A stretch of 64,000 bases of DNA, from positions 1,116,001-1,180,000 of the forward strand of contig NZ_FOZK01000001.1 of NCBI RefSeq assembly GCF_900114435.1. The letters run 5' to 3'. This DNA comes from Halomicrobium zhouii. Lineage in GTDB: Archaea > Halobacteriota > Halobacteria > Halobacteriales > Haloarculaceae. The notes below the pieces were generated by a model. That model had not been told where the DNA came from and did not search any database. It saw only the letters and a program-made list of their open reading frames with translations. Positions 1 to 64,000 of the stretch are shown in pieces. The position numbers and the translations under genes are program-made. Within the stretch, counting starts at the first letter, position 1. Every line of letters starts with the position of its first letter.

Positions 1-182
1 AGGAACGACGCGACGTCGCCGCTGGCCTCCCCGCCCACGCCGTCCGCGAGCACGAAGACACCGACCGATCGGCCGGTCTCGCGGTGGTGATTTTCCAGGA
101 CCGTCGTGGCGACGCTGTCCTCGTTGATCCCGCCGCTCCCTCGCTTTCGTGCGCCGACGTCGACGCTGCTGGCGTGTTCCAT
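1..182 (-). CDS. PP2C-type protein phosphatase, N-terminal 60 residues
   Basis: Only the N-terminus lies in the window; the gene runs off the left edge. The ATG at 182 is 2 nt after the stop codon of the upstream kinase gene, so the two are one transcript and probably translationally coupled. Near residue 45 the motif ADGVGGEASG matches the PP2C signature DGxGG, whose Asp binds the catalytic Mn/Mg pair, and an early NEDS motif is also typical of PP2C enzymes. These remove phosphate from Ser/Thr. The likely substrates are the neighbouring kinase and its FHA-containing targets (inference). The C-terminal metal ligands cannot be checked here. Confidence 0.85.
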   Translation of the reverse strand, partial: MEHASSVDVGARKRGSGGINEDSVATTVLENHHRETGRSVGVFVLADGVGGEASGDVASF

Positions 183-184
183 GG

Positions 185-1438
185 TCACTGGCTGAATCGG
201 AAGTAGAATCGCTCGGGATAGCTCGGGCTGACCAGCGCGACGACGTCGCCGGGCTCCAGAGCGGCGCTGGCGTCCGGGTCGCTGGGGATCGATTCGCCCG
301 CCTGGCGCTGGCGCTCCCGCCCCGTCTCGGAGAGCAAGAGCGTCCACTCCTGTTCGTCGTGTTTGCTGATGTAGGTCCCGTTGAGGCTCGTGTCGACGAC
401 CCGCCAGCCGCCGTCCTCGTCGGTGACGAACCGGCAGTGGACCGCCGACAGCGCCGTGTGACGACCGTCGGCGAGCATGATCGAGGGCCGCGGTCCGTCC
501 GCCGTCTTCCGGCCGATGGTGTCGCCCGGGCTGATCCGCCACTTCTCGGCGCGACCGAGCCACTCGAGGGTCGCCTGCGAGGGCATCGTCGAGTCCCGGT
601 CCTCGAGGGCGGTCTTGAGCATCGAGGCGTTGGAGTACCGGTCGGCGTGGTCGTGCTGGGTCGCGTTCCTGACGATCTCGTCGAGGTAGTCGGCGCCGTC
701 GACGCCGAACTGGCTGGGCGCGACGCTGTCGTCGTCCGGCACCCATCCAACCTGGAGAAAGCACAGCAGCTTCCCGATGGAGTAGACGTCGCTCCAGGGC
801 CCCTGTCGCTGCTCGGCGTCGCGGTTCAGCTCAGGCGGCTTGAACTCCCCCGGCACCGTCGAGTCGCCGGTCGAGCCCTGGACGGGCTGGGACGTGACGT
901 TGCCCGTGAATGAGGGGATGTCGTCGCTCGTGACGGTACCCTTCGCCGTCGTGAAGTCCAGCAGCTTCGGGTCCCTGTCCCCGTTCAGCATGATGTTGTC
1001 GGGCTTCAGGTCGCGGTAGATGATGTCGTGGTCGTGGAGGAAGGAGAGGGCGTCACAGATCCCGATCCCGATCTCGCGGACCTCGTCGGGGTCGGTGATC
1101 GGCCCGTCCTCCCGGACGACCTCGCCGAGTTCGGCGCCCTCGATGAGTTCGACGACCAGGAACGGCATCCCGAAGCCCTCCTCCCGGCCGTAGTAGCTCA
1201 TGATGTTGTCGTGTTCGCCGGCCTCGCGGATCTCCTCTAAGATGTCCGTCTCCCGCTCGAAGTACTTCTCGACGAGCTCGTCCGGCGTCGACCCCTCGTA
1301 GTTGGGGTGTTTCAGCGCGACCATGCCGCCGCTCTCGCGGTCGTCGGCGCTCCACACGACGCCGAACCCGCCGCGACCGATCTCCTCGCGCAGGACGTAC
1401 CGGCCGGCGAGTTCGTCGCCCGGCGTTGGTTCGGACAT
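185..1438 (-). CDS. Ser/Thr protein kinase with C-terminal FHA domain
   Basis: 417 residues from the ATG at 1438. An in-frame ATG at 1459 would add 7 residues, but a GAGG Shine-Dalgarno lies 11 nt before the inner ATG, so I prefer that one. The Hanks-type catalytic domain (about residues 12-285) has the Gly-rich loop IGRGGFGVVW, Lys43 in VALK, the catalytic loop YRDLKPDN (Asp143) and Asp161 in LDFT, where the usual DFG Gly is Thr. A PPE motif stands for APE. Residues about 300-415 form an FHA domain with GR, SxxH and NGT signatures, which binds phosphothreonine. No transmembrane segment is visible, so it is cytosolic. It lies between a VWA gene and a PP2C gene on the same strand, suggesting phospho-dependent assembly of a complex. 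Confidence 0.92.
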   Translation of the reverse strand: MSEPTPGDELAGRYVLREEIGRGGFGVVWSADDRESGGMVALKHPNYEGSTPDELVEKYFERETDILEEIREAGEHDNIMSYYGREEGFGMPFLVVELIEGAELGEVVREDGPITDPDEVREIGIGICDALSFLHDHDIIYRDLKPDNIMLNGDRDPKLLDFTTAKGTVTSDDIPSFTGNVTSQPVQGSTGDSTVPGEFKPPELNRDAEQRQGPWSDVYSIGKLLCFLQVGWVPDDDSVAPSQFGVDGADYLDEIVRNATQHDHADRYSNASMLKTALEDRDSTMPSQATLEWLGRAEKWRISPGDTIGRKTADGPRPSIMLADGRHTALSAVHCRFVTDEDGGWRVVDTSLNGTYISKHDEQEWTLLLSETGRERQRQAGESIPSDPDASAALEPGDVVALVSPSYPERFYFRFSQ

Positions 1439-1476
1439 GGGACGTGATACCTCAGACATCCTCGCGGCCCGGTCGG

Positions 1477-2679
1477 CTAGTACTCATCGGGGTCGTAGAC
1501 GCCGGTGGTGTTCTCCTTGACCTGCCGGGCCTGGCTCTCGTCGCCCTCCTCGATGCGAGTGACGTTCTCGTGGAGGGCGTCGGCGATCTCCGTCTCGCCG
1601 GTGATGACCTCGGTCTCGTCGATCTTGGCCTTGACCGCCTCCAGTTCGTCCTGGGAGTCGGCGTGGGCGATCCGCGTCCGGAGGTCGGTGTCGTAGTAGG
1701 CGACGGTGACGTCCTCGTCGTGGACCGACAGCTCGGACTCGTCGTCCGAGTAGGTGACGGCGATTGCGGTCTCGGCCGAGTTCGACCCTGCCTCCAGGGT
1801 CACGTCGACGAGCGTCTCCTCGGTCCCGACGTCGTTCGGCGGCGCGTCCATCTCCAGGACGACCTGCTGTTCCTCCCGGTCCTGGAGGTCCGGGAGCCCG
1901 ATGATCGTCTTCCCTTCCTCGTGTTCGAGCGGGATCTTCTGGACCTGTGGGAGCCGCCGGAACGCCTGGCCGATCTCGCAGCCGTCGACGGTCTCCAGGA
2001 CGAGTTCTGGATTGTTCGAGAGGACGGTCGAGGCCTCCTGGACGACGTCGCCGAAAAAGGAGCGGATGTCGGCCGGGTTCTCGACGTGGGCCCATCGCCC
2101 CTGGGAGAACTCGCCGAGCGTCCGGATGGTGTCCTGGCCGTAGTTCGTCCCCAGGCCCGCCGAGTAGATGGAGATGCCCGCGTCGGTCAGGTCCTGGGCC
2201 AGCGGCTCGAAGTCGGCGGCCGTCGCCCGGGTGTCCCGGCCGTCCGAGAGCAACAGGACGCGCTTGGAGATGGACTCGCCGCGCTCCAGCCCCGAGAGGA
2301 TGTCCTCGGCCTCCTCCAGCGCCGAATAGATGTCCGTCCCGCCGGTCGTCGTGATCTCCTGGAGGCGTTCCTCGGCCTCCTCGCGCTCGATGTCGCCCCA
2401 CCGGGTCGCGTCCATGACCACTTCGATGTCCTCGTCGAAGGTGACGATGCTCAGGTAGTCGTCGTCGTTCAGGATGCCGAAGACGAGCTCCGTCGCGTCG
2501 CGGGCGTGGTCCAGCTTGTCGTCGTAGGCCATCGAGCCGCTGCTGTCGATACACAGCGCGATGTGGCGCTCCGCGGCCTGCCCCTGTGCCTGCGGCGTGA
2601 TGTCCAGCTCACAGGTGATCCCCCCACCCGACTCCGGAACGTACGGTCGATTTACAGTCGCGGAAATCTCGGTCGGCAT
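1477..2679 (-). CDS. von Willebrand factor type A (VWA) domain protein
   Basis: 400 residues from ATG 2679; a TTG at 2694 is in frame but less likely. The VWA domain (about residues 38-220) has an intact metal-ion-dependent adhesion site: DSSGS (Asp45, Ser47, Ser49), the TGGTD threonine and the LSDGRDT aspartate. A beta-rich region and a short helical C-terminus follow. There is no signal peptide, so this is an intracellular VWA protein, probably a scaffold. A TATA-like box about 29 bp upstream fits a leaderless mRNA that continues into the kinase and phosphatase genes (gap to the kinase ATG 38 nt). VWA plus kinase plus PP2C recalls the bacterial TerY-P triad. Confidence 0.9.
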   Translation of the reverse strand: MPTEISATVNRPYVPESGGGITCELDITPQAQGQAAERHIALCIDSSGSMAYDDKLDHARDATELVFGILNDDDYLSIVTFDEDIEVVMDATRWGDIEREEAEERLQEITTTGGTDIYSALEEAEDILSGLERGESISKRVLLLSDGRDTRATAADFEPLAQDLTDAGISIYSAGLGTNYGQDTIRTLGEFSQGRWAHVENPADIRSFFGDVVQEASTVLSNNPELVLETVDGCEIGQAFRRLPQVQKIPLEHEEGKTIIGLPDLQDREEQQVVLEMDAPPNDVGTEETLVDVTLEAGSNSAETAIAVTYSDDESELSVHDEDVTVAYYDTDLRTRIAHADSQDELEAVKAKIDETEVITGETEIADALHENVTRIEEGDESQARQVKENTTGVYDPDEY

Positions 2680-2703
2680 GCTCCTATCTGGCAACGCTTT
2701 CGG

Positions 2704-2716
2704 AGATAAATTTAAC
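2704..2716 (-). promoter_or_regulatory. TATA-like promoter element for the VWA-kinase-phosphatase operon
   Basis: An AT-rich block reading GTTAAATTTATC on the minus strand is centred about 29-30 bp before the ATG at 2679. That is the spacing expected for a leaderless haloarchaeal transcript. It lies in the gap after the upstream FHA gene, so the VWA-kinase-PP2C set can be transcribed on its own. Confidence 0.55.
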
Positions 2717-2816
2717 GGATACTGATACTTGGTTTAGATATTCGACGCACGTCTACGTTCCGTCCGGCGATCCGGACGAGTGTGCCACGTCCGCTCGGGG
2801 GTGACCGGGTCGGCTA

Positions 2817-3689
2817 TCAGAACTGGACCTCGACCTCGGCTCGTCCGGCGAGCGTGAGGAAGTCCCCGTCCGAAACCTGTTCGGTCCCGCCCTCCATCTT
2901 CGTGGAGTTCAGCAGCGTCCCGTTCCGGCTCACGTCGGTCACGTAGACGCCGTCGTCCTCGATGGCAAACTCGACGTGCTCGCTGGAGATGTAGGAGAGT
3001 GCGTCCGCGCCGCCGCCCGCGACGACGAGATCCTCGAGCCACTCCTCGTCCTCCCTGCCGAAGGTGTCGCCGTCCCCGAAGGTGTAGGACTCGCCGTTGA
3101 CGACGAGCGTAATCTCTTCGGGCACCGATTCTGCGTCCCCGGAGTCCGGCGACTCGACGTCCGTCTGTGCGTCTTCGGTTCCAGCGTCCTGCGTCTCTGC
3201 CTCGGCGGCCGCTGCGTCGTCGTCCGTCGCCGCGTCATCGCCTGCGGCCTCGTCACTGTCGGCGTCGGCCACCACGGTCGGTTCGTCCTCGGGCCCGTCT
3301 GCCGTCTCGTCGGCCTCGATCGCCGTGCCGCAATCGGGACAGTACGACGCGTCGGCGGCGACGGTCCGCCCACAGTCCGAGCACTCCGTCGTGTCCGACG
3401 ACGCGCTCTCCGCACCGATCGCCGCGCCGCACTCACGGCAGTACGACGGTGCCGCTCCGTCGTCGGAGGAGGTCGTCGCCTCCTCGTCGGTCGGTTCGGT
3501 CGCCCCGGTTTCCGCCTCCTCGGCCTTGACCTCGTCGTCTCCTGTTTCCTCGGCGTCGTCCGCGTCGTCGGCCTCGCCGTGCTCGAAGTCCGGGTGAGGC
3601 GTGTCGCAGTCGGGACAGAACCCGCCGGTCGGTGCTGGGTCGAACGCCGTCTCGCACGAAACACACGCCAGTTCGGATTGATCGGACAT
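2817..3689 (-). CDS. Zinc-ribbon protein with C-terminal FHA domain
   Basis: 290 residues, very acidic. The N-terminus has a zinc ribbon (Cys9, Cys12, Cys25, Cys28). After an acidic low-complexity stretch come two more CxxC pairs forming a second ribbon-like module (about residues 83-125). A long Asp/Glu/Ala linker leads to an FHA domain (about residues 195-290) with the GRE, SSEH and NGT signatures, so phosphothreonine binding should be intact. It is upstream of and co-directional with the VWA, kinase and phosphatase genes, with 137 nt before the VWA ATG. It is a plausible phosphorylated or phospho-reading partner of the kinase (inference). No enzymatic domain is visible. Confidence 0.88.
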   Translation of the reverse strand: MSDQSELACVSCETAFDPAPTGGFCPDCDTPHPDFEHGEADDADDAEETGDDEVKAEEAETGATEPTDEEATTSSDDGAAPSYCRECGAAIGAESASSDTTECSDCGRTVAADASYCPDCGTAIEADETADGPEDEPTVVADADSDEAAGDDAATDDDAAAAEAETQDAGTEDAQTDVESPDSGDAESVPEEITLVVNGESYTFGDGDTFGREDEEWLEDLVVAGGGADALSYISSEHVEFAIEDDGVYVTDVSRNGTLLNSTKMEGGTEQVSDGDFLTLAGRAEVEVQF

Positions 3690-3867
3690 GTTTCTTTGAC
3701 CAGTTGACGGAGGGGTGTAAAAAAGATATGGTGCACTGTTAAATTAACTGTCTCGTTTTCGTTGCGGATGCGGTCACCCACGCGCCGCTGATCGGGCTGG
3801 TTCGCGGCGATACCTGGGGTGACGCCGCCCGAGCGGACTGGCACCTGTAGGCGAGACTGAACGTTGG

Positions 3868-3877
3868 AAAATATTTA
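3868..3877 (+). promoter_or_regulatory. TATA box of the membrane zinc-ribbon gene
   Basis: AAATATTTAC is centred about 23 bp before the ATG at 3895, with no Shine-Dalgarno between them, as for a leaderless haloarchaeal mRNA. The region 3690-3867 is a divergent promoter region shared with the FHA/zinc-ribbon gene. Confidence 0.6.
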
Positions 3878-3894
3878 CGGGCGCACTCTCGCGA

Positions 3895-5457
3895 ATGATT
3901 CACGTGCGCTCCGCGAAACGAACGCTGACGGCACAGGCCACCCTCGCCTTCCTCGAGTTCCTCGTGGGGCTATCCGCGATTCTCGGGACGGCTGCCGTGC
4001 TTCTGGTGGCTGCGGTGGCCGTCCACGCGCTCGACGCCGGCGCGAGCCGGGCTGGGATCGGTCCCGCGTTCGGCACCGTCGGAACTCACCTCGTCGCAGT
4101 CACAGCGCTACTGGTGTTGCTCGCCGCCGCGAGGTTCGTCGTCGTCGAGTACCGGCGGTTTCTCGACCGCGCGCCGGGGCCCGACGGACCGTTCCTCCTC
4201 GCAGTCGGTCCGCTGGTCGGCGTCGCTGTCCCGCTCGGATACGTCGTCTACGCGAAGGCATCCCTGCAATCCCCGTGGCCGCTGCTCGGCATCGCCGTCG
4301 TCTCCGCACACGCACTCGCCTATCGAACTATTGCCGCGTGGTCCGGTACCGCCAGATTCGCGCGCCTGGGGGAACTCACGGGCGTCGTGGCGGGGGTCCC
4401 GACGGTCGTCACGCTCGTCACGGTCCTCACGGAGGGCGTTCTGTTCGGGCCGCTCGACGACGCCGGACGCCTCCTCCTGGCGACGCCCGGGTGGGGTCTG
4501 TTACCCCGCGACGGGCGCTTTCTGGTGGCGTTTCCGCTGGTCATCGCCGTAGCGTTCCGCGTCTATCGGTATCTCTGGCGGACGGACCGCGTCGACGTGC
4601 CCGACCCCGATCTCCCCCGGGTCGGTGTGTCGGTCCCGGACGACTGGGTTCGCGCCGTCGAGCGGCGGGTTTCGGTCCCGACGCTCACCGACGTGGCGCT
4701 GGCGACGACGGATCGTCTGGGCGACTACGTGGCGGACCGACGACGGCGGACCGACACCGGCGTTCCCCCCGACGCACCGCCGGTTCCGACGCCGGTCGGG
4801 AGTCGGGGAAGCCGTTCGGACGGCGCGGGACGGGACGCTCCCAGCGGGTCACCGCGGGAGAGCGTCGACCTGGGGCCCCGGCCCCCCGCCACTCCCTCGT
4901 CGGACGCCTCGCCATCGGCATCGTCGCAATCGTCATCGTCGCCATCGTCATCGTCGCCATCGTCCCCGAAATCAGATCCGTCGACGTCGGACGCGGCAAC
5001 GACAGCATCGACGGCGTCGACCAGTTCCACGGCTGATACCTCCTCGTCCGGGAGCGATACCCCCGGATCCGCGGACAGAGCGCAGGCGGCCGTCGGTGCC
5101 GAGGAAGCGAACGCTGATCCGGACGACGACGAAACCGCTGACAGTGAGGCCACTGAATCCGACGCCGATCCGGCGAGCGCGACAGAAGCGCCGTCCACGT
5201 CGACCAGCGAGGGGGAGGCACCGTCCGGCGAATCCTCCGGCGACGAAGGAGACGCCGATTCGGAGTCGGACGAAGCGGCGTCTTCGGGCGCCGCCGAGGG
5301 CGACGACTCCCAGACCAGAATCTACACTCCCGAGCCCGGGTCCGGGGACGCGGCGTCGTCGGACGGCGCGGCCGTCGAGACCTGTCCGGCGTGCGAAGCC
5401 GACGTCCCGTCGGACGGGACGTACGCCTTCTGTCCGCTGTGTGGCCACGAGCTGTAA
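3895..5457 (+). CDS. Multi-pass membrane protein with acidic linker and C-terminal zinc ribbon
   Basis: 520 residues. The first about 225 residues contain six or so hydrophobic segments, beginning at residues 15-45. A long low-complexity linker rich in Ser, Asp, Glu, Thr and Ala (about 290-480) follows. The protein ends with a zinc ribbon made of CPAC and CPLC (last 30 residues), the same type seen in the divergent FHA protein. It is divergently transcribed from the signalling block. The shared ribbon and acidic linker suggest the same module, possibly as membrane sensor or anchor (inference). I do not recognise the membrane domain as a named family. Confidence 0.75.
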   Translation: MIHVRSAKRTLTAQATLAFLEFLVGLSAILGTAAVLLVAAVAVHALDAGASRAGIGPAFGTVGTHLVAVTALLVLLAAARFVVVEYRRFLDRAPGPDGPFLLAVGPLVGVAVPLGYVVYAKASLQSPWPLLGIAVVSAHALAYRTIAAWSGTARFARLGELTGVVAGVPTVVTLVTVLTEGVLFGPLDDAGRLLLATPGWGLLPRDGRFLVAFPLVIAVAFRVYRYLWRTDRVDVPDPDLPRVGVSVPDDWVRAVERRVSVPTLTDVALATTDRLGDYVADRRRRTDTGVPPDAPPVPTPVGSRGSRSDGAGRDAPSGSPRESVDLGPRPPATPSSDASPSASSQSSSSPSSSSPSSPKSDPSTSDAATTASTASTSSTADTSSSGSDTPGSADRAQAAVGAEEANADPDDDETADSEATESDADPASATEAPSTSTSEGEAPSGESSGDEGDADSESDEAASSGAAEGDDSQTRIYTPEPGSGDAASSDGAAVETCPACEADVPSDGTYAFCPLCGHEL

Positions 5458-5520
5458 ATCGAGGGCCGTCCTCCCGGCCGGCCAGCGGGCGTCGCGACGG
5501 TGCCGAAGGGAATGCAAATC

Positions 5521-5530
5521 GTTTATACTG
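5521..5530 (+). promoter_or_regulatory. TATA box of the aIF5A gene
   Basis: GTTTATACTG is centred about 26 bp before the ATG at 5552 with no convincing ribosome-binding site between, as expected for a strong leaderless housekeeping promoter. It probably also drives the agmatinase gene 15 nt downstream of aIF5A. Confidence 0.65.
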
Positions 5531-5551
5531 GCAGATAGATAACCGGGTGAC

Positions 5552-5926
5552 ATGCCACGACAGCAGACCGAGGTTCGCGAACTCGACGAGGGGAGTTACG
5601 TGATGATGGAGGACACTCCCTGCAAGATTACGGCCTACAGCACGGCCAAGCCGGGCAAACACGGCAGCGCGAAGGCCCGCGTCGAGGGCAAGGGCGTCTT
5701 CGACGCGAAGAAGCGATCCTTCTCCCAGCCGGTCGACCAGAAGGTCTGGGTGCCCATCATCGAGCGAAAGCAGGGCCAGGTCGTCTCGGTCACCGGCGAC
5801 GACGCGCAGGTCATGGACCTCGAGACCTACGACACGTTCACGATGCGCATCCCCGAGGACGAGGAGCTCAACCCCGACGACGAGATCGAGTACCTCGAGT
5901 ACGAGGAGCAGCGGAAGATCGTCTGA
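5552..5926 (+). CDS. eif5A: Translation initiation factor aIF5A
   Basis: 124 residues, normal for archaeal IF-5A: an N-terminal SH3-like domain and a C-terminal OB fold. The hypusination loop reads KPGKHGSAK, so Lys36 is the residue modified to deoxyhypusine or hypusine. The factor binds the ribosomal E site and relieves stalling, as at polyproline stretches. It is followed after 15 nt by agmatinase, and deoxyhypusine synthase lies 11.5 kb downstream, so substrate protein and modifying enzymes are in one neighbourhood. The acidic C-terminus fits a haloarchaeal cytosolic protein. Confidence 0.98.
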
Positions 5927-5941
5927 AGCGAGGTTCGCAGG

Positions 5942-6754
5942 ATGTTTCCTGGCGCGAACGCGGACCCGGCAGGGGCCGACTACGTCGTCGTCGGCGCACC
6001 GCTGGACGCCTCGACGACGTTCGAACCCGGCGCCCGCTTCGGTCCGCGTCGCGTCCGTCACTTTGCGACGCCGTTCGACGACTACGACCAGCGGACGGGC
6101 CGACAGTTCACCGACTGCTCGGTCGCCGACCACGGCGACGTCGGCCCGACGGACGACGTCGCGGAGTACCTCCACTTCCTCGAAGGCACCGTCGGGGACT
6201 ACGCCGACGAGGAGACAGTCCCACTGCTGGTCGGCGGCGAGCACACCGTCACCGTCGCCGCCGTCCGCGCGCTCGACCCCGACGTCTTCGTCTGCCTCGA
6301 CGCACACCTGGACCTGTACGAGGCCTACGCCGGCAACCCGCTGAGCCACGCGACGGTCACCCGCCACGCCCTCGACGTCGCCGACCGGGCCGTGATTCTC
6401 GGAGCCCGGACCGGCAGCGAGGGCGAATGGGACCGCGCCGCCGAGTCGGACGTGACCGTCGTCCCGCCCGAGGACGTCGCCGACTGGACGCCGGACCTGG
6501 GAAGCGGCGAGCGAGCGTACCTCTCCGTCGACGTCGACGCCGCCGACCCAGGATACGCGCCCGGCACCGGCACCAAGGAGCCCTTCGGCCTGGAACCGCG
6601 CGAGATGCGCGACGTCGTCAGGTCGGTCGCTCCCCACGCCGTCGGCGTCGACGTCGTCGAAGTCAACGACCGCGACGACGGCCAGGCCGCCGTCCTCGGC
6701 GCCAAACTCCTCCGCGAGTTCGTCTTCTCCCACGCGGACGCGAATACGTTCTAA
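5942..6754 (+). CDS. speB: Agmatinase (ureohydrolase family)
   Basis: 270 residues, slightly short for the family but complete. Mn ligands are all present: GGEHT (His101), CLDAHLDLY (Asp120, His122, Asp124) and SVDVDAADP (Asp197, Asp199). The enzyme hydrolyses agmatine to putrescine and urea. In Haloferax volcanii, deoxyhypusine is reported to be built from agmatine, with an agmatinase-type enzyme removing urea from the aIF5A-bound intermediate. Placement directly after eif5A with a 15-nt gap fits that role here (inference). A GAGGT lies about 8 nt before the ATG. Confidence 0.93.
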   Translation: MFPGANADPAGADYVVVGAPLDASTTFEPGARFGPRRVRHFATPFDDYDQRTGRQFTDCSVADHGDVGPTDDVAEYLHFLEGTVGDYADEETVPLLVGGEHTVTVAAVRALDPDVFVCLDAHLDLYEAYAGNPLSHATVTRHALDVADRAVILGARTGSEGEWDRAAESDVTVVPPEDVADWTPDLGSGERAYLSVDVDAADPGYAPGTGTKEPFGLEPREMRDVVRSVAPHAVGVDVVEVNDRDDGQAAVLGAKLLREFVFSHADANTF

Positions 6755-6770
6755 TACGCTGTCGGACGAC

Positions 6771-6885
6771 GGCTGCGGAGCGGTCAGGAAGCGTGGTTCG
6801 CGCGAGTCGAGCGCGTCGAGGGCTTTCGAGGTGTTTGCTGTTCTGTCGTTGACTGCTAGCGAGCGGGCCGAGGGCTTTCAGGCTG
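6771..6885. repeat. Remnant copy (D) of the 0.5-kb dispersed structured element
   Basis: Starts with a block equal to the internal core of the full copies (CTGCGGAGCGGTCAGGAAGC) and jumps straight to two end motifs of the form GAGCGCGCCGAGGGCTTTC at about 6820 and 6862. The left half, the long stem and the middle are missing, so it looks like an internally deleted copy. It fills the 255-bp gap between agmatinase and the next gene. Confidence 0.75.
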
Positions 6886-7009
6886 TCGTCGGTAACGTTG
6901 TCGTCGGTCTCCCTTTCGTCTCCACCACTACGACTCTCACCGACGACAACCAGGACCGCGAATCAGAGGTGGGAGATTTAAGCCCCAGGACCACGCACAC
7001 ACTCGCAAC

Positions 7010-7783
7010 ATGGAACAACTGTCCTCGTGTTACTTCTGCGGCGCCGCCCTCGACGCCTCGCTGGACGAGTACCCCGTCGTGCCCAAGGACCTTCACCCGA
7101 CGACGGACGACCAGAAGACCGTCGTGCTCTGCCAGGGCTGTCGCCAGAAACTCGGCACTGTCGTCGAGACCATCGTGTCGGTCGTCGAGAGCCCCGAATC
7201 GGCCGACCCTGCTGACGACCGCACACCCGACTCTGCCGATTCGTCGGCGGGGGAGGACCCGCTCGCCGACGAGGGGTGGGTCGACGCTGGCGAACTGTCG
7301 TCCAGCGGTAGTGCCGACACCGGTGGCGCGGCCGCCGCTGCCGATGGACACGCAACCGGGGACGCGTCGACCGAGGAGGTCGACGACGACGGGTCCGACG
7401 ACGTCACCTACACCACGAGCACCGCAGCGGGCGGTCGGCGGAGCGTCTCGGGCAACGCGGAGTCTATCCGGGACGACAGCGGGCCGAGCGACGGTAACGG
7501 CGGAGGATCCACAGACGCGAGCGAGGGCACAGAGGCGTCGGGCGACACCGGCGGCAACGGTGGCGAAGCAGGCGACGGCCGGCCGTCGATGACCGCGCTG
7601 GAGAACACCAAGGTCATGCGCCTGCTCCAGAACCGGGAGTTCCCGGTCGACCGCGCGGAGATCAAGGCCGTCGCGGTCAACGCCTACGACATGAGCGAGT
7701 CGCAGTTCGACACGGTGGTCGACGCCGCCGTCGACCGCGGGCTCATCGGCGAGCAGAACGGCCAGATCGTCGACGGGAACTAG
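7010..7783 (+). CDS. Conserved haloarchaeal protein with N-terminal CxxC zinc site and C-terminal helical domain
   Basis: 257 residues. CYFC near residue 6 and CQGC near residue 43 form one four-Cys zinc site of HNH/zinc-finger spacing, but no catalytic His motif is evident. Residues about 65-190 are a disordered linker rich in Asp, Ser, Gly and Thr. The last about 65 residues are a compact helical domain resembling a winged helix (inference). A TATA-like GATTTAAG lies about 33 bp before the ATG. It converges with the acetyltransferase gene; the two stop codons overlap. I do not recognise a named function; a regulatory protein is plausible. Confidence 0.8.
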   Translation: MEQLSSCYFCGAALDASLDEYPVVPKDLHPTTDDQKTVVLCQGCRQKLGTVVETIVSVVESPESADPADDRTPDSADSSAGEDPLADEGWVDAGELSSSGSADTGGAAAAADGHATGDASTEEVDDDGSDDVTYTTSTAAGGRRSVSGNAESIRDDSGPSDGNGGGSTDASEGTEASGDTGGNGGEAGDGRPSMTALENTKVMRLLQNREFPVDRAEIKAVAVNAYDMSESQFDTVVDAAVDRGLIGEQNGQIVDGN

Positions 7784-8268
7784 CCGTCGTCGCCCCTGGC
7801 CGTCGTCTCCAGTTCCTGGGCGTAGGTCACCTGCTTTGCCGTGAAGCCGTTCGTCTCGTAGAACCGTCTGGCGCCGTCGTTGCCCCACTCGCAGGACACC
7901 GTGAGGTAGTCGGCGCCGCGCTCGGCCGCGACTCGTTTCGCCGCGTCGATGGCTTCGCTCCCGAGTCCCTGGTCCCTGTGCGACTCCTCGACGAACAGGT
8001 CGACGATGGTGGCGTACTCCGATAGCTCCCGCGTCGGGTGTTCGTCGCGACGGAGCAGGAGATAGCCGACGGTCGTCCCGTCGACGTCGAGCAGGAACGG
8101 GGTGGTGTCGTCGCCGTCGAGCAGCTCCTCGAAGCCGGATTCCACGTCCGCCGGCCCCTCGACGGCCAGTTCGTTCAGGGTCGAGTATTGCTCCATCTCG
8201 CTGGCGAGGGAGAACCAGTACGCCGCGAGCACGTCGACGTCCTCGGCCGTCGCCTCGACGAGTTCCAT
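7780..8268 (-). CDS. GNAT family N-acetyltransferase
   Basis: 162 residues from ATG 8268. A longer open frame to 8526 runs through the promoter of the divergent CBS gene and is rejected. The GNAT fold is clear: the acetyl-CoA binding motif A appears as HRDQGLGSEAI near residue 95 and motif B as NDGARRFYETNGF near residue 135. Such enzymes move an acetyl group from acetyl-CoA to an amine; the substrate cannot be told. It is a single gene, convergent with the zinc protein (3-nt stop overlap) and divergent from the CBS protein. Confidence 0.9.
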   Translation of the reverse strand: MELVEATAEDVDVLAAYWFSLASEMEQYSTLNELAVEGPADVESGFEELLDGDDTTPFLLDVDGTTVGYLLLRRDEHPTRELSEYATIVDLFVEESHRDQGLGSEAIDAAKRVAAERGADYLTVSCEWGNDGARRFYETNGFTAKQVTYAQELETTARGDDG

Positions 8269-8365
8269 GTCGGGGGGACCGCCGGGTCGACCATACGTGT
8301 TGCTCAGGCAGGACTGTGTGTCACTCGGTGACAAGACACATAAACTCTGGACGTGTTCGATACGT

Positions 8366-8740
8366 ATGGACACCCAGCAGAAGACGCGCGTGAAGGAGGT
8401 AATGTCGACGCCACTGGAGACCATCGCGCCGTCCGCGAGCGTGAAGGAGGCCGCCCAGCGCATGCGCGAGAAGGACATCAGCGCACTCGTCGTGACGACG
8501 GGGCCGCGGTCGATCATCACCAGCACGGATATCCTCGACAGCGTCGCCCAGGGACGGGATCCGACGGAGGCGGAGGTCCGTGACGTGATGACGGAGTCCG
8601 TCGAGACGGTGACGCCAGACCTCTACATGGAGGAGGTGGCGGCGATGATGACGATGTACGAGATCCAGCACCTGCCGGTCGTCGACGACGGCTACGTCGG
8701 GATGATCTCCTCGACCGACGTCACCGCACAGCTCTCCTGA
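8366..8740 (+). CDS. Two-CBS-domain protein
   Basis: 124 residues made almost entirely of a tandem CBS pair (about residues 8-60 and 70-122), each with the typical VxxVM start and DxxD turn. Such stand-alone pairs bind adenosine nucleotides and act as energy or ligand sensors, often on another protein. A TATA-like ACATAAAC about 27 bp before the ATG indicates a leaderless transcript. The gene ends just before a C-rich hexanucleotide tract; no partner enzyme is adjacent. Confidence 0.92.
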   Translation: MDTQQKTRVKEVMSTPLETIAPSASVKEAAQRMREKDISALVVTTGPRSIITSTDILDSVAQGRDPTEAEVRDVMTESVETVTPDLYMEEVAAMMTMYEIQHLPVVDDGYVGMISSTDVTAQLS

Positions 8741-8749
8741 CTGCGGGGT

Positions 8750-8840
8750 CCGCTCCCGCTCCCGCTCCCGTTCCCGCTCCCACTCCCGCTCCCACTTCCG
8801 CTCCCGCTCTCACTCCCGCTCCCACTCCCACGCCCGCTCT
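8750..8840 (+). repeat. Low-complexity CCGCTC / CCACTC hexanucleotide tract
   Basis: About 15 consecutive near-repeats of a pyrimidine-rich hexamer (CCGCTC with CCACTC, CCGTTC and CTCTCA variants) between the CBS and NIF3 genes. One strand is almost pure pyrimidine plus G at every third position. No gene is supported in it; open frames there give only Gly-Ser-rich translations. Confidence 0.85.
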
Positions 8841-8913
8841 CGAACCGGCTCCCCCGCCTCCCCTGCCGCCTGCTTCCCGAAGGCATACGACCGAGGCCCC
8901 AGAAGCACTGGCC

Positions 8914-9681
8914 ATGGAACTCTCGGAACTGACGGGACGCCTCGACGAGCGACTCGACACTGCGGCGTACGCCGACCTCGACGCCAGCCCCAACGGGCTC
9001 CAGGTCGGTCCGGAGTCGGGAACGGTCGAGCACGTCGCCGTCGCCGTCGACGCCGCCGTCGAGACCGTCGAGCGTGCGGCCGACGCCGGCGCGGACCTGC
9101 TCGTCACTCACCACGGGCTGATCTGGGGCGATATGGAGCGAGTCACCGGATCGAACTACCGCCGAATCGCGCCGCTGGTCGAACACGACCTGCCGCTGTA
9201 CGTCTCCCACCTCCCGCTCGACGGCCACCAGGAACTCGGCAACGCTGCGGGCGTGGCCGACGTGCTCAACCTCGGCAACCGGGAACCGTTCGGTTCGCTC
9301 GGGCCCGAGGTCATCGGCCAGCGCGGCACCGCGAGCGAACCGTACGCCGTCGACGAACTCCGGAACCTGCTGGCCGACGAACTCGACACCGGCGACGGCG
9401 AGGTCCGGGCGCTGGACTTCGGGCCCGACGAGATCAGGGACGTCGCCATCGTCACGGGCAGCGGCGTCGACTGGCTGGGCGAGGCCGCCGACGCGGGCGT
9501 CGACGCGCTCGTCACCGGCGAGGGCAAACAGAAGGCCTTCCACGAGGCCCGCGAAGCGGGCATCAACGTCGTCCTCGCCGGCCACTACGCGACGGAGACG
9601 TTCGGCGTCCGGTCGCTCCAGTCCCTCGTCGAGGAGTGGGGCCTGGAGACGACGTACGTCGACCTCCCGACCGGGCTGTAG
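8914..9681 (+). CDS. NIF3-like dinuclear metal-centre protein
   Basis: 255 residues, full length for the single-domain NIF3/YbgI family. Metal ligands are visible: THHGLIW (His66, His67), HLPLDGH (Asp103, His105) and the C-terminal GHYATE motif. The family forms toroidal hexamers with a two-metal site. Some members are annotated as GTP cyclohydrolase 1 type 2, but the cellular role is unsettled. It is monocistronic, and its promoter would lie in or just after the hexanucleotide tract. Confidence 0.93.
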   Translation: MELSELTGRLDERLDTAAYADLDASPNGLQVGPESGTVEHVAVAVDAAVETVERAADAGADLLVTHHGLIWGDMERVTGSNYRRIAPLVEHDLPLYVSHLPLDGHQELGNAAGVADVLNLGNREPFGSLGPEVIGQRGTASEPYAVDELRNLLADELDTGDGEVRALDFGPDEIRDVAIVTGSGVDWLGEAADAGVDALVTGEGKQKAFHEAREAGINVVLAGHYATETFGVRSLQSLVEEWGLETTYVDLPTGL

Positions 9682-9838
9682 GAGCCGGTCCGACCTGTCG
9701 TCGGCCGGGCGGACTATACCGCTACGTTTTGCGCTCATTCGGGCGACCTCGCCGGAAGAGTCCCGGAGTGGCGCCGGAACAGCGCCGGAGCGCCGCCGAC
9801 CACCGCGCTCAATACGGTCGAGCGTCGAGACGTGCGTG

Positions 9839-10420
9839 ATGGACGCCGACGGCGTGCCGGAGTTCGACGAAATCGCCAGTCACGACGCCCTCGTCGACTG
9901 GTCGCGGGCCTACGCGCGCGAGGCCCGGCGGGAGTGGGTACTCGACGTTCGCCTGGACCTCGTCGAGTGGGAGGTGTCGACGCGGGCCCGGCGACGCGCC
10001 GCTGCGGTCAAGCGCCCGCGCCTCGACGACGCGTCGGTCGGCGACCCCTACGACTGGGAGGACGTCGAGGGCTCGGACGGCCGACCGCTACCCTGTACCG
10101 TCTCGCTCACCTGGGACGCCTTCGACGAGTTCTCGCGCGAGGAGTGGCAGTCCACGCTGCGCCACGAACTCGTCCACGTCGAGCAGTACCAGCGCTTCGG
10201 CACGACCGGCCACGGCAAGCGGTTCAAGCGGCGGGCGGCGGAGATGGAGACGGCGGTCCACTGTCGCACCTTCGCCGAGCCCGAGTGGACGTTCTACTGC
10301 GAGTCCTGCGACGAGGTGACGGCCCACCGCTATCGCGAGTGCAAGCTCGTCCGCGAGTACGACCGCTACCGGTCGAACTGCTGTGAGGCGCCGCTCCGTC
10401 GGACGTCGCCCGGCGACTGA
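9839..10420 (+). CDS. SprT-like zinc metalloprotease domain protein
   Basis: 193 residues from ATG 9839 (a GTG directly before it is also possible). The zincin motif HELVHVEQY followed by GHGKRF is the SprT signature of two His, one Glu and a third His, near residues 110-130. A C-terminal zinc ribbon uses CESC and a later Cys pair (about 155-185). Eukaryotic SPRTN repairs DNA-protein crosslinks; prokaryotic SprT roles are unclear, so protease activity is inferred from the motif. Single gene, no operon. Confidence 0.9.
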   Translation: MDADGVPEFDEIASHDALVDWSRAYAREARREWVLDVRLDLVEWEVSTRARRRAAAVKRPRLDDASVGDPYDWEDVEGSDGRPLPCTVSLTWDAFDEFSREEWQSTLRHELVHVEQYQRFGTTGHGKRFKRRAAEMETAVHCRTFAEPEWTFYCESCDEVTAHRYRECKLVREYDRYRSNCCEAPLRRTSPGD

Positions 10421-10509
10421 CTGCGCTGGTTCCTGTCAGTTGCAGATAGTGGCCGCAACGTCCCGGGAAAGAAAGCGCGTAGGCTTCGCTTCGCTCCCTT
10501 CCGAGCCGT

Positions 10510-13500
10510 TCAGGCGGAAGTCCCGGACGCGAGCAGCGACTCGAACACCTTCCGTTCGGCTTTCCGGCGATGCTGGTGGAACGTCGGCGGCGAAACGTCG
10601 AGTAACGACGCGACTTCTTCGCCCGAAGTCTCGCGGGGCCACTCGAAGAAGCCGGCGTGGAAGGCGGTTTCTAGCGCGGACCGCTGTCGCGGCGTGAGGT
10701 CAGACAGCAATTCGGGAACCGCGAGTTCGCCGTGGTCACGAATCGATAGCTGGCGGCGCTTCAGGAGGTTCGCATCGGGATACACCTCCCGCATGTTGTC
10801 GATTACCGCCCGAACGTCACCGCTCGGTGGCAGGTGGGCCGTCAGGCGATAGTCGCCGTCCTCGATGACGGCTTCGGGAACGGAGCCGCCGAGCGAGGCG
10901 ATGACGGACAGGAGCGGCGGTTCGGTGGCCCGGAGTTCGAACACGGTCTCGACACCGTCGTCGCGGAAGGTGACGCTCTCGTAAAACGGGATCACCTCGA
11001 CCATCGCCGCCACGGTTTCGACACCGTCCGGCGTCGTCCGCCCGAAGAAAATGTAGTCGTCGTCGGAGATGGGAACCGTCTGTTCGAGGCGAATAGGTTC
11101 CGTCTCCGGAGCGTCGACGTCCAGTGACTCGAAGACGTTCTCGATCTGGAACTGCAGTTCGACGACCTCGTCGGTCAACAGCGCCCGTTTTCGGTCGACG
11201 GCGGCGATCGCGTGGCCGACGATCTTCCCGAGCTGGTCCACGACGTCGCGTTCTTTCCCTTCGAACGCGTTCGGGCGCTCGGCGTAGACGTTCAGGACTC
11301 CGTACGTCGTGTTCTCGTGAACGATCGGGATGGCCGCCGACGACCGGAAGCCGTACTCCTGGGCCGTCCCGCGCCAGGGGTCGTATCGGCTGTCGGCACG
11401 GATGTCCTGGGTCGTCTGGGTCGTCCCCATCCGGAGCGCTCGGCCCGTCGGCCCCTCGCTCCGCTCGTCGTCCGGGTCCACCGCGATCGTGATGTCGTCG
11501 AGATACCCCTCGACGCCGGCTTCCGCCCGCAGGTCCACCGTCTCCGTGGTAACGTCTCGCTCGCCGATCCAGGCGAACAGGTACGAATCCGAGTCCGCGA
11601 GGCGTTCACAGACGATCGCTTCGATCTCTTCGCGGCTGGACTGGTCGATGACTGCCCCCGTTATCTCGCGAGCGACCGCGTTGAGTTCGTCGAGGGCGGC
11701 GAGGCGTTCCCGTTGCTGTACCAGTTCGATCTCGGCCGCTTTCCGCTCGGTGATATCGGTGATGGCGCCGGGGAAGGTGACGGGGTCGCCGTCGTCACAC
11801 TCGACGCGTCCCCGGGCGACGACCCAGCGGAGTTCGCCGTCGGCGTTCCTGACCCGATACTCCTCCTCGTACTCCCCGCAGGATTCGAGGGCGGCCTCGA
11901 TGGACCGTTCGACCCGCTCGAGGTCGTCCTCGTGGATCGCCTCGACGAACCGATCGAGAGAGACGCCGTCACGGGCGGCGTCCCGGTCGACGCCGAAGGT
12001 GTCGGCGAGCGACGGGCCCGCGACCATCTCGTCGTCCTGGACGTGCCACTCGAACGTGCCGACGGCGCCGGCCTCGGTCGCGGCTTCCAGTTGCGACTTG
12101 GCGTCTTCCAGGTATCGTTCCCGTTCTTTGCGGTCGGTGACGTCCCGGGACATCGCAGTGACGGCGAAGACCTCGCCGTCGTCGTCGCGGACCGGGACGA
12201 AGTGGAACTCGTAGATCCTACCGTCGATAGTCTCCTCGAACTTGCTGGCTTCGCCCTCGAAGGCGGCCTCGTAGCGCGGGACGACGACCGACGCGACCTG
12301 GGGTGGGAGTCCCTCTCGGACTGGACTCCCCTCGAGCTCGTCTCTCGACACGTCGGCTTCGCCCGCCGGTGTTCCCCCGAACGTGACGTAGCGGAGGTCG
12401 TCGTCGACGAGCGCGATCGCGCCGGCCGGGAAGTTCTCGACTAACGTCTGGTTCCATCGTCGGTACTCCTCGAGCGTGCGTTCGCGTTCCACGCGCTCGG
12501 TCACGTCGCGAACGACGCCGATTCGCTCCGAGTCGCCGTCGGAGTCCATCACCGAGAACGTCGCCTCGCCGGTCCACGTCTCCCCGTTCGGTCTGGTGAG
12601 CTCCGCCTCCAGCGACGCGGTCGTCCGGTCACCGTCCGCCAGTTCCGACTCGAAATCCGCCGCTCGCTCGAGCGTCTCCTCGTCGACGACGGTCGAAACG
12701 TGTTCGCCGACGAGTTCCGCCCGGTCGTACCCGGTCATCGACAGGTACGCGTCGTTGACCTGCGTGAAGCAGCCGTCCTCGTCCACGACGTAGAGTCCGT
12801 CCCGCATCGTCTCGACGATCGCCTCGTAGCGCTGGAGTTCACGTTCGCGCTTCTTCCGCTCGCTCACGTCGCGGAAGTAGACCGACAGTCCCTCATCGGA
12901 GGGGTACACGTGGTTTTCGAACCACGTGTCGACGGGCTCGTACAACTCCTCGAACGTGGCGGACTGCTGTGTCTCGAGGGCCGTCTCGAAGGCGGCCGCC
13001 GCTTTCGGACCCTGTTCGAACGCGTCCCAGATGTACGTCCCCCGGAGTTCGGCGGGCGTCCGCTCCAGGAACTCGCCCGCCCGCTCGTTGACGTACGTGA
13101 ACCGGAGGTCGTCGTCGAGCGCGAAGAACCCGTCGTCGACGCGCTCGAAGACGGTTTCGAGTTCGCTCTCGAGGTCGTCGCGCTGGCGTTCGAGTCGCTG
13201 GGCCTGTGATTTGAGCCGCGTGACGTCCTCACCGGTGGTGACGACACGTTCGATCGCTCCGTCGGCATCGAACACCGGCGCCGCGTTCACGGACAGCCAC
13301 CGGTACCCACCGTCCGGGAGTTCGACCTTCGCTTCCCAGTCGAAGACGGGTTCGCCACTCTCTAACACCCGGGCGGCAGGATGCTCCTCGGGCGCAACGA
13401 GGTTCCCGTCTGCGTCGTAGACCGTCCGCTGGCTGGGTGAATACGACTCGGCCTCGTCGTCTGGGATGTCGAGGACGTCCTTCGCACGTTCGTTGATTCG

Positions 13501-14607
13501 GACGTGATCGCCGTCGCTGTCGAGGACCACGATACCCACCGGACTCGTGTCGAGGATCCGGTCCGTGAGGTCTCGTTCGCGTCGCAGCTGTCGCTCCTGC
13601 TCCCGGCGGTCCGTCATGTCGCGGGTGACCTTCGCGTATCCGTCGAGAGCCCCGTCGTCGTCTCGGATCGCCGTGAGAGTGACGTTCGCCCAGAACCGCG
13701 ATCCGTCGGCGCGAACGCGCCACCCTTCGACTTCGATACTCCCCTCGCTGGCCACTTTCGCCATGTTGTCGGCCGGAACGCCCGCGGCGCGGTCCTCGTC
13801 GGTGTAGAACGTCGCCACGTGCTCGCCGACGATTTCGTCGGCGTCGTACCCCTCGATGCGTGCCGCGCCGGGATTCCACGTCTGAACGCGGCCGTCGGGG
13901 TCGAGCAGGAAGATGGCGTACTCCTCGACCGTGTCGACCAGTGACTCGAACTGGTTGCGGTCGGTCCGGTGGGCGTTCTCCTCCCGTTTTCGGTCGGTGA
14001 CGTCGTAGTAGAGTTCGACCCGGCCGCCGGCGTACGCGCCCGAGTCGATTGGCTCGCTCCGGTGTTCGAGCCATCGCTCGTCGCGTCCGTCCCCGGGAGT
14101 CACGTGACACTCGAATCGCTCGGTGTCGGTGTTGTCGTCGTACGTCGCCAGGACGGTGTCGGCGAACGTCGACGAATCCTCGACGACCGATGCGATGGAC
14201 TCGTCGACGAGTCTCCGTTTGTCCCGGCCGAGCACCCGCTCGCGTTCGAAGCCGAAGTACCGTTCGGTGGCCTCGTTGATCCACGCAACCTCGAACTCCG
14301 AGTCGAGGACGAACACACCGACTTCGGCGTCGTCGAGGACGTCGTCGATCAGGGACTCGGCTGCCTCCTCCCAGTCGGGCGTGGCCGAGTCGCGGTCCTC
14401 GCGCGGTCGCCACCAGACGCGTCCGTTCCCGCCGACTTTCTTGGTATCGAGTCGGTCTTCGTCGACGAGACGCTCGAGACGTTCGTAGGTGCTCCGTCGG
14501 CCCAGGTCGAGGCGTTCTGCTACCTCGGTCGTCGTCCGTGGGGCTCCGCCTTCCTCGAAGAGCGCGAGAGTTTCCCGAAGCGCTTGGGTCAACGCACTAC
14601 TGGCCAT
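10510..14607 (-). CDS. Multi-PAS/GAF regulator with Bat-type C-terminal HTH
   Basis: 1365 residues from ATG 14607 (an upstream in-frame extension to 14760 is rejected). Order: N-terminal winged helix (about 8-68), seven PAS domains (about 85-205, 220-335, 340-460, 475-590, 595-710, 715-830, 835-955) joined by the usual VTDRKRE-type linkers, a GAF domain (about 970-1125), the Bat-associated domain (about 1130-1285) and an HTH_10 domain with the TPRQRSALETAFHAGFF motif (about 1300-1350). There is no histidine kinase domain, so it probably senses signals and binds DNA directly, like the bacterio-opsin activator Bat. The extra N-terminal HTH is uncommon. Divergent from a small DUF7344-type gene, a likely target or partner. 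Confidence 0.92.
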   Translation of the reverse strand: MASSALTQALRETLALFEEGGAPRTTTEVAERLDLGRRSTYERLERLVDEDRLDTKKVGGNGRVWWRPREDRDSATPDWEEAAESLIDDVLDDAEVGVFVLDSEFEVAWINEATERYFGFERERVLGRDKRRLVDESIASVVEDSSTFADTVLATYDDNTDTERFECHVTPGDGRDERWLEHRSEPIDSGAYAGGRVELYYDVTDRKREENAHRTDRNQFESLVDTVEEYAIFLLDPDGRVQTWNPGAARIEGYDADEIVGEHVATFYTDEDRAAGVPADNMAKVASEGSIEVEGWRVRADGSRFWANVTLTAIRDDDGALDGYAKVTRDMTDRREQERQLRRERDLTDRILDTSPVGIVVLDSDGDHVRINERAKDVLDIPDDEAESYSPSQRTVYDADGNLVAPEEHPAARVLESGEPVFDWEAKVELPDGGYRWLSVNAAPVFDADGAIERVVTTGEDVTRLKSQAQRLERQRDDLESELETVFERVDDGFFALDDDLRFTYVNERAGEFLERTPAELRGTYIWDAFEQGPKAAAAFETALETQQSATFEELYEPVDTWFENHVYPSDEGLSVYFRDVSERKKRERELQRYEAIVETMRDGLYVVDEDGCFTQVNDAYLSMTGYDRAELVGEHVSTVVDEETLERAADFESELADGDRTTASLEAELTRPNGETWTGEATFSVMDSDGDSERIGVVRDVTERVERERTLEEYRRWNQTLVENFPAGAIALVDDDLRYVTFGGTPAGEADVSRDELEGSPVREGLPPQVASVVVPRYEAAFEGEASKFEETIDGRIYEFHFVPVRDDDGEVFAVTAMSRDVTDRKERERYLEDAKSQLEAATEAGAVGTFEWHVQDDEMVAGPSLADTFGVDRDAARDGVSLDRFVEAIHEDDLERVERSIEAALESCGEYEEEYRVRNADGELRWVVARGRVECDDGDPVTFPGAITDITERKAAEIELVQQRERLAALDELNAVAREITGAVIDQSSREEIEAIVCERLADSDSYLFAWIGERDVTTETVDLRAEAGVEGYLDDITIAVDPDDERSEGPTGRALRMGTTQTTQDIRADSRYDPWRGTAQEYGFRSSAAIPIVHENTTYGVLNVYAERPNAFEGKERDVVDQLGKIVGHAIAAVDRKRALLTDEVVELQFQIENVFESLDVDAPETEPIRLEQTVPISDDDYIFFGRTTPDGVETVAAMVEVIPFYESVTFRDDGVETVFELRATEPPLLSVIASLGGSVPEAVIEDGDYRLTAHLPPSGDVRAVIDNMREVYPDANLLKRRQLSIRDHGELAVPELLSDLTPRQRSALETAFHAGFFEWPRETSGEEVASLLDVSPPTFHQHRRKAERKVFESLLASGTSA

Positions 14608-14638
14608 TACCGTATGCTCTCGTGGCTCGTCCCCATCA

Positions 14639-14658
14639 ACCCTCCGTCGATGGAGGGT
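14639..14658. promoter_or_regulatory. Perfect hairpin upstream of the multi-PAS regulator gene
   Basis: ACCCTCC, a 6-nt loop and GGAGGGT make a perfect 7-bp inverted repeat 32-51 nt before the ATG at 14607. It could be an autoregulatory operator or a leader hairpin; the sequence does not decide. Its position between two divergent regulator genes makes an operator reasonable. Confidence 0.35.
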
Positions 14659-14848
14659 GTGTGCCAAGTAACCGTGGCCGAACGTGCCAGGTCTTTCGTA
14701 TCGAATGATCCGGAAAGAAGCCGAAGTGGCACGCGGCCGAGCCGGGGGTAATCTCGGCACCTACCTAATCACTTATACTCTGGCGTTACGGGTGAGGGGA
14801 TCCGAATGGGAGGTATACCGGCCGAAGCCGGCTGGAGAGGGCGCAACT

Positions 14849-15157
14849 ATGAGACAGTCTACACACCGAGGGACGAGCGCTTGCGAGAGAGTCGATCATT
14901 TGAGTGACAGCGAGTACCACCAGGTACTTTCCTCAGACCGGCGGCGAACGACGCTCGAAGTGCTCGCCGAACGGACGACCCCGGTCGATCTGGAGGGCCT
15001 GGCGGTGGCGGTCGCCACTCGGGAAAACGACGCGGACGACGTCGCCGACGCGGTCGTCACGCAGGTCGCATCTACACTCCACCACATTCACCTTCCGAAG
15101 CTGGCCCGTTTCGGTGTGGTGGAGTACGACGCGAACGCAGCCCGTATCGAAACCTGA
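14849..15157 (+). CDS. Small winged-helix-like protein (DUF7344 type)
   Basis: 102 residues from ATG 14849. The helical core with DRRRTTLEVLAER and a C-terminal LPKLARFGVVEYD wing match the small haloarchaeal proteins grouped as DUF7344, thought to be winged-helix DNA-binding domains. It is divergent from the large Bat-type regulator with about 240 bp between them, so the two may share control. A TATA-like ACTTATACTC lies further upstream (about 14770). Longer upstream reading frames are unlikely. Confidence 0.8.
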   Translation: MRQSTHRGTSACERVDHLSDSEYHQVLSSDRRRTTLEVLAERTTPVDLEGLAVAVATRENDADDVADAVVTQVASTLHHIHLPKLARFGVVEYDANAARIET

Positions 15158-15449
15158 CCGCGAAACCGCACCTGACGGAATACTAGCGGTCGCTTTAGCC
15201 GACTGGTTCGCGATCGATCTGCTGGAAGGGCGTGAATTCTCCGTCCCCCGGATCGCTGGTGAGGCGAAACCGGGAACGCGACGTGAGAGACTCGCACTGA
15301 AAACGTCCTCTGGACCTCGCAGGCCGGATTTGGCGGCTTCTGGCGGAGTCTACTATCCTGGTGAGATGCGGGGGTTACTCCATCCGGTATCGGGCTTACC
15401 GCGGGAAAACTGGCTGATAACAAAATAGTGACGGCGTCTGTGTCTCCCT

Positions 15450-15599
15450 ATGGCGTACCAGGTAGACTGTAGCGAAGGGGACGGTTTCATGATCAAGTCC
15501 GAGGACGAGCAAGAGGTCGTCGAACACGTGAAAGCGCACGCGAAAGAGAAACACGATATGGATCTGAGCGACGACGAGGCGCGCGACATGATCCAGTAG
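15450..15599 (+). CDS. Small DUF1059-type protein
   Basis: 49 residues. A central segment (EEVVEHVKAHAKEKH-like, about residues 20-36) and a terminal MIQ match the short DUF1059 proteins common in haloarchaea; their function is unknown. The reading frame is clean from ATG to TAG and the composition is acidic. The 290 bp before it hold no supported gene. Confidence 0.8.
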   Translation: MAYQVDCSEGDGFMIKSEDEQEVVEHVKAHAKEKHDMDLSDDEARDMIQ

Positions 15600-15952
15600 G
15601 CCTGTCCGAGGCGGCGAGCCCAGCGCGATACGGTAACCGACCGGGAACTGAACGAATCCCCGACCCGGCGTCTCTGATTCGACGAGGCTCCGCAGTCCGG
15701 CTCGCGCTTCTCGAAGTCACTCGTTGTGGAGCGGACGCTATCGCCGCTGATTCACCGAGCGCTAATCCGCCGGTTCGACCGCGGAACTGGTCGAGGTTCC
15801 GTGCGGCGTCGCTCCTCCGTCTCTCGCACGTCGATGTCGACAGGCGGCGGTCGGTTCACTCGCCGGGCGATGCCTGCATCGCCGCTATGGTCCAGATGCC
15901 ACAGGGCGGGATGTCGGTGCGCGACGCGTTCTGCGTCGCCTGGACGTGCGGA
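15600..15952. other. Intergenic stretch with no recognisable gene
   Basis: 353 bp between the DUF1059 gene and the convergent transporter gene. I see no gene, tRNA, strong hairpin or long repeat; open frames entering it are antisense shadows of the transporter. Confidence 0.6.
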
Positions 15953-17212
15953 CTACCGATCCACGATCCAGAGTACCGCCGACAGCGCGGCGGCGGCCCC
16001 CAGCGACGCCGCCAGCAGACTAAACGCCGCCCGGAACCCGACCGTCTCCGAGAGGTAGCCGACGACGGCCGGGGAGACGGCGCCAGCGCCCATCAGCAGT
16101 GTCCGGACGACGCCGAAGCTCCCACCGCTGATGGCGTCGGGGATGACCGCCATCAGGTAGGCGCCCCTGACCGGCCGATAGCCGTGGGCGCCCAGACCGA
16201 GGGCGACGACGGCCGCGCCGAGAACCAGTGGGCCACCGGTCGCCGAGAGCGCCAGAATCGCGACCATGCCCGCCGTCGCGACGCTGATGGTGAGGACGAT
16301 GACTGGCAAGGCACCGACCCGGTCGCTGGCCTCGCCGGTCACCAGCTGGATCAGGCTGACGACGAACAGCGCGCTGAACAGCAGGTTCGAGAGCGCCACC
16401 GAGAGGGCCGTCTCGCTGGCCAGGTACAGCGGCAGGAAGGCGACCGCACCGTTGTAGGCGAACGAGAACAGCAGCGTCACGACGACGAAGGCGGTGAACC
16501 GCGGTTTCCGGAACAGCGAGACGTAGGTCCGGAATGACGTCGTTTCGGAGCCGTCGTCGTCCGCTCGCCCCGCTGTCGCCTCCGAACCGGCCGCGTATCG
16601 CTCGTCCCCGGTCGCGTCCCCGGTGAGATAGCGTGGGACCCGAACGGCGACGGCGACTGCCAGCCCCGCGCTCGCGAGCCCGCCCGCGAGGAACAGCGTC
16701 CGCCAGGGCGCCCCGAGGACCGGCGGGAGTGCGGCGACGACCACCACCGCCGCTGGCGCCGCGACGCCGCCGAACGTCCCGAACGTGTCGAACACGCCGA
16801 GGACGCGCCCGGTCTGGGCCGGATACGTCCGCGACAGGAGGCGCACGCCGACGGTCTTGTAGGCGCCCGTCCCCGCCCCGATCAGGAGCATCGCGGCCGC
16901 CAGCACTGCGAAGGGCGAGTCGACGACCAACACCAGCGCGCCCGCGGCGGTGACCAGCGACCCCCCGACCAGGACCCGTACCGACCCCCGCCGGTCGGCC
17001 AGCACTCCCGTGGGGAACTGGGCCGCCGCGTAGACGAGCATGAACCCGGTGAACGCCGTCCCGAGCACCGTCCGCGAGACGCCGAATGTCTCCCCGAGCG
17101 TGCCGAACAGCGGCGGAAAGGCGTAGCGCAGGAACTTCCCGAGGAACCAGACGAGCGCGGCCAGGACCAGCGGTTCGAACCGACCGACCCCGCCGAGTCG
17201 CCGACTCACCAT
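15953..17212 (-). CDS. Major facilitator superfamily transporter
   Basis: 419 residues with about 12 hydrophobic segments in two halves, split by an acidic cytoplasmic loop near residues 200-225. A motif-A like LADRRGS follows the second segment. It resembles MFS sugar-phosphate, nitrate or drug carriers too distantly to name a substrate. The ATG at 17212 is divergent from the deoxyhypusine synthase gene with 217 bp between, so the intergenic region holds both promoters. Confidence 0.92.
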   Translation of the reverse strand: MVSRRLGGVGRFEPLVLAALVWFLGKFLRYAFPPLFGTLGETFGVSRTVLGTAFTGFMLVYAAAQFPTGVLADRRGSVRVLVGGSLVTAAGALVLVVDSPFAVLAAAMLLIGAGTGAYKTVGVRLLSRTYPAQTGRVLGVFDTFGTFGGVAAPAAVVVVAALPPVLGAPWRTLFLAGGLASAGLAVAVAVRVPRYLTGDATGDERYAAGSEATAGRADDDGSETTSFRTYVSLFRKPRFTAFVVVTLLFSFAYNGAVAFLPLYLASETALSVALSNLLFSALFVVSLIQLVTGEASDRVGALPVIVLTISVATAGMVAILALSATGGPLVLGAAVVALGLGAHGYRPVRGAYLMAVIPDAISGGSFGVVRTLLMGAGAVSPAVVGYLSETVGFRAAFSLLAASLGAAAALSAVLWIVDR

Positions 17213-17429
17213 TCGGATGGCTCCCCCGGTTTCGCCACTGGCACCCGTGGCTCGGCAACGCTCGACGTCGTCTCGGCGGTCGACTCACTCACGTGCGTGT
17301 TCAGGGATGGCCGCCTCGGGCGGAAATAGCTTCGATTTCGGTGCGGCGTGTTCCGACGGTGCGGTCTCGTTGCGTTGTCCGACGTCGGCGAACCACGTCG
17401 TTGAAATCGCTGCCGACGGGAGTACGGGT

Positions 17430-18458
17430 ATGACCGACGACCACGAGGAGGAGACGCCCCGGGAGACGTTCGACCACGACCCAATCGGGCACGCGCAGGT
17501 CGGCGGCGGCATGACCGTGGGCGAACTCGCCGACGAGTATGGGAAGGCGGGCATCGGCGCCGCAGACCTGCACGAGGCCGTCGACATCACGGCCGAGATG
17601 TTCGACGACGACGTCACGACCTTTCTGGGCCTCGCTGGGGCGATGGTCCCCACCGGGATGCGCCAGATCGTCGCGGACCTCATCGCCGACGGGCACGTCG
17701 ACGTGCTCGTGACCACGGGGGCGAACCTGACCCACGACGCCATCGAGGCCATCGGCGGCAAGCACCACCACGGCGCGGTCCACGAGGAAGGGAAAACCGA
17801 GCGAGAACACGACGAGCGCCTGCGGGACGAGGGCGTCGACCGCATCTACAACGTCTACCTCCCCCAGGAGCACTTCGCGCTGTTCGAGAACCACCTCCGG
17901 AGCGAGGTCTTTCCGGCCCTGGAGGCCGAGTCACAGGAAGAGGGCGCGGTCTCCATCCAGCGCCTCACCGAGGAACTGGGTCGGGCCAACTCGGCGGTCA
18001 ACGAGGCCGAAGACGTCGACGAACACCAGGGCGTGGCGGCGACGGCGTACGAACACGACGTCCCGATCCACTGCCCGGCGGTCCAGGACTCGGTACTGGG
18101 CATCCAGGCGTGGATGCAGTCCCAGGTCACCGACTTCACGCTCGACGCGCTGGCCGACATGACGCCGCTGTCCGACATCGCGGCCGAGGCCGAGCAGACG
18201 GGCGCGTTCGTCGTCGGCGGCGGCGTCCCGAAGAACTACGTCCTCCAGACGATGCTCGTCTCGCCGGACGCCTACGACTACGCGGTCCAGTTGACGATGG
18301 ACACGCCCCAGACCGGCGGCCTGTCGGGCGCGACGCTGGAAGAGGCCCGTTCGTGGGGCAAACTGGAGAAGGCGGCCCGCAACGCATCCGTCTACGCCGA
18401 CGCGACCATCACGCTACCGCTTGTCGTCGCTGCAGCGAGAGAGAAGATCGAGTCGTAA
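17430..18458 (+). CDS. dys: Deoxyhypusine synthase
   Basis: 342 residues from ATG 17430; the open frame extends to 17217 but that part is intergenic. The family core is clear, including TTGANLTHD and, near the C-terminus, RSWGKLEK, whose Lys311 corresponds to the lysine that forms the covalent aminobutyl intermediate. The enzyme uses NAD+ to transfer the aminobutyl group (in Haloferax reportedly from agmatine) to Lys36 of aIF5A. The target gene and an agmatinase are about 11 kb upstream. It is convergent with the membrane protein gene, 27 bp apart. Confidence 0.96.
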   Translation: MTDDHEEETPRETFDHDPIGHAQVGGGMTVGELADEYGKAGIGAADLHEAVDITAEMFDDDVTTFLGLAGAMVPTGMRQIVADLIADGHVDVLVTTGANLTHDAIEAIGGKHHHGAVHEEGKTEREHDERLRDEGVDRIYNVYLPQEHFALFENHLRSEVFPALEAESQEEGAVSIQRLTEELGRANSAVNEAEDVDEHQGVAATAYEHDVPIHCPAVQDSVLGIQAWMQSQVTDFTLDALADMTPLSDIAAEAEQTGAFVVGGGVPKNYVLQTMLVSPDAYDYAVQLTMDTPQTGGLSGATLEEARSWGKLEKAARNASVYADATITLPLVVAAAREKIES

Positions 18459-18485
18459 TCGACGGTCCGCTAAGTGCGGTCCCGC

Positions 18486-19907
18486 TCAGAGCATCCCGCG
18501 GTCCTGATTCTCGTCGCCCAGTTTCGCCCGGAGCGCGTCGACCGCGCCGTAGCGAACGGCCAGCGAACCCGCGACCAGAACGACGCCGGCGATCGAGAGT
18601 GCGATAGCGACGTCACCGACCGTCCCGATCACGCGTCCGGCGATGCCGACCAGCACGTCCATCGCCTGTCGCTGTTCGGCGGGGACCTCGGCGGCCATCG
18701 ACTGGAGGCGGGACCGGGCGAGTTCGACGGCGACGACCGTCGGCACGCCAGCAGCCAGCAGGCTGAAGCCGGTGTCCGAGGCGACGGCGGCGACCGAGCG
18801 CCGGATGGCGTAGAGCAGCCCGACGAGCGCGAGAGCGACGACGGGGAGAACGAACGCGAGTCGGTCGAGCCACTGGGCGCCGGTGCGGGCCTGTTCGAAG
18901 CCCTGCTGGTCGGCACCAGTCGCGTTCTCTGTCAGGTCGACGCGGTCGGGCATCTCGGCGGCCAGCCGGGCGTCGGCTTCCGCGGCCGCGACGGTGGCCA
19001 GTTCGGCCCGGTCTTCCGAGAGGTTCGACTGGAAGGACTGGTAGGACTCGTTCGTCGTGAGGCCGTGGACGACGGTGTTCTGGACCGACGCGGTGGCGGC
19101 TTCCAGCTCTGTCTCCGCGGTGGCCGGATCGGTCGTCCCCTGCTGGCGGACGATATCGATCTGGTCCTCGACGGCGTCGTCGATCTCGTCACCGCGCTCG
19201 TGCTCGATGTACTCGCGGAGTGCGACCCGGATCTCGGGTTCCCGCTCGGCGACCATCCGTTCTTTCTCTGCCTCGGTGTAGTCGCGGGGGTCGTAGTCCT
19301 CGATGACCAGCCCGAGCAGTTCGTCGTTGCTCGCCCGCTCGAAACCACGGTCGACCGCCTCGTCGAGGACGCGCTCACGCACCGTTTCCCGGAACTCGGC
19401 CTTCGTGGCCTCGTAGCTGCTCTCGTTGGCGGTCAGGCGCGCCAGCGTCGAGGCGTTGACCGGGCCGTCGAGGTCGGCGTCGCTCTGGCGGAGAAGGTCC
19501 GCGAGCGAGGCGTTCCGGAGTTCTCGCTCGACGCCCGCCGAGAGGTTCTCCCGGATCGGTCCGGTCGCGACGGAGAGGTTCAGCGTCTCGCTGTCCCCAT
19601 GGAGATAGGCGTAGGCCCGGTCGACGTTGGCGTTGGTCTGGGCGGCGACGTACTCCTCAGAGACGGCGTCGGCGAGGAGTTCGCTCGTGTTGACGGGCCC
19701 GGTCGCGCCGGCCGGCGCGGCGCTCACGGCCGCGTCCTCGATGGCGGTCTCGACGAAGGCGTAGCCGCCCTCCTCCTCCATGCTGGTGGTGACGAACTCC
19801 GGGTCGAGCACGGTGAGGTGGGCCGCGGCGACGACGTTGGCCGTCACCAGCGTGGTCGTGAGCAGGAGCGCGACGAGGACGACGGCGAGTCTCCGCGCCA
19901 GGCTCAC
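18486..19907 (-). CDS. Conserved haloarchaeal membrane protein, extracytoplasmic helical domain
   Basis: 473 residues if the GTG at 19907 is the start; another GTG at 20000 would add 31 residues. I favour the inner one because it puts an Arg-rich start directly before the first transmembrane segment (about residues 8-28). Residues 30-355 form a long acidic, helical, Asn-rich domain probably outside the cell. Three or so hydrophobic segments close the protein (about 360-460). I do not recognise a named family. Convergent with dys, divergent from the GTPase. Confidence 0.75.
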   Translation of the reverse strand: MSLARRLAVVLVALLLTTTLVTANVVAAAHLTVLDPEFVTTSMEEEGGYAFVETAIEDAAVSAAPAGATGPVNTSELLADAVSEEYVAAQTNANVDRAYAYLHGDSETLNLSVATGPIRENLSAGVERELRNASLADLLRQSDADLDGPVNASTLARLTANESSYEATKAEFRETVRERVLDEAVDRGFERASNDELLGLVIEDYDPRDYTEAEKERMVAEREPEIRVALREYIEHERGDEIDDAVEDQIDIVRQQGTTDPATAETELEAATASVQNTVVHGLTTNESYQSFQSNLSEDRAELATVAAAEADARLAAEMPDRVDLTENATGADQQGFEQARTGAQWLDRLAFVLPVVALALVGLLYAIRRSVAAVASDTGFSLLAAGVPTVVAVELARSRLQSMAAEVPAEQRQAMDVLVGIAGRVIGTVGDVAIALSIAGVVLVAGSLAVRYGAVDALRAKLGDENQDRGML

Positions 19908-20166
19908 GACGACACCTCGCCGGGCCGGGGCTGTCGGACGGGCGATCTGTCGGTCAGTGAGACGGTGAAAGTCACAGACGGCATACGGATTTGCTACCAC
20001 TCACGTACCGGACGCCTTAGCCTTGACGCCCGACTATCAGCAGAGAGAACAGCGGGCCGGACGAGGGACCGCCGCCGGCGTGGGGCGTCTGGCGTGCGTG
20101 TGTCACTCTCAGGCGCTCCCGGTCGCTTTGACAGCGTTTAAGCCCGCGATCCCCCGAGAGGTGCCA

Positions 20167-21354
20167 ATGAGTTTCGACATCGGACTCGTCGGCAAGCCCT
20201 CCGTCGGCAAGTCCACGCTGTTCAACGCCGCCACGATGAACGACGTCCCGGAGGGGGCCTATCCCTTCACGACCATCGACCCGAGCGTCGGCGAGGCGTA
20301 CGTCCGCGTCGAGTGTGCCGCCCCGGAGTTCGACCACGAGTGCACGCCCAACACGGGCTACTGCGACGATGGCGTCCGGTTCGTCCCGGTCCGCCTGGTC
20401 GACGTCGCCGGCCTGGTCCCCGGCGCCCACGAGGGCCGCGGCCTGGGCAACCAGTTCCTCACCGACCTGAACGAGGCCGACGTGCTGGTCCACGTCGTCG
20501 ACTTCTCTGGCACGACGGACATCGAGGGCGAGGCCACCGAGGGCCACGACCCCCGCGAGGACGTCGACTTCCTGGAGAACGAACTCGACATGTGGTACCT
20601 CGACGTCCTGGAGAAGGGGATCGAGCGGTACCGCTCGGGCTACGAGGGCGAGGAGAAGGCCATTGAGGAGGATCTCGCCACCCAGATGAGCGCCTTCCGG
20701 ACGAACGAGGACGAGATCAAGCAGGTCATCCTCTCGCTCGACCTGGCACTCGACCCCGACGAGTGGGACGACGAGGACAAGGAAGCGCTCGCCCGGGAGA
20801 TCCGCAAGCGCACCAAGCCGATGGTCGTCGCGGCCAACAAGATGGACACCCCGGAAGCGAAGGCGAACTACGAGGAGATCACCAGCGACCCGGAGTACGA
20901 CCACCTCTCCATCGTCCCGGTGAGCGCCCACGCGGAGAAGGCGCTCAAGAACGGCGACGAGCAGGGCGTCCTCGACTACCGGCCGGGCGACGACGACTTC
21001 GAGGTGACGGCCGATATCCCCGAGGAGAAGGCCGCCGGCCTCGAACAGGTCCGCGAGTTCGTCGACGAGTTCGACGGCACGGGCGTCCAGCAGGTCGTCG
21101 AGACGGCGCTGTTCGACGAACTCGACGCCATCGCCGTCTTCCCCGGCGCGCGCAAACCGAAAGACGACGGCACCTTCCTCCAGGACTGCTTCGTCCTCGA
21201 GGGCGGGTCGACGGCCGAGGACTTCGCGTACTTCCTCCACACCGACATCGGCGACGGGTTCCTCCACGCGCACGACGTCCGGTCGCGACGACAGGTAGCC
21301 GCCGACGCGGTGCTCGACCACCGCGACGTGGTCGAGATCACGACGACGAACTAA
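20167..21354 (+). CDS. YchF/OLA1-type GTP/ATP-binding protein (archaeal Ygr210 branch)
   Basis: 395 residues. G1 is GKPSVGKST at the N-terminus, G3 [19 protein letters not shown], and G4 NKMD near residue 225. The C-terminal TGS-like domain is present (about 315-395). The Obg-HflX branch to which YchF belongs binds nucleotide on the ribosome; archaeal members are conserved but their precise role is not settled. A TATA-like GTTTAAGC lies about 28 bp before the ATG, with a GAGAGG near the start. Divergent from the membrane protein gene. Confidence 0.95.
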
Positions 21355-21493
21355 CCCAGCCCGCGACAGGCCCTGATCCGGCCGAAATCTTCCATCGCTC
21401 ATCGCCCGAAAACCGGACGTAGACGCCTGCTGTCTGCGATTAACTCGATTCCGAGTCCGCAGAGATTTATGTGGTCCGGGCGACAAGGTGTCG

Positions 21494-21625
21494 ATGATGC
21501 CGCAGATATCGGTGTCCGACAGCCTGTACCGACAGATCGAAGACGCGACCGACGGCCAGGACACGGAGGAAGCGATGTGGCAGATGCTCCACCTCTTCCA
21601 GCGCGGTAACAACCCCTCGGAGTGA
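21494..21625 (+). CDS. Small DUF7557-like protein
   Basis: 43 residues from ATG 21494 (a GTG at 21488 is possible). The sequence begins PQISVSDSLYRQIEDATDG and is amphipathic, like the small ribbon-helix-helix-type haloarchaeal proteins of DUF7557. A TATA-like GATTTATG lies about 27 bp upstream, fitting a leaderless transcript. Function unknown; a DNA-binding or antitoxin-like role is possible but unproven. Confidence 0.65.
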   Translation: MMPQISVSDSLYRQIEDATDGQDTEEAMWQMLHLFQRGNNPSE

Positions 21626-21803
21626 GCGCCGCTCCGCGGTGACGTCGTCGCCCTGGCCCTTCGGCGAGTCCCGCTCCCGTTCTCGTTTCGCTACGCCGAG
21701 CCGTCGCTGACAGTCGAGAAGCGGTCTGACGTGCGGGTCACCCGACTGTCCAGTCGGACCGGCGACCCCGGTACTTTTGTCCGCCCGACAGCATCGAACC
21801 CGC

Positions 21804-22124
21804 ATGCAAATTGCGGTGATGGGCGCCATCAGCCTCTTCCTCGTCGCGGCACCGGTCGTCGCGATATACTGGTTACTCGAGTGGGCGTACGACGGCCGGA
21901 AGACCGCCGTCTCGTTTCGGGCGTTTCGGGCCTGCTACGCCGTCGGCGGGGTGACCCTCGTCGCAGCCACGGTCGCCATCCCCCTCTCGATTCGCGGCGC
22001 TCTCGGAACCGGCCCGGCCGTCCTCGCGCCACTGCTCCACGTGGTCGACTGGATTCTCCTCTTCGGGCTGGGATTCCTTGTCGTCGCCCTCGTCGCCTAC
22101 GCGGTCGCCGCCCGGCGGTCCTGA
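21804..22124 (+). CDS. Small three-TM membrane protein
   Basis: 106 residues from ATG 21804, with hydrophobic segments at about 3-25, 42-65 and 75-102 and short charged ends. There is no motif to name. The TATA-like TACTTTTG about 28 bp upstream supports this start. It is followed 46 bp later by another small gene on the same strand with its own TATA box. Confidence 0.75.
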   Translation: MQIAVMGAISLFLVAAPVVAIYWLLEWAYDGRKTAVSFRAFRACYAVGGVTLVAATVAIPLSIRGALGTGPAVLAPLLHVVDWILLFGLGFLVVALVAYAVAARRS

Positions 22125-22170
22125 CCGACCACGAGTTTAAATCCGATGGCGACGAATCCGTTCGTAGCCA

Positions 22171-22554
22171 ATGTCGTCGGAGCCGTCGTTCACAATTCCC
22201 GCCCACCCGGAACGCCACTTTCCCAGGCGGGGGGCTCTCGAATACGAGGGCGAGACCGTCTTCCGCCTGACGCCGGAGAGTGACCTCACCGGGCCCGACC
22301 TGGAGTCGCTCGTCGAGACGGTCCTCGCCGACGGGCCCTACCGGGCGGGCGACTTCCTGGAGTTGCCGCTGGCGCTGTGGCTCGTCCGCGACGACGACAC
22401 CGCCGACGTGTTCCGCGTCTCTATCCGCGACGGCTCCGTCCGGTTGCACGTGCTCCCGTCGACGGAGTCGGCCGGCCTGCGCCGCTTCTACGACCGACTG
22501 GTCGACAGCAGCGGCTGCGACTGGCGCGTCCGCTGTCGGACTGACCTGGCGTGA
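22171..22554 (+). CDS. Conserved hypothetical haloarchaeal protein
   Basis: 127 residues, soluble, alpha/beta, no cysteine cluster or catalytic motif I can recognise. A conserved-looking ERHFPRRGALEYEGETVFRLT segment opens the protein and a VSIRDGSVRLHVLP strand pair sits near residue 92. A TATA-like GTTTAAAT about 33 bp before the ATG supports the start. Confidence 0.75.
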   Translation: MSSEPSFTIPAHPERHFPRRGALEYEGETVFRLTPESDLTGPDLESLVETVLADGPYRAGDFLELPLALWLVRDDDTADVFRVSIRDGSVRLHVLPSTESAGLRRFYDRLVDSSGCDWRVRCRTDLA

Positions 22555-22682
22555 GGAGTGGCCCTGCCGCGCTCACTTCGGCCGCACGTTTATCAGTAAA
22601 GACGGGGCCAGCAGCGCCTATGCCCTGAGAAGTCGCCGCGGAGCGGTCCGCGGGTGTGCGACGACCCGCTTCGCGTTCGCCG

Positions 22683-22705
22683 GAAGACTCACTTCGTTCG
22701 TCTTC
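22683..22705. repeat. Intergenic hairpin with TCACTTCGTTC loop
   Basis: GAAGAC and GTCTTC close an 11-nt loop TCACTTCGTTC, the reverse complement of the loop type seen in many other hairpins of this window. It sits between two convergent genes and could act as a bidirectional terminator. Confidence 0.5.
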
Positions 22706-22773
22706 TGAGCCCTGTGTCGTTTCACTCCACAGGATGCAGTCCGTCGCCTGTTCGCTATCGAATCGGCTGGGCG

Positions 22774-24174
22774 CTAGTCGATCGGGTCATCTCCAGATCC
22801 GTCCGCCGCCGCGGGCGTCGGCGTCGAGACCGGGCGCTCACCCGCCGTCTCGCCGACGACACGCCGGTCCGGGAGGGCCGGGTCGGGCTCGCGACCGAGG
22901 GTGAGCAGCCGTTCGGTGAGGGTGAGCTCTTCGTCGCCGGGGTTCGGCTTCTCGATCTCCTCGTACTCGACGGCCACGCCCTCCGGTTCGGCCGCGATAC
23001 GGACGGCACAGAGCTGGTAGGACGGGTAGAACACCGGCGGGAGGACGCCGATGACGCCGTCGCGGCGGTGGAGCCGCTTCAGCCACGTCCCGGTGTTGAC
23101 CAGTAAGCGTCCGTCGACGGTCTGGACGTTCGGTCGGTGGGTGTGCCCGTAACAGTAGACGGCGGTCTCCGAGCGCTCGTCGACGATGTCGCGGACCCGC
23201 TCCGCGTAGGGCGCCTCGGCGTCGACGGTCAGCGCCGTCTCGAAGACGCCGAAGCGCTGGATGGTCTTGCGGGCGTCCCGCCGGATGAGATACAGGGGGA
23301 TGCCGACGAGCACCAGCAGCCCCGCGACGGCGACGTTGACCGAGAGCAGGAACCAGAGCGCGGTGCCGGCCATCCCGAACTGGCCGAGGAACGCCTCGGC
23401 CTGGTCGACCGGCATCGACCAGACGCCCGCCAGGTCGAGTCCCGCCAGCACCGCCAGCAACGCGCTGACGTTGAACAGGAGCAGGAACGGCACCAGCGCG
23501 TACCGGAGGACCGGGTTCATCTCGCGGTAGAAGTACTTCGAGAGCAGCCAGGCCGGCATCCGCTCGGTCGGCGTGACGGCCTGGACGTCCTTCAGCCAGT
23601 TGTACCGGCCGCGGTCGGAGAGCTGACCGGCCCTGCTCGTCACCAGCGTGTTGTAGTAGTACCCCAGCGGCGTCGCGTGGGGACTGCCCCAGTCTTCGAT
23701 CTCGTTGTTGGGGTCCTGCTGGTGGCCGTGTTCGAAGTGGATAACCTGGTCACCGACGGGCCTGGTCATCGACTGGGCCTGCACGAGGTTGACGTTGTAC
23801 GCGGCGAAGCGCTCGACGTACTGGTCGTAGGCGGCCAGTTCGTGGTCGTGGTTGCCGGGGAGCAGCGTAATCGGGATCGACTCGCCGGTGGCACGGAGCT
23901 GGTCGAACAACTGGGGGTACCGGTCGACGAGGACGTCGAACTTCGCCGGCCCGTCGATGGCGGTGAACTCCCAGAGCCCGAACGCGTCGCCGTTGATTAT
24001 CAGTTCGGCGTTCTCGTCGGTCGTCTCGAGTCGCTCCAGGAACTCGAGCAACTCCTCCAGGAACTCGACGTGTTCGAGTTGCTCGTCGCCGCCGATGTGC
24101 AGGTCGCTGATGACGTAGTACACCGGATCCTCGCCGTCGCCGCCGTCGGCCATTGCGTCCGAAGTCTGGACCAT
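22774..24174 (-). CDS. Calcineurin-like metallophosphoesterase with transmembrane segments
   Basis: 466 residues from ATG 24174; the frame stays open far upstream across the divergent gene and that part is rejected. Metallophosphoesterase motifs are complete: DLHIGG (Asp24, His26), GDAFGLWEF, GNHDHE, FEHGHQQD and GHTHRP. Between the GHQQD and GHTHRP motifs lie two strong hydrophobic segments (about residues 245-275 and 290-320), so the enzyme is membrane-anchored with its fold interrupted. Similar proteins hydrolyse phosphodiesters or UDP-sugar lipids; the substrate is unknown. Divergent from the TIGR00300 gene, 177 bp apart. Confidence 0.88.
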   Translation of the reverse strand: MVQTSDAMADGGDGEDPVYYVISDLHIGGDEQLEHVEFLEELLEFLERLETTDENAELIINGDAFGLWEFTAIDGPAKFDVLVDRYPQLFDQLRATGESIPITLLPGNHDHELAAYDQYVERFAAYNVNLVQAQSMTRPVGDQVIHFEHGHQQDPNNEIEDWGSPHATPLGYYYNTLVTSRAGQLSDRGRYNWLKDVQAVTPTERMPAWLLSKYFYREMNPVLRYALVPFLLLFNVSALLAVLAGLDLAGVWSMPVDQAEAFLGQFGMAGTALWFLLSVNVAVAGLLVLVGIPLYLIRRDARKTIQRFGVFETALTVDAEAPYAERVRDIVDERSETAVYCYGHTHRPNVQTVDGRLLVNTGTWLKRLHRRDGVIGVLPPVFYPSYQLCAVRIAAEPEGVAVEYEEIEKPNPGDEELTLTERLLTLGREPDPALPDRRVVGETAGERPVSTPTPAAADGSGDDPID

Positions 24175-24351
24175 TCGTGAAAGCTGTTGGTCCCAACTGT
24201 TTGGGGCCGTATACCGATCGGTCGGCGCTCGCGCGGATAGATGTGACGGCACGACGCCGACGTCCTGTCGGACGAGCCAGACAAAGCGTCTCGACCCGGC
24301 GGCGCTTCCCGCTCCAAAACGGTCTTGACGCCGCTCCCCCATTCCCCCACC

Positions 24352-25581
24352 ATGACCGTCTCTCGCGAAATCGAACTGGAGGGCCACATCATCGACTCGG
24401 GGATGATGCAGGCCGCCTTCGGGATCGTCATGGACATGGGCGGCTCCTTCTCCGTCGAGGAGTTCGACATCGGCCGCCACAAGACCGAGTCCTCCTACGC
24501 ACGACTCCTCGTGGAGGCCGACGACGAGGAACAGCTCCAGTCCATCGTCCACGAACTCCACCAGAACGGCGCGAACCCGGCCGACCCCAAGGACGCCAAA
24601 CTGACGCCCGCGCCGGGCGACCAGGTCGTCCCGACCGGCTTCTACTCGACGACCAACCACCCGACGTTCATCCGCTACGAGGGCGAATGGGTGGCAGTCG
24701 AGGACGTGGAGATGGACTGCGCCGTCGTCGTGGAAGATGGAGACGATCCCAGAGCGTACACGAAGGTCCTCAACGCCGTCGAGGAGGGCGACCTGATCGT
24801 CACCGGCGAGACCGGCATCAAGGTCGAGCCGCCCGAGCGCCCCCGCGACAAGGAGGGCGCCTTCGGCTTCATGCAGGGCGGCGTCTCCTCGGAGCGCCCG
24901 TCGGTCTCGACCATCCACCAGATCGCCGACGCCATCGAGGAGACCAAACAGGAGGGTGGGAAGGTCCTGGCCGTCTGCGGCCCGGCGCTCATCCACTCCG
25001 GCGCGCGAGAGGACCTGGCCCGCCTCGTCGACGAGGGCTTCGTCGACATGCTCTCGGCGGGCAACGGCTTCGCCGTCCACGACCTCGAACGCGACCTCTA
25101 CGGCACCTCGCTCGGGATGGACACCGAGAGCCTCGACCACCCCCGGAAGGGCCACAAGCACCACATCTATACCATCTCGGAGATCATCCGCGCGGGCGGC
25201 ATCGAACCCGCCGTCGACGACGGCCTCATCGAGTCAGGCGTGATGTACGAGTGCGTCACCAACGACGTCCCCTTCGTGCTGGCCGGATCCATCCGCGACG
25301 ACGGCCCGCTCCCTGACACCATCACCGACGCCGTCGAGGCCCAGGACGCCATCCGCGAGCAGGCCCACGAGGCCGACATGGTGCTCATGCTCTCGACGCT
25401 ACTGCACTCCGTCGCCGTCGGGAACTGCCTCCCCTCGACGACCAGGGTGGTGTGCGTCGACATCAACCCCGCGACCGTGACGCAATTGCTGGACCGCGGC
25501 TCCGCGCAGGCCGTCGGGATGGTCACCGACATCGGGACGTTCGTCCCGATCCTGGCGGAGAGTCTGCTGGAGGAGGCGTAG
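24352..25581 (+). CDS. TIGR00300 (LOR/SDH-type) protein, probable ornithine cyclodeaminase
   Basis: 409 residues, matching archaeal TIGR00300 proteins across the whole length: an N-terminal LOR/SDH domain (about 1-105), a linker, and a C-terminal NAD-binding-like domain with LAVCGPALIHSG and VCVDINPATVTQLLDRG. A Methanococcus member was shown to convert ornithine to proline, and the same domain occurs in cyanobacterial arginine dihydrolase fusions. Here there is no arginine dihydrolase domain, so ornithine cyclodeaminase is the best guess. It could remove ornithine arising from arginine use. Confidence 0.85.
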   Translation: MTVSREIELEGHIIDSGMMQAAFGIVMDMGGSFSVEEFDIGRHKTESSYARLLVEADDEEQLQSIVHELHQNGANPADPKDAKLTPAPGDQVVPTGFYSTTNHPTFIRYEGEWVAVEDVEMDCAVVVEDGDDPRAYTKVLNAVEEGDLIVTGETGIKVEPPERPRDKEGAFGFMQGGVSSERPSVSTIHQIADAIEETKQEGGKVLAVCGPALIHSGAREDLARLVDEGFVDMLSAGNGFAVHDLERDLYGTSLGMDTESLDHPRKGHKHHIYTISEIIRAGGIEPAVDDGLIESGVMYECVTNDVPFVLAGSIRDDGPLPDTITDAVEAQDAIREQAHEADMVLMLSTLLHSVAVGNCLPSTTRVVCVDINPATVTQLLDRGSAQAVGMVTDIGTFVPILAESLLEEA

Positions 25582-25585
25582 GGCG

Positions 25586-25604
25586 GCGCGCCCGCAGGGC
25601 GCGC
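25586..25604 (+). terminator. GC-rich hairpin after the TIGR00300 gene
   Basis: GCGCGCCC, loop GCA, GGGCGCGC: a perfect 8-bp stem starting 5 bp after the stop codon. There is no U-run after it, so termination by this hairpin is uncertain; it may protect the mRNA 3' end. Confidence 0.45.
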
Positions 25605-25704
25605 TGCCGGACAGCGCAGCGGCGATCAGCGGTCGGATCGATCGATGAGCCGGAATGTGCAAGCAGGTGGAGTATGCCGGCCCGGCTCCTACCCGGGTTG
25701 CAAC

Positions 25705-25899
25705 ATGGCAACTGCAAACGCGGGGACGTTCACGAAGCTCGGCATCGTCTCGACGCTCGTCGACGCGGCGGTGGCGTTCGCCCGGGGCAACCGCCTCGGC
25801 GGCGCTGTCCTGCTCGCCGCGGCGGCGCTCTCGTCGAAGATTCCCGGTATCGGCGTCGCGGCGTCCATCGCGTTCCGGATCGTCAAACGGCTGCGATAG
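25705..25899 (+). CDS. Small amphipathic/hydrophobic protein
   Basis: 64 residues from ATG 25705, mostly two hydrophobic helices (about 8-25 and 30-55) and an RIVKRLR end. It resembles short haloarchaeal membrane-associated proteins of unknown role. An in-frame GTG-like extension to 25645 is possible but adds a Cys/Pro-rich sequence with no support. Confidence 0.55.
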   Translation: MATANAGTFTKLGIVSTLVDAAVAFARGNRLGGAVLLAAAALSSKIPGIGVAASIAFRIVKRLR

Positions 25900-25947
25900 C
25901 CGGCGACCGATCCCCGACCTCGACCGTCGTTTTTTCCGCCGTCCCGC

Positions 25948-26220
25948 TCAGACGCCCTCGACGCCGGAGCGGTACTCCGTGACGTGCTCGTGGGCGTCGG
26001 CGATCGTCCCGGCGGCGTCGTCGCCAGCGCTGGCCTCCAGGTCGTTGAGCGCGTTCTCGATGCGGGCGAGCCGGCCGTGGTCCGGGCCGCGCTCGGCTTC
26101 GGCGAGGTCTGAGAGCTGGCCAGAGAGGCCGTCGAGTCGCTCGGCGTCGTCCTCGTCGTCGGTGCTGTCGGCGGCCGATGCGAGCAGGTCACTCGCGGTC
26201 GCGAGTTCGTCGCGCGTCAT
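25948..26220 (-). CDS. Small acidic helical protein (DUF7553-like)
   Basis: 90 residues from ATG 26220; an ATG six codons upstream is also possible. Very acidic and almost fully helical, with leucines spaced for a coiled coil (about 5-75). Similar short proteins are common in haloarchaea and carry a DUF number only. Divergent from the ATP-grasp gene. Confidence 0.65.
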   Translation of the reverse strand: MTRDELATASDLLASAADSTDDEDDAERLDGLSGQLSDLAEAERGPDHGRLARIENALNDLEASAGDDAAGTIADAHEHVTEYRSGVEGV

Positions 26221-26362
26221 AGTCGCCAGTACAGACATCGCCAGCAAAACAGTTCGGGTATCGAGCGCGAGGGCGTGGTGGCGCCGGAGACGACCGGACC
26301 GCTCGCCTGGGTCCCGGCTGGCTGCCACGTACACTCAAGTCACTCCTGGCTAATACCCGGAC

Positions 26363-27676
26363 ATGGATTCGAAACGGTTCCTGTTCGTCTCGGCGGACGC
26401 CGCGCTGATCACGGACCTGGCGTGGCAGGTTCACCGAGAGGGCCACGACGTCAAGTACTACGTCGAGTCGGAGCAGGACCGAGAGATCGGCGACGGGTTC
26501 GTCCCGAAGACCGACGACTGGCGAGCGGAGATCGAGTGGGCCGACGTCGTGGTCTTCGACGACATCTGGGTCGGTTCGGACGTCGGAACCGGCGAACTGG
26601 CGCGCGAGTTGCGGGCGGACGGGACGGCCGTGGTCGGCGGAACGCCGAACACCGACCGGCTGGAGGCGGACCGGGACTACGCCATGTCGGTGCTGGAGGA
26701 CCACGGCGTCAACACCGTGGAGCACCACGTCTTCCACGACTTCGGTGCGGGGATCCGGTTCGTCCGCGAGAACCCGGCTCCCTACGTGATCAAGCCGCTC
26801 GGCGAGGTGCAGAACGTCAAGCGCCTGCTGTACGTCGGCCGGGACGACGACGGGGGCGACGTCGTCGACGTGCTGACGGCCTACGAGAAGGCCTGGGGCC
26901 ACCGGATGAAGGGGTTCCAGCTGCAGCGCAAGGTCGAGGGCGTCGAGGTGGCCGTCTGCGGCTTCTTCGACGGGGACCGGTTCGTCGATCGGGTCAACTT
27001 CAACTTCGAGCACAAGAAGCTGTTTCCCGGGAACATCGGGCCCCAGACCGGCGAGATGGGGACGTCGATGTTCTGGGGGGACCGGAACAGGCTGTTCGCG
27101 GAGACGCTCGGGAAGCTAGAGGGGTGGCTCGCCGAGGAGGGGTACGTCGGCAGCATCGACCTGAACTGCATCGTCAACGACACCGGCATCTACCCGCTGG
27201 AGTTCACGCCGCGATTCGGCTACCCGACGATCACGCTCCAGCAGGAGTCCTTCGAGTCCTCGACCGGGGAATTCCTCGACGACCTGGCCAACGGGAACGA
27301 CCCCGACCTGGCGGTCCACGAGGGGTTCCAGGTCTGCGTCCGCGTCGTCCTTCCGCCGTTCCCCTTCGACGACCCGGAGACCTACGACGAGAACTCCCGC
27401 AACGCCGCCGTGGTCTTCGAGACCGAGAGCCGAGAGGGCATTCACATCGAGGACGCCAAGAAGGTCGACGGCCAGTGGCGGGTCGCCGGCGAGAACGGGA
27501 TGCCCCTCGTCGTCACGGGCAAGGGTGAGACCATGCGGGCGGCCAGGGAGCAGTGTTACGGGCGCGTCGAGGACGTCGTCATCCCCAACCTCTACTACCG
27601 GGACGACGTCGGCGAGCGCTGGATCGAGGGCGACGGCGACCGCCTCCAGTCCTGGGGCTCCCTCGGACCGGCCTGA
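26363..27676 (+). CDS. PurD-like ATP-grasp protein
   Basis: 437 residues with the three-part ATP-grasp layout of phosphoribosylamine-glycine ligase: an N-terminal Rossmann-like domain (about 1-105), ATP-binding core with IKPLGEVQNVKRLLYVG, and GNIGPQTGEMGTSM followed by the metal-binding LNCIVNDTGIYPLEFTPRFGYP. True PurD normally reads DGDTGPNTGGMG at the third motif, so this is a paralogue whose substrate may differ. Such enzymes ligate a carboxylate to an amine via an acyl-phosphate. No purine gene is nearby. Confidence 0.75.
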   Translation: MDSKRFLFVSADAALITDLAWQVHREGHDVKYYVESEQDREIGDGFVPKTDDWRAEIEWADVVVFDDIWVGSDVGTGELARELRADGTAVVGGTPNTDRLEADRDYAMSVLEDHGVNTVEHHVFHDFGAGIRFVRENPAPYVIKPLGEVQNVKRLLYVGRDDDGGDVVDVLTAYEKAWGHRMKGFQLQRKVEGVEVAVCGFFDGDRFVDRVNFNFEHKKLFPGNIGPQTGEMGTSMFWGDRNRLFAETLGKLEGWLAEEGYVGSIDLNCIVNDTGIYPLEFTPRFGYPTITLQQESFESSTGEFLDDLANGNDPDLAVHEGFQVCVRVVLPPFPFDDPETYDENSRNAAVVFETESREGIHIEDAKKVDGQWRVAGENGMPLVVTGKGETMRAAREQCYGRVEDVVIPNLYYRDDVGERWIEGDGDRLQSWGSLGPA

Positions 27677-27839
27677 TAGTGATGGTTGTGACTTTTTCCC
27701 GGTGTTCGTCGACCCCGTCACGACGAACATCGGAAATGGCTTACAACCGCCACTATGCGGTGGTCAGATCGGTACCGAGTCGGCCCGGATCCACGCCGGT
27801 AACCGCGGTCGTACGGGATCCCACGGCGGCGACCGTGCG

Positions 27840-28940
27840 TCAGAACCCGAACGCGCGGCGGTACTGGACCGGTCCCTCGACCTCCTCGGTCGCCCCCAGC
27901 TTCTCGGCGGCGTGTAGCGCGAAGTAGGGATCGCGCAGGTGTTCGCGGCCGACGACGGCCAGGTCGGCGCGGCCGTTGGCGACGATTCCCTCGGCCTGTT
28001 CCGGCGTCGTGATGCCGCCGACGGCGCCGACTGCGATGTCGGACTCCGTCTCCTCCCGGACCCGTTCGGCGAGTCGAAGCTGGTAGTTCGGCCCGGCGTA
28101 TTCGGGGAAGGAGTCGGGGACGATGCCGCCGCTGCTCACGTCGATCAGGTCCGCGCCGGCCTCGTGCAGTCGGTCGGCGAGGCGGACGGACTGGTCGACG
28201 GTCCAGGAGTCGCGGTCGTCGAGCCAGTCGGTCGCGGAGATGCGCACGAAGACGGGCTTCTCGTCGGGCCACACATCGCGGACGGCAGCGGTGACCTCGC
28301 GAGTCAGGCGGGCGCGTCCCTCGAAGTCGCCGCCGTAGTCGTCCTCCCGGTGGTTGGTCACGGGCGAGAGGAACTCGTGGAGGAGGTAGCCGTGGGCGGC
28401 GTGCACTTCGGCTACTTCGAAGCCGGCGTCGAGCGAGCGCTCTGCGGCGGCGCGGAACGAGTCGACGACCGATTCGATATCGTTCTGGTCCATCGCTCGC
28501 GTGGTGGGCGATTCGTCCTCGTAGGGCCAGGCGTTCCCGCTCGGCGACAGGACGTCCCAGCCGCCCTCGTCGGGGGCGACCGGTTCGCTGTCCTCCCACG
28601 GCCGGGTCTTCGACGCCTTGCGGCCGGCGTGGGCGAGCTGGATGGCAGGGACACTCCCCTGTTCGCGAACGAACGCCGTCGTCTTCGCCAGCGCGTCGGC
28701 GTGGTCGTCGCTCCAGATACCCAGGTCCTCCGGGGTGATGCGCCCCCGTGGTTCGACTGCCGTCGCCTCGCTCATCACGAGGCCGGCGCCACCGACCGCC
28801 CGCGACCCGAGGTGGGTGTGGTGCCAGTCCGTGGCCAGCCCGTCCCGGTCCTCGCAGGAGTACTGGCACATCGGGGAGACCATCACGCGGTTCGGAATCG
28901 TCGTCTCGCGCAGTTCCAGCGGCGAGAAGAGTGCCGTCAT
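27840..28940 (-). CDS. NADH:flavin oxidoreductase, old yellow enzyme YqjM-like
   Basis: 366 residues. FMN-dependent TIM barrel with the class III signature PMCQYS (Cys near residue 25), the HAAHGYLLHEFLSP active-site strand and the GxxxRPD-like C-terminal phosphate loop (VVGREHLRDP). These enzymes reduce activated C=C bonds with NAD(P)H. The ATG at 28940 is divergent from the ZIP transporter with a short palindrome-bearing promoter region between them, so shared regulation is possible. Confidence 0.93.
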   Translation of the reverse strand: MTALFSPLELRETTIPNRVMVSPMCQYSCEDRDGLATDWHHTHLGSRAVGGAGLVMSEATAVEPRGRITPEDLGIWSDDHADALAKTTAFVREQGSVPAIQLAHAGRKASKTRPWEDSEPVAPDEGGWDVLSPSGNAWPYEDESPTTRAMDQNDIESVVDSFRAAAERSLDAGFEVAEVHAAHGYLLHEFLSPVTNHREDDYGGDFEGRARLTREVTAAVRDVWPDEKPVFVRISATDWLDDRDSWTVDQSVRLADRLHEAGADLIDVSSGGIVPDSFPEYAGPNYQLRLAERVREETESDIAVGAVGGITTPEQAEGIVANGRADLAVVGREHLRDPYFALHAAEKLGATEEVEGPVQYRRAFGF

Positions 28941-29025
28941 CGGTGGCCGTTGGCGGTACCGGGTGAAGTCCCTGACGGCGTGTACGGTATTCGCCGGTGA
29001 CGCCACCGGCCGGGCGACCGACACT

Positions 29026-29055
29026 CTTATTAAAAGCACGAAGTGACTTAATAAG
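29026..29055. promoter_or_regulatory. Palindromic operator over the ZIP transporter promoter
   Basis: CTTATTAA at 29026-29033 and TTAATAAG at 29048-29055 are perfect inverted arms, 22 bp centre to centre (two helical turns). The left arm is also the likely TATA box (about 27 bp before the ATG at 29058) and the right arm ends 2 bp before that ATG. A bound dimer would block initiation, as expected for a metal-responsive repressor of a metal importer (inference). Confidence 0.65.
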
Positions 29056-29057
29056 GA

Positions 29058-29930
29058 ATGGGTAGAATGGAGCGATTCGTTGCGACGGAGTCGTCGACCG
29101 GCGTCTCGGCGCTCGGTGTCGCCGGCACCGTCCTGCTCGTCGCGCTCTCGGCGTTCGCGGTCACCGCCGGGGCCGAGAAGGTCCTCGTCATCGGCTGGGT
29201 CGCCTTCGTTGCCATGGCGCTGGGCGCGTGGCTCGGCGGCCGCGCGAACGAGACCAATCCGCACCGGCTCGTCTGGGGTTACGGACTCGCGAGCGGTGCG
29301 ATGATAACCAGCGCGGCGATGTTTCTCGTCCCCCAGGCCATCGGCATCGGGACGACCGCGGGCGCCCCCCAGCTCGGCGGGATCGGCATCGCCGTCGGCG
29401 TCGTCGTCGGCTACAGTTCGCACACTATCGGCCACCGGCTCACCCACGTCGACGTCTCCTTCGACGTTTCGACGGCGGAAATCGCCGCCCACGCCCTCTC
29501 GGCGGGGCTCATCATCGGGCTGGTGTACGGCTCGATGCCGACGCTCGGCCTGTTGCTCGGCCTCGCTATCGTCTCGCACAAGGGCCCCGCGGGCTACGCT
29601 GCCGCCCGCAGACTCTCCCGGCGTGGCAAGTCGACGACGGCGCTGCTGTTGCCTGCCGCCGGCGTCGGCATCACGGCGATTCCGACGGCCGTCCTCCCCA
29701 TCCCCGGGGCACCGGCCATCAACGCCGTCGTCTTCGGCTTCGCCGCCGGCATCTTCCTCCACGTCGCGATGGACTTCCTCCCCAACTGCGAGGCCGGCAG
29801 CGAAATCGACGAGGTCTGCTCGCTCCACGAGCACTCCCACGACCTCCTCGACGAGTTGCGGACCCACGCCGTGGGTTCGACCGCGCTGGGCGCTCTCGTC
29901 GTCGTCGGGGCGTGGCTCCTGCTGTACTGA
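29058..29930 (+). CDS. ZIP family metal transporter
   Basis: 290 residues (ATG 29058; an in-frame ATG at 29067 is equally possible) with about eight transmembrane segments. The metal-path motif in TM4-TM5 is recognisable: AAHALSAGLIIG and VSHKGPAG, with FLHVAMDFLPN later. ZIP proteins import Zn, Mn or Fe down to the cytosol. A His-rich segment SLHEHSHD before the last helix may bind metal. The start codon abuts the palindromic operator. Divergent from the old yellow enzyme gene. Confidence 0.88.
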   Translation: MGRMERFVATESSTGVSALGVAGTVLLVALSAFAVTAGAEKVLVIGWVAFVAMALGAWLGGRANETNPHRLVWGYGLASGAMITSAAMFLVPQAIGIGTTAGAPQLGGIGIAVGVVVGYSSHTIGHRLTHVDVSFDVSTAEIAAHALSAGLIIGLVYGSMPTLGLLLGLAIVSHKGPAGYAAARRLSRRGKSTTALLLPAAGVGITAIPTAVLPIPGAPAINAVVFGFAAGIFLHVAMDFLPNCEAGSEIDEVCSLHEHSHDLLDELRTHAVGSTALGALVVVGAWLLLY

Positions 29931-29982
29931 TCCCGGCCGGACGGGGAGACGACACCGCCTGTTACCTGCCCGGTCCGCTCGT

Positions 29983-30822
29983 TCACCCGTCGAGTTCCAC
30001 CTCGAGTGTGTCGCCCCCGTCGCCGTCGTCGAGGTGGTAGGTGACACTCGCCGTCCCGTCGCCGTCCTCGCTCACCGTGTACGCCATCCAGTCGTCGGCG
30101 ACCGTCAGCGTCTCCGTCTCGCCGGCCCCGACCATCGCACTGACACGCGCGACCGGCGTGTAGGCGACCATCGGCCCGACCCGATTGAGCGCGCCGAGGT
30201 AGCGCCCCTCGTGGTCGCTCTCGTTCGTCACCGTGACCTCGACCGTCCTCTCCGTCGCGCCGGCGGACGCGTCCCGCAGGGACAGCGACGCGTTCAGCGT
30301 CGGTCGCGGCGCCGAGAGCTGTCCCACCAGGGACTCGTCGGCGTCCCACCCGCCGCCGGGCCACTCGAGCCGCGGCGCGTCGGCCGCCGGGTCGTCGGGC
30401 AACTCGAACAGGAGCAAGCCCCGGCCGTCTCCTCCGTCGTACCACTGGTCGTCGCCCCAGTCCGTCCGGTAGAACTCCTCGAGGACCGTCGGCCGCACCT
30501 CGCTGTCCCCGTCGGTCCACGCGAAATCGTCCCGGTCGAGGGTTCCACCCTCGACGGCGATGTCCGCCACGACGTACCGGGTGTCCGTCTTCATCACCCC
30601 GATGGAATCGGGCGAACTGGGGACGACGTACCCCCACTGGTGGACGACCGACGACACCGTCACCGAGGCTTTGGTCTCCGTCTCAGTCGGGGTGTCGGTC
30701 GGCGTGTCGTCGCGGGGCGACTGCTCCGTCGGGAGGTCGCCCGTCTCGTTCAGGGAATCGATGCAGCCGGCGAGCGCCGCGAGCGAACCGCCGACGCTCG
30801 CGAGGAGGGCGCGTCGTCGCAT
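29983..30822 (-). CDS. Twin-arginine exported lipoprotein, beta-sandwich
   Basis: 279 residues. The N-terminus MRRRALLASVGGSLAALAGC is a Tat signal with a lipobox ending at Cys20, so the mature protein is a lipid-anchored exported protein. A short Thr/Asp-rich spacer (about 30-55) leads to a beta-rich domain to the end, resembling DUF4352-type or NEAT-like sandwiches only loosely. No catalytic motif is seen. Flanked by ZIP (convergent) and TFS (same strand). Confidence 0.82.
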   Translation of the reverse strand: MRRRALLASVGGSLAALAGCIDSLNETGDLPTEQSPRDDTPTDTPTETETKASVTVSSVVHQWGYVVPSSPDSIGVMKTDTRYVVADIAVEGGTLDRDDFAWTDGDSEVRPTVLEEFYRTDWGDDQWYDGGDGRGLLLFELPDDPAADAPRLEWPGGGWDADESLVGQLSAPRPTLNASLSLRDASAGATERTVEVTVTNESDHEGRYLGALNRVGPMVAYTPVARVSAMVGAGETETLTVADDWMAYTVSEDGDGTASVTYHLDDGDGGDTLEVELDG

Positions 30823-30874
30823 ACGCTCATCTGTCCGGCGTTTGGGTAAATGTCTTCAGGTCGCTGAAAATCTC

Positions 30875-31198
30875 TCAGTTGTATCCGCGCCACCGATGAC
30901 CGCACTCCTTGCACTTGAAGAACCGCGTCGGCGGTTCGTCGGCCGAACCCGTCTGTTTGATCTCGTACCACGCCTCGCCGTGGCCGCAGTCGTCGCAGGT
31001 GACGTCCTTGGCGGTCGGCTTTCCCTCGAAGTTGGCGCCCTCCTCCGTCTCGATGAGTTCGTCGCCGGACTGGGCCTCGGTGCTGACGAACGCGTCGGCC
31101 TTCTCCTGGTCCTTGGCGACCTCCGCGCCGCAGGACTTGCAGACCATCACGTCGCCGTCGGCGTGCATCATCGATCCGCAGTCGTCGCAGAACTGCAT
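30875..31198 (-). CDS. tfs: Transcription factor S (TFS, archaeal TFIIS-like)
   Basis: 107 residues: an N-terminal zinc ribbon (Cys4, Cys7, Cys20, Cys23) and a C-terminal TFIIS ribbon (CDDC...CKEC, ending HRWRGYN). The acidic hairpin GSADEPP carries the Asp-Glu pair that enters the RNA polymerase channel and stimulates RNA cleavage in backtracked complexes. The archaeal protein is equally similar to Pol subunit RPB9/RPA12, but the DE pair favours TFS. Its promoter side faces the dispersed element copy A. Confidence 0.96.
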   Translation of the reverse strand: MQFCDDCGSMMHADGDVMVCKSCGAEVAKDQEKADAFVSTEAQSGDELIETEEGANFEGKPTAKDVTCDDCGHGEAWYEIKQTGSADEPPTRFFKCKECGHRWRGYN

Positions 31199-31351
31199 TG
31201 TTGATCCCCCTTTGTGCGCCCCCGCTTTTATACTCTCTTCTCGTCCCGCTCGCTTCTTTTGCGAGACGCTCTGGGTGATTCTTCCGGTGTCTGGGGGCTA
31301 TGGGTTGAACAGTTAGTCCATCTGATCGTCACTGAAAGAAACGACACCGCC

Positions 31352-31808
31352 AACAACACTTAGAAAGCCCTCGGCGCGCTCCGGTCCCGCGGACCGACTG
31401 CGCTCCTCGCTCCGCTCCGGTGCTTGTCGGCCCGGGGTTCCCGGACCCCGCCTCGCCCTTTCATTCCACCAGGTACGGCACCGCAGCCCTGCCTTTCCCC
31501 TGGTCGCGAGAGCCTCGCTCCCGGCCGGGCGGTTGCGGAAGGAAGCGTGACCCGCCGCGGACGCGGCGGGTTCGGGGAGGGGTGGCGGTCCAATCGCGAG
31601 CGCCTCTGTGCGCGAGCTACGCGGTTCCTGGAGGACTGAAAGGGCGAGGGGCGGTCGCCGACGTCCGACGACGTAAGCACCGTGGTTCGAGAGAGCGAAG
31701 CTCTCTCGTCATCACGAAAGAGCGCGTACGCGCTCTTTCGAACGACAACGAAGTGAGGAGCGCAGCGAGTCGCACGAGGCGAGCGTGCCGAGGGCTTTCG
31801 AGGTGTTT
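31352..31808. repeat. Dispersed structured element, copy A (457 bp)
   Basis: Ends are inverted: AACAACACTTAGAAAGCCC with CTCGGCGCGCTC on the left, and GAGCGTGCCGAGGGC with TTTCGAGGTGTT on the right. Inside are long-stem arms at 31451-31473 and 31627-31649 (21 of 23 positions pair) and a central hairpin at 31551-31570 (CCCGCCGCG / CGCGGCGGG, 2-nt loop). There is no conserved coding frame. The 720-bp gap between tfs and the next gene is mostly this element. The right part also carries two extra perfect hairpins around 31686-31740. Confidence 0.85.
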
Positions 31809-31918
31809 GAATTCATGCTCACTGCTGAAACACCAAAATCCACCGATCGCTCAGTCTTTCACCTGAATTGATCGACGCCAACCCGGACCAGATCGAGAAC
31901 CTCAGCCACTCCGTTCGA

Positions 31919-32566
31919 TCATCCACTCCGTTCGAGTTCCTCGCGCTCGGCGACGACCGGGCAGTCCAGCAGGCGGACGGTCTCCATGTCGAGGAACTCG
32001 ATAATCTCGGCGGTGTGGTGGTTACAGGAGACGTTCGGCGGCGGGGAGAAGTGCTCGCAGCCCTCGCAAAAGCGGTGTTTCGAGACGTCGCTGTAGCGCC
32101 CCTCGTCGGGTACCCCTGGCTCGGCGTCGTCGCCGTCGCTGGCTTCGTCCTCGTCCTCGCCGGTGATCGACTCCCAGACCTGGTCCGGGTCGACGGCGCC
32201 CGCGTCGACGCGCTCGAACACGTTGCCGGCACCCTCGAACGCGCTCTCAGAGGGGGTCTCGACGTTCGCGAAGGGGTCGCTGGACTCATCGAAGGTGTCC
32301 ACCGTGTCCTCGAAGGCGTCCACCGTGTCCTCGAACGAGTCGTCGCCCGCCGTGGAACCGTCCTTGCCCGTCGCTTCGCCGCGGCGGTCTTCGCCCGGTG
32401 GCACCCAGGGTTCGTCGACGGGAGCGTCCGGAGTTCCGTCGTCCGCGGGGACGTCGTCGTCGAGTCGCTCGAAGGGGTCGCCGTCACGGTCGGCGGCGTA
32501 CCCCAGTCGGTCGAACGGGTCACCGGCATCGGCAGAATCCTCCCCCTCGGACGGGTCGTCGGTCAT
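31919..32566 (-). CDS. Acidic protein with C-terminal Cys/His cluster, coupled to coiled-coil gene
   Basis: 215 residues. The ATG overlaps the stop of the upstream gene (ATGA), so translation is coupled. Residues 1-140 are acidic, with DPFxRL repeats and a duplicated FEDTVD segment, probably disordered. The C-terminal about 60 residues hold HRFCEGCEHFSPPPNVSCNHH, a likely zinc site, and end in a short helix. Third gene of a KaiC-like / coiled-coil / acidic set. Function not recognised. Confidence 0.8.
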   Translation of the reverse strand: MTDDPSEGEDSADAGDPFDRLGYAADRDGDPFERLDDDVPADDGTPDAPVDEPWVPPGEDRRGEATGKDGSTAGDDSFEDTVDAFEDTVDTFDESSDPFANVETPSESAFEGAGNVFERVDAGAVDPDQVWESITGEDEDEASDGDDAEPGVPDEGRYSDVSKHRFCEGCEHFSPPPNVSCNHHTAEIIEFLDMETVRLLDCPVVAEREELERSG

Positions 32567-33459
32567 CCGTCGTGGCCCTCGCCGGCTTCGAGCTGTGCGG
32601 CCGGGACCAGTCGGGCCTTCTTGCGCAGGATGCCACCGGCCGGGCGGACGTCCGAGACGGTCGCCTGGCAGTGGGGGCACTCCGGCTCGTTGAGCAGGGC
32701 GACGTGGACGGCCTCGCCGCAGCGCTCGCAGGTCGCCGTCGAGACGCCCTCCTGTGCCGCAGCGCGTCGGATGCGGTCGACGGCCTTCTCGTGGGCGTCG
32801 CGGCCGGCGGTCTCCTCTTTCAGGTCGCTGACGACCCAGGCGACGCGGTTGAGCTTCTCCGCCGCGTCGTCGACGCGTTCGGTCAGCTCCGCGGCGACGT
32901 CCGCTTGTTCGTCCAGTCCGTCCTCGACGTCGTCGAGGCGGCCGGCGACGTCGTCGCGGAGCCTCGCGAGGTCGGTCGCGAGTTCGTTCACCCGGGCGTC
33001 GAGGGCGTCGACGGCCGCGAGTTCGTCGTGGGTGTGGGCCTTCGGCGCCTTCGCGTCGGTCTCCTGTTTGACCTGGACGACGCGCTCGCGCACGTCGTCG
33101 ATCTTCGCCTGGAACTCCGCGTCCAGGTCGTCGAGTCGGTCGTCGAGTCGGTCGTCGAGTGCGGCCTCGACGCGGGATTCGACCACGTCGTCGAGCCGGG
33201 ACTCGACCTGCTCCTCGACGGCCTCGGCGACGGCGCTCTCCACGTCGACGAAGTCGTCTGCGTCCAGCTCCAGCAGCTCCGTCGCGTCGAGCTCGCCGTC
33301 GAGCGTCGCGGCGGCGTGGTAGGACGAAAGGATCTGGGCCACGAGCTGGTCGCGGTCCAGCCCGAGCGTCGCGGCCTGCTCGTCGAGCCAGTCGTCGAGC
33401 TCCTCGGGGACGTCGATGCCGACGACTGGGTCCTCTCGCGACTCGCTCGCCATTACCAT
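32563..33459 (-). CDS. Coiled-coil protein with C-terminal zinc ribbon
   Basis: 298 residues. The N-terminus resembles a short ribbon-helix-helix or lid segment (VPEELDDWLDEQAATLGL). Residues about 60-225 are a long coiled coil with heptads. The C-terminus has CERC and CPHC (about 245-270), a zinc ribbon. There is no membrane segment. It lies 139 bp after the KaiC-like gene and is coupled to the next gene by a 4-bp overlap. It could be a structural partner of the RecA-like ATPase (inference). Confidence 0.82.
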   Translation of the reverse strand: MVMASESREDPVVGIDVPEELDDWLDEQAATLGLDRDQLVAQILSSYHAAATLDGELDATELLELDADDFVDVESAVAEAVEEQVESRLDDVVESRVEAALDDRLDDRLDDLDAEFQAKIDDVRERVVQVKQETDAKAPKAHTHDELAAVDALDARVNELATDLARLRDDVAGRLDDVEDGLDEQADVAAELTERVDDAAEKLNRVAWVVSDLKEETAGRDAHEKAVDRIRRAAAQEGVSTATCERCGEAVHVALLNEPECPHCQATVSDVRPAGGILRKKARLVPAAQLEAGEGHDG

Positions 33460-33536
33460 CTCGATTCGGTAGCTACTAGTTAAGGGTTTGCGGCCGATTT
33501 CAACTCACGATATCCCCGTCGTCCGATCTGCTCTCC

Positions 33537-33616
33537 CGTCACCTGATCTTCCGCCTCGTCACCTGACCGACTTCCTCGTCACCTGACCGACTTCCCCGTC
33601 ACCTGATCTTCCGGAC
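33537..33616. repeat. Four 20-bp tandem repeats over the 3' end of the KaiC-like gene
   Basis: Four units starting CGTCACCTGA at 33537, 33557, 33577 and 33597, each exactly 20 bp apart. Units 2 and 3 differ at one position. Unit 4 contains the real stop codon (33599-33601), and every unit keeps a TGA at the same place, so slippage here cannot extend the protein far. Confidence 0.9.
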
Positions 33617-34435
33617 GTCGCTGATGTCGAAGCCGGCGTCGCCGATGTCGGTCTCGAACCTGACGATGTCCTCGTCCTCGATCTGGGAGAGCACCCCGCG
33701 GAACTGCTTGACGACGAGAGTCCGCGCCCGCGTCGACCCACCGGACTCCCACTCGAAGTGCATCGTCCCGTCGACGGCCTCGGATAGCTGGCCGAACTCC
33801 GTGGGCGTCAGCGTCTCGTGGTTGAGGTGGAGGAGGATGAGCCCGTCCCACTCGTGGGCGGCCTTCTGGAGGCCCTTGACGAGGAAGTTGATGTCCGCCC
33901 AGTCGACTTCCTCGGTGCGGGTGGCGATGAGGTCCGACAGCGAGTCGATGACGACGAGGTTGCCCGGCGCGACGTCGCTGAGTGTGGACCCGAGCGCACC
34001 GAGCAGGTCCTCCCGGTCGCTCCGCTGGCGGAGGTCGGTTATCGTCCGAGTCTTCTCGGCGTACCACTCACGCGGGACGGGGCTGACGTGGAAGTACCGC
34101 TCGGACATGTCGTGAAACTCGACGAGGTCGAGGCCGCGGTCGACGACGTCGTCGTCCATCGCGAGTCGCATCTCTTCGGCGAGTTCGGCCTCGCTGTCGG
34201 TGAAGGAGATGTAGTGGACCGCATCGGCCTGGGTCGCCTCTGCGCCCGGTTCGCCGTAGTAGAGGTCGTACAGGTCGTCGCCGACGGTGCCGAGTCCGTT
34301 GAGCAGCGCGCTCGTGTGGACGAACTCCCGGGACCCGGCGCCCGCCTCGCCGGCGAGCAAGACGACGCTCCCCGTCGGTGCCCCGCCGTTGACGATGGTG
34401 TCGAGCTGGCGGACGCCGAAGGGGATCCGTTCCAT
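33599..34435 (-). CDS. KaiC-like RecA-superfamily ATPase
   Basis: 278 residues, a single KaiC-like domain. The Walker A position reads GEAGAGSREF rather than GxxxxGK(T/S), so the catalytic Lys is missing and ATP hydrolysis is doubtful. Walker B-like LVVIDSLSDL is present. Similar degenerate KaiC-type proteins in haloarchaea are called HTR-like. It heads a minus-strand series with a coiled-coil zinc-ribbon gene and an acidic gene. Divergent neighbours suggest a promoter near 34440-34500. The gene's stop lies in the last 20-bp repeat unit. Confidence 0.85.
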   Translation of the reverse strand: MERIPFGVRQLDTIVNGGAPTGSVVLLAGEAGAGSREFVHTSALLNGLGTVGDDLYDLYYGEPGAEATQADAVHYISFTDSEAELAEEMRLAMDDDVVDRGLDLVEFHDMSERYFHVSPVPREWYAEKTRTITDLRQRSDREDLLGALGSTLSDVAPGNLVVIDSLSDLIATRTEEVDWADINFLVKGLQKAAHEWDGLILLHLNHETLTPTEFGQLSEAVDGTMHFEWESGGSTRARTLVVKQFRGVLSQIEDEDIVRFETDIGDAGFDISDVRKIR

Positions 34436-34500
34436 GGTCTCCGATGACCGCTCGCTCCGCTTAACGATTCGCCCGCAGCAATCGTCTGTGATAACAGCGA

Positions 34501-35481
34501 CTACCCCAGCGTGGGGCCGTCCCGCACCGTCGCGCCGTCGTTGCGTGGCGTCGCAGTGAGCACGTCACCGTCGACGCCCAGGTCCGAGAGCGCCATCTCC
34601 GCGGCGGTCTCGGCGGCGTCGACGTCGCCCCTGGTCGTCAGGCCCCAGACCGCCGGTCCCCAGGAGGACTGACCAGCGCCGGCGACGGCGGGGCTCTGGG
34701 TCAGCCGTTCGACGATCCGGCCCGCCGGCGGTCGGTAGACGCCGCCCTGTTCGTCCGCGTACCAGGCGCCGTTGAGTCGACCGAGGCGGGCCGCCGCCCG
34801 ACCGAACCGACGGTGGTCCCCCTCCGCGGCGGCGGGCAGGAGTTCTCGCGTGAGTACCGCCGCGACGTCGTCTGCGATGCCCGGGTCCGCGCGTTCGACG
34901 GACTGGCGCATCCGGCGGTCCTCGTCGGCCCCGCTCGCGCCCGACGCGGCGTCCGGGACGACCAGGACGAACCGCCAGTCGCCGGGGACGTCGTGGCGGG
35001 CGACGACCGGTGGGACGGTCCAGGCACCGTTCTCCGGTGGCCGGGAGGTAAATCGCTCGGTCGGGTGACCGCCGTCAACGACGAAACCGCCGGACTCGAA
35101 GGTGGCGACGCCGACGCCGCTGCGCCCGCCACGGCCCAGGTCCGGTGCCAGCTCGCGCGGGTCGACGTCGACGTCGTACGCCCGCGCGACGGCCACGAGG
35201 GACGCGAGCGCCAGTTGCGTTCCGCTGCCGAAGCCGACGTGGCGGGGGAACCGCTGTGGGACCGTGACCTCGGCCCCCTCCACGTCCAGCGTCGCGACGA
35301 CGCGCCGGACGTACGACTCCGCGGCCGGGTCGTCACAGCGGACCTCGTCGGCGGGCCGGGCGCTCACCGCCAGTTCGGGACCGTCCAGTGCGACCCCGAC
35401 CCCGCCGTAGAGGCGCTCGTTAGCGAGCGCGAGGTTCTGGAACCCGAAGTGCAACCGCGCCGCCGTCGTGACCGTGACCAT
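34501..35481 (-). CDS. Beta-RFAP synthase family protein (GHMP kinase fold)
   Basis: 326 residues from ATG 35481; the frame extends to 35520 but that part is poor. The start ARLHFGFQNLALANERLYGGVG and the GHMP glycine motif HVGFGSGTQLALA match beta-ribofuranosylaminobenzene 5'-phosphate synthase, which joins p-aminobenzoate (or 4-hydroxybenzoate) to PRPP in the first committed step of methanopterin synthesis. Haloarchaea use folates, so the product here is uncertain. The nearest upstream gene is divergent. Confidence 0.8.
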   Translation of the reverse strand: MVTVTTAARLHFGFQNLALANERLYGGVGVALDGPELAVSARPADEVRCDDPAAESYVRRVVATLDVEGAEVTVPQRFPRHVGFGSGTQLALASLVAVARAYDVDVDPRELAPDLGRGGRSGVGVATFESGGFVVDGGHPTERFTSRPPENGAWTVPPVVARHDVPGDWRFVLVVPDAASGASGADEDRRMRQSVERADPGIADDVAAVLTRELLPAAAEGDHRRFGRAAARLGRLNGAWYADEQGGVYRPPAGRIVERLTQSPAVAGAGQSSWGPAVWGLTTRGDVDAAETAAEMALSDLGVDGDVLTATPRNDGATVRDGPTLG

Positions 35482-35597
35482 GACCCGGGTTCGGACGGGG
35501 ATGAAATGAAGGTAGGGCACTCGCCGGCGGCGACCACCGCCCGTGCCGATTCGTCCGGCACCGTCATTTTAAGCCGCTCTGTCCCGGCTAGTGGACT

Positions 35598-36482
35598 GTG
35601 GCCAGAGAAACCGTCAGGAACGTCGCGCTCGCGGTCTGCGGCGTGCTCGCGGTGACGCTCACCGCGGCGACGTTGCCGACGGCGTTCCAGCCCGAGCGGT
35701 CCGGTTCGGGCGGGTCGGGCAGTGTCGGCACGGGCGAGGGGGCCGGGCAGCCGTCGTCACCGTTTTCCGTCGGCTCGACCGAGACCGTCGAGATCACGTT
35801 CCTGACCGAGATCGCGACGCTGTTCGTCACCGTCGTCGTTCTCGTCGCGCTCTGGTACCTCTTCGTCAACCGGCGACGGGCGTTCCGAATCGCGGTCGGG
35901 CTGCTCGCGCTCGGTGCCGTCGGGGGCCTGCTGGCCCAGTTCTTCCGGGCGAACCCGGAGCGCGTCCCGTCTCCGTCCGTGGCGCCGCTGGTCGACAACG
36001 CCACCGCTGGGGGCGCCGCCGGCGAGTCGGTGGCCGACCCGTCGCTCCTGTCGCTCGTTGTCGTGGCCGCCCTGACGCTGGTCTGTCTCGCCGCGGTGGT
36101 CACGGTCAGGCAGCGGTCTACCGGAACGGCGACGGCTCCGTCCGACGACGACGACCAGTCGACGGCGGCCGCCGCAGTGGGCCGGGCCGCTGGCCGGGCG
36201 GCCGAGCGCATCGAGACCGGCGACGACCTCGACAACGAGGTGTACCGGGCCTGGCGCGAGATGACGTCGCCCCTCGACGTCTCCCGCCCGGAGACGACTA
36301 CGGCGGGCGAGTTCGAGGCGGCGGCCGTCGACGCCGGAATGGACCCCGGCGACGTCCGCGAACTGACCGACCTCTTCGAGGGAGTCCGGTACGGGGGCCG
36401 CGACCCCGAACCGGCGGACGAGGAGCGGGCGGTGGCGCTGCTCCGTCGCATCGAGGACCAGTACGCGGAGGTCGAGCCGTGA
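35598..36482 (+). CDS. DUF4129-type membrane protein
   Basis: 294 residues from GTG 35598. A TATA-like CATTTTAAG lies about 30 bp upstream. A signal-like N-terminal helix is followed by transmembrane segments near residues 68-90, 95-115 and 150-170. The cytosolic C-terminal half carries the DUF4129 motif VYRAWREMTSPL (about 215-290). DUF4129 genes typically accompany DUF58 and transglutaminase or MoxR genes. The stop overlaps the next start (GTGA), so the three-gene operon is translationally coupled. Confidence 0.85.
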   Translation: MARETVRNVALAVCGVLAVTLTAATLPTAFQPERSGSGGSGSVGTGEGAGQPSSPFSVGSTETVEITFLTEIATLFVTVVVLVALWYLFVNRRRAFRIAVGLLALGAVGGLLAQFFRANPERVPSPSVAPLVDNATAGGAAGESVADPSLLSLVVVAALTLVCLAAVVTVRQRSTGTATAPSDDDDQSTAAAAVGRAAGRAAERIETGDDLDNEVYRAWREMTSPLDVSRPETTTAGEFEAAAVDAGMDPGDVRELTDLFEGVRYGGRDPEPADEERAVALLRRIEDQYAEVEP

Positions 36483-38491
36483 ACCGGTCCGGGCTGCTGG
36501 CCGTCGCGGGCGTCCTCGCGTTCGGCCTCGGCCTCGCGACGCTGGCGGTCCCCGGACTGGTCGCACTCGGGGCCGAAGGCGCCGTCCTCGTCGTGGTCGG
36601 AGTGCTCGCGCTCGTCCAGCTCGTGCGCGTCGCCCGAGCCCGCTATCGGGGACAGAACCGGCGAGCGGGAACCGCCGACCCCGAATTATCGGCGGACGTC
36701 GAGTCCCCGGGCGCGGACCTGGGTGCGGTGCTCGACGCGTTCGACGCAGACGGCTACCGGTACGCCCAGGGCGGCCGCCGTCGGTCGCAGCTGCGGCGGG
36801 TGGCGGTCGAGGCGCTGACGCGGTCAGACGACTGTTCGGAAGCCGAGGCCCGCGAACGGATCGCGACCGGGACCTGGACCGACGACCCGGTCGCCGCCGC
36901 CTTCCTCGCCGACGACGACGGAGACGACGTTCCCCGCCTGTCCCAGCTCGGGTCCCGTCTCAGGTCCCACCTGCGGTCTCGACTCACCGCCGAGTCTGCC
37001 TATCAGCGGCGGATTCGGCGGACGATCGACGCTATCGCGGCCGTGGCAGGGATTTCGTCCGGGCCAGCGGCGACGACGGACAGCGCCGCCGAGTCGCGGT
37101 CGCGTCTGGCGGGCCTGCGGCGTCGTCTCACGGGTGACGTGGGGACGGATGACGTCGAGACGGGCGACGTCGAGACGGGAGACCCGCCGTCGGCGTGGGG
37201 CGACGTCGGCGAGTCCAGGCGTCGGTCGACCGGGCACTGGCGCGGGGTCAGTGCCGTCGCGCTCGCCGGCATCGCCGTCGGCGTCCTGGCGGAACAGGCG
37301 ACGGCCCTCCTCGTCGGCGTCGTCGGGATCAGCTACGCGGCCTACGCGCGTTCGACCACGGCGCCCTCGCCGACGCTCTCGGTCGAGCGAACGCTCTCGG
37401 TCGAGACCCCGTCGCCCGGCGAGTCGGTCACGGTGACCGTCTCGGTGACCAACGACGGCGACCGGGCGCTCCCGGACCTCCGGCTCGTCGACGGCGTCCC
37501 GCCGGCGCTGTCGGTGGTCGACGGCTCACCGAGGCTGGGGACGGCCCTGCGGGCCGGCGAGACGGCGTCGTACGAGTACGCCGTCGAGGCCAGCCGGGGG
37601 AACCACGCGTTCGAACCGGTCCACGTGGTCGCTCGCAACCTCGCGGGGACCGCCGAACGCGAGCGGACGGTCTCGCCGGGCGGGACGACGACTATCCGGT
37701 GCGTCCCGCCGCTCGAACCGGTCGAGACGGCAGTCCCCGTCCGCAGGCAACCGACGGGGCTCACTGGCCGGGCGAAGACCGACGTCGGCGGCGAGGGGAC
37801 GGAGTTCTTCGCGACGCGGCCCTATCGCCCGGGCGACCCGCTGCACCGGATCGACTGGAACCGGCGGGCGAAGAGCGGCGACCTCGCGACGCTCGAACTC
37901 CGCGAGGAGCGGTCCGTGACCGTCGTCCTCGTCGTCGACGCGTCGGACGGCGCCGCCGTGGGTCCGGAGCCGCGGGGATCGACCGCGATCGACCGGTCCG
38001 TCGACGGGGCCCGACGGGCGTTCAGCGCGCTGCTCGACGACGGGAATCGCGTCGGCGTCGCGGCACTCGCCGACGACGACTGCTGGATCCCGCCGGGGGC
38101 CGGCGAGGTCCACCGAACCCGCGTGCGCGAACTGCTGGCCACCGATCCCGCGTTCACGCCAGGGGGACGGCCGCCGTCACCGTCGTTCTACGCCTGGTTC
38201 TCGCGACTGCGGAGCCGGCTGCCGGGCGACGCGCAGGTCGTCCTGTTCTCGCCGCTCTGTTCGGACGCCGCCGTCCTCGCGGCGACGCGACTCGAAGCGC
38301 ACGGTTACCCGGTGACGGTCGTGAGCCCGGACCCGACCAGTCGGCGGACCACGGGGAACCGACTCGCCGCGGTCGTCCGGCGGTTCCGGACGGCCGACCT
38401 CCGCTCGGGCGGCGTTCCGGTCGTCGACTGGGACTGGGAGGACCCGCTCGCGGTGGCGCTGGCTCGTTCGACCCGGCGGTGGTCGCGATGA
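36479..38491 (+). CDS. DUF58 domain membrane protein
   Basis: 670 residues from GTG 36479, overlapping the stop of the DUF4129 gene. An N-terminal hydrophobic pair (about 5-50) and a second pair (about 255-290) flank an acidic middle. The extracytoplasmic beta domain with TVSVTNDGDRALPDLRLVD is followed by the DUF58 signature (RPYRPGDPLHRIDWNRRAKSGDLATLE) near residue 450 and a VWA-like fold VVLVVDASDGA. In other organisms DUF58 proteins work with a MoxR AAA+ ATPase; none is seen here. Coupled to the next gene (ATGA). Confidence 0.9.
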   Translation: MNRSGLLAVAGVLAFGLGLATLAVPGLVALGAEGAVLVVVGVLALVQLVRVARARYRGQNRRAGTADPELSADVESPGADLGAVLDAFDADGYRYAQGGRRRSQLRRVAVEALTRSDDCSEAEARERIATGTWTDDPVAAAFLADDDGDDVPRLSQLGSRLRSHLRSRLTAESAYQRRIRRTIDAIAAVAGISSGPAATTDSAAESRSRLAGLRRRLTGDVGTDDVETGDVETGDPPSAWGDVGESRRRSTGHWRGVSAVALAGIAVGVLAEQATALLVGVVGISYAAYARSTTAPSPTLSVERTLSVETPSPGESVTVTVSVTNDGDRALPDLRLVDGVPPALSVVDGSPRLGTALRAGETASYEYAVEASRGNHAFEPVHVVARNLAGTAERERTVSPGGTTTIRCVPPLEPVETAVPVRRQPTGLTGRAKTDVGGEGTEFFATRPYRPGDPLHRIDWNRRAKSGDLATLELREERSVTVVLVVDASDGAAVGPEPRGSTAIDRSVDGARRAFSALLDDGNRVGVAALADDDCWIPPGAGEVHRTRVRELLATDPAFTPGGRPPSPSFYAWFSRLRSRLPGDAQVVLFSPLCSDAAVLAATRLEAHGYPVTVVSPDPTSRRTTGNRLAAVVRRFRTADLRSGGVPVVDWDWEDPLAVALARSTRRWSR

Positions 38492-38994
38492 CGGGCGTCG
38501 ACCGACGTCCGACGCTGCCGAGTAGCGTCGTCGCCGTCGCCGCCGCGATTCTCGCCTTCCTCATGAGCGGACCGTACGACTGGGTCGCGCTCGCGGCGAG
38601 CGGCCTCGGCGTCGCCCTCGTCGCCGGCGGCGTCCTCACCGGGCGGCACGCCCCGGTGACGGCCGGCAGCGCGGGACTGATCGTCGGCGTCCTCGCGGCC
38701 GCGGTGGCGAACACGCCGCCGCTGTTCGTCCTCGGCGGGGCAGTCGCCGCCGTGGTGGCCTGGGACGCCGGCGGAACGGCGATCGACCTCGGGAACCAGC
38801 TCGGGCGGGGGGCCGGGACGACCAGGCTGGAACTGGTCCACGTCGGATCGACGGCGCTCGTCGGGGCCGTGACTGCCGTCGGGAGCCTGGCGCTGTACCG
38901 GACGGCCCTCGGTCGAGCGTCGGTGGCCGTCCCGATGCTCCTCGTGATCGCTGCGCTGTGTATCGCCGTGGCGCTGACGGTCAGTGGCGAATGA
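38488..38994 (+). CDS. Small multi-TM membrane protein of the DUF4129-DUF58 operon
   Basis: 168 residues, five or so hydrophobic segments and almost no loops; corresponds to the short membrane protein (DUF7519 type) that follows DUF58 in haloarchaeal operons. The ATG overlaps the DUF58 stop (ATGA). It ends 107 bp before the ilvD start. No enzymatic motif. Confidence 0.8.
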
Positions 38995-39101
38995 GCCACT
39001 GCCGGGCCGTTTCCGGCGTCGTCCGTCGTCGCGCGCCCGACGTGGGGACGACGAACACGGTAGTCCGTGTGCTTAAGGCCCGGCGTCACACACTTCCGGG
39101 C

Positions 39102-40829
39102 ATGAGTCAGCAGGAACGCAAACGGCGTCCCGAGAAGGACGAGGACCTCCCGAGTTCAGAGGTCACCGAAGGGACCGAGCGGGCGCCCCACCGGGCGATG
39201 TTCCGCGCGATGGGGTACGACGACGAGGACCTGTCTTCGCCGATGGTCGGCGTCGCGAACCCGGCGGCGGACATCACACCGTGTAACGTCCACCTCGACG
39301 ACCTGGCGGCATCTGCCTACGACGGCATCGACGACGCGGGCGGGATGCCCATCGAGTTCGGGACGATCACTATCTCCGACGCCATCTCCATGGGGACCGA
39401 AGGGATGAAGGCCTCACTCATCTCCCGCGAGATCATCGCCGACTCCGTCGAACTCGTCTCCTTCGGCGAGCGCATGGACGGCCTGGTCACCATCGGCGGT
39501 TGCGACAAGAACATGCCCGGGATGATGATGGCCGCCATCCGGACGGACCTCCCGAGCGTCTTCCTCTACGGCGGATCGATCATGCCCGGCGAGCACGACG
39601 GTCGCGAGATCACCGTCCAGAACGTCTTCGAGGGCGTCGGCTCGGTCGCCACGGGCGACATGAGCGAGGACGAACTCGACGAGATGGAGCGCAACGCCTG
39701 CCCCGGCGCCGGTTCGTGCGGCGGGATGTTCACCGCCAACACCATGTCCTCCATCGCGGAGGCGCTGGGCTTCTCACCGCTCGGTGCGGCCTCGCCACCG
39801 GCCGAGCACGAGGAGCGCTACGAAGAGGCCGAGCGCGCCGGCCGCCTCGCCGTCGAGGTCGTGAACGAGCGCCGCCGACCCTCGGACTTCCTCTCGAAGG
39901 AGTCCTTCGAGAACGCCATCGCGCTGCAGGTCGCCATCGGTGGGTCGACCAACGCCGTGCTCCACCTGCTCGCACTCGCTGCCGAGGCCGGTATCGACCT
40001 CGACATCGAGGAGTTCAACGAGATCAGCAAGCGGACGCCGAAGATCGCCGATCTCCAGCCCGGCGGCACGCGCGTCATGAACGACCTCCACGAGGTCGGC
40101 GGCGTTCCGGTCGTCCTCAAAGAGCTCCACGACGCGGGCCTGCTCCACGGTGACGCGCTCACCGTCACGGGCAACACCATCGCCGAGGAACTCGAAGCGG
40201 CCGATCCGCCGGCCATCGCGGACCTCGACGCGGACTTCCTCTACACGATCGACGAGCCCAAGAACGAGCAGGGGGCCATCCGCATCCTCTCCGGTAACCT
40301 CGCGCCCGACGGCGCGGTCATCAAGATCACCGGCCACGACCACCTCTATCACGAGGGTCCCGTCCGTGTGTTCGAACGCGAGGAGAACGCCATGCAGTAC
40401 GTCCAGGAAGAGGGCGTCGAGGCCGGCGACGTCATCGTCATCCGCAACGAGGGGCCCCAGGGCGGCCCGGGGATGCGCGAGATGCTCGGCGTCACCTCCG
40501 CCGCGGCGGGCCAGGGCCACGCCGAAGACGTCGCGCTGGTCACGGACGGCCGCTTCTCCGGCGCGACCCGCGGGTTCTCCATCGGCCACGTCGCGCCCGA
40601 GGCATTCGCCGGCGGCCCCATCGCCGCGCTGGAAGACGGCGACGTGATCACCATCGACATCGACGAACTGGAACTCTCGGTGGACCTCACCGACGAGGAA
40701 ATCGAGGACCGCCTCGAGGACCACGACCCCGAACCGAACTACGAGAGCGGCGTGCTGGCGAAGTACCACCGCGACTTCGGTTCGGCGTCGAACGGTGCGG
40801 TGACGAATCCCGGCGCGAAGTGGGATTGA
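39102..40829 (+). CDS. ilvD: Dihydroxy-acid dehydratase
   Basis: 575 residues from ATG 39102 (a longer open frame to 38958 covers the intergenic region). Fe-S ligands are present in the expected places: Cys61 in TPCNVH, Cys134 in GGCDKNMPG and Cys206 in [11 protein letters not shown]. The enzyme dehydrates dihydroxy-isovalerate and dihydroxy-methylvalerate to the keto acids of valine and isoleucine, using an Fe-S cluster and Mg. A TATA-like GCTTAAGG sits about 28 bp before the ATG. A perfect 8-bp hairpin directly after the stop begins a hairpin-rich region. Confidence 0.96.
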
Positions 40830-41041
40830 GTACCGCCGCAAGGCGGTACGAAAGCCGGTAGACGAACGCAGTGAGTCTATCGGAAGTGAGAAAATCCGTC
40901 AGGATTTTCGAAGGTCGAAAATCTCGTTTCACTCGATTTTCGGGAGTGAGAGATGTCGAAGACGTCTCGAACGCCGGTAGACGAGCGGAGCGAGTTTGTC
41001 GGAAGTGAGCAGAGACGTAGTCTCTGCGAGGGTCGAAAATC
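40830..41041. repeat. Chain of hairpin modules downstream of ilvD
   Basis: Begins with a perfect 8-bp stem (GTACCGCC, GCAA loop, GGCGGTAC; 40830-40849). Two related modules follow (40856-40925 and 40975-41041). Each has a TAGAC stem around GAACGCAGTGA or GAGCGGAGCGA, then CGGAAGTGAG, then a second hairpin of unrelated sequence: AAAATCC / GGATTTT in the first, GCAGAGAC / GTCTCTGC in the second. Both end GGTCGAAAATC. A third, similar hairpin (GAAAATC / GATTTTC) lies between. The remaining 41042-41306 shows no gene. Confidence 0.8.
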
Positions 41042-41306
41042 GAGCAGAAGCTCCCTCTCGAGGTTCGTGTTCAGGCGCGGCAGTAGCACCTCCCGAACCC
41101 TCGCCTCCCCACCACGTTCGCCAGAAGTGAGTACCTGGTACGTATCTGATCTCCAGTATGCACTGTGATGGCTTGACGTGGACGGTACAGTTTTGTAAAA
41201 CTGGTAGAGACGGTGTGTAGATGCCTCGAACGTGGAGACGACACGCTGACATCTCCGCACGGGCCGCCGGTCGGCCCGTTTCAGTCACCAGGGAGGTGGT
41301 CCGCAG

Positions 41307-41912
41307 GTGAGGCCGCTGAATCGATGGTACGACTGGATCGAGGCGCGCTACAGCAAGCGGTCGCTGACGCGCGCCGTCGTCGTCCTCACCGTTGCGCTCC
41401 TGGCTACGCAGCTGGTGTTCGTCTGGTACTTCGGAAGCGTCGGCCTGTCACTTCGCGAGATAGGGTACGACGCCGACGACCGGACGGTCGTCATCGACGG
41501 CGACGACGAGGCCGCGTTCGCACGCGAGTACAGCCCCGACCACGAGGTGGGCTGGTGTCTCTACGGCGCAGTCAACGAGACCCACGTCCGTATCGACGAC
41601 GTGGTCCACGCGGATCCCCTCTCCAAGAGCGCCGACCGAATCGAGTTCACCTGCGTGGGCGAGACCGCGGACCAGGCGCTCGCCGGCGAGAACCCGCGGC
41701 TGATCGGGACGGTCCACAGCCACCCCTCGAAGGACGAGAGCGAACTCAGTCGCGTCGATACGATGACGTGGGGGCGGACGAGCCCCGTCGTGGAGGTGAT
41801 GGGGATCTATACCGAGGAAGACGGCGTCCAGTTTTTCACCGTGCGCAGCATGATCAGCCCCCTGGCGAAGGACGTACGTCGACCGAGCGCGTCGTTCCGG
41901 GCGAATCGGTGA
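41307..41912 (+). CDS. Membrane-anchored JAMM/MPN+ metalloprotease-like protein
   Basis: 201 residues from GTG 41307, with a GGGAGGTGG Shine-Dalgarno 8 nt before it (so a leadered mRNA). One transmembrane helix at about residues 22-44 anchors it; by charge the C-terminal domain should lie outside the cell. The JAMM motif is complete: Glu80 (DHEVGWCLYG), His137 and His139 (HSHP), Ser148 and Asp151 (SRVD). JAMM enzymes cleave isopeptide bonds, e.g. of SAMP proteins in haloarchaea, but those are cytosolic. Substrate unknown. Confidence 0.85.
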   Translation: MRPLNRWYDWIEARYSKRSLTRAVVVLTVALLATQLVFVWYFGSVGLSLREIGYDADDRTVVIDGDDEAAFAREYSPDHEVGWCLYGAVNETHVRIDDVVHADPLSKSADRIEFTCVGETADQALAGENPRLIGTVHSHPSKDESELSRVDTMTWGRTSPVVEVMGIYTEEDGVQFFTVRSMISPLAKDVRRPSASFRANR

Positions 41913-41962
41913 CTGATGGGCAGAGCACAACGTTGACATAGGAGACTCACCGACCCGAACGT

Positions 41963-42208
41963 ATGCCCAAGACCGAAGTCGACCTGCCGGACCGCATCGA
42001 CAGCGACATCTCGCGACTCGTCGAGCAGGGCGAGTTCCTCAACCGCGAGCAGGCCTACGAAGAGCTTCTGAAGATGGGAATCTCGGCGTACGGGCCCGCC
42101 GAGGAACCCGGCGAGGAACCCGGCGAGAACCTGTTCGACCAGCGCGTCAACGAGCAACAGGACCCCGCCGCCCGCCAGGACGAACCGGACGACGACTACG
42201 GGTTCTGA
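41963..42208 (+). CDS. Small ribbon-helix-helix-like protein (DUF7120 type)
   Basis: 81 residues. The first 45 residues (TEVDLPDRIDSDISRLVEQG) fit a CopG/RHH-like fold of the haloarchaeal DUF7120 group, so DNA binding is plausible. A 12-bp exact duplication encodes EEPGEEPG near residue 47-54. The acidic tail ends DDDYGF. It follows the JAMM gene by 50 bp. Confidence 0.75.
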   Translation: MPKTEVDLPDRIDSDISRLVEQGEFLNREQAYEELLKMGISAYGPAEEPGEEPGENLFDQRVNEQQDPAARQDEPDDDYGF

Positions 42209-42240
42209 CTGCGTTTCTCTCTCCGCGGATCCCTGCTCCA

Positions 42241-42300
42241 GTCGTCGCTCGACCCTACTCCCGTCGTCGCTTGACCCTACTCCCGTCGTCGCTCGATGGG
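42241..42300. repeat. 22-bp tandem repeats over the 3' end of the arylsulfotransferase-like gene
   Basis: GTCGTCGCTCGACCCTACTC-type units at 42241 and 42263 (one mismatch) and a partial unit at 42285. The gene's stop codon (42277-42279, minus strand) lies in the middle unit and each full unit keeps a stop in the same place. Confidence 0.85.
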
Positions 42301-43632
42301 GGACCGGAGGCGGAAGCCTCGCCACCGCAGTTCGGCGCCGGCCCAGACCATGCCTGCGACCAGGAGGACACCCGTCGCCGCGAGTTCACGGATTCCGAAC
42401 CAGGGCGGCAACACGTACAGTAGCCCGTTGAGGAGGATGCTCGGGACGACTCCCTCCAGCGCGCCGATCGACCCCGCCGGGACGTCGCGCGGCTCCGGGA
42501 CCGACTCCCGAGCCGAGGTGTCCTGGGCCGTCTCGCCAGGGAGGCCGAGTTCCCTCGCCGTCTCGATGCCGTCGCGGTCCGCGGGGACGCCGAAGCGCTC
42601 GACGTCGTAGGCGCCCTTCATCTCGACCTGCCAGACGATCTCGCCCTCGGTGTCGAGTTCGAAGACGCGACCGCCGTTGGAGTCGACGACCATCGTGTGC
42701 CCGTTCGGGAGCCGGTCGGCGTCGCGGGGCCACCGGAGGTCCAGGTCCGACCACTCCCAGGTCTCCTTCCAGTCACCCCCGTCGGTCCGTTCGTACTCGA
42801 CGAGGCGGTTGTTCTCCGAGTCCGCGACGAGCACGGCCGGGCCACCGCCCGACGCCGGGATGTAGTCGGGGTTGTGCTGCTCGTGCAGGGTCGCGTGGTC
42901 GCCGTCGGCTCCGAGCGTCCAGTTTTCCTGGAGGCCGTCCTCTCGGTCGAGGAAGACCACCTGGTCGTGGTTGCGCAGGCTGACCATGAGCCGGCCGTCG
43001 GGCAGGGCCTCGACGTCGTTGAGGTGCGTCCAGTCGCCCGGGTAGACGCCGCCGCTAGAGAGGTTATAGTCGGTCTGGGCCTCCCACTCCCAGTCGATGA
43101 CGCCCGTCTCCGTGTCGACGACGAACACCCGGTCGAAGGCGATGTCCCCGACGGCGATGCGCTCGCCGTCGTCGTCCAGCAACGCGATGGCGTGCCACTG
43201 GTTCCGGTCCCGCGGGTTCGTCCGCTCGTGGAGCACCTCGCGCTCGCCGGTCGTGAGGTTCACCCGCTCGATCACGTTCCGGTTGCACGGCTCCGTCGCG
43301 TGGCACTGCTCGCGGTTCAGGTGCTCGGTCGCCACGTAGACGACGGAGTTCGTGCCAGGCACCCGCTCGACCTCGTTGTAGAAGGCGTACTCGTCGTCGT
43401 AGTAGGCGACGGTCCCGTCCGGCGCGAACGCGACGAGGAAGTTGTTCCCGTGCTGGCTGGTGGTGATCACCGTCGTCTCTCCGGGCGGGTCGACGGCCCG
43501 CTCGCCCTCCTCGAAGGCCGCCGCCGGGTCCGAGGCCGTCGCGTCGGCGGTGAGCATCGCGTTCCCGACAGTTGCGATCGCGGCGAGGACGAGGACCGCA
43601 AATCCGAGCCGAAGGAGGAGCCGAGTGTTCAC
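42277..43632 (-). CDS. Arylsulfotransferase (ASST)-family beta-propeller protein
   Basis: 451 residues from GTG 43632. A signal-anchor helix (about 8-28) starts the protein, and a second hydrophobic segment near residues 400-430 would leave the propeller outside the membrane. Repeated beta units with HAIALLDDDG, GDWTHLNDVEALPDGRLMVSLRNHDQVVFLD and WPRDADRLPNGHTMVVDSNGGRVFELD match the arylsulfotransferase-type propeller. Catalytic His candidates are present but the activity in archaea is not established. The 3' end carries 22-bp tandem repeats. Confidence 0.82.
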   Translation of the reverse strand: MNTRLLLRLGFAVLVLAAIATVGNAMLTADATASDPAAAFEEGERAVDPPGETTVITTSQHGNNFLVAFAPDGTVAYYDDEYAFYNEVERVPGTNSVVYVATEHLNREQCHATEPCNRNVIERVNLTTGEREVLHERTNPRDRNQWHAIALLDDDGERIAVGDIAFDRVFVVDTETGVIDWEWEAQTDYNLSSGGVYPGDWTHLNDVEALPDGRLMVSLRNHDQVVFLDREDGLQENWTLGADGDHATLHEQHNPDYIPASGGGPAVLVADSENNRLVEYERTDGGDWKETWEWSDLDLRWPRDADRLPNGHTMVVDSNGGRVFELDTEGEIVWQVEMKGAYDVERFGVPADRDGIETARELGLPGETAQDTSARESVPEPRDVPAGSIGALEGVVPSILLNGLLYVLPPWFGIRELAATGVLLVAGMVWAGAELRWRGFRLRSPIERRRE

Positions 43633-43754
43633 GATATGCGAGTCTATCTTTGTGGATGGGTCTCAATAACCGTATCGGCGCGACGGCTGCCCGTCACGGA
43701 CCCCTGGTGTGTGCGAAACTTGTTTGTGAATGACTATCGTACATTTCGACAGGC

Positions 43755-44042
43755 ATGGAGCGCGGTGCGACCTGGGAACGCGAAGCCGTCCGCGATCAGT
43801 GGAAGGCCCTGGAAGCGCGGCGTCGCGACGCGAACCAGTTCCTGCTCGGCGTCGCCGCGACGGTCGCGGGCCTGCTCTCCCTGTTGCTCGCGCTCGCTCG
43901 CGAGGCGTGTGGATTCACGATCGGTGGTGCAGCCGGAGAGTGTTCGGCCGTGATTCCGCCGACGGCGATGCTCTTCTTCTGGCTGTTCGGCGCTCTCGTG
44001 TTCGTATTCGGGCTTCGGCTCTGCTGGCGCGCAAGTCGGTGA
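43755..44042 (+). CDS. Small two-TM membrane protein
   Basis: 95 residues from ATG 43755. An N-terminal basic/acidic helix (about 1-28) leads to transmembrane segments at about 30-48 and 67-90, with two Cys in the loop between (CGF and GEC) that could pair. No motif to name. Start of the accessory stretch. Confidence 0.65.
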   Translation: MERGATWEREAVRDQWKALEARRRDANQFLLGVAATVAGLLSLLLALAREACGFTIGGAAGECSAVIPPTAMLFFWLFGALVFVFGLRLCWRASR

Positions 44043-44247
44043 CGGACGACCTCCCGCTGCCCCGGCCTACTACTGACGCGTTCAGTCTACGTTGCACCAC
44101 CCCGGCGTACTGGATAGTACAGCCCCACGGCTCGCTCGCGGATGGCGAGCGTGCGCCAGCCATGGGCAATCGCCGGACAGCACCCGGAGGAGTAGATATA
44201 TATGACGCGCGACGTGCGCGAAACGTCGCTTCGAGAAGGTCAGAATA

Positions 44248-44640
44248 ATGGTCTCGAAAAATCGGAGTCACCGCGCGAACCACTACGGAACGCTGGCCGA
44301 ACGAAAGGCGGCCGAGCGGTACCGGCTCACGCTGGAGCGGTGCAGCTGGCACGATGCAAAGCGCGAGGATGGGTCGCCGATCGAAATCAAGGCTGCCATG
44401 TACGAACACGCCGACGGCCAGACGGGGAACTTCAAAATCTACGACAAGTACCACCAGAAGTTACGGCGAGCAAACGGGTGGTACGTATTCGTTCCCTACA
44501 GGCCGCGAGGACGTGGGATTCAAGTTATCGCAATGGAGATGCGTCACTCGTCGCGACTTCCACGGCTGGAGTGGCACGGAGGGGGGAGCCACCGAGACGC
44601 GCAGCAAGCGAAGATCGATATTAAAGAGATATTCAGTTGA
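44248..44640 (+). CDS. PD-(D/E)XK nuclease-like protein
   Basis: 130 residues. The segment SWHDAKREDGSPIEIKAAM has the spacing of a PD-(D/E)XK core: Asp (36 or 41), Glu46 and Lys48 in the IEIK strand, preceded by an AERKAAERY helix. GNFKIYDKYHQKL and WYVFVPY strands follow. I recognise this as a family seen in haloarchaeal mobile regions, but no member known to me is characterised. A DNA-cleaving role is an inference from the motif. An AT-rich TAGATATATATG 45 bp upstream is a likely promoter element. Confidence 0.65.
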   Translation: MVSKNRSHRANHYGTLAERKAAERYRLTLERCSWHDAKREDGSPIEIKAAMYEHADGQTGNFKIYDKYHQKLRRANGWYVFVPYRPRGRGIQVIAMEMRHSSRLPRLEWHGGGSHRDAQQAKIDIKEIFS

Positions 44641-44771
44641 TGATCTGGGACAACCACCACCAATCCTTAGAAAACGAGTTTGGTAGTTGCCTTACTGGAG
44701 ATGTGGGTTCCCTTTTCAAGAGGAATTTGAGCAAGAGATAATGCCTCAAAATCTGGCTTGTTGACCCCCTG

Positions 44772-44799
44772 AATATATTATATCTCACACTCAAAGTGT
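44772..44799 (+). promoter_or_regulatory. Strong TATA box and inverted repeat before the AT-rich membrane gene
   Basis: AATATATTATATC (44772-44784) lies about 30 bp before the GTG at 44808. ACACT and AGTGT (44787-44799, 3-nt spacer) form a perfect small palindrome between TATA box and start, a plausible operator. Confidence 0.55.
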
Positions 44800-44807
44800 A
44801 CTGAATC

Positions 44808-45719
44808 GTGTCTAACGAGTCAATTTCAACAATTCTCTTTGACTTTTCACGTCAAGATCAGATAGAGTTTGAAATTGCTTCATCGACCATTGTCTCTGCT
44901 GCTGCATTCGCTTTAGCACCTTCTGGGGTCAAAGGTAGTATTATCCAAGGGGCTGCAATGATACTACCAATAATCGCCATCTTTCATCTAAGTATACACA
45001 AATCAAGATTCACAGACGCGGAATCGTATATGAAACGGACTTATCGGATTGTGGAATTTCTGAGTATTGTCCTCCTATTCCATCTTGTAGATGTTTCAAT
45101 TTCCGCCCTTCAATCGCATATTCCTCTTCCCATAGGTGGTCCACTTACTTTTCTAATCTTCATTATAATTCTGACTCTCATTTTTATTCTATTTATTGAA
45201 GCTGTCTACAAAGCATACCGTCTCTACTGGGGAACCGCATTGTATACACATGCCTCTTCGGCTAATCAGAATCTCAAAAATCAGGATGACCCGGTGAGGG
45301 CGTTAGTGAACTTTGTAATCTATAATTTCGCCACTCAGCTTGCATATGTCTGTTTGAAAGATAGTATTCCAGACAGAGAGACGGAAGAACTCCAAGATCT
45401 TCGCGATTTCGTTGATGAAGTAGATGGTGTCATTGAATCTGGACAAGCTGACACCAGCGCCCTTCGGTTATTCTTGGCCGCTGCGGTCGTTGTCATCCCC
45501 GTTTTTTCCATAATTGCCTATATGATTTCAATAGTCACTATCCCATTCATAGATGTACTTATAATCATATTCACAATCAAGGTCGCGAAGCATAATATAG
45601 AGGTCCCTGCCTTGATATTTGGAACACTTTCCTACCCCAATTTTATTCAAACGAATTTGAGAAGTCTGCTAACAATTTCTTTCTATACTGTCAGCATATA
45701 TTGGCTCTTTTTCAGTTAA
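44808..45719 (+). CDS. AT-rich multi-TM membrane protein of unknown family
   Basis: 303 residues from GTG 44808. Base composition is strikingly lower in GC than every neighbour, with A/T-ending codons, Ile-rich membrane segments (about 44-63, 83-103, 113-140, 221-243, 246-265, 287-303) and a soluble charged stretch near 145-215. It is not recognisably a transporter. Low GC marks recent transfer, perhaps from a virus or plasmid, or from a square-archaeon-like low-GC lineage. A strong leaderless promoter precedes it. Confidence 0.75.
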   Translation: MSNESISTILFDFSRQDQIEFEIASSTIVSAAAFALAPSGVKGSIIQGAAMILPIIAIFHLSIHKSRFTDAESYMKRTYRIVEFLSIVLLFHLVDVSISALQSHIPLPIGGPLTFLIFIIILTLIFILFIEAVYKAYRLYWGTALYTHASSANQNLKNQDDPVRALVNFVIYNFATQLAYVCLKDSIPDRETEELQDLRDFVDEVDGVIESGQADTSALRLFLAAAVVVIPVFSIIAYMISIVTIPFIDVLIIIFTIKVAKHNIEVPALIFGTLSYPNFIQTNLRSLLTISFYTVSIYWLFFS

Positions 45720-45854
45720 TCCTTGAAGCTGCCAGAAATCCCTTACCAATATCGAGCACCACGAGTTCTTTCCTTCCCTTGGCGGATCGGGTCGGGCGGA
45801 AGCTGGGCGGTGTATTTTGATGATGTGGCCTTAGCCATACCCCTAATGCAGAAT

Positions 45855-46139
45855 TCAACCCCCCGGGTTGGATTCGCGAGTGCGACACCCGTCGCTCGTC
45901 GAGCGCCTGGACGATACCGGGCCGTGGCCGCCGTCGTCGCCGCGACCAAGCGCCCGCTCCACGGCTTTCCACGCCCGGATCACTTCGATGCGATCGATAC
46001 TCTCGATGCGGGTCCGGACCAGTCGCTCACGGTCGCGCTCAACGAGGATCGGCCAGTCGAGCCACCGCGCCGGGTCCTCGCCGAGGTGTTCGCGCAGTTC
46101 GGGGAACCGCTCGCAGTCGCGAGAGCCACCGGCCAGCAT
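45855..46139 (-). CDS. Small helical protein of haloarchaeal mobile elements
   Basis: 94 residues. The ATG at 46139 overlaps the stop of the upstream small gene (TGATG), so the two are coupled. The FPELREHLGEDPARWLDWPILV and IEVIRAWKAVERAL segments resemble small proteins I associate with halovirus and provirus regions; this is from memory only. The C-terminus ends TRESNPGG, the kind of tail produced when a gene end overlaps a tRNA-derived attachment sequence, but no tRNA match is visible here. Confidence 0.6.
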   Translation of the reverse strand: MLAGGSRDCERFPELREHLGEDPARWLDWPILVERDRERLVRTRIESIDRIEVIRAWKAVERALGRGDDGGHGPVSSRRSTSDGCRTRESNPGG

Positions 46140-46288
46140 CACGCACCCTCAACGTCAGCGACAGCGCGCTCGACTTCCCGCTGGGACTCCGCGATGGGTT
46201 GCATCTTCCGCCAGTCCCATGGGACACACTCGCCGGCTTCGGCGTCGTAGAGATAGGACGCGCGAGTGAACGCGCATCTTTCACTCAC
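46139..46288 (-). CDS. 49-residue protein coupled to the mobile-element small gene
   Basis: GTG at 46288, stop at 46139-46141 overlapping the next ATG. Sequence is regular and charged (DWRKMQPIAESQREVERAV helix), with a Cys near each end of the N-terminal half. Just upstream is a perfect 18-bp tandem duplication. No family recognised; the coupling supports a real gene. Confidence 0.55.
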   Translation of the reverse strand: MSERCAFTRASYLYDAEAGECVPWDWRKMQPIAESQREVERAVADVEGA

Positions 46289-46292
46289 TGGA

Positions 46293-46328
46293 ACCACCTC
46301 GACTTGTCCTACCACCTCGACTTGTCCT
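46293..46328. repeat. Perfect 18-bp tandem duplication upstream of the coupled small genes
   Basis: ACCACCTCGACTTGTCCT at 46293-46310 is repeated exactly at 46311-46328, within 40 bp of the GTG at 46288 and facing the divergent gene at 46379. It could be a double operator in the shared divergent promoter. Confidence 0.85.
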
Positions 46329-46378
46329 CACTGAGACGAAATAACTAGAGATAAACAACTGGCAATGGGTCTCAGCAT

Positions 46379-46549
46379 ATGTCCGTGGGAATCGTGATAA
46401 GCTTGATCGACGTCGCCGTCGTCGCAGTTGGGGCCTACATCGGCACGACGATGGCTCTGCGTGGGTTCTTTGGACGGGAATACAACGAATCCCGAATCGA
46501 TGAGCGGATAGACGAGCCGGAATCTTCCGACGAGAGAAACGAGCTGTGA
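46379..46549 (+). CDS. Small single-TM protein
   Basis: 56 residues: a hydrophobic helix (about 4-26) then a charged acidic tail (DERIDEPESSDERNEL). A TATA-like AGATAAACA lies about 27 bp before the ATG. Divergent from the 49-residue gene. Function unknown. Confidence 0.6.
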   Translation: MSVGIVISLIDVAVVAVGAYIGTTMALRGFFGREYNESRIDERIDEPESSDERNEL

Positions 46550-46709
46550 GTCGCGACAGAACTCCTCGTGATGAGCCGATTGCACTGGTTGTAGACCGGG
46601 CCGCCCCTGATCGCTGACTCTCATGCTGCATTGTCCACCTCCAGCCGGTCACGATCCCAGATCAGTTGACCCCTGAAGGTTTTTCCGGTGATTCGGCCTA
46701 TTATATCCT

Positions 46710-46913
46710 ATGAGTACCGGTAGGGAAATCCGCCTCATCGAGGAGGACGACGGCGGGTGGTCGGCAATCGACGAAGCCGTGGGGGTTGCCAGCCAGGGCG
46801 AGACGCGGGCGGAAGCCCTCGCGAACCTCGACGAGGCGGTTGAACTGACGCTGGAAGCCCGCGCGGAGGACGACGACGCCCCAACACCCGATGCACCCTG
46901 GTTCGACGGGTGA
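46710..46913 (+). CDS. HicB-like antitoxin without visible HicA partner
   Basis: 67 residues with the HicB fold: EIRLIEEDDGGWSAIDEAVGVASQGETRAEALANLDEAVEL is the typical partial RNase H-like domain, followed by a short acidic tail. HicB proteins neutralise the HicA mRNA interferase, and archaeal hicA genes usually follow hicB closely. After this stop only about 97 bp remain before tRNA-Pro and they hold no HicA-like double-stranded RNA-binding fold. So the toxin is missing or lost. Confidence 0.75.
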   Translation: MSTGREIRLIEEDDGGWSAIDEAVGVASQGETRAEALANLDEAVELTLEARAEDDDAPTPDAPWFDG

Positions 46914-47010
46914 CGACTCCGACGCGTGGTGTCGCTAGATCGCCGAACACAGGGAACACCGCGTACGGTCTCCCTCGCTCGGACCAAACGCTGTCCAGTT
47001 TAAAATTGAG

Positions 47011-47081
47011 TGGGACCGCTGAGAGTCGAACTCAGGTCATACGGACCCCATCCGCATAGGATACCACTACCCCACGGTCCC
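47011..47081 (-). tRNA. tRNA-Pro (anticodon GGG)
   Basis: Acceptor arms GGGACCG and CGGTCCC pair fully, discriminator A. T arm CTGAG / CTCAG with a TTCGACT loop. Anticodon stem TGCGG / CCGTA, loop ATGGGGT, anticodon GGG at 34-36 with G37, as expected for proline. The D arm has the GGTA..TCC form. CCA is not encoded and no intron is seen. The 3' end faces the accessory genes at 41-47 kb, a common integration geometry, but no duplicated att core was found. Confidence 0.93.
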
Positions 47082-47156
47082 GCGTATGGAGGAATGGCAG
47101 TCCACGAATTAAGGGTGTCGCTTTCCGCCTGTAGAATCGACCGTAATCTCCCATCC

Positions 47157-48062
47157 TCAGACCAGCACTCGCTCCAGCTCTACTGCCACGCCGGAGTCGG
47201 CCTCCCAGTCGCCGACGAGATTCCCGAGACAGACCGCGGCCCCGTCGGGCGTGTAACACACCACGAACTCGCCGCGCTCGACGCCCTCCGGAACGTCGAT
47301 GACGCCGGGGGCGTACACCTGGGCGCCTTCGGCCACTTCGGCAGCGGCGGAGGGCGCGATAGTGACTTTCGGGAACGGCTCGAAGGCTCGCTCGGCCGGC
47401 GAGATCACTTCTCGAAGCGCGTCCACGTCGTCGTCCTCCTGCCAGAACCCGACGCCGTCGGCGAGGTCTTGTAGGGTCACGAGCGAGGTGTCGTCGAAGG
47501 GGCCAGTCGCCGTGCGGCGCAACTCGCCCATGTTCGCGCCGGTGCCAAGCGCCAGGCCGACGTCGTGGCAGAGCTTTCGGATGTAGGTCCCGGACTCACA
47601 GCGAACGCGCAGGAGCGCTCGTCGTTCGCCCTGTTTCTCCAGTACGTCGAGGTCGTATATCTCGCGTGCGCGCAGTCGGCGCGACACCGCGCTCTTGCGC
47701 GGTGGTTTCTGGTAGACGGGCCCCTCGAACTCCGCGAGGACGTCGTCGAAGTCGGCGGGGGCGCGGTCGTGGAGTTCGAGGATGGTGACGTACTCCTTGA
47801 CGGCGTCGTCGAACACCTGCGCGGCGCGGGCGGCGTCGCCCAGCAGGATGGGCAGACAGCCCGTCACTTTCGGGTCGAGGGTGCCGCCGTGGGCGACGCG
47901 GCCGACGGCGTGGTCCGTTCCCGCCAGCGCGTCGTCGAGCATGTCGCGCACCCAGCCGGCGACCTGGTGGGCCGACGGCCCCGGCGGCTTGTCGAGGTTG
48001 ACGACGCCGAACGTCAGGAGGTCGGCGGGCGTCCGGTCCTCGGGCGGGCCGCGCGTGGTCAT
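47157..48062 (-). CDS. cbf5: Archaeal RNA-guided pseudouridine synthase Cbf5
   Basis: 301 residues. TruB-family catalytic motif GGTLDPKVTGCLP with the conserved Asp, the RKLCHDVG motif, and a C-terminal PUA domain (about 215-295). Cbf5 is the catalytic subunit of H/ACA sRNPs with Nop10, Gar1 and L7Ae, and also acts on tRNA Psi55. It is the last gene of the conserved adk-DUF106-cmk-cbf5 order, 31 bp after cmk. Confidence 0.94.
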   Translation of the reverse strand: MTTRGPPEDRTPADLLTFGVVNLDKPPGPSAHQVAGWVRDMLDDALAGTDHAVGRVAHGGTLDPKVTGCLPILLGDAARAAQVFDDAVKEYVTILELHDRAPADFDDVLAEFEGPVYQKPPRKSAVSRRLRAREIYDLDVLEKQGERRALLRVRCESGTYIRKLCHDVGLALGTGANMGELRRTATGPFDDTSLVTLQDLADGVGFWQEDDDVDALREVISPAERAFEPFPKVTIAPSAAAEVAEGAQVYAPGVIDVPEGVERGEFVVCYTPDGAAVCLGNLVGDWEADSGVAVELERVLV

Positions 48063-48093
48063 TGAAAGGGTTCCTCGGTAGAATTTGGACGGT

Positions 48094-48672
48094 TCAGAAC
48101 TCGTACTCGACGCCTTCGACGGGCGCTTTCCCCTCGTCGGACTCGGGGTCGTAGGCCTCGACGGCGCCCCGGACCAGGTCCAGTACGCCGTCGATACTCC
48201 AGCGGGCGGTGTTGACGGTGAGGTCGTAGATTGCCAGGTCCTCGATGTCGATGCCGTAGTACTCCTCGTAGCGCAGGGCCTCGCTCGCGGCGCGGGCCTG
48301 GGTCTCCTCTTTCGCCTCTGCGACGGACTTGTCCTCGCGGTCGGCGATGCGGGCCGCGCGGACGGAAAGCGGCGCGTCGAGCCACAGCTTCAGGTCGGCG
48401 TGGTCGCCGGCCATCCACCCGGCGAGACGCGATTCGACCACCAGATCCTCGCGCTCCTCGGCGATCTGGCGGAGGCGCCGGTCGAGGTCCAGGTCGATCT
48501 GTTCGTCCTCCTCCGCGAGGCGATTGAACTCGACGACCGAGACGCCCCGTTCGTCCGCGAGTTCCCGGAAGATGTCACCCCCGCTGACGTGGTCGTAGCC
48601 GAGCGCGTCGGCGAGCCCCTCCGCGAGGGTGCTCTTGCCGACGCCGGCCGGTCCGGAGACGGTTATCAACAT
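48094..48672 (-). CDS. cmk: Cytidylate kinase
   Basis: 192 residues. P-loop GPAGVGKST near the N-terminus; the archaeal short form of CMP kinase, with GGDIFREL near residue 31 and a LID-like [10 protein letters not shown] segment. Phosphorylates CMP and dCMP. Same strand as DUF106 and cbf5. Unlike the compact arrangement in many archaea, about 560 bp of tandem hairpin repeats separate it from DUF106. Confidence 0.94.
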
Positions 48673-48712
48673 ATACCGATTCGGGGGTGCCCTGCTAAAG
48701 AGGTTGTCTGTT

Positions 48713-49137
48713 CCGGTCGGCGCCGACCGCAGGGAGGGGCCGACGAAGGAGCGAACGGCGAGCGAAGCGAGCCGTGAGCCGGTCGGCGCCGACCGCAGGG
48801 AGGGGCCGACGAAGGAGCGAACGGGGAACGGAGTGACTCGTGAGCCGGTCGGCGCCGAGCGCTGGGGGCGCGAACGAAGTGAGGGCCCCCGAACGGGCGA
48901 ACGGCGAAGCCGTGAGCAATCGAGGGGCCGACGAACGAGCGAACGGCGAGCGAAGCGAGCCGTGAGCTGGCCGGCGCTGAACGGCGGGCGGCGCCGACCG
49001 AAGAGAGGGGCCACCGTACGTGCGAGCGGTGACTGAAAGGAGCCGTGAGCAGTGAAGGGCGGACGAACGAGCGATCGGGGAACGGAGTGACCCACGAGCC
49101 GGTAGGAGCCGAGCCTCGCGAGGCTCGGCCCCGGCGA
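48713..49137. repeat. Tandem array of about six hairpin-bearing units between DUF106 and cmk
   Basis: Units start at about 48713, 48779, 48845, 48917, 48967 and 49050. Units 1 and 2 are 66 bp and nearly identical; units 3-6 are diverged or shortened. Shared parts are CCGGTCGGCGCCGACC (a palindrome), GGGGCCGACGAA and a stem around GAGCGAAGCGA or GAACGGAGTGA: ACGGC/GCCGT in units 1, 3 and 4, ACGGG/CTCGT in unit 2. The array occupies most of the 565-bp gap (48673-49237); nothing else is recognisable there. Confidence 0.85.
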
Positions 49138-49237
49138 GCAAAGAGCGGACGACTGGAGGAACCATCGACGAGCAGAGTGTCGGAACTGAGTGCGAGCCAC
49201 GAACCGCGAAAATCGAGAACTGCGACCGCCGAGCGTT

Positions 49238-50143
49238 TCAGGATCCGGTCGGCGTGGTCTGGACGTTGAGGGCCTTCCGCATGAGCTGGGTGAAGCCCAG
49301 CGAGCAGAGGAAGTACCAGAGGATCCACGCCTGGAGCGGGCCGACGACGCCCTCCTGCCAGTCCGTGACTTCGCCGTAGAGGGGCAGGACCATGACCGTG
49401 TCCCTCGCCGTCTCGAGGTGGCCGTCGCGGATCATCCAGTACATCCAGAGGAAGGCGGGGATGGTCAGCAGCATGATCCACACCATCGGGCGGAACTGGG
49501 CCTTGAACATGCCGAGCTGGTCACCCATCGCCTCCATCTGCTCCTCCTGGATGCGTTCGAGCTCGGCGTCGTCGCCGCGCTCCTTGGCGTCCTTGCGCCG
49601 CTCCTGGAGGTCGGACATCCGCTCCTGGTACTGGCCCATCACTTCGGAGTCCATCAGCTTGTCCTGCAGGATGGTCGAGTACAGCCCCGTCAGGACGGCG
49701 AGGATGAGGACGACGACGTAGAAGGGCAGCGCCGCTTCGAGCGGGCCCAGGAAGATGTCGATGGTCGACCCGACGATGCCGCGGACGCTCTGGACCGAGT
49801 AGCCGGCGAACATCGCGATGGCGCCGACGGCGGCGATCTTGTCCCACTGGGTCCACTCGACCTCGGCGTCGTCGCCGTCGTCGCCGATGGCCGACGGGTC
49901 GCTCTCTTCGAGGGCGTCGCGGACGCCGTCCGGGTCTTCGAGGACGAATCCCTCGCCGTCGGCGTCGACCAGGAGCCCTTTCTCGATGAGTCGGCCCCAC
50001 TGGCCGCTCGTGAGGTCGTCGCTGACGTCGCCCCAGGTCACCGTCCCGTTCTCCTCGGCGACGTCGAGGACCGCCGCGAGGGCGTCGGTCATACTGTCGC
50101 CCTCGGCGGCGAGCGAGTCCACCTTCTGCGCGGTGCGTGCCAT
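49238..50143 (-). CDS. DUF106 membrane protein (EMC3/Oxa1 superfamily)
   Basis: 301 residues. An acidic N-terminal soluble domain (about 1-95) resembling a winged helix is followed by transmembrane segments near 105-125, 138-160 and 218-238 plus a C-terminal one, with a charged coiled coil between TM2 and TM3 (about 170-208). DUF106 proteins belong to the Oxa1/EMC3 insertase superfamily and are thought to help insert membrane proteins. Conserved neighbour of adk in archaea. Confidence 0.9.
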
Positions 50144-50233
50144 TGTTGTTAGAGTATTCAGCGACGGTCCTTTATCAACGTTTTAGTCCGCGGCCGTCAG
50201 CGAGCCGCGGGACCCTCAGTGCCAACTCCCGCT

Positions 50234-50869
50234 TCAGACGCGCTCGTCGATGGCGGCCTGGATGTCCGCCCAGACGTCGTCGGGCGTCTGTTCGCCGTCG
50301 ATGGCGACGAACCCGTCGTGGTCCTCGTAGTGGTCGATGACCGGCGCCGTGTTCTCCTCGAACACGTCCAGTCGGTTCCGGACGGACTCCTCGTTGTCGT
50401 CCTCACGCTGGACGAGGCGGTCGCGGACGTCCTCGTCGTCGGGCATGTTGAACTCGACGTGGTAGTTCTCGCCCGTCTCGGGGTCGACCCGGCGGCCGGT
50501 GAGTCGGTCCACGAGCACGTCGCGGTCGACGTCCAGCGAGAGGACGACGTCGAGGTCGGTCATCCCCTCCAGCTCTTCGGCCTGCTCCAGGTTCCGCGGG
50601 TAGCCGTCGAGGACGAAGCCGTCGGCCTGCGACAGGGCCTCGTCGACGATGGCGTTGACGACCTCGTCGGGCACCAGGTCGCCGGCGTCCATGTACTCGC
50701 CCGGCGTGTCGTACTCGGTGTCCATGTCGGAGATGTCCATCCCCTTGTTCGACCGTAGCGCGTCTCCCGTCGTCACGTGCTCGACGTCGTACTCCTCGGC
50801 GATGTTGCTCGACTGGGTGCCTTTGCCGGCTCCCGGCGGGCCCAGAATGAGGATTCGTGGCGATGCCAT
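50234..50869 (-). CDS. adk: Adenylate kinase
   Basis: 211 residues from ATG 50869. P-loop GPPGAGKGT (10-18), nucleotide motif DGYPRN (about 91), a LID segment [19 protein letters not shown] (about 125), and TAPVIDHY near the end. It is the long bacterial-type enzyme typical of haloarchaea, converting ATP + AMP to 2 ADP. First of the adk-DUF106-cmk-cbf5 set. secY, the usual upstream neighbour, is not here; a divergent methyltransferase takes its place. Confidence 0.96.
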
Positions 50870-50956
50870 AGCTGACGGTTCAGGTGGGTTCGTAAAAGGG
50901 TTGTTCAAATTGCCACGTCGCCAACTTCCTTTGGGCCGCGCTGCGGACTCGCTCGC

Positions 50957-51601
50957 ATGGACGAGCGCCTCGCGCGCACGCTCAGGACCTACGAGGACAA
51001 CGCCGAGCGATACGCGGCGACGAACGCGGACCGGTCGGGCGTCGACGCCCTCCTCGACCGGTTTCTCGACGCGCTGGACGGCGACCACGCTCTGGACGGC
51101 GACCACGCTCTGGACGGCGACCACGCTCTGGACGGCCGCCGCGTTCTCGACGTCGGCTGTGGCCCCGGCTGGGAAACGGCCCGGCTGGCCGCGGCCGACG
51201 TCGACGTCGTCGGACTCGACATCTCGCCGTCGTTGCTCGCGACGGCGACCGACCGGGCTGACGGCGCCGACCTTGCCCTCGCGGACGCGCGTTCGATACC
51301 GTTCCGATCCGGCACCGTCGACGGCGCCTGGGCCTGTGCCTCGCTCGTCCACCTCCCCCGCGACCAGCTACCCGGTGCGCTCTCCGAACTGTCCCGGGTC
51401 CTCCGCACCGACGGTCTGTTCGGGGCGACGGTCAAGAGCGAGGCGTACGACGACCGCACCGACGACTACGACGGCGAACGCCACTTCGAGTATTACGAGG
51501 CCGACGCGTTCGAGGACCACGTCGAGCGCGCTGGCTTCGACGTCACTGCCGTGGAATCGTCCGAAAACGGCTGGCTGTGGGTCGAAGCTCGCGCAGGGTA
51601 G
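50957..51601 (+). CDS. Class I SAM-dependent methyltransferase with in-frame repeat
   Basis: 214 residues. SAM motif [13 protein letters not shown] (about residues 63-74), motif II VVGLDIS, post-[19 protein letters not shown], and a C-terminal sheet; small-molecule methyltransferase of the UbiE/ubiquinone type. Three perfect 18-bp repeats encode [18 protein letters not shown] between the first helix and motif I, extending a loop without breaking the fold. Divergent from adk. Substrate unknown. Confidence 0.9.
51074..51127 (+). repeat. Three perfect 18-bp in-frame repeats inside the methyltransferase gene
   Basis: CTGGACGGCGACCACGCT occurs at 51074, 51092 and 51110, followed by the diverged CTGGACGGCCGC. 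Because the unit is a multiple of 3 it only lengthens the linker before SAM motif I. Confidence 0.95.
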
Positions 51602-51802
51602 CGGTCGTGATGCCTGCCGTTCGCTCTCACAGTTCGTTCCACTCACCGTTCGAGCAAGCGCGGTCACTCCGTGACCGCTCGGCTCCCGCTCGCTGATAAC
51701 GTCGGCCCTTCGCTCCGCTCAGGCCCGACCTGCTCGCGTGTCGCTCACTGCGTTCGCTCCCGCTCGCTATAAACCGGCCCCTCCCTCCGGTCGGCGCCGG
51801 TC

Positions 51803-52030
51803 TTACTCCGTCAGCGGCAACACAACACCGAACACGATCGGTGCGACGAGCGCGACGAGGACGCCGACGCCCTCGGCGCCGACAAGCAGCGTCTGTTCCC
51901 AGGCCGGCAGCGGCGCGAAGAACGTCTGGCCGACGACTTCGCCGATGACGCCGATCAGGAACAGCGAGACGCCGAACAGAAACGCGCGTTTGGTGACTGT
52001 CGGATAGTCGATGTTACCGTATCGTCCCAT
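51803..52030 (-). CDS. Small two-TM membrane protein
   Basis: 75 residues: hydrophobic segments near 15-38 and 47-70, N-terminal MGRYGNIDYPTVTKR cytosolic. A TATA-like AACTTATAAC lies about 30 bp upstream. Similar short proteins are widespread in haloarchaea without a known role. The region 51602-51802 before it has inverted repeats (GCGGTCAC / GTGACCGC) but no gene. Confidence 0.75.
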   Translation of the reverse strand: MGRYGNIDYPTVTKRAFLFGVSLFLIGVIGEVVGQTFFAPLPAWEQTLLVGAEGVGVLVALVAPIVFGVVLPLTE

Positions 52031-52135
52031 TAGTTCGACGTGATTCCCGATCTGTTATAAGTTTGTTCGACCGCCGCCGTCGTCGGGCGGTGACGGGGCG
52101 GAACTGTCATTACCGTCCGGTAGCCAACGGGAGGT

Positions 52136-52378
52136 ATGCCCGAACTCTCACCCGAATCGCTCGTCGAACTGTTCACGGTCGCGGTCGAACTGGTCGCGAT
52201 GGTGCTCCTGAGCACCCTCGGTCTCCTCGCCGAGCGGGCCGGCTTCGCCGCGCTCGCCTCCGGCTTCGAACCCGTCTCTCTCTGGCTCGTCGGCGTCGGC
52301 GCCGTGGCGCTGTACGCCGGGGTCTACATGATCGGCTACCAGCGGCTGCTGGGGCGAGTGCTGACGACAGCCGCCTGA
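52136..52378 (+). CDS. Small two-TM membrane protein
   Basis: 80 residues with hydrophobic segments at about 10-38 and 45-72. A GGGAGGT ribosome-binding site directly before the ATG is very close (1-2 nt), unusual but consistent with this start. No motif. Convergent with the trkH remnant. Confidence 0.65.
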   Translation: MPELSPESLVELFTVAVELVAMVLLSTLGLLAERAGFAALASGFEPVSLWLVGVGAVALYAGVYMIGYQRLLGRVLTTAA

Positions 52379-52419
52379 GGCCAGAAACTGGTCTCCATCG
52401 AACTGATCTCTCCGATTTC

Positions 52420-52874
52420 TCACCGCGTCCAGTACCAGGTCGTGAGCGGGACCCGGACCGGGACGATTTCGATGCGTCCGACCCACACCGGCCCGGTCGG
52501 CAGCCGTTTCGTCGGCGTCGAGAACGGGGCGTCGCTCACGAAGGGGCCGGCGATGCCGAACGCGGGGCCGACCTCGAAGAACGTCGCCCCGGTCGCGCTC
52601 GTCGCCTCGAACTCGCCGACGGTCGCGCCGGTCCGGGACTCGTTGACCACGACGAAGATGGCGCCGAGGATGAAGTAGACGAGACTCACGACCGTGGACG
52701 CACACACGTCGCTGACGGTCTCTTCGTCGACGACGCTCCCGCTCAGTCTGACGGGGCGGACGGCGTGTCGTCGTAGATAGCGATTCCCTGCGGTAGCGCG
52801 AGCGGAACCCAGAGCCACTTCAGCACCGTCCCGACGGGGCTGAGTCCCTGTCGTCAGTCGACGCGGATCTTCAG
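52420..52874 (-). pseudogene. Decayed second trkH (N- and C-terminal pieces joined)
   Basis: Directly after trkA, in the trkA stop overlap, the frame reads L-KIRVD-stop-RQGLSPVGTVLKWLWVPL-ALPQGIAIYDD, a TrkH N-terminus with the start ATG changed to CTG and a nonsense codon in place of Trp. Near 52770 this joins, in another frame, to a TrkH C-terminus: RPVRLSGSVVDEETV, then the last P-loop VGPAFGIAGPF and VWVGRIEIVPV. About 1.2 kb of middle is missing. Clear pseudogene of a TrkH whose intact relative is at 54323-55876. Confidence 0.9.
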
Positions 52875-54205
52875 ACGGCCGCTGCGACGTCGTCGAGCAC
52901 GTCGGTGTCGACGAACAGCACCACGTGGTCGCCGGCTTCGATACGCGTCCCGCCACGGGGGACGACGTACGCACCGTCACGGGTTATCGCACCGATGACG
53001 ACGCCCTCCGGGAGGTCGGCGGCCGACTCCTGGATCCGCCGGTTCGCGAGGACGCTCTCTTCGTCCACCTCGATTTCGAGCACCTCCGCCTGTCGCCCCT
53101 CGATGAGCGAGAGGTTCTCGATCTGGCCCGCCTGCGTGTGGCGGATTATCTCCTCCGCGGTCGCCTCGCGCGGGTTGATGGCGACGTCGACGCCGACCGT
53201 CTCGAACAGGTCGGTGTACTCGCCGTTCTCGACGATAGCGACAGTCCGGTCGACGCCGAGTGTCTTCGCCAGCAGCGAGACCAGCAGGTTCTTCTCGTCG
53301 CTGTCGAGGGCGGCGACCGCCACGTCGGACCGGTCGACGTGTTCGGCGGTCAGGAACTCCGCGTCCGTCGCGTCGTGTTCGATGACGGTCGTCTTCGGGA
53401 GGGCTTCGGCCAGCTCCCGCGCTCGCGCCGTATCGCGCTCGATGAGCCGGGGGCGCATACCCCGGTCTTCGAGGATCTTCGCCGTCTGGTAGGCGATGGC
53501 GCTCCCGCCGATGATAACGACGTCGTCTGGGTCGGGCGTCTCCGCGGGCGCGACGCTCTCCGCGAACGAGTGGACGCTGTCGGGTCGACCGATGACGATC
53601 GCCCTGTCGTCGGCCTGGATGACGGTATCTCCGTCTGGAACGATCACCTCGCCGCCACGGATCAACGCGGCGATCGTCAGCGCTTCCCACTCGTCGGCTT
53701 CGGCGACCGTCTGCGCGGCCACTGGACTCCCCTCGCCGATGCTGAACTCCGCCATCTGGACCGCGCCACCCGCGAAGGGGTCGACGTCGAGGGCGGCCGG
53801 GAGCCCGATGACGCGGACGACGTCCTCCGCGGTCAGAAGATCCGTACAGACCATGAAGTCGACGCCGAAGGCGTCGTTCGAGTGGTTCCACGTGTCGAGG
53901 AAGTCGACGTTGCGCACGCGAGCGATGGTGAAGGGGTCGTCGACGGTCTTCGCCGTCGAGCAGGTGACGAGGTTCGTCTCGTCGTCGTCGGTACAGGCGA
54001 TCAGCATGTCCGCCTCGTCGATGCCGGCGTCCTGCAGCGCCGCCAGCGAGGCGCCGTCGCCCCGTATCGCGAGCACGTCGACCGAATACGTGAGGCTCTC
54101 GACGACGGACGGGTCCCGGTCGACCACGACCACGTCGTGATCGGCCGCGAGGCTGGCTGCGATACTCGATCCGACCTGGCCGGCACCGACGATGATGACG
54201 TGCAT
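52871..54205 (-). CDS. trkA: TrkA, K+ uptake regulatory subunit
   Basis: 444 residues, two RCK units: RCK-N (about 1-130, GAGQVGSSIA nucleotide motif), RCK-C (about 140-215), second RCK-N (about 228-350, with IIGGSAIAYQTA) and RCK-C (about 360-440). Binds NAD(H)/ATP and gates TrkH. Upstream trkH is 117 bp away on the same strand; downstream is a dead second trkH, so a former trkA-trkH pair existed. Confidence 0.95.
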   Translation of the reverse strand: MHVIIVGAGQVGSSIAASLAADHDVVVVDRDPSVVESLTYSVDVLAIRGDGASLAALQDAGIDEADMLIACTDDDETNLVTCSTAKTVDDPFTIARVRNVDFLDTWNHSNDAFGVDFMVCTDLLTAEDVVRVIGLPAALDVDPFAGGAVQMAEFSIGEGSPVAAQTVAEADEWEALTIAALIRGGEVIVPDGDTVIQADDRAIVIGRPDSVHSFAESVAPAETPDPDDVVIIGGSAIAYQTAKILEDRGMRPRLIERDTARARELAEALPKTTVIEHDATDAEFLTAEHVDRSDVAVAALDSDEKNLLVSLLAKTLGVDRTVAIVENGEYTDLFETVGVDVAINPREATAEEIIRHTQAGQIENLSLIEGRQAEVLEIEVDEESVLANRRIQESAADLPEGVVIGAITRDGAYVVPRGGTRIEAGDHVVLFVDTDVLDDVAAAV

Positions 54206-54322
54206 TGCTGGTTCCCGGAGGAGTTGTCTGTCTTTCCTACAGGTCGAGGGCGGTAAAACGTACGGCTTCGGCGGGGCGTTCGCGGCCGTCCTCGTTCGCG
54301 GCCGTCCCCGTTCTCGGCCGGC

Positions 54323-55876
54323 CTACCGCTGCCAGAAGTTCGGTGTGAAGATGACGAGCACGGAGAGTATCTCCAGGCGGCCGATCCACATCAGGAAGAC
54401 CATGTAGAGTTTGGCCGCGTCCGAGAACGGCTCGAAGCTGTTCATCGGGCCGACGACGCCGAAGCCCGGACCGATGTTGCCGAGCGTCGCGATGGCCGCG
54501 CTCGTCGCCTCCATCGCGGACAGATCCATCCCGGTGCGAAGGCCGTCGAGGAAGAGCAGGACCGACGAGACGCCGAAGAGCGTGATGAACACCATCACGA
54601 AGACGAAGATTCCCTGGATCGTCTCCTCGTCGACCGGCCCCTCGGCCATCCGGATCGGGCGGACGGCGTCGGGGTGGACGGTCGTGAACAGCTCCCGAGT
54701 CATCGTCTTCTGGACCACGTACCAGCGGACGATCTTGATCGACCCGGCCGCGGACCCGGCAGAACCGCCGAGGAACATCGCGAACAGGAGGACGAGCTGG
54801 GCCGACTCGCCCCACGTGTTGAAGTCCATGCTCGCGTAGCCCGTCGTCGTCACGATGGCCAGCGACTGGAACAGCGCCTGTCGCAGCGAGTTCTCCAGGT
54901 TCCCCGGCAGGACGGCGATGTTGGTCGGCACGTCCGCGAGCCCCAGTCCGGTGTACAGCAACACCGCCAGGAGTCCACCGACGGCGGCGACGGCGAGGAC
55001 GTACGCCCGGAACTCCCTGTTCCCCGTGAGTCGCCGTGGCTCGCCGTTGAGGGCGTACCAGAACAGCGCGAAGTTGGTCCCCGCGATCAGCATGAACGGC
55101 ATGACGGCCCACTGGATCACCGGAGAGAACGCCTCGACGCTCCGGGCCTCGGGGGAGAAGCCGCCGGTCGGCATCGTCGTCAGCGCGTGGGCGACGGCGT
55201 TGTACAGGTCCATGTTCGGCGCGTAGCCGGTAGCCCCCAGGACGTAGAACACCACCGCCGCCGTGACGGTGAACCCGGCGTAGATGCTCCACAGCGCACG
55301 TGCGGTCTCCTGGATCCGGGGCGTGAGCTTTTCGATGCTGAAACCGGGCGCCTCCTCGTTCATCACCTGCGCGCCACCGACCGATAGCTCCGACAGGATC
55401 GCGACCATCAGGACGATGATCCCCATCCCGCCGATCCACTGTGTCAGCTGTCGCCACAGCAGGATCGAGTGGGAGTGGTAGTCGACAGATATCGTTCCCA
55501 TGACCGTCGACCCCGTCGTCGTGAACCCGCTCATGCTCTCGAAGAGGGCGTTGACGGGGTCGGCGAGGGTGCCCTGGCCGGCGACGAGGTACGGGATGGT
55601 CCCGACGAGCGGGACGGCGAGCCACGTGAGGCTGACCATCAGGAGCGCCTCACGCCGACCCAGTTCGCGGTCCTCGCGAAGCCGTTCGAGGCCGAAGCCG
55701 AGGACGACCATGACCAGTGAGGTGACGACGAACGGGCGGATGGGCTCCCCGTAGTAGAGCGCCACGAGGAGGACGGTGGCGGGGGCGAGGGCCAGCCGCG
55801 TCAGAATCGTGCCGATGAAACTCAGACTGGACCTGTAGTCGACGTAACTCTCGAACACTGGACCAACACCTCTCAT
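54323..55876 (-). CDS. trkH: TrkH, K+ transporter membrane subunit
   Basis: 517 residues from ATG 55876 (an in-frame GTG upstream is possible). Four pore-loop motifs of the TrkH/KtrB family are present: SGFTTTGSTVM, TTMPTGGFSP, VTTTGYASMDF and TLGNIGPGFG, so the filter should work. About ten hydrophobic segments. Na+- or H+-coupled K+ uptake matters in salt-in haloarchaea. Followed by trkA. Confidence 0.96.
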   Translation of the reverse strand: MRGVGPVFESYVDYRSSLSFIGTILTRLALAPATVLLVALYYGEPIRPFVVTSLVMVVLGFGLERLREDRELGRREALLMVSLTWLAVPLVGTIPYLVAGQGTLADPVNALFESMSGFTTTGSTVMGTISVDYHSHSILLWRQLTQWIGGMGIIVLMVAILSELSVGGAQVMNEEAPGFSIEKLTPRIQETARALWSIYAGFTVTAAVVFYVLGATGYAPNMDLYNAVAHALTTMPTGGFSPEARSVEAFSPVIQWAVMPFMLIAGTNFALFWYALNGEPRRLTGNREFRAYVLAVAAVGGLLAVLLYTGLGLADVPTNIAVLPGNLENSLRQALFQSLAIVTTTGYASMDFNTWGESAQLVLLFAMFLGGSAGSAAGSIKIVRWYVVQKTMTRELFTTVHPDAVRPIRMAEGPVDEETIQGIFVFVMVFITLFGVSSVLLFLDGLRTGMDLSAMEATSAAIATLGNIGPGFGVVGPMNSFEPFSDAAKLYMVFLMWIGRLEILSVLVIFTPNFWQR

Positions 55877-56078
55877 TCGGATTACGTCGGGGTTCACGTC
55901 GAATCGGGACGTGGTTTTCGGGATGGAGTTCTCGTCACACCCGCCAGATTCTCGCCACACCCACCACTCCGAACGCGCGACACGCTTCTCTGGTGGGATC
56001 CGGCCGCTCCAGTGTGTCAATCGATAACGAGATATCGGGGGTCGAAAGTACTATCCCCGGCGCTGTGTACGGGGAGAT

Positions 56079-56672
56079 ATGAGCACTCCGCCGGGGGAGT
56101 ATTACACAGAGGAACGGTGGCAAAACTGGATCGACCGCATCGAGGAGGAGGAGGTGGATCCGGAAAACGAAGACTCGGCGCGCCTATTGCTGAATTTACA
56201 GGACGACGCCGCGATCGCGATCGCGAAGATCATCACCGACTTCGAGGACGACGTCGTCGACGAGGAGACCGCGCTCGAGGAGATCGAGGGCGTGCGCGAG
56301 ATCGTCCTCGACGAGGTCGACATCGACGACGAGGAGAAGGTGATGCTCATCGACGGCGTCCAGACCTCGCTCGTCTGCGTCTTCTACGCCGCCGAGGAGT
56401 TCGTCGTCGAGGGCCCCGCCGCCGAGGGCACCGTCGTCGAGTACGTCCAGGCCGCCGCCGATTCGGAGGCCGAGGAGGACCTCGACGCCGCGCTGGGCTA
56501 CTGCGTCCAGGCCGGCACGCTCGTCATCGACGGCGCCGAACTCGACATGGAGTCGATCGGCGAACTGGAGTACGGGCTGGTCTCCGAGTGGGTGAACGGC
56601 CTCGACAGCCTCCAGACCGCCATGAGCGACCCGGAACTCGTCGAAGAAGACGAAGAAGACGCCGAAGACTGA
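56079..56672 (+). CDS. DUF2150 family protein
   Basis: 197 residues, very acidic and helical, matching archaeal DUF2150 proteins (YYTEERWQNWIDRIEEEE start; EEKVMLIDGVQTSLVCVFYA core). Function unknown. GGGGAGAT lies directly before the ATG. A GCAGTTTTTCG after the stop may mark termination. Confidence 0.85.
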   Translation: MSTPPGEYYTEERWQNWIDRIEEEEVDPENEDSARLLLNLQDDAAIAIAKIITDFEDDVVDEETALEEIEGVREIVLDEVDIDDEEKVMLIDGVQTSLVCVFYAAEEFVVEGPAAEGTVVEYVQAAADSEAEEDLDAALGYCVQAGTLVIDGAELDMESIGELEYGLVSEWVNGLDSLQTAMSDPELVEEDEEDAED

Positions 56673-56700
56673 ACCGAGACGCAGTTTTTCGAGGGTGACC

Positions 56701-56753
56701 TGCGTGTCCGGGGAGCCGTGCGTGTCCGGGTAGCCGTGCGTGTCCGGGACGTG
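56701..56753. repeat. Three 18-bp tandem repeats after the DUF2150 gene
   Basis: TGCGTGTCCGGGGAGCCG at 56701, a one-base variant at 56719, and a partial unit at 56737-56753. The unit length equals that of other tandem repeats in the window but the sequence is unrelated. Confidence 0.85.
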
Positions 56754-56863
56754 TGCTCCCTGTGCGCGTCGTTCGGTGTCTTCCGTGCGGATTCTGCTGT
56801 TGGGTTGATGTGTGAAGTGCTCGGATGTTTTGATGGGATAGCGCTGGAAGAAAGGAGACCGCT

Positions 56864-57440
56864 AACACCCAGAAAGCCCTCGGCGGGCTCTCTGAAGCCG
56901 GAACCAAGAAAGACAAGTCCTCGAAAGCCCTCGGCGTGCTCCGGCCCCGGGGCTCGCTGCGCTCCAGTAGGTGCTTGCGTCGCCCGGGTTCCCGGAGCCC
57001 GCCTCGCCCTTTCAGTCCTCCGAGGCCCGCACAGTACCGCAGCCCTGCCCTTCCCCTGGTCGCGAGGGCCTCGCTTTCGCTCGGCCACTCGCTCCCGGCC
57101 GGGCGGTTGCGGAGCGGTCAGGAAGCGTGATTCGCGCCGGACGGCGCGAATTCGGGGAGGTTTGGTGGATGTCATCCGCGAGCGCGTTTTATCGCGCGAG
57201 CGAGGCTGTGCCTGGAGGACTGAAAGGGCGAGGTGCGGTCGCGTGGCCTGCGCGGTCTTCGCGAGCGCAGCGAGCGAATGGCTCGATAGACGAGCGAAGC
57301 GAGTCTATCGGTGGCCCTATCCGAGCGACGGAGGAGCGAGGATATCCCGCACAGGGCGCGTCGAGCGCGCCGAGGGCTTTCGAAGTGTTTGCGGTATCGT
57401 TGTCGACTCCAGAGAGCGCGCCGAGGGCTTTCGAGGTGTT
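56864..57440. repeat. Dispersed structured element, copy B (577 bp)
   Basis: Two end motifs on each side: left at 56864 and 56917, right ending near 57390 and 57440. The long-stem arms 57002-57021 and 57214-57233 pair perfectly over 20 bp. The central hairpin 57131-57150 is TTCGCGCC / GGCGCGAA. Near the right end is a CGATAGAC / GTCTATCG hairpin with the GAGCGAAGCGA loop. The gap 56673-57650 otherwise holds only the 18-bp repeats and no gene. Confidence 0.85.
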
Positions 57441-57650
57441 GTCGTTTCCAGTCGCGTCACCCGTTCGAAACCACCCAAACGATACCCCTACACACTGTAC
57501 CAACCACTGGAGACGAATCACAGGCTGGTCACGGGAACTACCAGCACGAGCCCACAGATCGGTTGATCGCTCGACAGCAGTTGCGAGCCACTATCAAAAG
57601 CTGTAGCCGGGGAGGGAGACTTTTATCCGCCTTCGGAAAACCTTCCAGCG

Positions 57651-59663
57651 ATGCGATTCCGGGACGACGAGCGCGGCCAGTCGGTGCAGATAGGCGCCGT
57701 CTTGCTGTTCGCGACGCTCATCGTCGCCTTCTCGTCGTACCAGGCGTTCGTCGTCCCACAGCAGAACCAGGCCGTCGAGTTCAGTCACAACCAGCAGGTC
57801 CAGGGGGAACTGCAGGACTTGCGCAACGCCATCGTCTCGATGCCGGGCGGCGGGAGCACGACGGCGACGTCGGTGACGCTCGGCACCACGTATCCGAGTC
57901 GCGCGCTGGCACAGAATCCGGGCCCGCCCAGTGGGTCGCTGCGGACGCAGGGAACCGGCGACGAGCGGGTCGCCTTCTCCGTCCGCAACGCGACGGCGAC
58001 TGGCGAGACGGGCGACGTGTGGAACGGGTCGCTGCGCAGCTACGACACCGGTGTCGTCAGCTACGACCCGCGATACAACGTGTACGACGGTGCGCCGCTC
58101 TCCGTCTACGAACACTCGGTCCTCTACAACGAGTTCCGTTCGGGGACCATCGTCACGGCGGGCCAGACCGTCGTCGACGGGCGGACCATCTCGCTCGTGG
58201 CCGTCAACGGGTCGCTGGAACGGACCTCGACCGGAGCGACCAGCGTCGACGTCCGGCCGGTCAGTAGCGCCGAGGAGACGATTCTCGTCGAGGCGCCCGA
58301 CGGCGACTCCCCGGTGACGGTGAACCTCACCTCGCGACTGTCGGCCTCGCGCTGGCAGACCCTCCTCGACGGGGAGGAGCACGTCCGCGATGTCACTGAA
58401 CCGCCCTCGGACGCTCCCGGCGAGTTCCGGACCGTCCGGATCACGCTCGACCCGGGCGTAACCTACCGGCTCCAGCTCACCAAGGTCGGCGTGGGAACGC
58501 GCGTGACGGAAGAACCACCGGAGTACCTGACTCGCGAGGGCGGCCCCGTCGAACCGGTGACGAAGGGACAGTCGCGGGACGTCACCCTGGAGGTCCGCGA
58601 CGCCTACAACAACCCCGTCTCCGGCGTGTCGGTCAACGCCAGCGTCGATGGCGATAACACGGGCTCACTCGCCCAGGAGATGGTCTACACGGACGGAGAC
58701 GGCCACGCGACGTTCACCTACGAGACCACCGGGAGTACGAGCGCCGACACCCACCAGATCAACGCGACCACGAACGCCACCGCAGCGCTCGACGCGCGTC
58801 CCTTCGACGGGAGTCTGCCAAAGAACGTCACTGTCGACGTCAGGGTCCAGGGTGGCGGTGGCGGTGGTGGCGGCGGCGCCGGGGCCTACGACATCTCGTG
58901 GACGGACCCCCAGGACACGGACGGCAACGGCGGCGACGCCCTCTCGGACTGTTCCCAGTCCGCCTGCACCTGGGACGTCGGTGCCAGCGACGGCGACACG
59001 CTGGCGCTGGAGTCGGTCATCGACCCGACCTACGAGGGCGTCGACGTCGACTTCGCCGTCTCCGACTCGTCTGTCGGCACCGTCTCGCCCGGCAACGGGA
59101 CGACTGGCAGTGACGGCGCCGCGACGACGACCCTCACCGCCCAGTCGGACGGCACCGTCGACGTGCTGGCCTCGACCAGCGAGGGAAGCGCCGTTATCGA
59201 AGTCACGGTGGAGAACGTGGAAGAGGCGTCCTCCTCTGAACAGGTCGGCTACGTGGATGGCAGTGGGACTGCGAGAGTCGGTGACGAGAGCCGCGTCGAC
59301 TTCGACGTGCAGAATACGGGAAGCGAGAGCGCGACCATAACGGGAATCCGCGTCGAATCGACCGGGTCGAACCACGTTACCATCGCCGAGTACAACGGCG
59401 GATCCGGTGCTGGCCAGCACGAGGTGTACATAGCCGCCTCCACGCCTGGACGATTGGAGGTGAACAGCTACTCGATCGGGACGACGACCTCCCTGACTGC
59501 CTCAGCGACGCTAGCTCCCGGGGAGCAGGCGCAAGTGACGATGCTGAACTTCCGGAACAACGGTGGTAATACCGTCAGCGCCGCAGATGACGAACTTACT
59601 GTCACCCTGTTCTTCCAGGACGGCTCGTCGACGACCTTCTCGTTCGTCCCACCGGGATACTGA
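57651..59663 (+). CDS. Type IV pilin-like secreted protein with Ig-like repeats
   Basis: 670 residues. Residues 1-45 form a class III (prepilin) signal: DDERGQSVQIG then a hydrophobic H-domain, as in archaeal pilins cleaved by PibD. A large beta-rich region follows, with a Big_1-like domain near 300-390 (VTLEVRDAYNNPVSGVSVNASV), a run of nine Gly near 402-410 as a hinge, and a second Ig-like domain (about 445-525). Many NxS/T sites suggest N-glycosylation. The stop overlaps the next start (TGATG). Confidence 0.82.
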   Translation: MRFRDDERGQSVQIGAVLLFATLIVAFSSYQAFVVPQQNQAVEFSHNQQVQGELQDLRNAIVSMPGGGSTTATSVTLGTTYPSRALAQNPGPPSGSLRTQGTGDERVAFSVRNATATGETGDVWNGSLRSYDTGVVSYDPRYNVYDGAPLSVYEHSVLYNEFRSGTIVTAGQTVVDGRTISLVAVNGSLERTSTGATSVDVRPVSSAEETILVEAPDGDSPVTVNLTSRLSASRWQTLLDGEEHVRDVTEPPSDAPGEFRTVRITLDPGVTYRLQLTKVGVGTRVTEEPPEYLTREGGPVEPVTKGQSRDVTLEVRDAYNNPVSGVSVNASVDGDNTGSLAQEMVYTDGDGHATFTYETTGSTSADTHQINATTNATAALDARPFDGSLPKNVTVDVRVQGGGGGGGGGAGAYDISWTDPQDTDGNGGDALSDCSQSACTWDVGASDGDTLALESVIDPTYEGVDVDFAVSDSSVGTVSPGNGTTGSDGAATTTLTAQSDGTVDVLASTSEGSAVIEVTVENVEEASSSEQVGYVDGSGTARVGDESRVDFDVQNTGSESATITGIRVESTGSNHVTIAEYNGGSGAGQHEVYIAASTPGRLEVNSYSIGTTTSLTASATLAPGEQAQVTMLNFRNNGGNTVSAADDELTVTLFFQDGSSTTFSFVPPGY

Positions 59664-61051
59664 TGACTTCTCTCTCCTCATCTCCGGGAAGGGAATCACA
59701 GTCGGGAAGCCGCGCCCAGTCGAGCACCGTCGGCATCGTCCTCTTGACGGCAGTCGTCGTCGTCTCCGTCGGGGCCGGGAGCGTCCTCTACCTCGGTAGT
59801 TCGGGTATCTCAGAGACGGCGTCGCCGCTTGTCGACGCCGACGTGGAACTCACGCCGTCGGCCGTCGTCGTCACGCACGCCGGCGGCGACCCCCTGGCGA
59901 TGCCCGACCTGACGGTCGTCGTCCGCGCTGACGGGTCCTCGAACCGGCACTCGATCGACCCTGCCGCAGTGGACGGCGACGGCGACGACCGGTTCGAACC
60001 CGCCGAGGTGTGGCGCACGGGCCACGGACTCGTCGAACGGACCGAGGTCGTCGTACTCGTCGTCGATAGCTCTGCGAACGCGGTCCTGGTACGCGAGCAC
60101 GCGACCGTCCCGCGGGGGTCGACGAACCGGGCCCCGTTCGCCAGCCTCTCGGTCGCACCAGGGGCGCCGGAATCCGACGCCTCCGCCGTCTTCGACGCGA
60201 GCGCGTCCGTCGACGACGAGGGCATCGTCGAGTACCGGTGGGACTGGGACGCCGACGGCACCGTCGACGAGACGACGACGGATCCCAGGGTGACTCACGC
60301 GTTCCCGGGGCGAGACGACTACGCGGTCACGCTGACCGTCGTCGACGCCGAGGGAGCGACCGACAGCGTGACCAGGACCGTGGCCGTCGGTGCCGCGGTC
60401 GAACTCGGCGACGTCGCGCTCTCCGACGGTGGCGAGGGCGATGGACTCGTCGCACCGGGCGACGAGGTGACCGTTACGGCCGACGTCGCCGAGGCCGGTC
60501 CGGGCGTCGATTCGGTGACGGCCGATGCCGGCGCCTTCGACGCGGGAACGGTGCCCCTGAGCGACGGTGACGACGATGGCACCTACGAGGGGTCGTTCAC
60601 GGTCGGCGACTCGCCGGCGGAGGGCGACCAAGCCGTCGCCGTCACCGCGACGGACGACGCCGGGAACGCGGACTCGGCGACGACAGATCCGCTGACCGTC
60701 GACGCCACAGCACCGAGCATCGAGACGTTCGCCGTCTCGGACCAGAGTGAGGGGGGCTTCTACTGGATCTACTGGGAGTACGTCGAATCGTTCCGAGTCC
60801 AGTGGACCGTGACCGACGACCGACTGGTCGAGACGACGGTGTGGGTCAATCGCTCCGGGACGGTTCAGCAGTCCTACGATGGCGCATCCGGTGACGAAAC
60901 GTACGAAAACGTTCGCGCGTATCAGGGCTCAGGACGCGACCACACGATGACGGTCGTCGCGACCGACGCTGCCGGGAATCGCGCCTGCCGCACCGTCACG
61001 GACACCGCCGATGGCACTGACCCGCCGCCGTCGGCGTACGATTCGTGCTGA
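59663..61051 (+). CDS. Archaeal pilin-like protein with PKD domain
   Basis: 462 residues. The N-terminal SSTVGIVLLTAVVVVSVGAG is an archaeal pilin signal/H-domain (about 20-45). A PKD domain lies near 155-240 (DASASVDDEGIVEYRWDWDADG), and more Ig-like beta domains follow. Translationally coupled to the previous pilin-like gene. Together they could form one heteromeric adhesion fibre (inference). Confidence 0.8.
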   Translation: MTSLSSSPGRESQSGSRAQSSTVGIVLLTAVVVVSVGAGSVLYLGSSGISETASPLVDADVELTPSAVVVTHAGGDPLAMPDLTVVVRADGSSNRHSIDPAAVDGDGDDRFEPAEVWRTGHGLVERTEVVVLVVDSSANAVLVREHATVPRGSTNRAPFASLSVAPGAPESDASAVFDASASVDDEGIVEYRWDWDADGTVDETTTDPRVTHAFPGRDDYAVTLTVVDAEGATDSVTRTVAVGAAVELGDVALSDGGEGDGLVAPGDEVTVTADVAEAGPGVDSVTADAGAFDAGTVPLSDGDDDGTYEGSFTVGDSPAEGDQAVAVTATDDAGNADSATTDPLTVDATAPSIETFAVSDQSEGGFYWIYWEYVESFRVQWTVTDDRLVETTVWVNRSGTVQQSYDGASGDETYENVRAYQGSGRDHTMTVVATDAAGNRACRTVTDTADGTDPPPSAYDSC

Positions 61052-61125
61052 CGACGCTCTCGGGTTCGACACCCGTCGAACTCACAGTCGACAGTAACTT
61101 ATAGCGGCGCAGTGAGTGCCTTCGT

Positions 61126-62463
61126 ATGACAGCAGTCGGTATCGACGCCATCGAAATCTGGACGGGCAACCTGCGACTCGACCTCGCGGAGACGTTCGCC
61201 CCGGCACAGGACGAGGACCCGGGCAAGTACACGAAGGGCCTGGGCCTCAACGCGTCGTCGTTCCCCGACGTCTACGAGGACATCGTGACGATGGGGGCCA
61301 ACGCCGCCCACCGGCTCATGGAGCGCAAGGGGCTCACGCCCGACGACATCGGCCGCATCGACGTCGCCACGGAGTCGGCCTTCGACAACTCCAAGCCGGT
61401 CTCCACCTACGTCGCCGGGTGCCTCGAATCGGTGTACGACGAGGACTTCCACCACGCGAACAAGGGCGAGCGGAAGTTCGCCTGCATCGCCGGTACGCAG
61501 AGCCTCGACGACGCCTACAACTGGATCCGCGCGGGCCGCCACCGCGGCAAGAAGGCCATCGTCATCGCCACCGACACGGCGCTGTACGCCCGCGACGACC
61601 CCGGCGAGGCGACCCAGGGCGCCGGCGCCGTCGCGATGCTCGTCGACGAGGACCCCAGCCTGGTCGAACTCTCGACCGAACAGGGTTTCGGCAGCGCCGA
61701 CGAGACGGACTTCCTCAAGCCCAACCAGCAGTTCCCCTCCGTCGACGGCAAGCGCTCGATGAAGGTGTACCTCGCCCGCCTGCGCGAGGCCCTCGAAGAC
61801 TACGAGAGCCAGGTCGGCGGCGTCCACCCCGAGGACTTCGAACTCGTCCCGTTCCACACGCCGTTCCCCGGCATGGTCCGCAAGGCCGCGGCGCTGGGCT
61901 ACCGGCACATCATCCGCGACACCGACGTCGAGTTGACCGTCGCCGAGGAGATCGGCCGCCAGCCCCGCCCCGAGGAGTTCAAGACCCAGGAGCAGTACTT
62001 CGACGCCGTCACGGAGTACACCGACGCGCTCACCGAGACCGAGCGCTACCAGGCCTGGTACGCCGACACCATCGAACCGACCCTGGAGATCGCCCGCGAG
62101 GTCGGCAACTGGTACACCGGCTCGGTCCACGTCGCCCGCGCCGCCGGCCTCCGCCACGCCCGCCGGAACGACCGCGACCTCGACGACGCCAAACTCCTGC
62201 TCGCCTCCTACGGCTCCGGCGCCCAGGCGGAGATCCACCACGAGACCGTCGTCCCGGGCTGGGAGGACGAGATCGCCGAGCTCAACGTGGACGAACAGCT
62301 CGCCGACCGCTACGAAATCTCCTTCGAGGAGTACGAGCGCATCCACGACGCCCACAACCACGACTCCGAGACCGACGTCGAGGAACTCACCACGCCCAGC
62401 GAAGAGTTCGTCTTCGACGGCTGGGGCCGCATGGGCGAGCGCAAGTACCGGTACGTTCGGTAA
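61126..62463 (+). CDS. Hydroxymethylglutaryl-CoA synthase
   Basis: 445 residues. Thiolase fold with catalytic Glu83 (ATESAFDNSKP), Cys120 (FACIAGTQ) and His near residue 240 (PFHTPFPGM). Condenses acetyl-CoA with acetoacetyl-CoA, first committed step of mevalonate and thus isoprenoid lipids. TATA-like AACTTATAG about 30 bp upstream. A strong hairpin with a T6 run follows the stop, and a second copy of the gene's tail lies exactly 180 bp further on. Confidence 0.96.
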   Translation: MTAVGIDAIEIWTGNLRLDLAETFAPAQDEDPGKYTKGLGLNASSFPDVYEDIVTMGANAAHRLMERKGLTPDDIGRIDVATESAFDNSKPVSTYVAGCLESVYDEDFHHANKGERKFACIAGTQSLDDAYNWIRAGRHRGKKAIVIATDTALYARDDPGEATQGAGAVAMLVDEDPSLVELSTEQGFGSADETDFLKPNQQFPSVDGKRSMKVYLARLREALEDYESQVGGVHPEDFELVPFHTPFPGMVRKAAALGYRHIIRDTDVELTVAEEIGRQPRPEEFKTQEQYFDAVTEYTDALTETERYQAWYADTIEPTLEIAREVGNWYTGSVHVARAAGLRHARRNDRDLDDAKLLLASYGSGAQAEIHHETVVPGWEDEIAELNVDEQLADRYEISFEEYERIHDAHNHDSETDVEELTTPSEEFVFDGWGRMGERKYRYVR

Positions 62464-62472
62464 GGTATTGCA

Positions 62473-62507
62473 CCGACCGCGAACGGAGTGAGCGGTCGGC
62501 CTTTTTT
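62473..62507 (+). terminator. Hairpin plus T-run terminator of the HMG-CoA synthase gene
   Basis: CCGACCGC and GCGGTCGG (perfect 8-bp stem) close an 11-nt loop GAACGGAGTGA and are followed by CC and six T. The T-run is typical of archaeal termination sites. It starts 10 bp after the stop codon. Confidence 0.7.
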
Positions 62508-62584
62508 CGCCGACGTTTTTCGAGGAGTGGTTCCCGCAGCGAACGGAGTGAGCGAGGAAACCCGACGATGAAAAAGGTCGAGGC

Positions 62585-62643
62585 AGTTCGTCTTCGACGG
62601 CTGGGGCCGCATGGGCGAACGGAAGTACCGGTACGTACGATAA
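62585..62643 (+). pseudogene. Second copy of the HMG-CoA synthase 3' tail
   Basis: Matches 62405-62463 base for base for the first 34 positions and ends in its own TAA. The four differences in the rest (GAG/GAA, CGC/CGG, GTT/GTA, CGG/CGA) are all synonymous in the gene frame. No start or body is attached, so it is a gene fragment. Confidence 0.9.
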
Positions 62644-62748
62644 CGGAACGCTCGGGTAGGACGTCTCTGGGAGTTTTTGAGTGTTGGATCGTGCGTGTGT
62701 ACTGAGCGGATGGTTCGTCGGAATTGCGCTGGAAGCAATGAGATTACC

Positions 62749-63274
62749 AACAACCAGAAAGCCCTCGACGGGCTCCGGCACCGAAAGACTCGCTTCGCTC
62801 GTCTTTCGAGCTCTCGTTCGCTCCGCTCACGAGAATCCCGGGGCTCGCTGCGCTCCAGTAGGTGCTTACTTCGCCCGGGTTCCCGGACCGCACCTCGTCC
62901 TTTCAGTCCACCAGGACCAGCACAGCACCGCAGCCCTGCCCTTCCCCTGGTCACGAGAGCCTCGCATTCGCTCGGCTACTCGCTCCCGGCCGGACGGTTG
63001 CGGAGCGGTGAGGACGCGTGATTCGGCGCGGACGCGCCGAATCCGGGGAGGATTGGCGGACTCAATCGCGAGCGCGTTTCATCGCGTGAGCGATGCGGAA
63101 CCTGGTGGACTGAAAGGGCGAGGCGGGGTCGACGAAGCACGACACGTCAAGCACCGGAGCGAAGCGAGGAGCGCAGACTGTGGCGCGCGAGGCGAGCGCG
63201 CCGAGGGCTTTCTGAGTGTTGTTGGGGGTGCTGATTCCGACTCCAGAGAGCGTGCCGAGGGCTTTCGAGGTGTT
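62749..63274. repeat. Dispersed structured element, copy C (526 bp)
   Basis: Left end AACAACCAGAAAGCCCTC; two right ends near 63194-63223 and 63248-63274. Long-stem arms 62893-62915 and 63101-63123 pair over all 23 positions with one G-T. Central hairpin 63020-63043 (GATTCGGCGCG / CGCGCCGAATC) has an 11-bp stem. Two reverse-type hairpins (CGAAAGAC / GTCTTTCG and TCTCGT / ACGAGA) lie at 62782-62834. Flanking DNA on both sides resembles that around copy B. The rest of the gap 62464-63416 holds no gene. Confidence 0.85.
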
Positions 63275-63416
63275 ATTGTCCTTAGTCACGTCGATAATTC
63301 GAACCCCCCTGATCGCTCACTACACTCACTATACTGAGCACCCAGTCCCGTACCAGCTGATTCCCTGCAGTCGCAAGTCGATCACTCAACCAGTCAGCGA
63401 CCCAATTGAGCGGTGC

Positions 63417-63557
63417 ATGACCGACGACAGCGATCAGAACGACGAGGGGGAGACACAGGACGAGAACCAGTACGGCGGGGGCGACCAGGACAAAGACGCC
63501 GTCGAGCAGACGGAGATGCGCGAGGACGACGAAGCGGAGGAGCGCAACGAGGAGTGA
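63417..63557 (+). CDS. Short highly acidic protein
   Basis: 46 residues from ATG 63417; nearly all Asp, Glu, Gln, Asn and Gly. Could be a real halophilic small protein or chance in acidic-biased DNA. No motif. Lies between element copy C and the PHP gene. Confidence 0.4.
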   Translation: MTDDSDQNDEGETQDENQYGGGDQDKDAVEQTEMREDDEAEERNEE

Positions 63558-63624
63558 CCACGGCAGGCACCTGCCCGTCCTGTCGACGAAATCCACTTTA
63601 CCCACCGCGTCCTCCTGTCACACC

Positions 63625-64000
63625 GTGAGAGACTACCACGTCCACTCGAACTACTCGGACGGACGGTTCCTCTTCCAGATGGCCAGGGCCGCCGAGGAGG
63701 CGGGACTGGACGGCGTGGGCTTCGCCGACCACTGCACCGTCACCGAGCGCGAGGACCGCCGGGGCGAGCGGGCCGAGTACGCGTTCAACCTGGACATGAC
63801 CTACGAACGCCGGCGGCGGGGGATCGGGCGGCTCCGCGAGGAGTTCGACCTGGCCGTCTACGACGCCGTCGAGATGGACTACGACCCGCGGGACGAAGGC
63901 GCCATCGGGTCGTTCCTCGACGAGGCCGGCTTCGACTACGCCGTCGGGAGCGTCCACGAACTCGACGGCGTCAACGTGCAGGTGCCGTCGTACTTCGCCG
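63625..64000 (+). CDS. PHP-domain phosphoesterase, N-terminal part
   Basis: Starts at GTG 63625 and runs off the right edge (125 residues visible). The start DYHVHSNYSDG is the first PHP metal motif (HxH), and FADHCTVTER supplies the second motif. EMDYDPRD and SVHELDG are further PHP strands. The family includes histidinol phosphatase and DNA polymerase PHP domains; histidinol-phosphatase type is the closest guess. TATA-like ACTTTACC about 28 bp upstream. Confidence 0.82.
   Translation, partial: MRDYHVHSNYSDGRFLFQMARAAEEAGLDGVGFADHCTVTEREDRRGERAEYAFNLDMTYERRRRGIGRLREEFDLAVYDAVEMDYDPRDEGAIGSFLDEAGFDYAVGSVHELDGVNVQVPSYFA

Follow-up and report, generated by a model that had tools for sequence, protein, structure and literature searches.

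A trkH pseudogene consisting of the joined ends of the gene follows trkA in Halomicrobium zhouii

The trk genes of the locus and the remnant after trkA

The window, the whole stretch of DNA that we analysed, comprises 64,000 nucleotides of Halomicrobium zhouii. TrkH is the membrane pore and TrkA is the cytosolic gating ring of the potassium uptake system. The intact pore gene of the locus, trkH1 (54323..55876, minus strand), encodes 517 aa and matches the Pfam TrkH family PF02386 with an E-value of 1.8e-67. The intact regulatory gene, trkA (52871..54205, minus strand), encodes 444 aa, with two TrkA_N and two TrkA_C stretches in Pfam and a score of 690 bits against NCBIfam NF007034, the cut-off of which is 344. 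It is under purifying selection, with a dN/dS of 0.206 relative to strain HArc-gm2 and 0.053–0.134 for six neighbouring genes. TrkH1 is one of two PF02386 matches (E ≤ 0.001) in the genome of 4.25 Mb, which has a second intact trkA-trkH pair at C1:1483395-1486388. TrkH1 and TrkA would form the surviving potassium uptake system of the locus, and TrkA presumably now serves TrkH1.

Directly after trkA lie 455 bp (52420..52874, minus strand) that remain of a second trkH, here trkH2, of ~1,497 bp. For comparison, we read nine intact trkH2 relatives (L122, L123, L125, L126, L128, L131, L174, L079, and L078), which are not independent, with two pairs sharing an identical trkH2 protein. All nine have 498 codons (1,497 bp), an ATGA overlap of the start codon with the trkA stop, and TGG as codon 7. 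In the remnant, CTG (52874-52872) overlaps the trkA stop (52873-52871), giving CTGA instead of ATGA, and codon 7 (52856-52854) is TGA. The N-terminal piece (52764..52874, minus strand) aligns with the intact relatives over 37 codons and reads LKIRVD*RQGLSPVGTVLKWLWVPLALPQGIAIYDDT. The C-terminal piece (52420..52764, minus strand) contains 114 codons and a TGA stop (52422-52420) in another frame, abbreviated AVRPVRLSG...FFEVGPAFGIAGPF...WYWTR*, or more fully, from 52764, AVRPVRLSGSVVDEETV...FFEVGPAFGIAGPF...WVGRIEIVPV...WYWTR*. The alignments of the two pieces share the junction base 52764, and neither needs an internal gap. The net loss relative to the nine relatives, from codon ~37 to codon ~385, amounts to ~1,042 bp; this number is not divisible by three, which puts the C-terminal piece out of frame. 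The closest intact relatives, only 59–63% identical in the C-terminal piece, are too distant for the breakpoint or a microhomology to be read. Comparison with the C-terminal profile places TGATFFEVGPAFG, which we take to be the remnant of the last pore loop, at 52555..52593 (minus strand); within it, Glu stands where all nine relatives share an Asn.

A preliminary description of this DNA had claimed that the 455 bp after trkA join both ends of a TrkH out of frame, with the start ATG changed to CTG, a Trp codon changed to a stop, and the last pore loop kept in the C-terminal piece. All of this is borne out by the nine relatives; the coordinates given are exact, and both ends align with one trkH2 subfamily at the homologous place after trkA. 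The accompanying claim that the gene died by a large internal deletion is firm for the deletion itself and conjectural for its role as the cause of death, as any of the three lesions may have come first. The gene lost its start codon, gained the stop at codon 7, and lost ~1,042 bp with a frame shift, the last probably in a single deletion event.

Homology and loss of protein constraint

Both ends of the remnant belong to the TrkH family by sequence homology. Aligning the translated pieces with haloarchaeal TrkH, a check proposed in the preliminary description, gave 59–65% identity to the nine intact trkH2 for the N-terminal piece and 59–63% for the C-terminal piece, with the stop counted. A profile of the nine N-termini scored 123.6 at offset 0 of the remnant and at most 37.8 in 3,000 dinucleotide shuffles; its next-best place in the six frames of the whole window was the N-terminus of the intact TrkH1, with a score of 44.4. 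The C-terminal profile scored 337.9 on the remnant and no more than −21.2 in 1,000 shuffles. The N-terminal reading, singled out beforehand as the point on which the description could fail, therefore aligns with TrkH. It is practically inconceivable that TrkH ancestry is confined to the C-terminal piece and that the N-terminal reading arose by chance: the N-terminal piece is short, contains a stop, and is unseen by Pfam, but a chance reading is refuted by the shuffle test and by the common overlap position, exactly where 9/9 relatives start.

The best family-level matches to the C-terminal piece, among the matches listed, are intact TrkH proteins of three genomes (G088, G022, and G089) with 62–63% identity, each encoded directly downstream of a trkA that is 65–69% identical to that of the window. 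A survey of 392 genomes from the order (E ≤ 1e-27) turned up nothing closer than 65%. The TrkH tree places the remnant inside a 21-row trkH2 clade (100, SH-aLRT), with an end branch of 1.66 versus a median of 0.12.

Pfam at E ≤ 0.1 returned no family for either piece, NCBIfam, to which only the C-terminal piece was sent, returned none for that piece, and the whole-genome PF02386 search (E ≤ 0.001) matched the two intact TrkH only. The TrkH identity of the remnant rests on direct comparison because the two libraries gave no match. A plain tblastn search with a TrkH protein, however, detects the C-terminal piece with an E-value of 3e-19. The expectation that an annotation pipeline would miss the remnant is thus supported for profile searches, but a homology-based pseudogene finder might flag it, given this match and the fact that comparable scraps in two other genomes (G014 and G068) exceed the PF02386 cut-off.

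At sites invariant in the nine relatives, the remnant is changed at 24/116, 27/144, and 7/30 of the first, second, and third codon positions (21, 19, and 23%). The same count, in the same order of positions, gave 10/126, 1/145, and 23/53 for the intact trkH2 of L123 compared with the other eight, 5/121, 1/145, and 7/37 for that of L079, and 33/306, 38/357, and 19/72 for the window trkA. The change in the remnant is equal over the three codon positions, and therefore the protein constraint is gone. The ratio of trkH2 to trkA divergence at second positions was 1.10–1.20 in the nine pairs that include the window, versus 0.18–0.51 in 23 of 36 intact pairs, namely those with trkA more than 5% different at second positions. 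Invariant residues are replaced at 11 of 32 sites in the N-terminal piece and at 27 of 83 in the C-terminal piece.

The remnant combines the loss of the start codon, a nonsense codon, a frame-shifting deletion, and the loss of protein constraint. TrkH has four pore loops with a selectivity filter. Such a set in one frame is absent from the remnant, codons ~38–384 being gone and the last loop being in the other frame; no working pore can come from it, because all but the first 37 and the last 114 of ~498 codons are missing. We conclude that 52874-52420 is almost certainly a dead second trkH whose start once overlapped the stop of trkA as ATGA.

A fragment could, with low probability, be translated from the C-terminal frame, which is open over 114 codons, or 187 with its overlap into trkA. 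That this frame still yields a small membrane protein with a new role, such as modulating TrkH1, by initiation within trkA or by read-through, is very improbable. The 187 open codons and an out-of-frame GTG inside trkA would permit it, but the evenness of the changes over codon positions is that of unconstrained DNA, several of the replaced invariant residues are, in our reading, changed to Pro or Arg in stretches that are hydrophobic in the relatives, and long frames often arise by chance in this DNA (8 kb are overlapped by 50 ORFs of 60 aa or more). An assembly or sequencing artefact is scarcely credible. The locus is known here from assembled sequence alone, but it lies inside a contig of 1,619,644 bases, and a single misassembly does not yield an altered start, a premature stop, a deletion, and dozens of base changes across both pieces.

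The sister strain HArc-gm2 and the ancestral gene order

The trkA nearest to that of the window belongs to strain HArc-gm2 (G005; JAOPKE01), which, according to excerpts of its published account, shares 99% 16S identity with Halomicrobium zhouii and by genome is nearest to Halosiccatus (PMC9726719). The two trkA genes are 84–85% identical and occupy the same chromosomal place with collinear flanks: window 62004-55970 corresponds to G005:C14 206000-200120, the trkA segment 54274-52884 to 200102-198709, and 52360-51614 to 195174-194439. In contrast to the ~1.7 kb with trkH1 upstream of trkA in the window, HArc-gm2 has 17 bp, and a close copy of the window trkH1 was not found elsewhere in its genome, the best DNA match (67%) being its other trkH. 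A trkH2 remnant was not found at its trkA locus; in place of the remnant, there are 3.5 kb with a short TrkA-like gene and a convergent, distant TrkH (PF02386, E 1.1e-113) that is 27–30% identical to the trkH2 of G022 and to the window TrkH1. An intact trkH2 after trkA, which the preliminary description proposed to look for in sister species, was not found in this sister; the nine more distant modules have one. The silent divergence of trkA between the window and HArc-gm2 (dS 0.42) exceeds that of six neighbouring genes (0.11–0.29), which may reflect a recombinational exchange of the trk segment.

Two other features were observed in this part of the window. An ORF at 50957-51601, which we read as methyltransferase-like, was not found in the otherwise collinear 16 kb of HArc-gm2; an in-frame repeat of 18 bp occurs in it 3.8 times (51069-51136). 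The DNA at 48713-49114, upstream of a kinase-like gene, contains imperfect, GC-rich tandem repeats (66 and 122 bp), and related stretches match in the collinear HArc-gm2 region.

The partner of the window in the TrkA tree is HArc-gm2 (100/100), and the pair is joined next by Halomicrococcus gelatinilyticus L148 (99/89), all three inside a 14-row clade (100/100) in which one record occupies two rows (L179 and G085). Within this clade, the nine modules that we read have trkH2 only, L148 and L179 have trkH1 directly upstream of trkA and no trkH2, HArc-gm2 has neither, and the window has trkH1 and the trkH2 remnant. The TrkH1 proteins of the window, L148, L179, L195, and G090 form one 5-row clade (97, SH-aLRT), and all are encoded upstream of a trkA. 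Descent from a trkH1-trkA-trkH2 ancestor, with either of the two trkH genes lost, would explain this distribution, with the reservation that the branch of L148 is long. Three relatives of the same trkA clade without trkH2 (L117, L148, and L179) were searched for a trkH2 remnant within 1.5 kb downstream of trkA, and none was found, all N- and C-terminal scores lying below the maxima of 200 mononucleotide shuffles. A C-terminus of trkH1 was likewise not found within 1.5 kb upstream of trkA in the nine trkA-trkH2 modules, with scores of −12.6 to 0.4, compared with 261 and 270 in the positive controls L148 and L179; seven of the nine were compared with 100 shuffles each, L079 and L078 being scored without shuffles. 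A score of 8.6 in L195 (shuffle maximum 1.6) was taken as noise in view of these controls, the trkH1 of that locus being 1.9 kb upstream.

The simplest reading is that the ancestor of the locus had the order trkH1-trkA-trkH2, which is likely, not proven. The preliminary description had given this order as a conclusion; it stands as the simplest reading and falls short of proof, with nine modules lacking a nearby upstream trkH1 C-terminus, a sister lacking both trkH genes, and three adjacent intact genes in the order trkH-trkA-trkH found at none of the loci compared. A competing but distinctly less probable history is that trkH1 did not belong to the original operon and arrived, perhaps by lateral gain, at a trkA-trkH2 locus before or after the death of trkH2. 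The upstream search in the nine close modules agrees with it, as do the 17 bp in HArc-gm2 with no close trkH1 copy elsewhere and the raised dS of trkA, a hint of segment exchange. On the other hand, L148, whose trkA is next to the pair of the window and its sister, also has trkH1 directly upstream, and its TrkH1 shares the 5-row clade with that of the window, although the long branch of L148 keeps this argument from being firm.

We tentatively consider that in these haloarchaea trkA is the lasting anchor around which the pore subunit is exchanged, so that one TrkA ring changed pore partners within one genus, though this is rather doubtful. The TrkA of the window would now work with TrkH1 after the loss of TrkH2, and that of HArc-gm2 with the distant convergent TrkH. 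As a pseudogene from a transporter family with several copies, the trkH2 remnant is nothing out of the ordinary; in the titles and abstract openings of the literature, we found no paper with a haloarchaeal trkH pseudogene as its subject. What is new here is a sister strain, HArc-gm2, that keeps this trkA at the same chromosomal site and lacks both trkH1 and trkH2. With the remnant, the loss of a transporter subunit in nature is well documented; two profile libraries overlook it. The window and HArc-gm2 provide a genome pair in which the same-place trkA outlived its pore genes, and the freedom with which TrkA rings combine with different TrkH pores thereby becomes testable.

Comparison with other trk modules

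In five genus mates (G001, G002, G003, G004, and G006), as in the window, a trkH lies directly upstream of trkA on one strand, but their TrkH is only 54–57% and their trkA 59–60% identical to those of the window. The TrkH of the pairs in G003, G004, and G006 is on another branch, and a trkH2 match downstream of trkA was found in none of the five at the loci compared. G006 has, in addition, an intact TrkH from the trkH2 clade that stands alone and shares 50% identity with the C-terminal piece.

In Halosimplex salinum (L195, the same record as G094 and L082) and G090 (L087), one strand carries trkH1, followed by trkA and then trkH2, each at full length. Unlike the window, they have ~1.9 kb of other DNA between trkH1 and trkA, containing two long frames in L082, and their trkA is on another branch.

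The plasmid NZ_CP118160.1 of Halosimplex aquaticum (G088) resembles the window in its trkA-trkH2 order, in the homologous ends, and in the stop-start overlap of the two genes, which is ATGA there; its trkA is 66% and its TrkH C-terminus 63% identical to those of the window. In contrast, its trkH2 is intact, and a diadenylate cyclase gene rather than trkH1 precedes trkA, as its annotation also gives (diadenylate cyclase, trkA, TrkH family potassium uptake protein). In this plasmid region (L252 830-6494), the diadenylate cyclase gene is just before trkA-trkH2, and the opposite strand after the pair carries a cation:proton antiporter and a gene with a TrkA C-terminal domain, a potassium module on a plasmid. 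Of 26 plasmid records with a match, 7 carry relatives of the C-terminal piece with at least 60% identity, and one of the two inspected has no trkA within 5 kb. These genes therefore probably move.

At least two other haloarchaeal genomes carry trkA-trkH scraps with joined ends. These were found with a C-terminal query, by which scraps keeping other parts would be missed, and hits in G105 and G133 that end at a contig end were excluded from the count. In G014 (L250 6861-7450, on G014:C12), trkA codons 1-79 are joined out of frame to a trkH2 C-terminus that is 84% identical to that of G022 and has a stop at a Trp codon of its relative. In G068 (G068:C1), trkA codons 131-391 are joined out of frame to a TrkH C-terminus with a stop (L246 5231-6369), and a second C-terminal scrap lies at L246 7708-7890. 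Like the window remnant, these scraps show a large internal deletion with the module ends joined out of frame, but in both genomes the deletion begins within trkA and reaches into trkH, leaving trkA dead as well.
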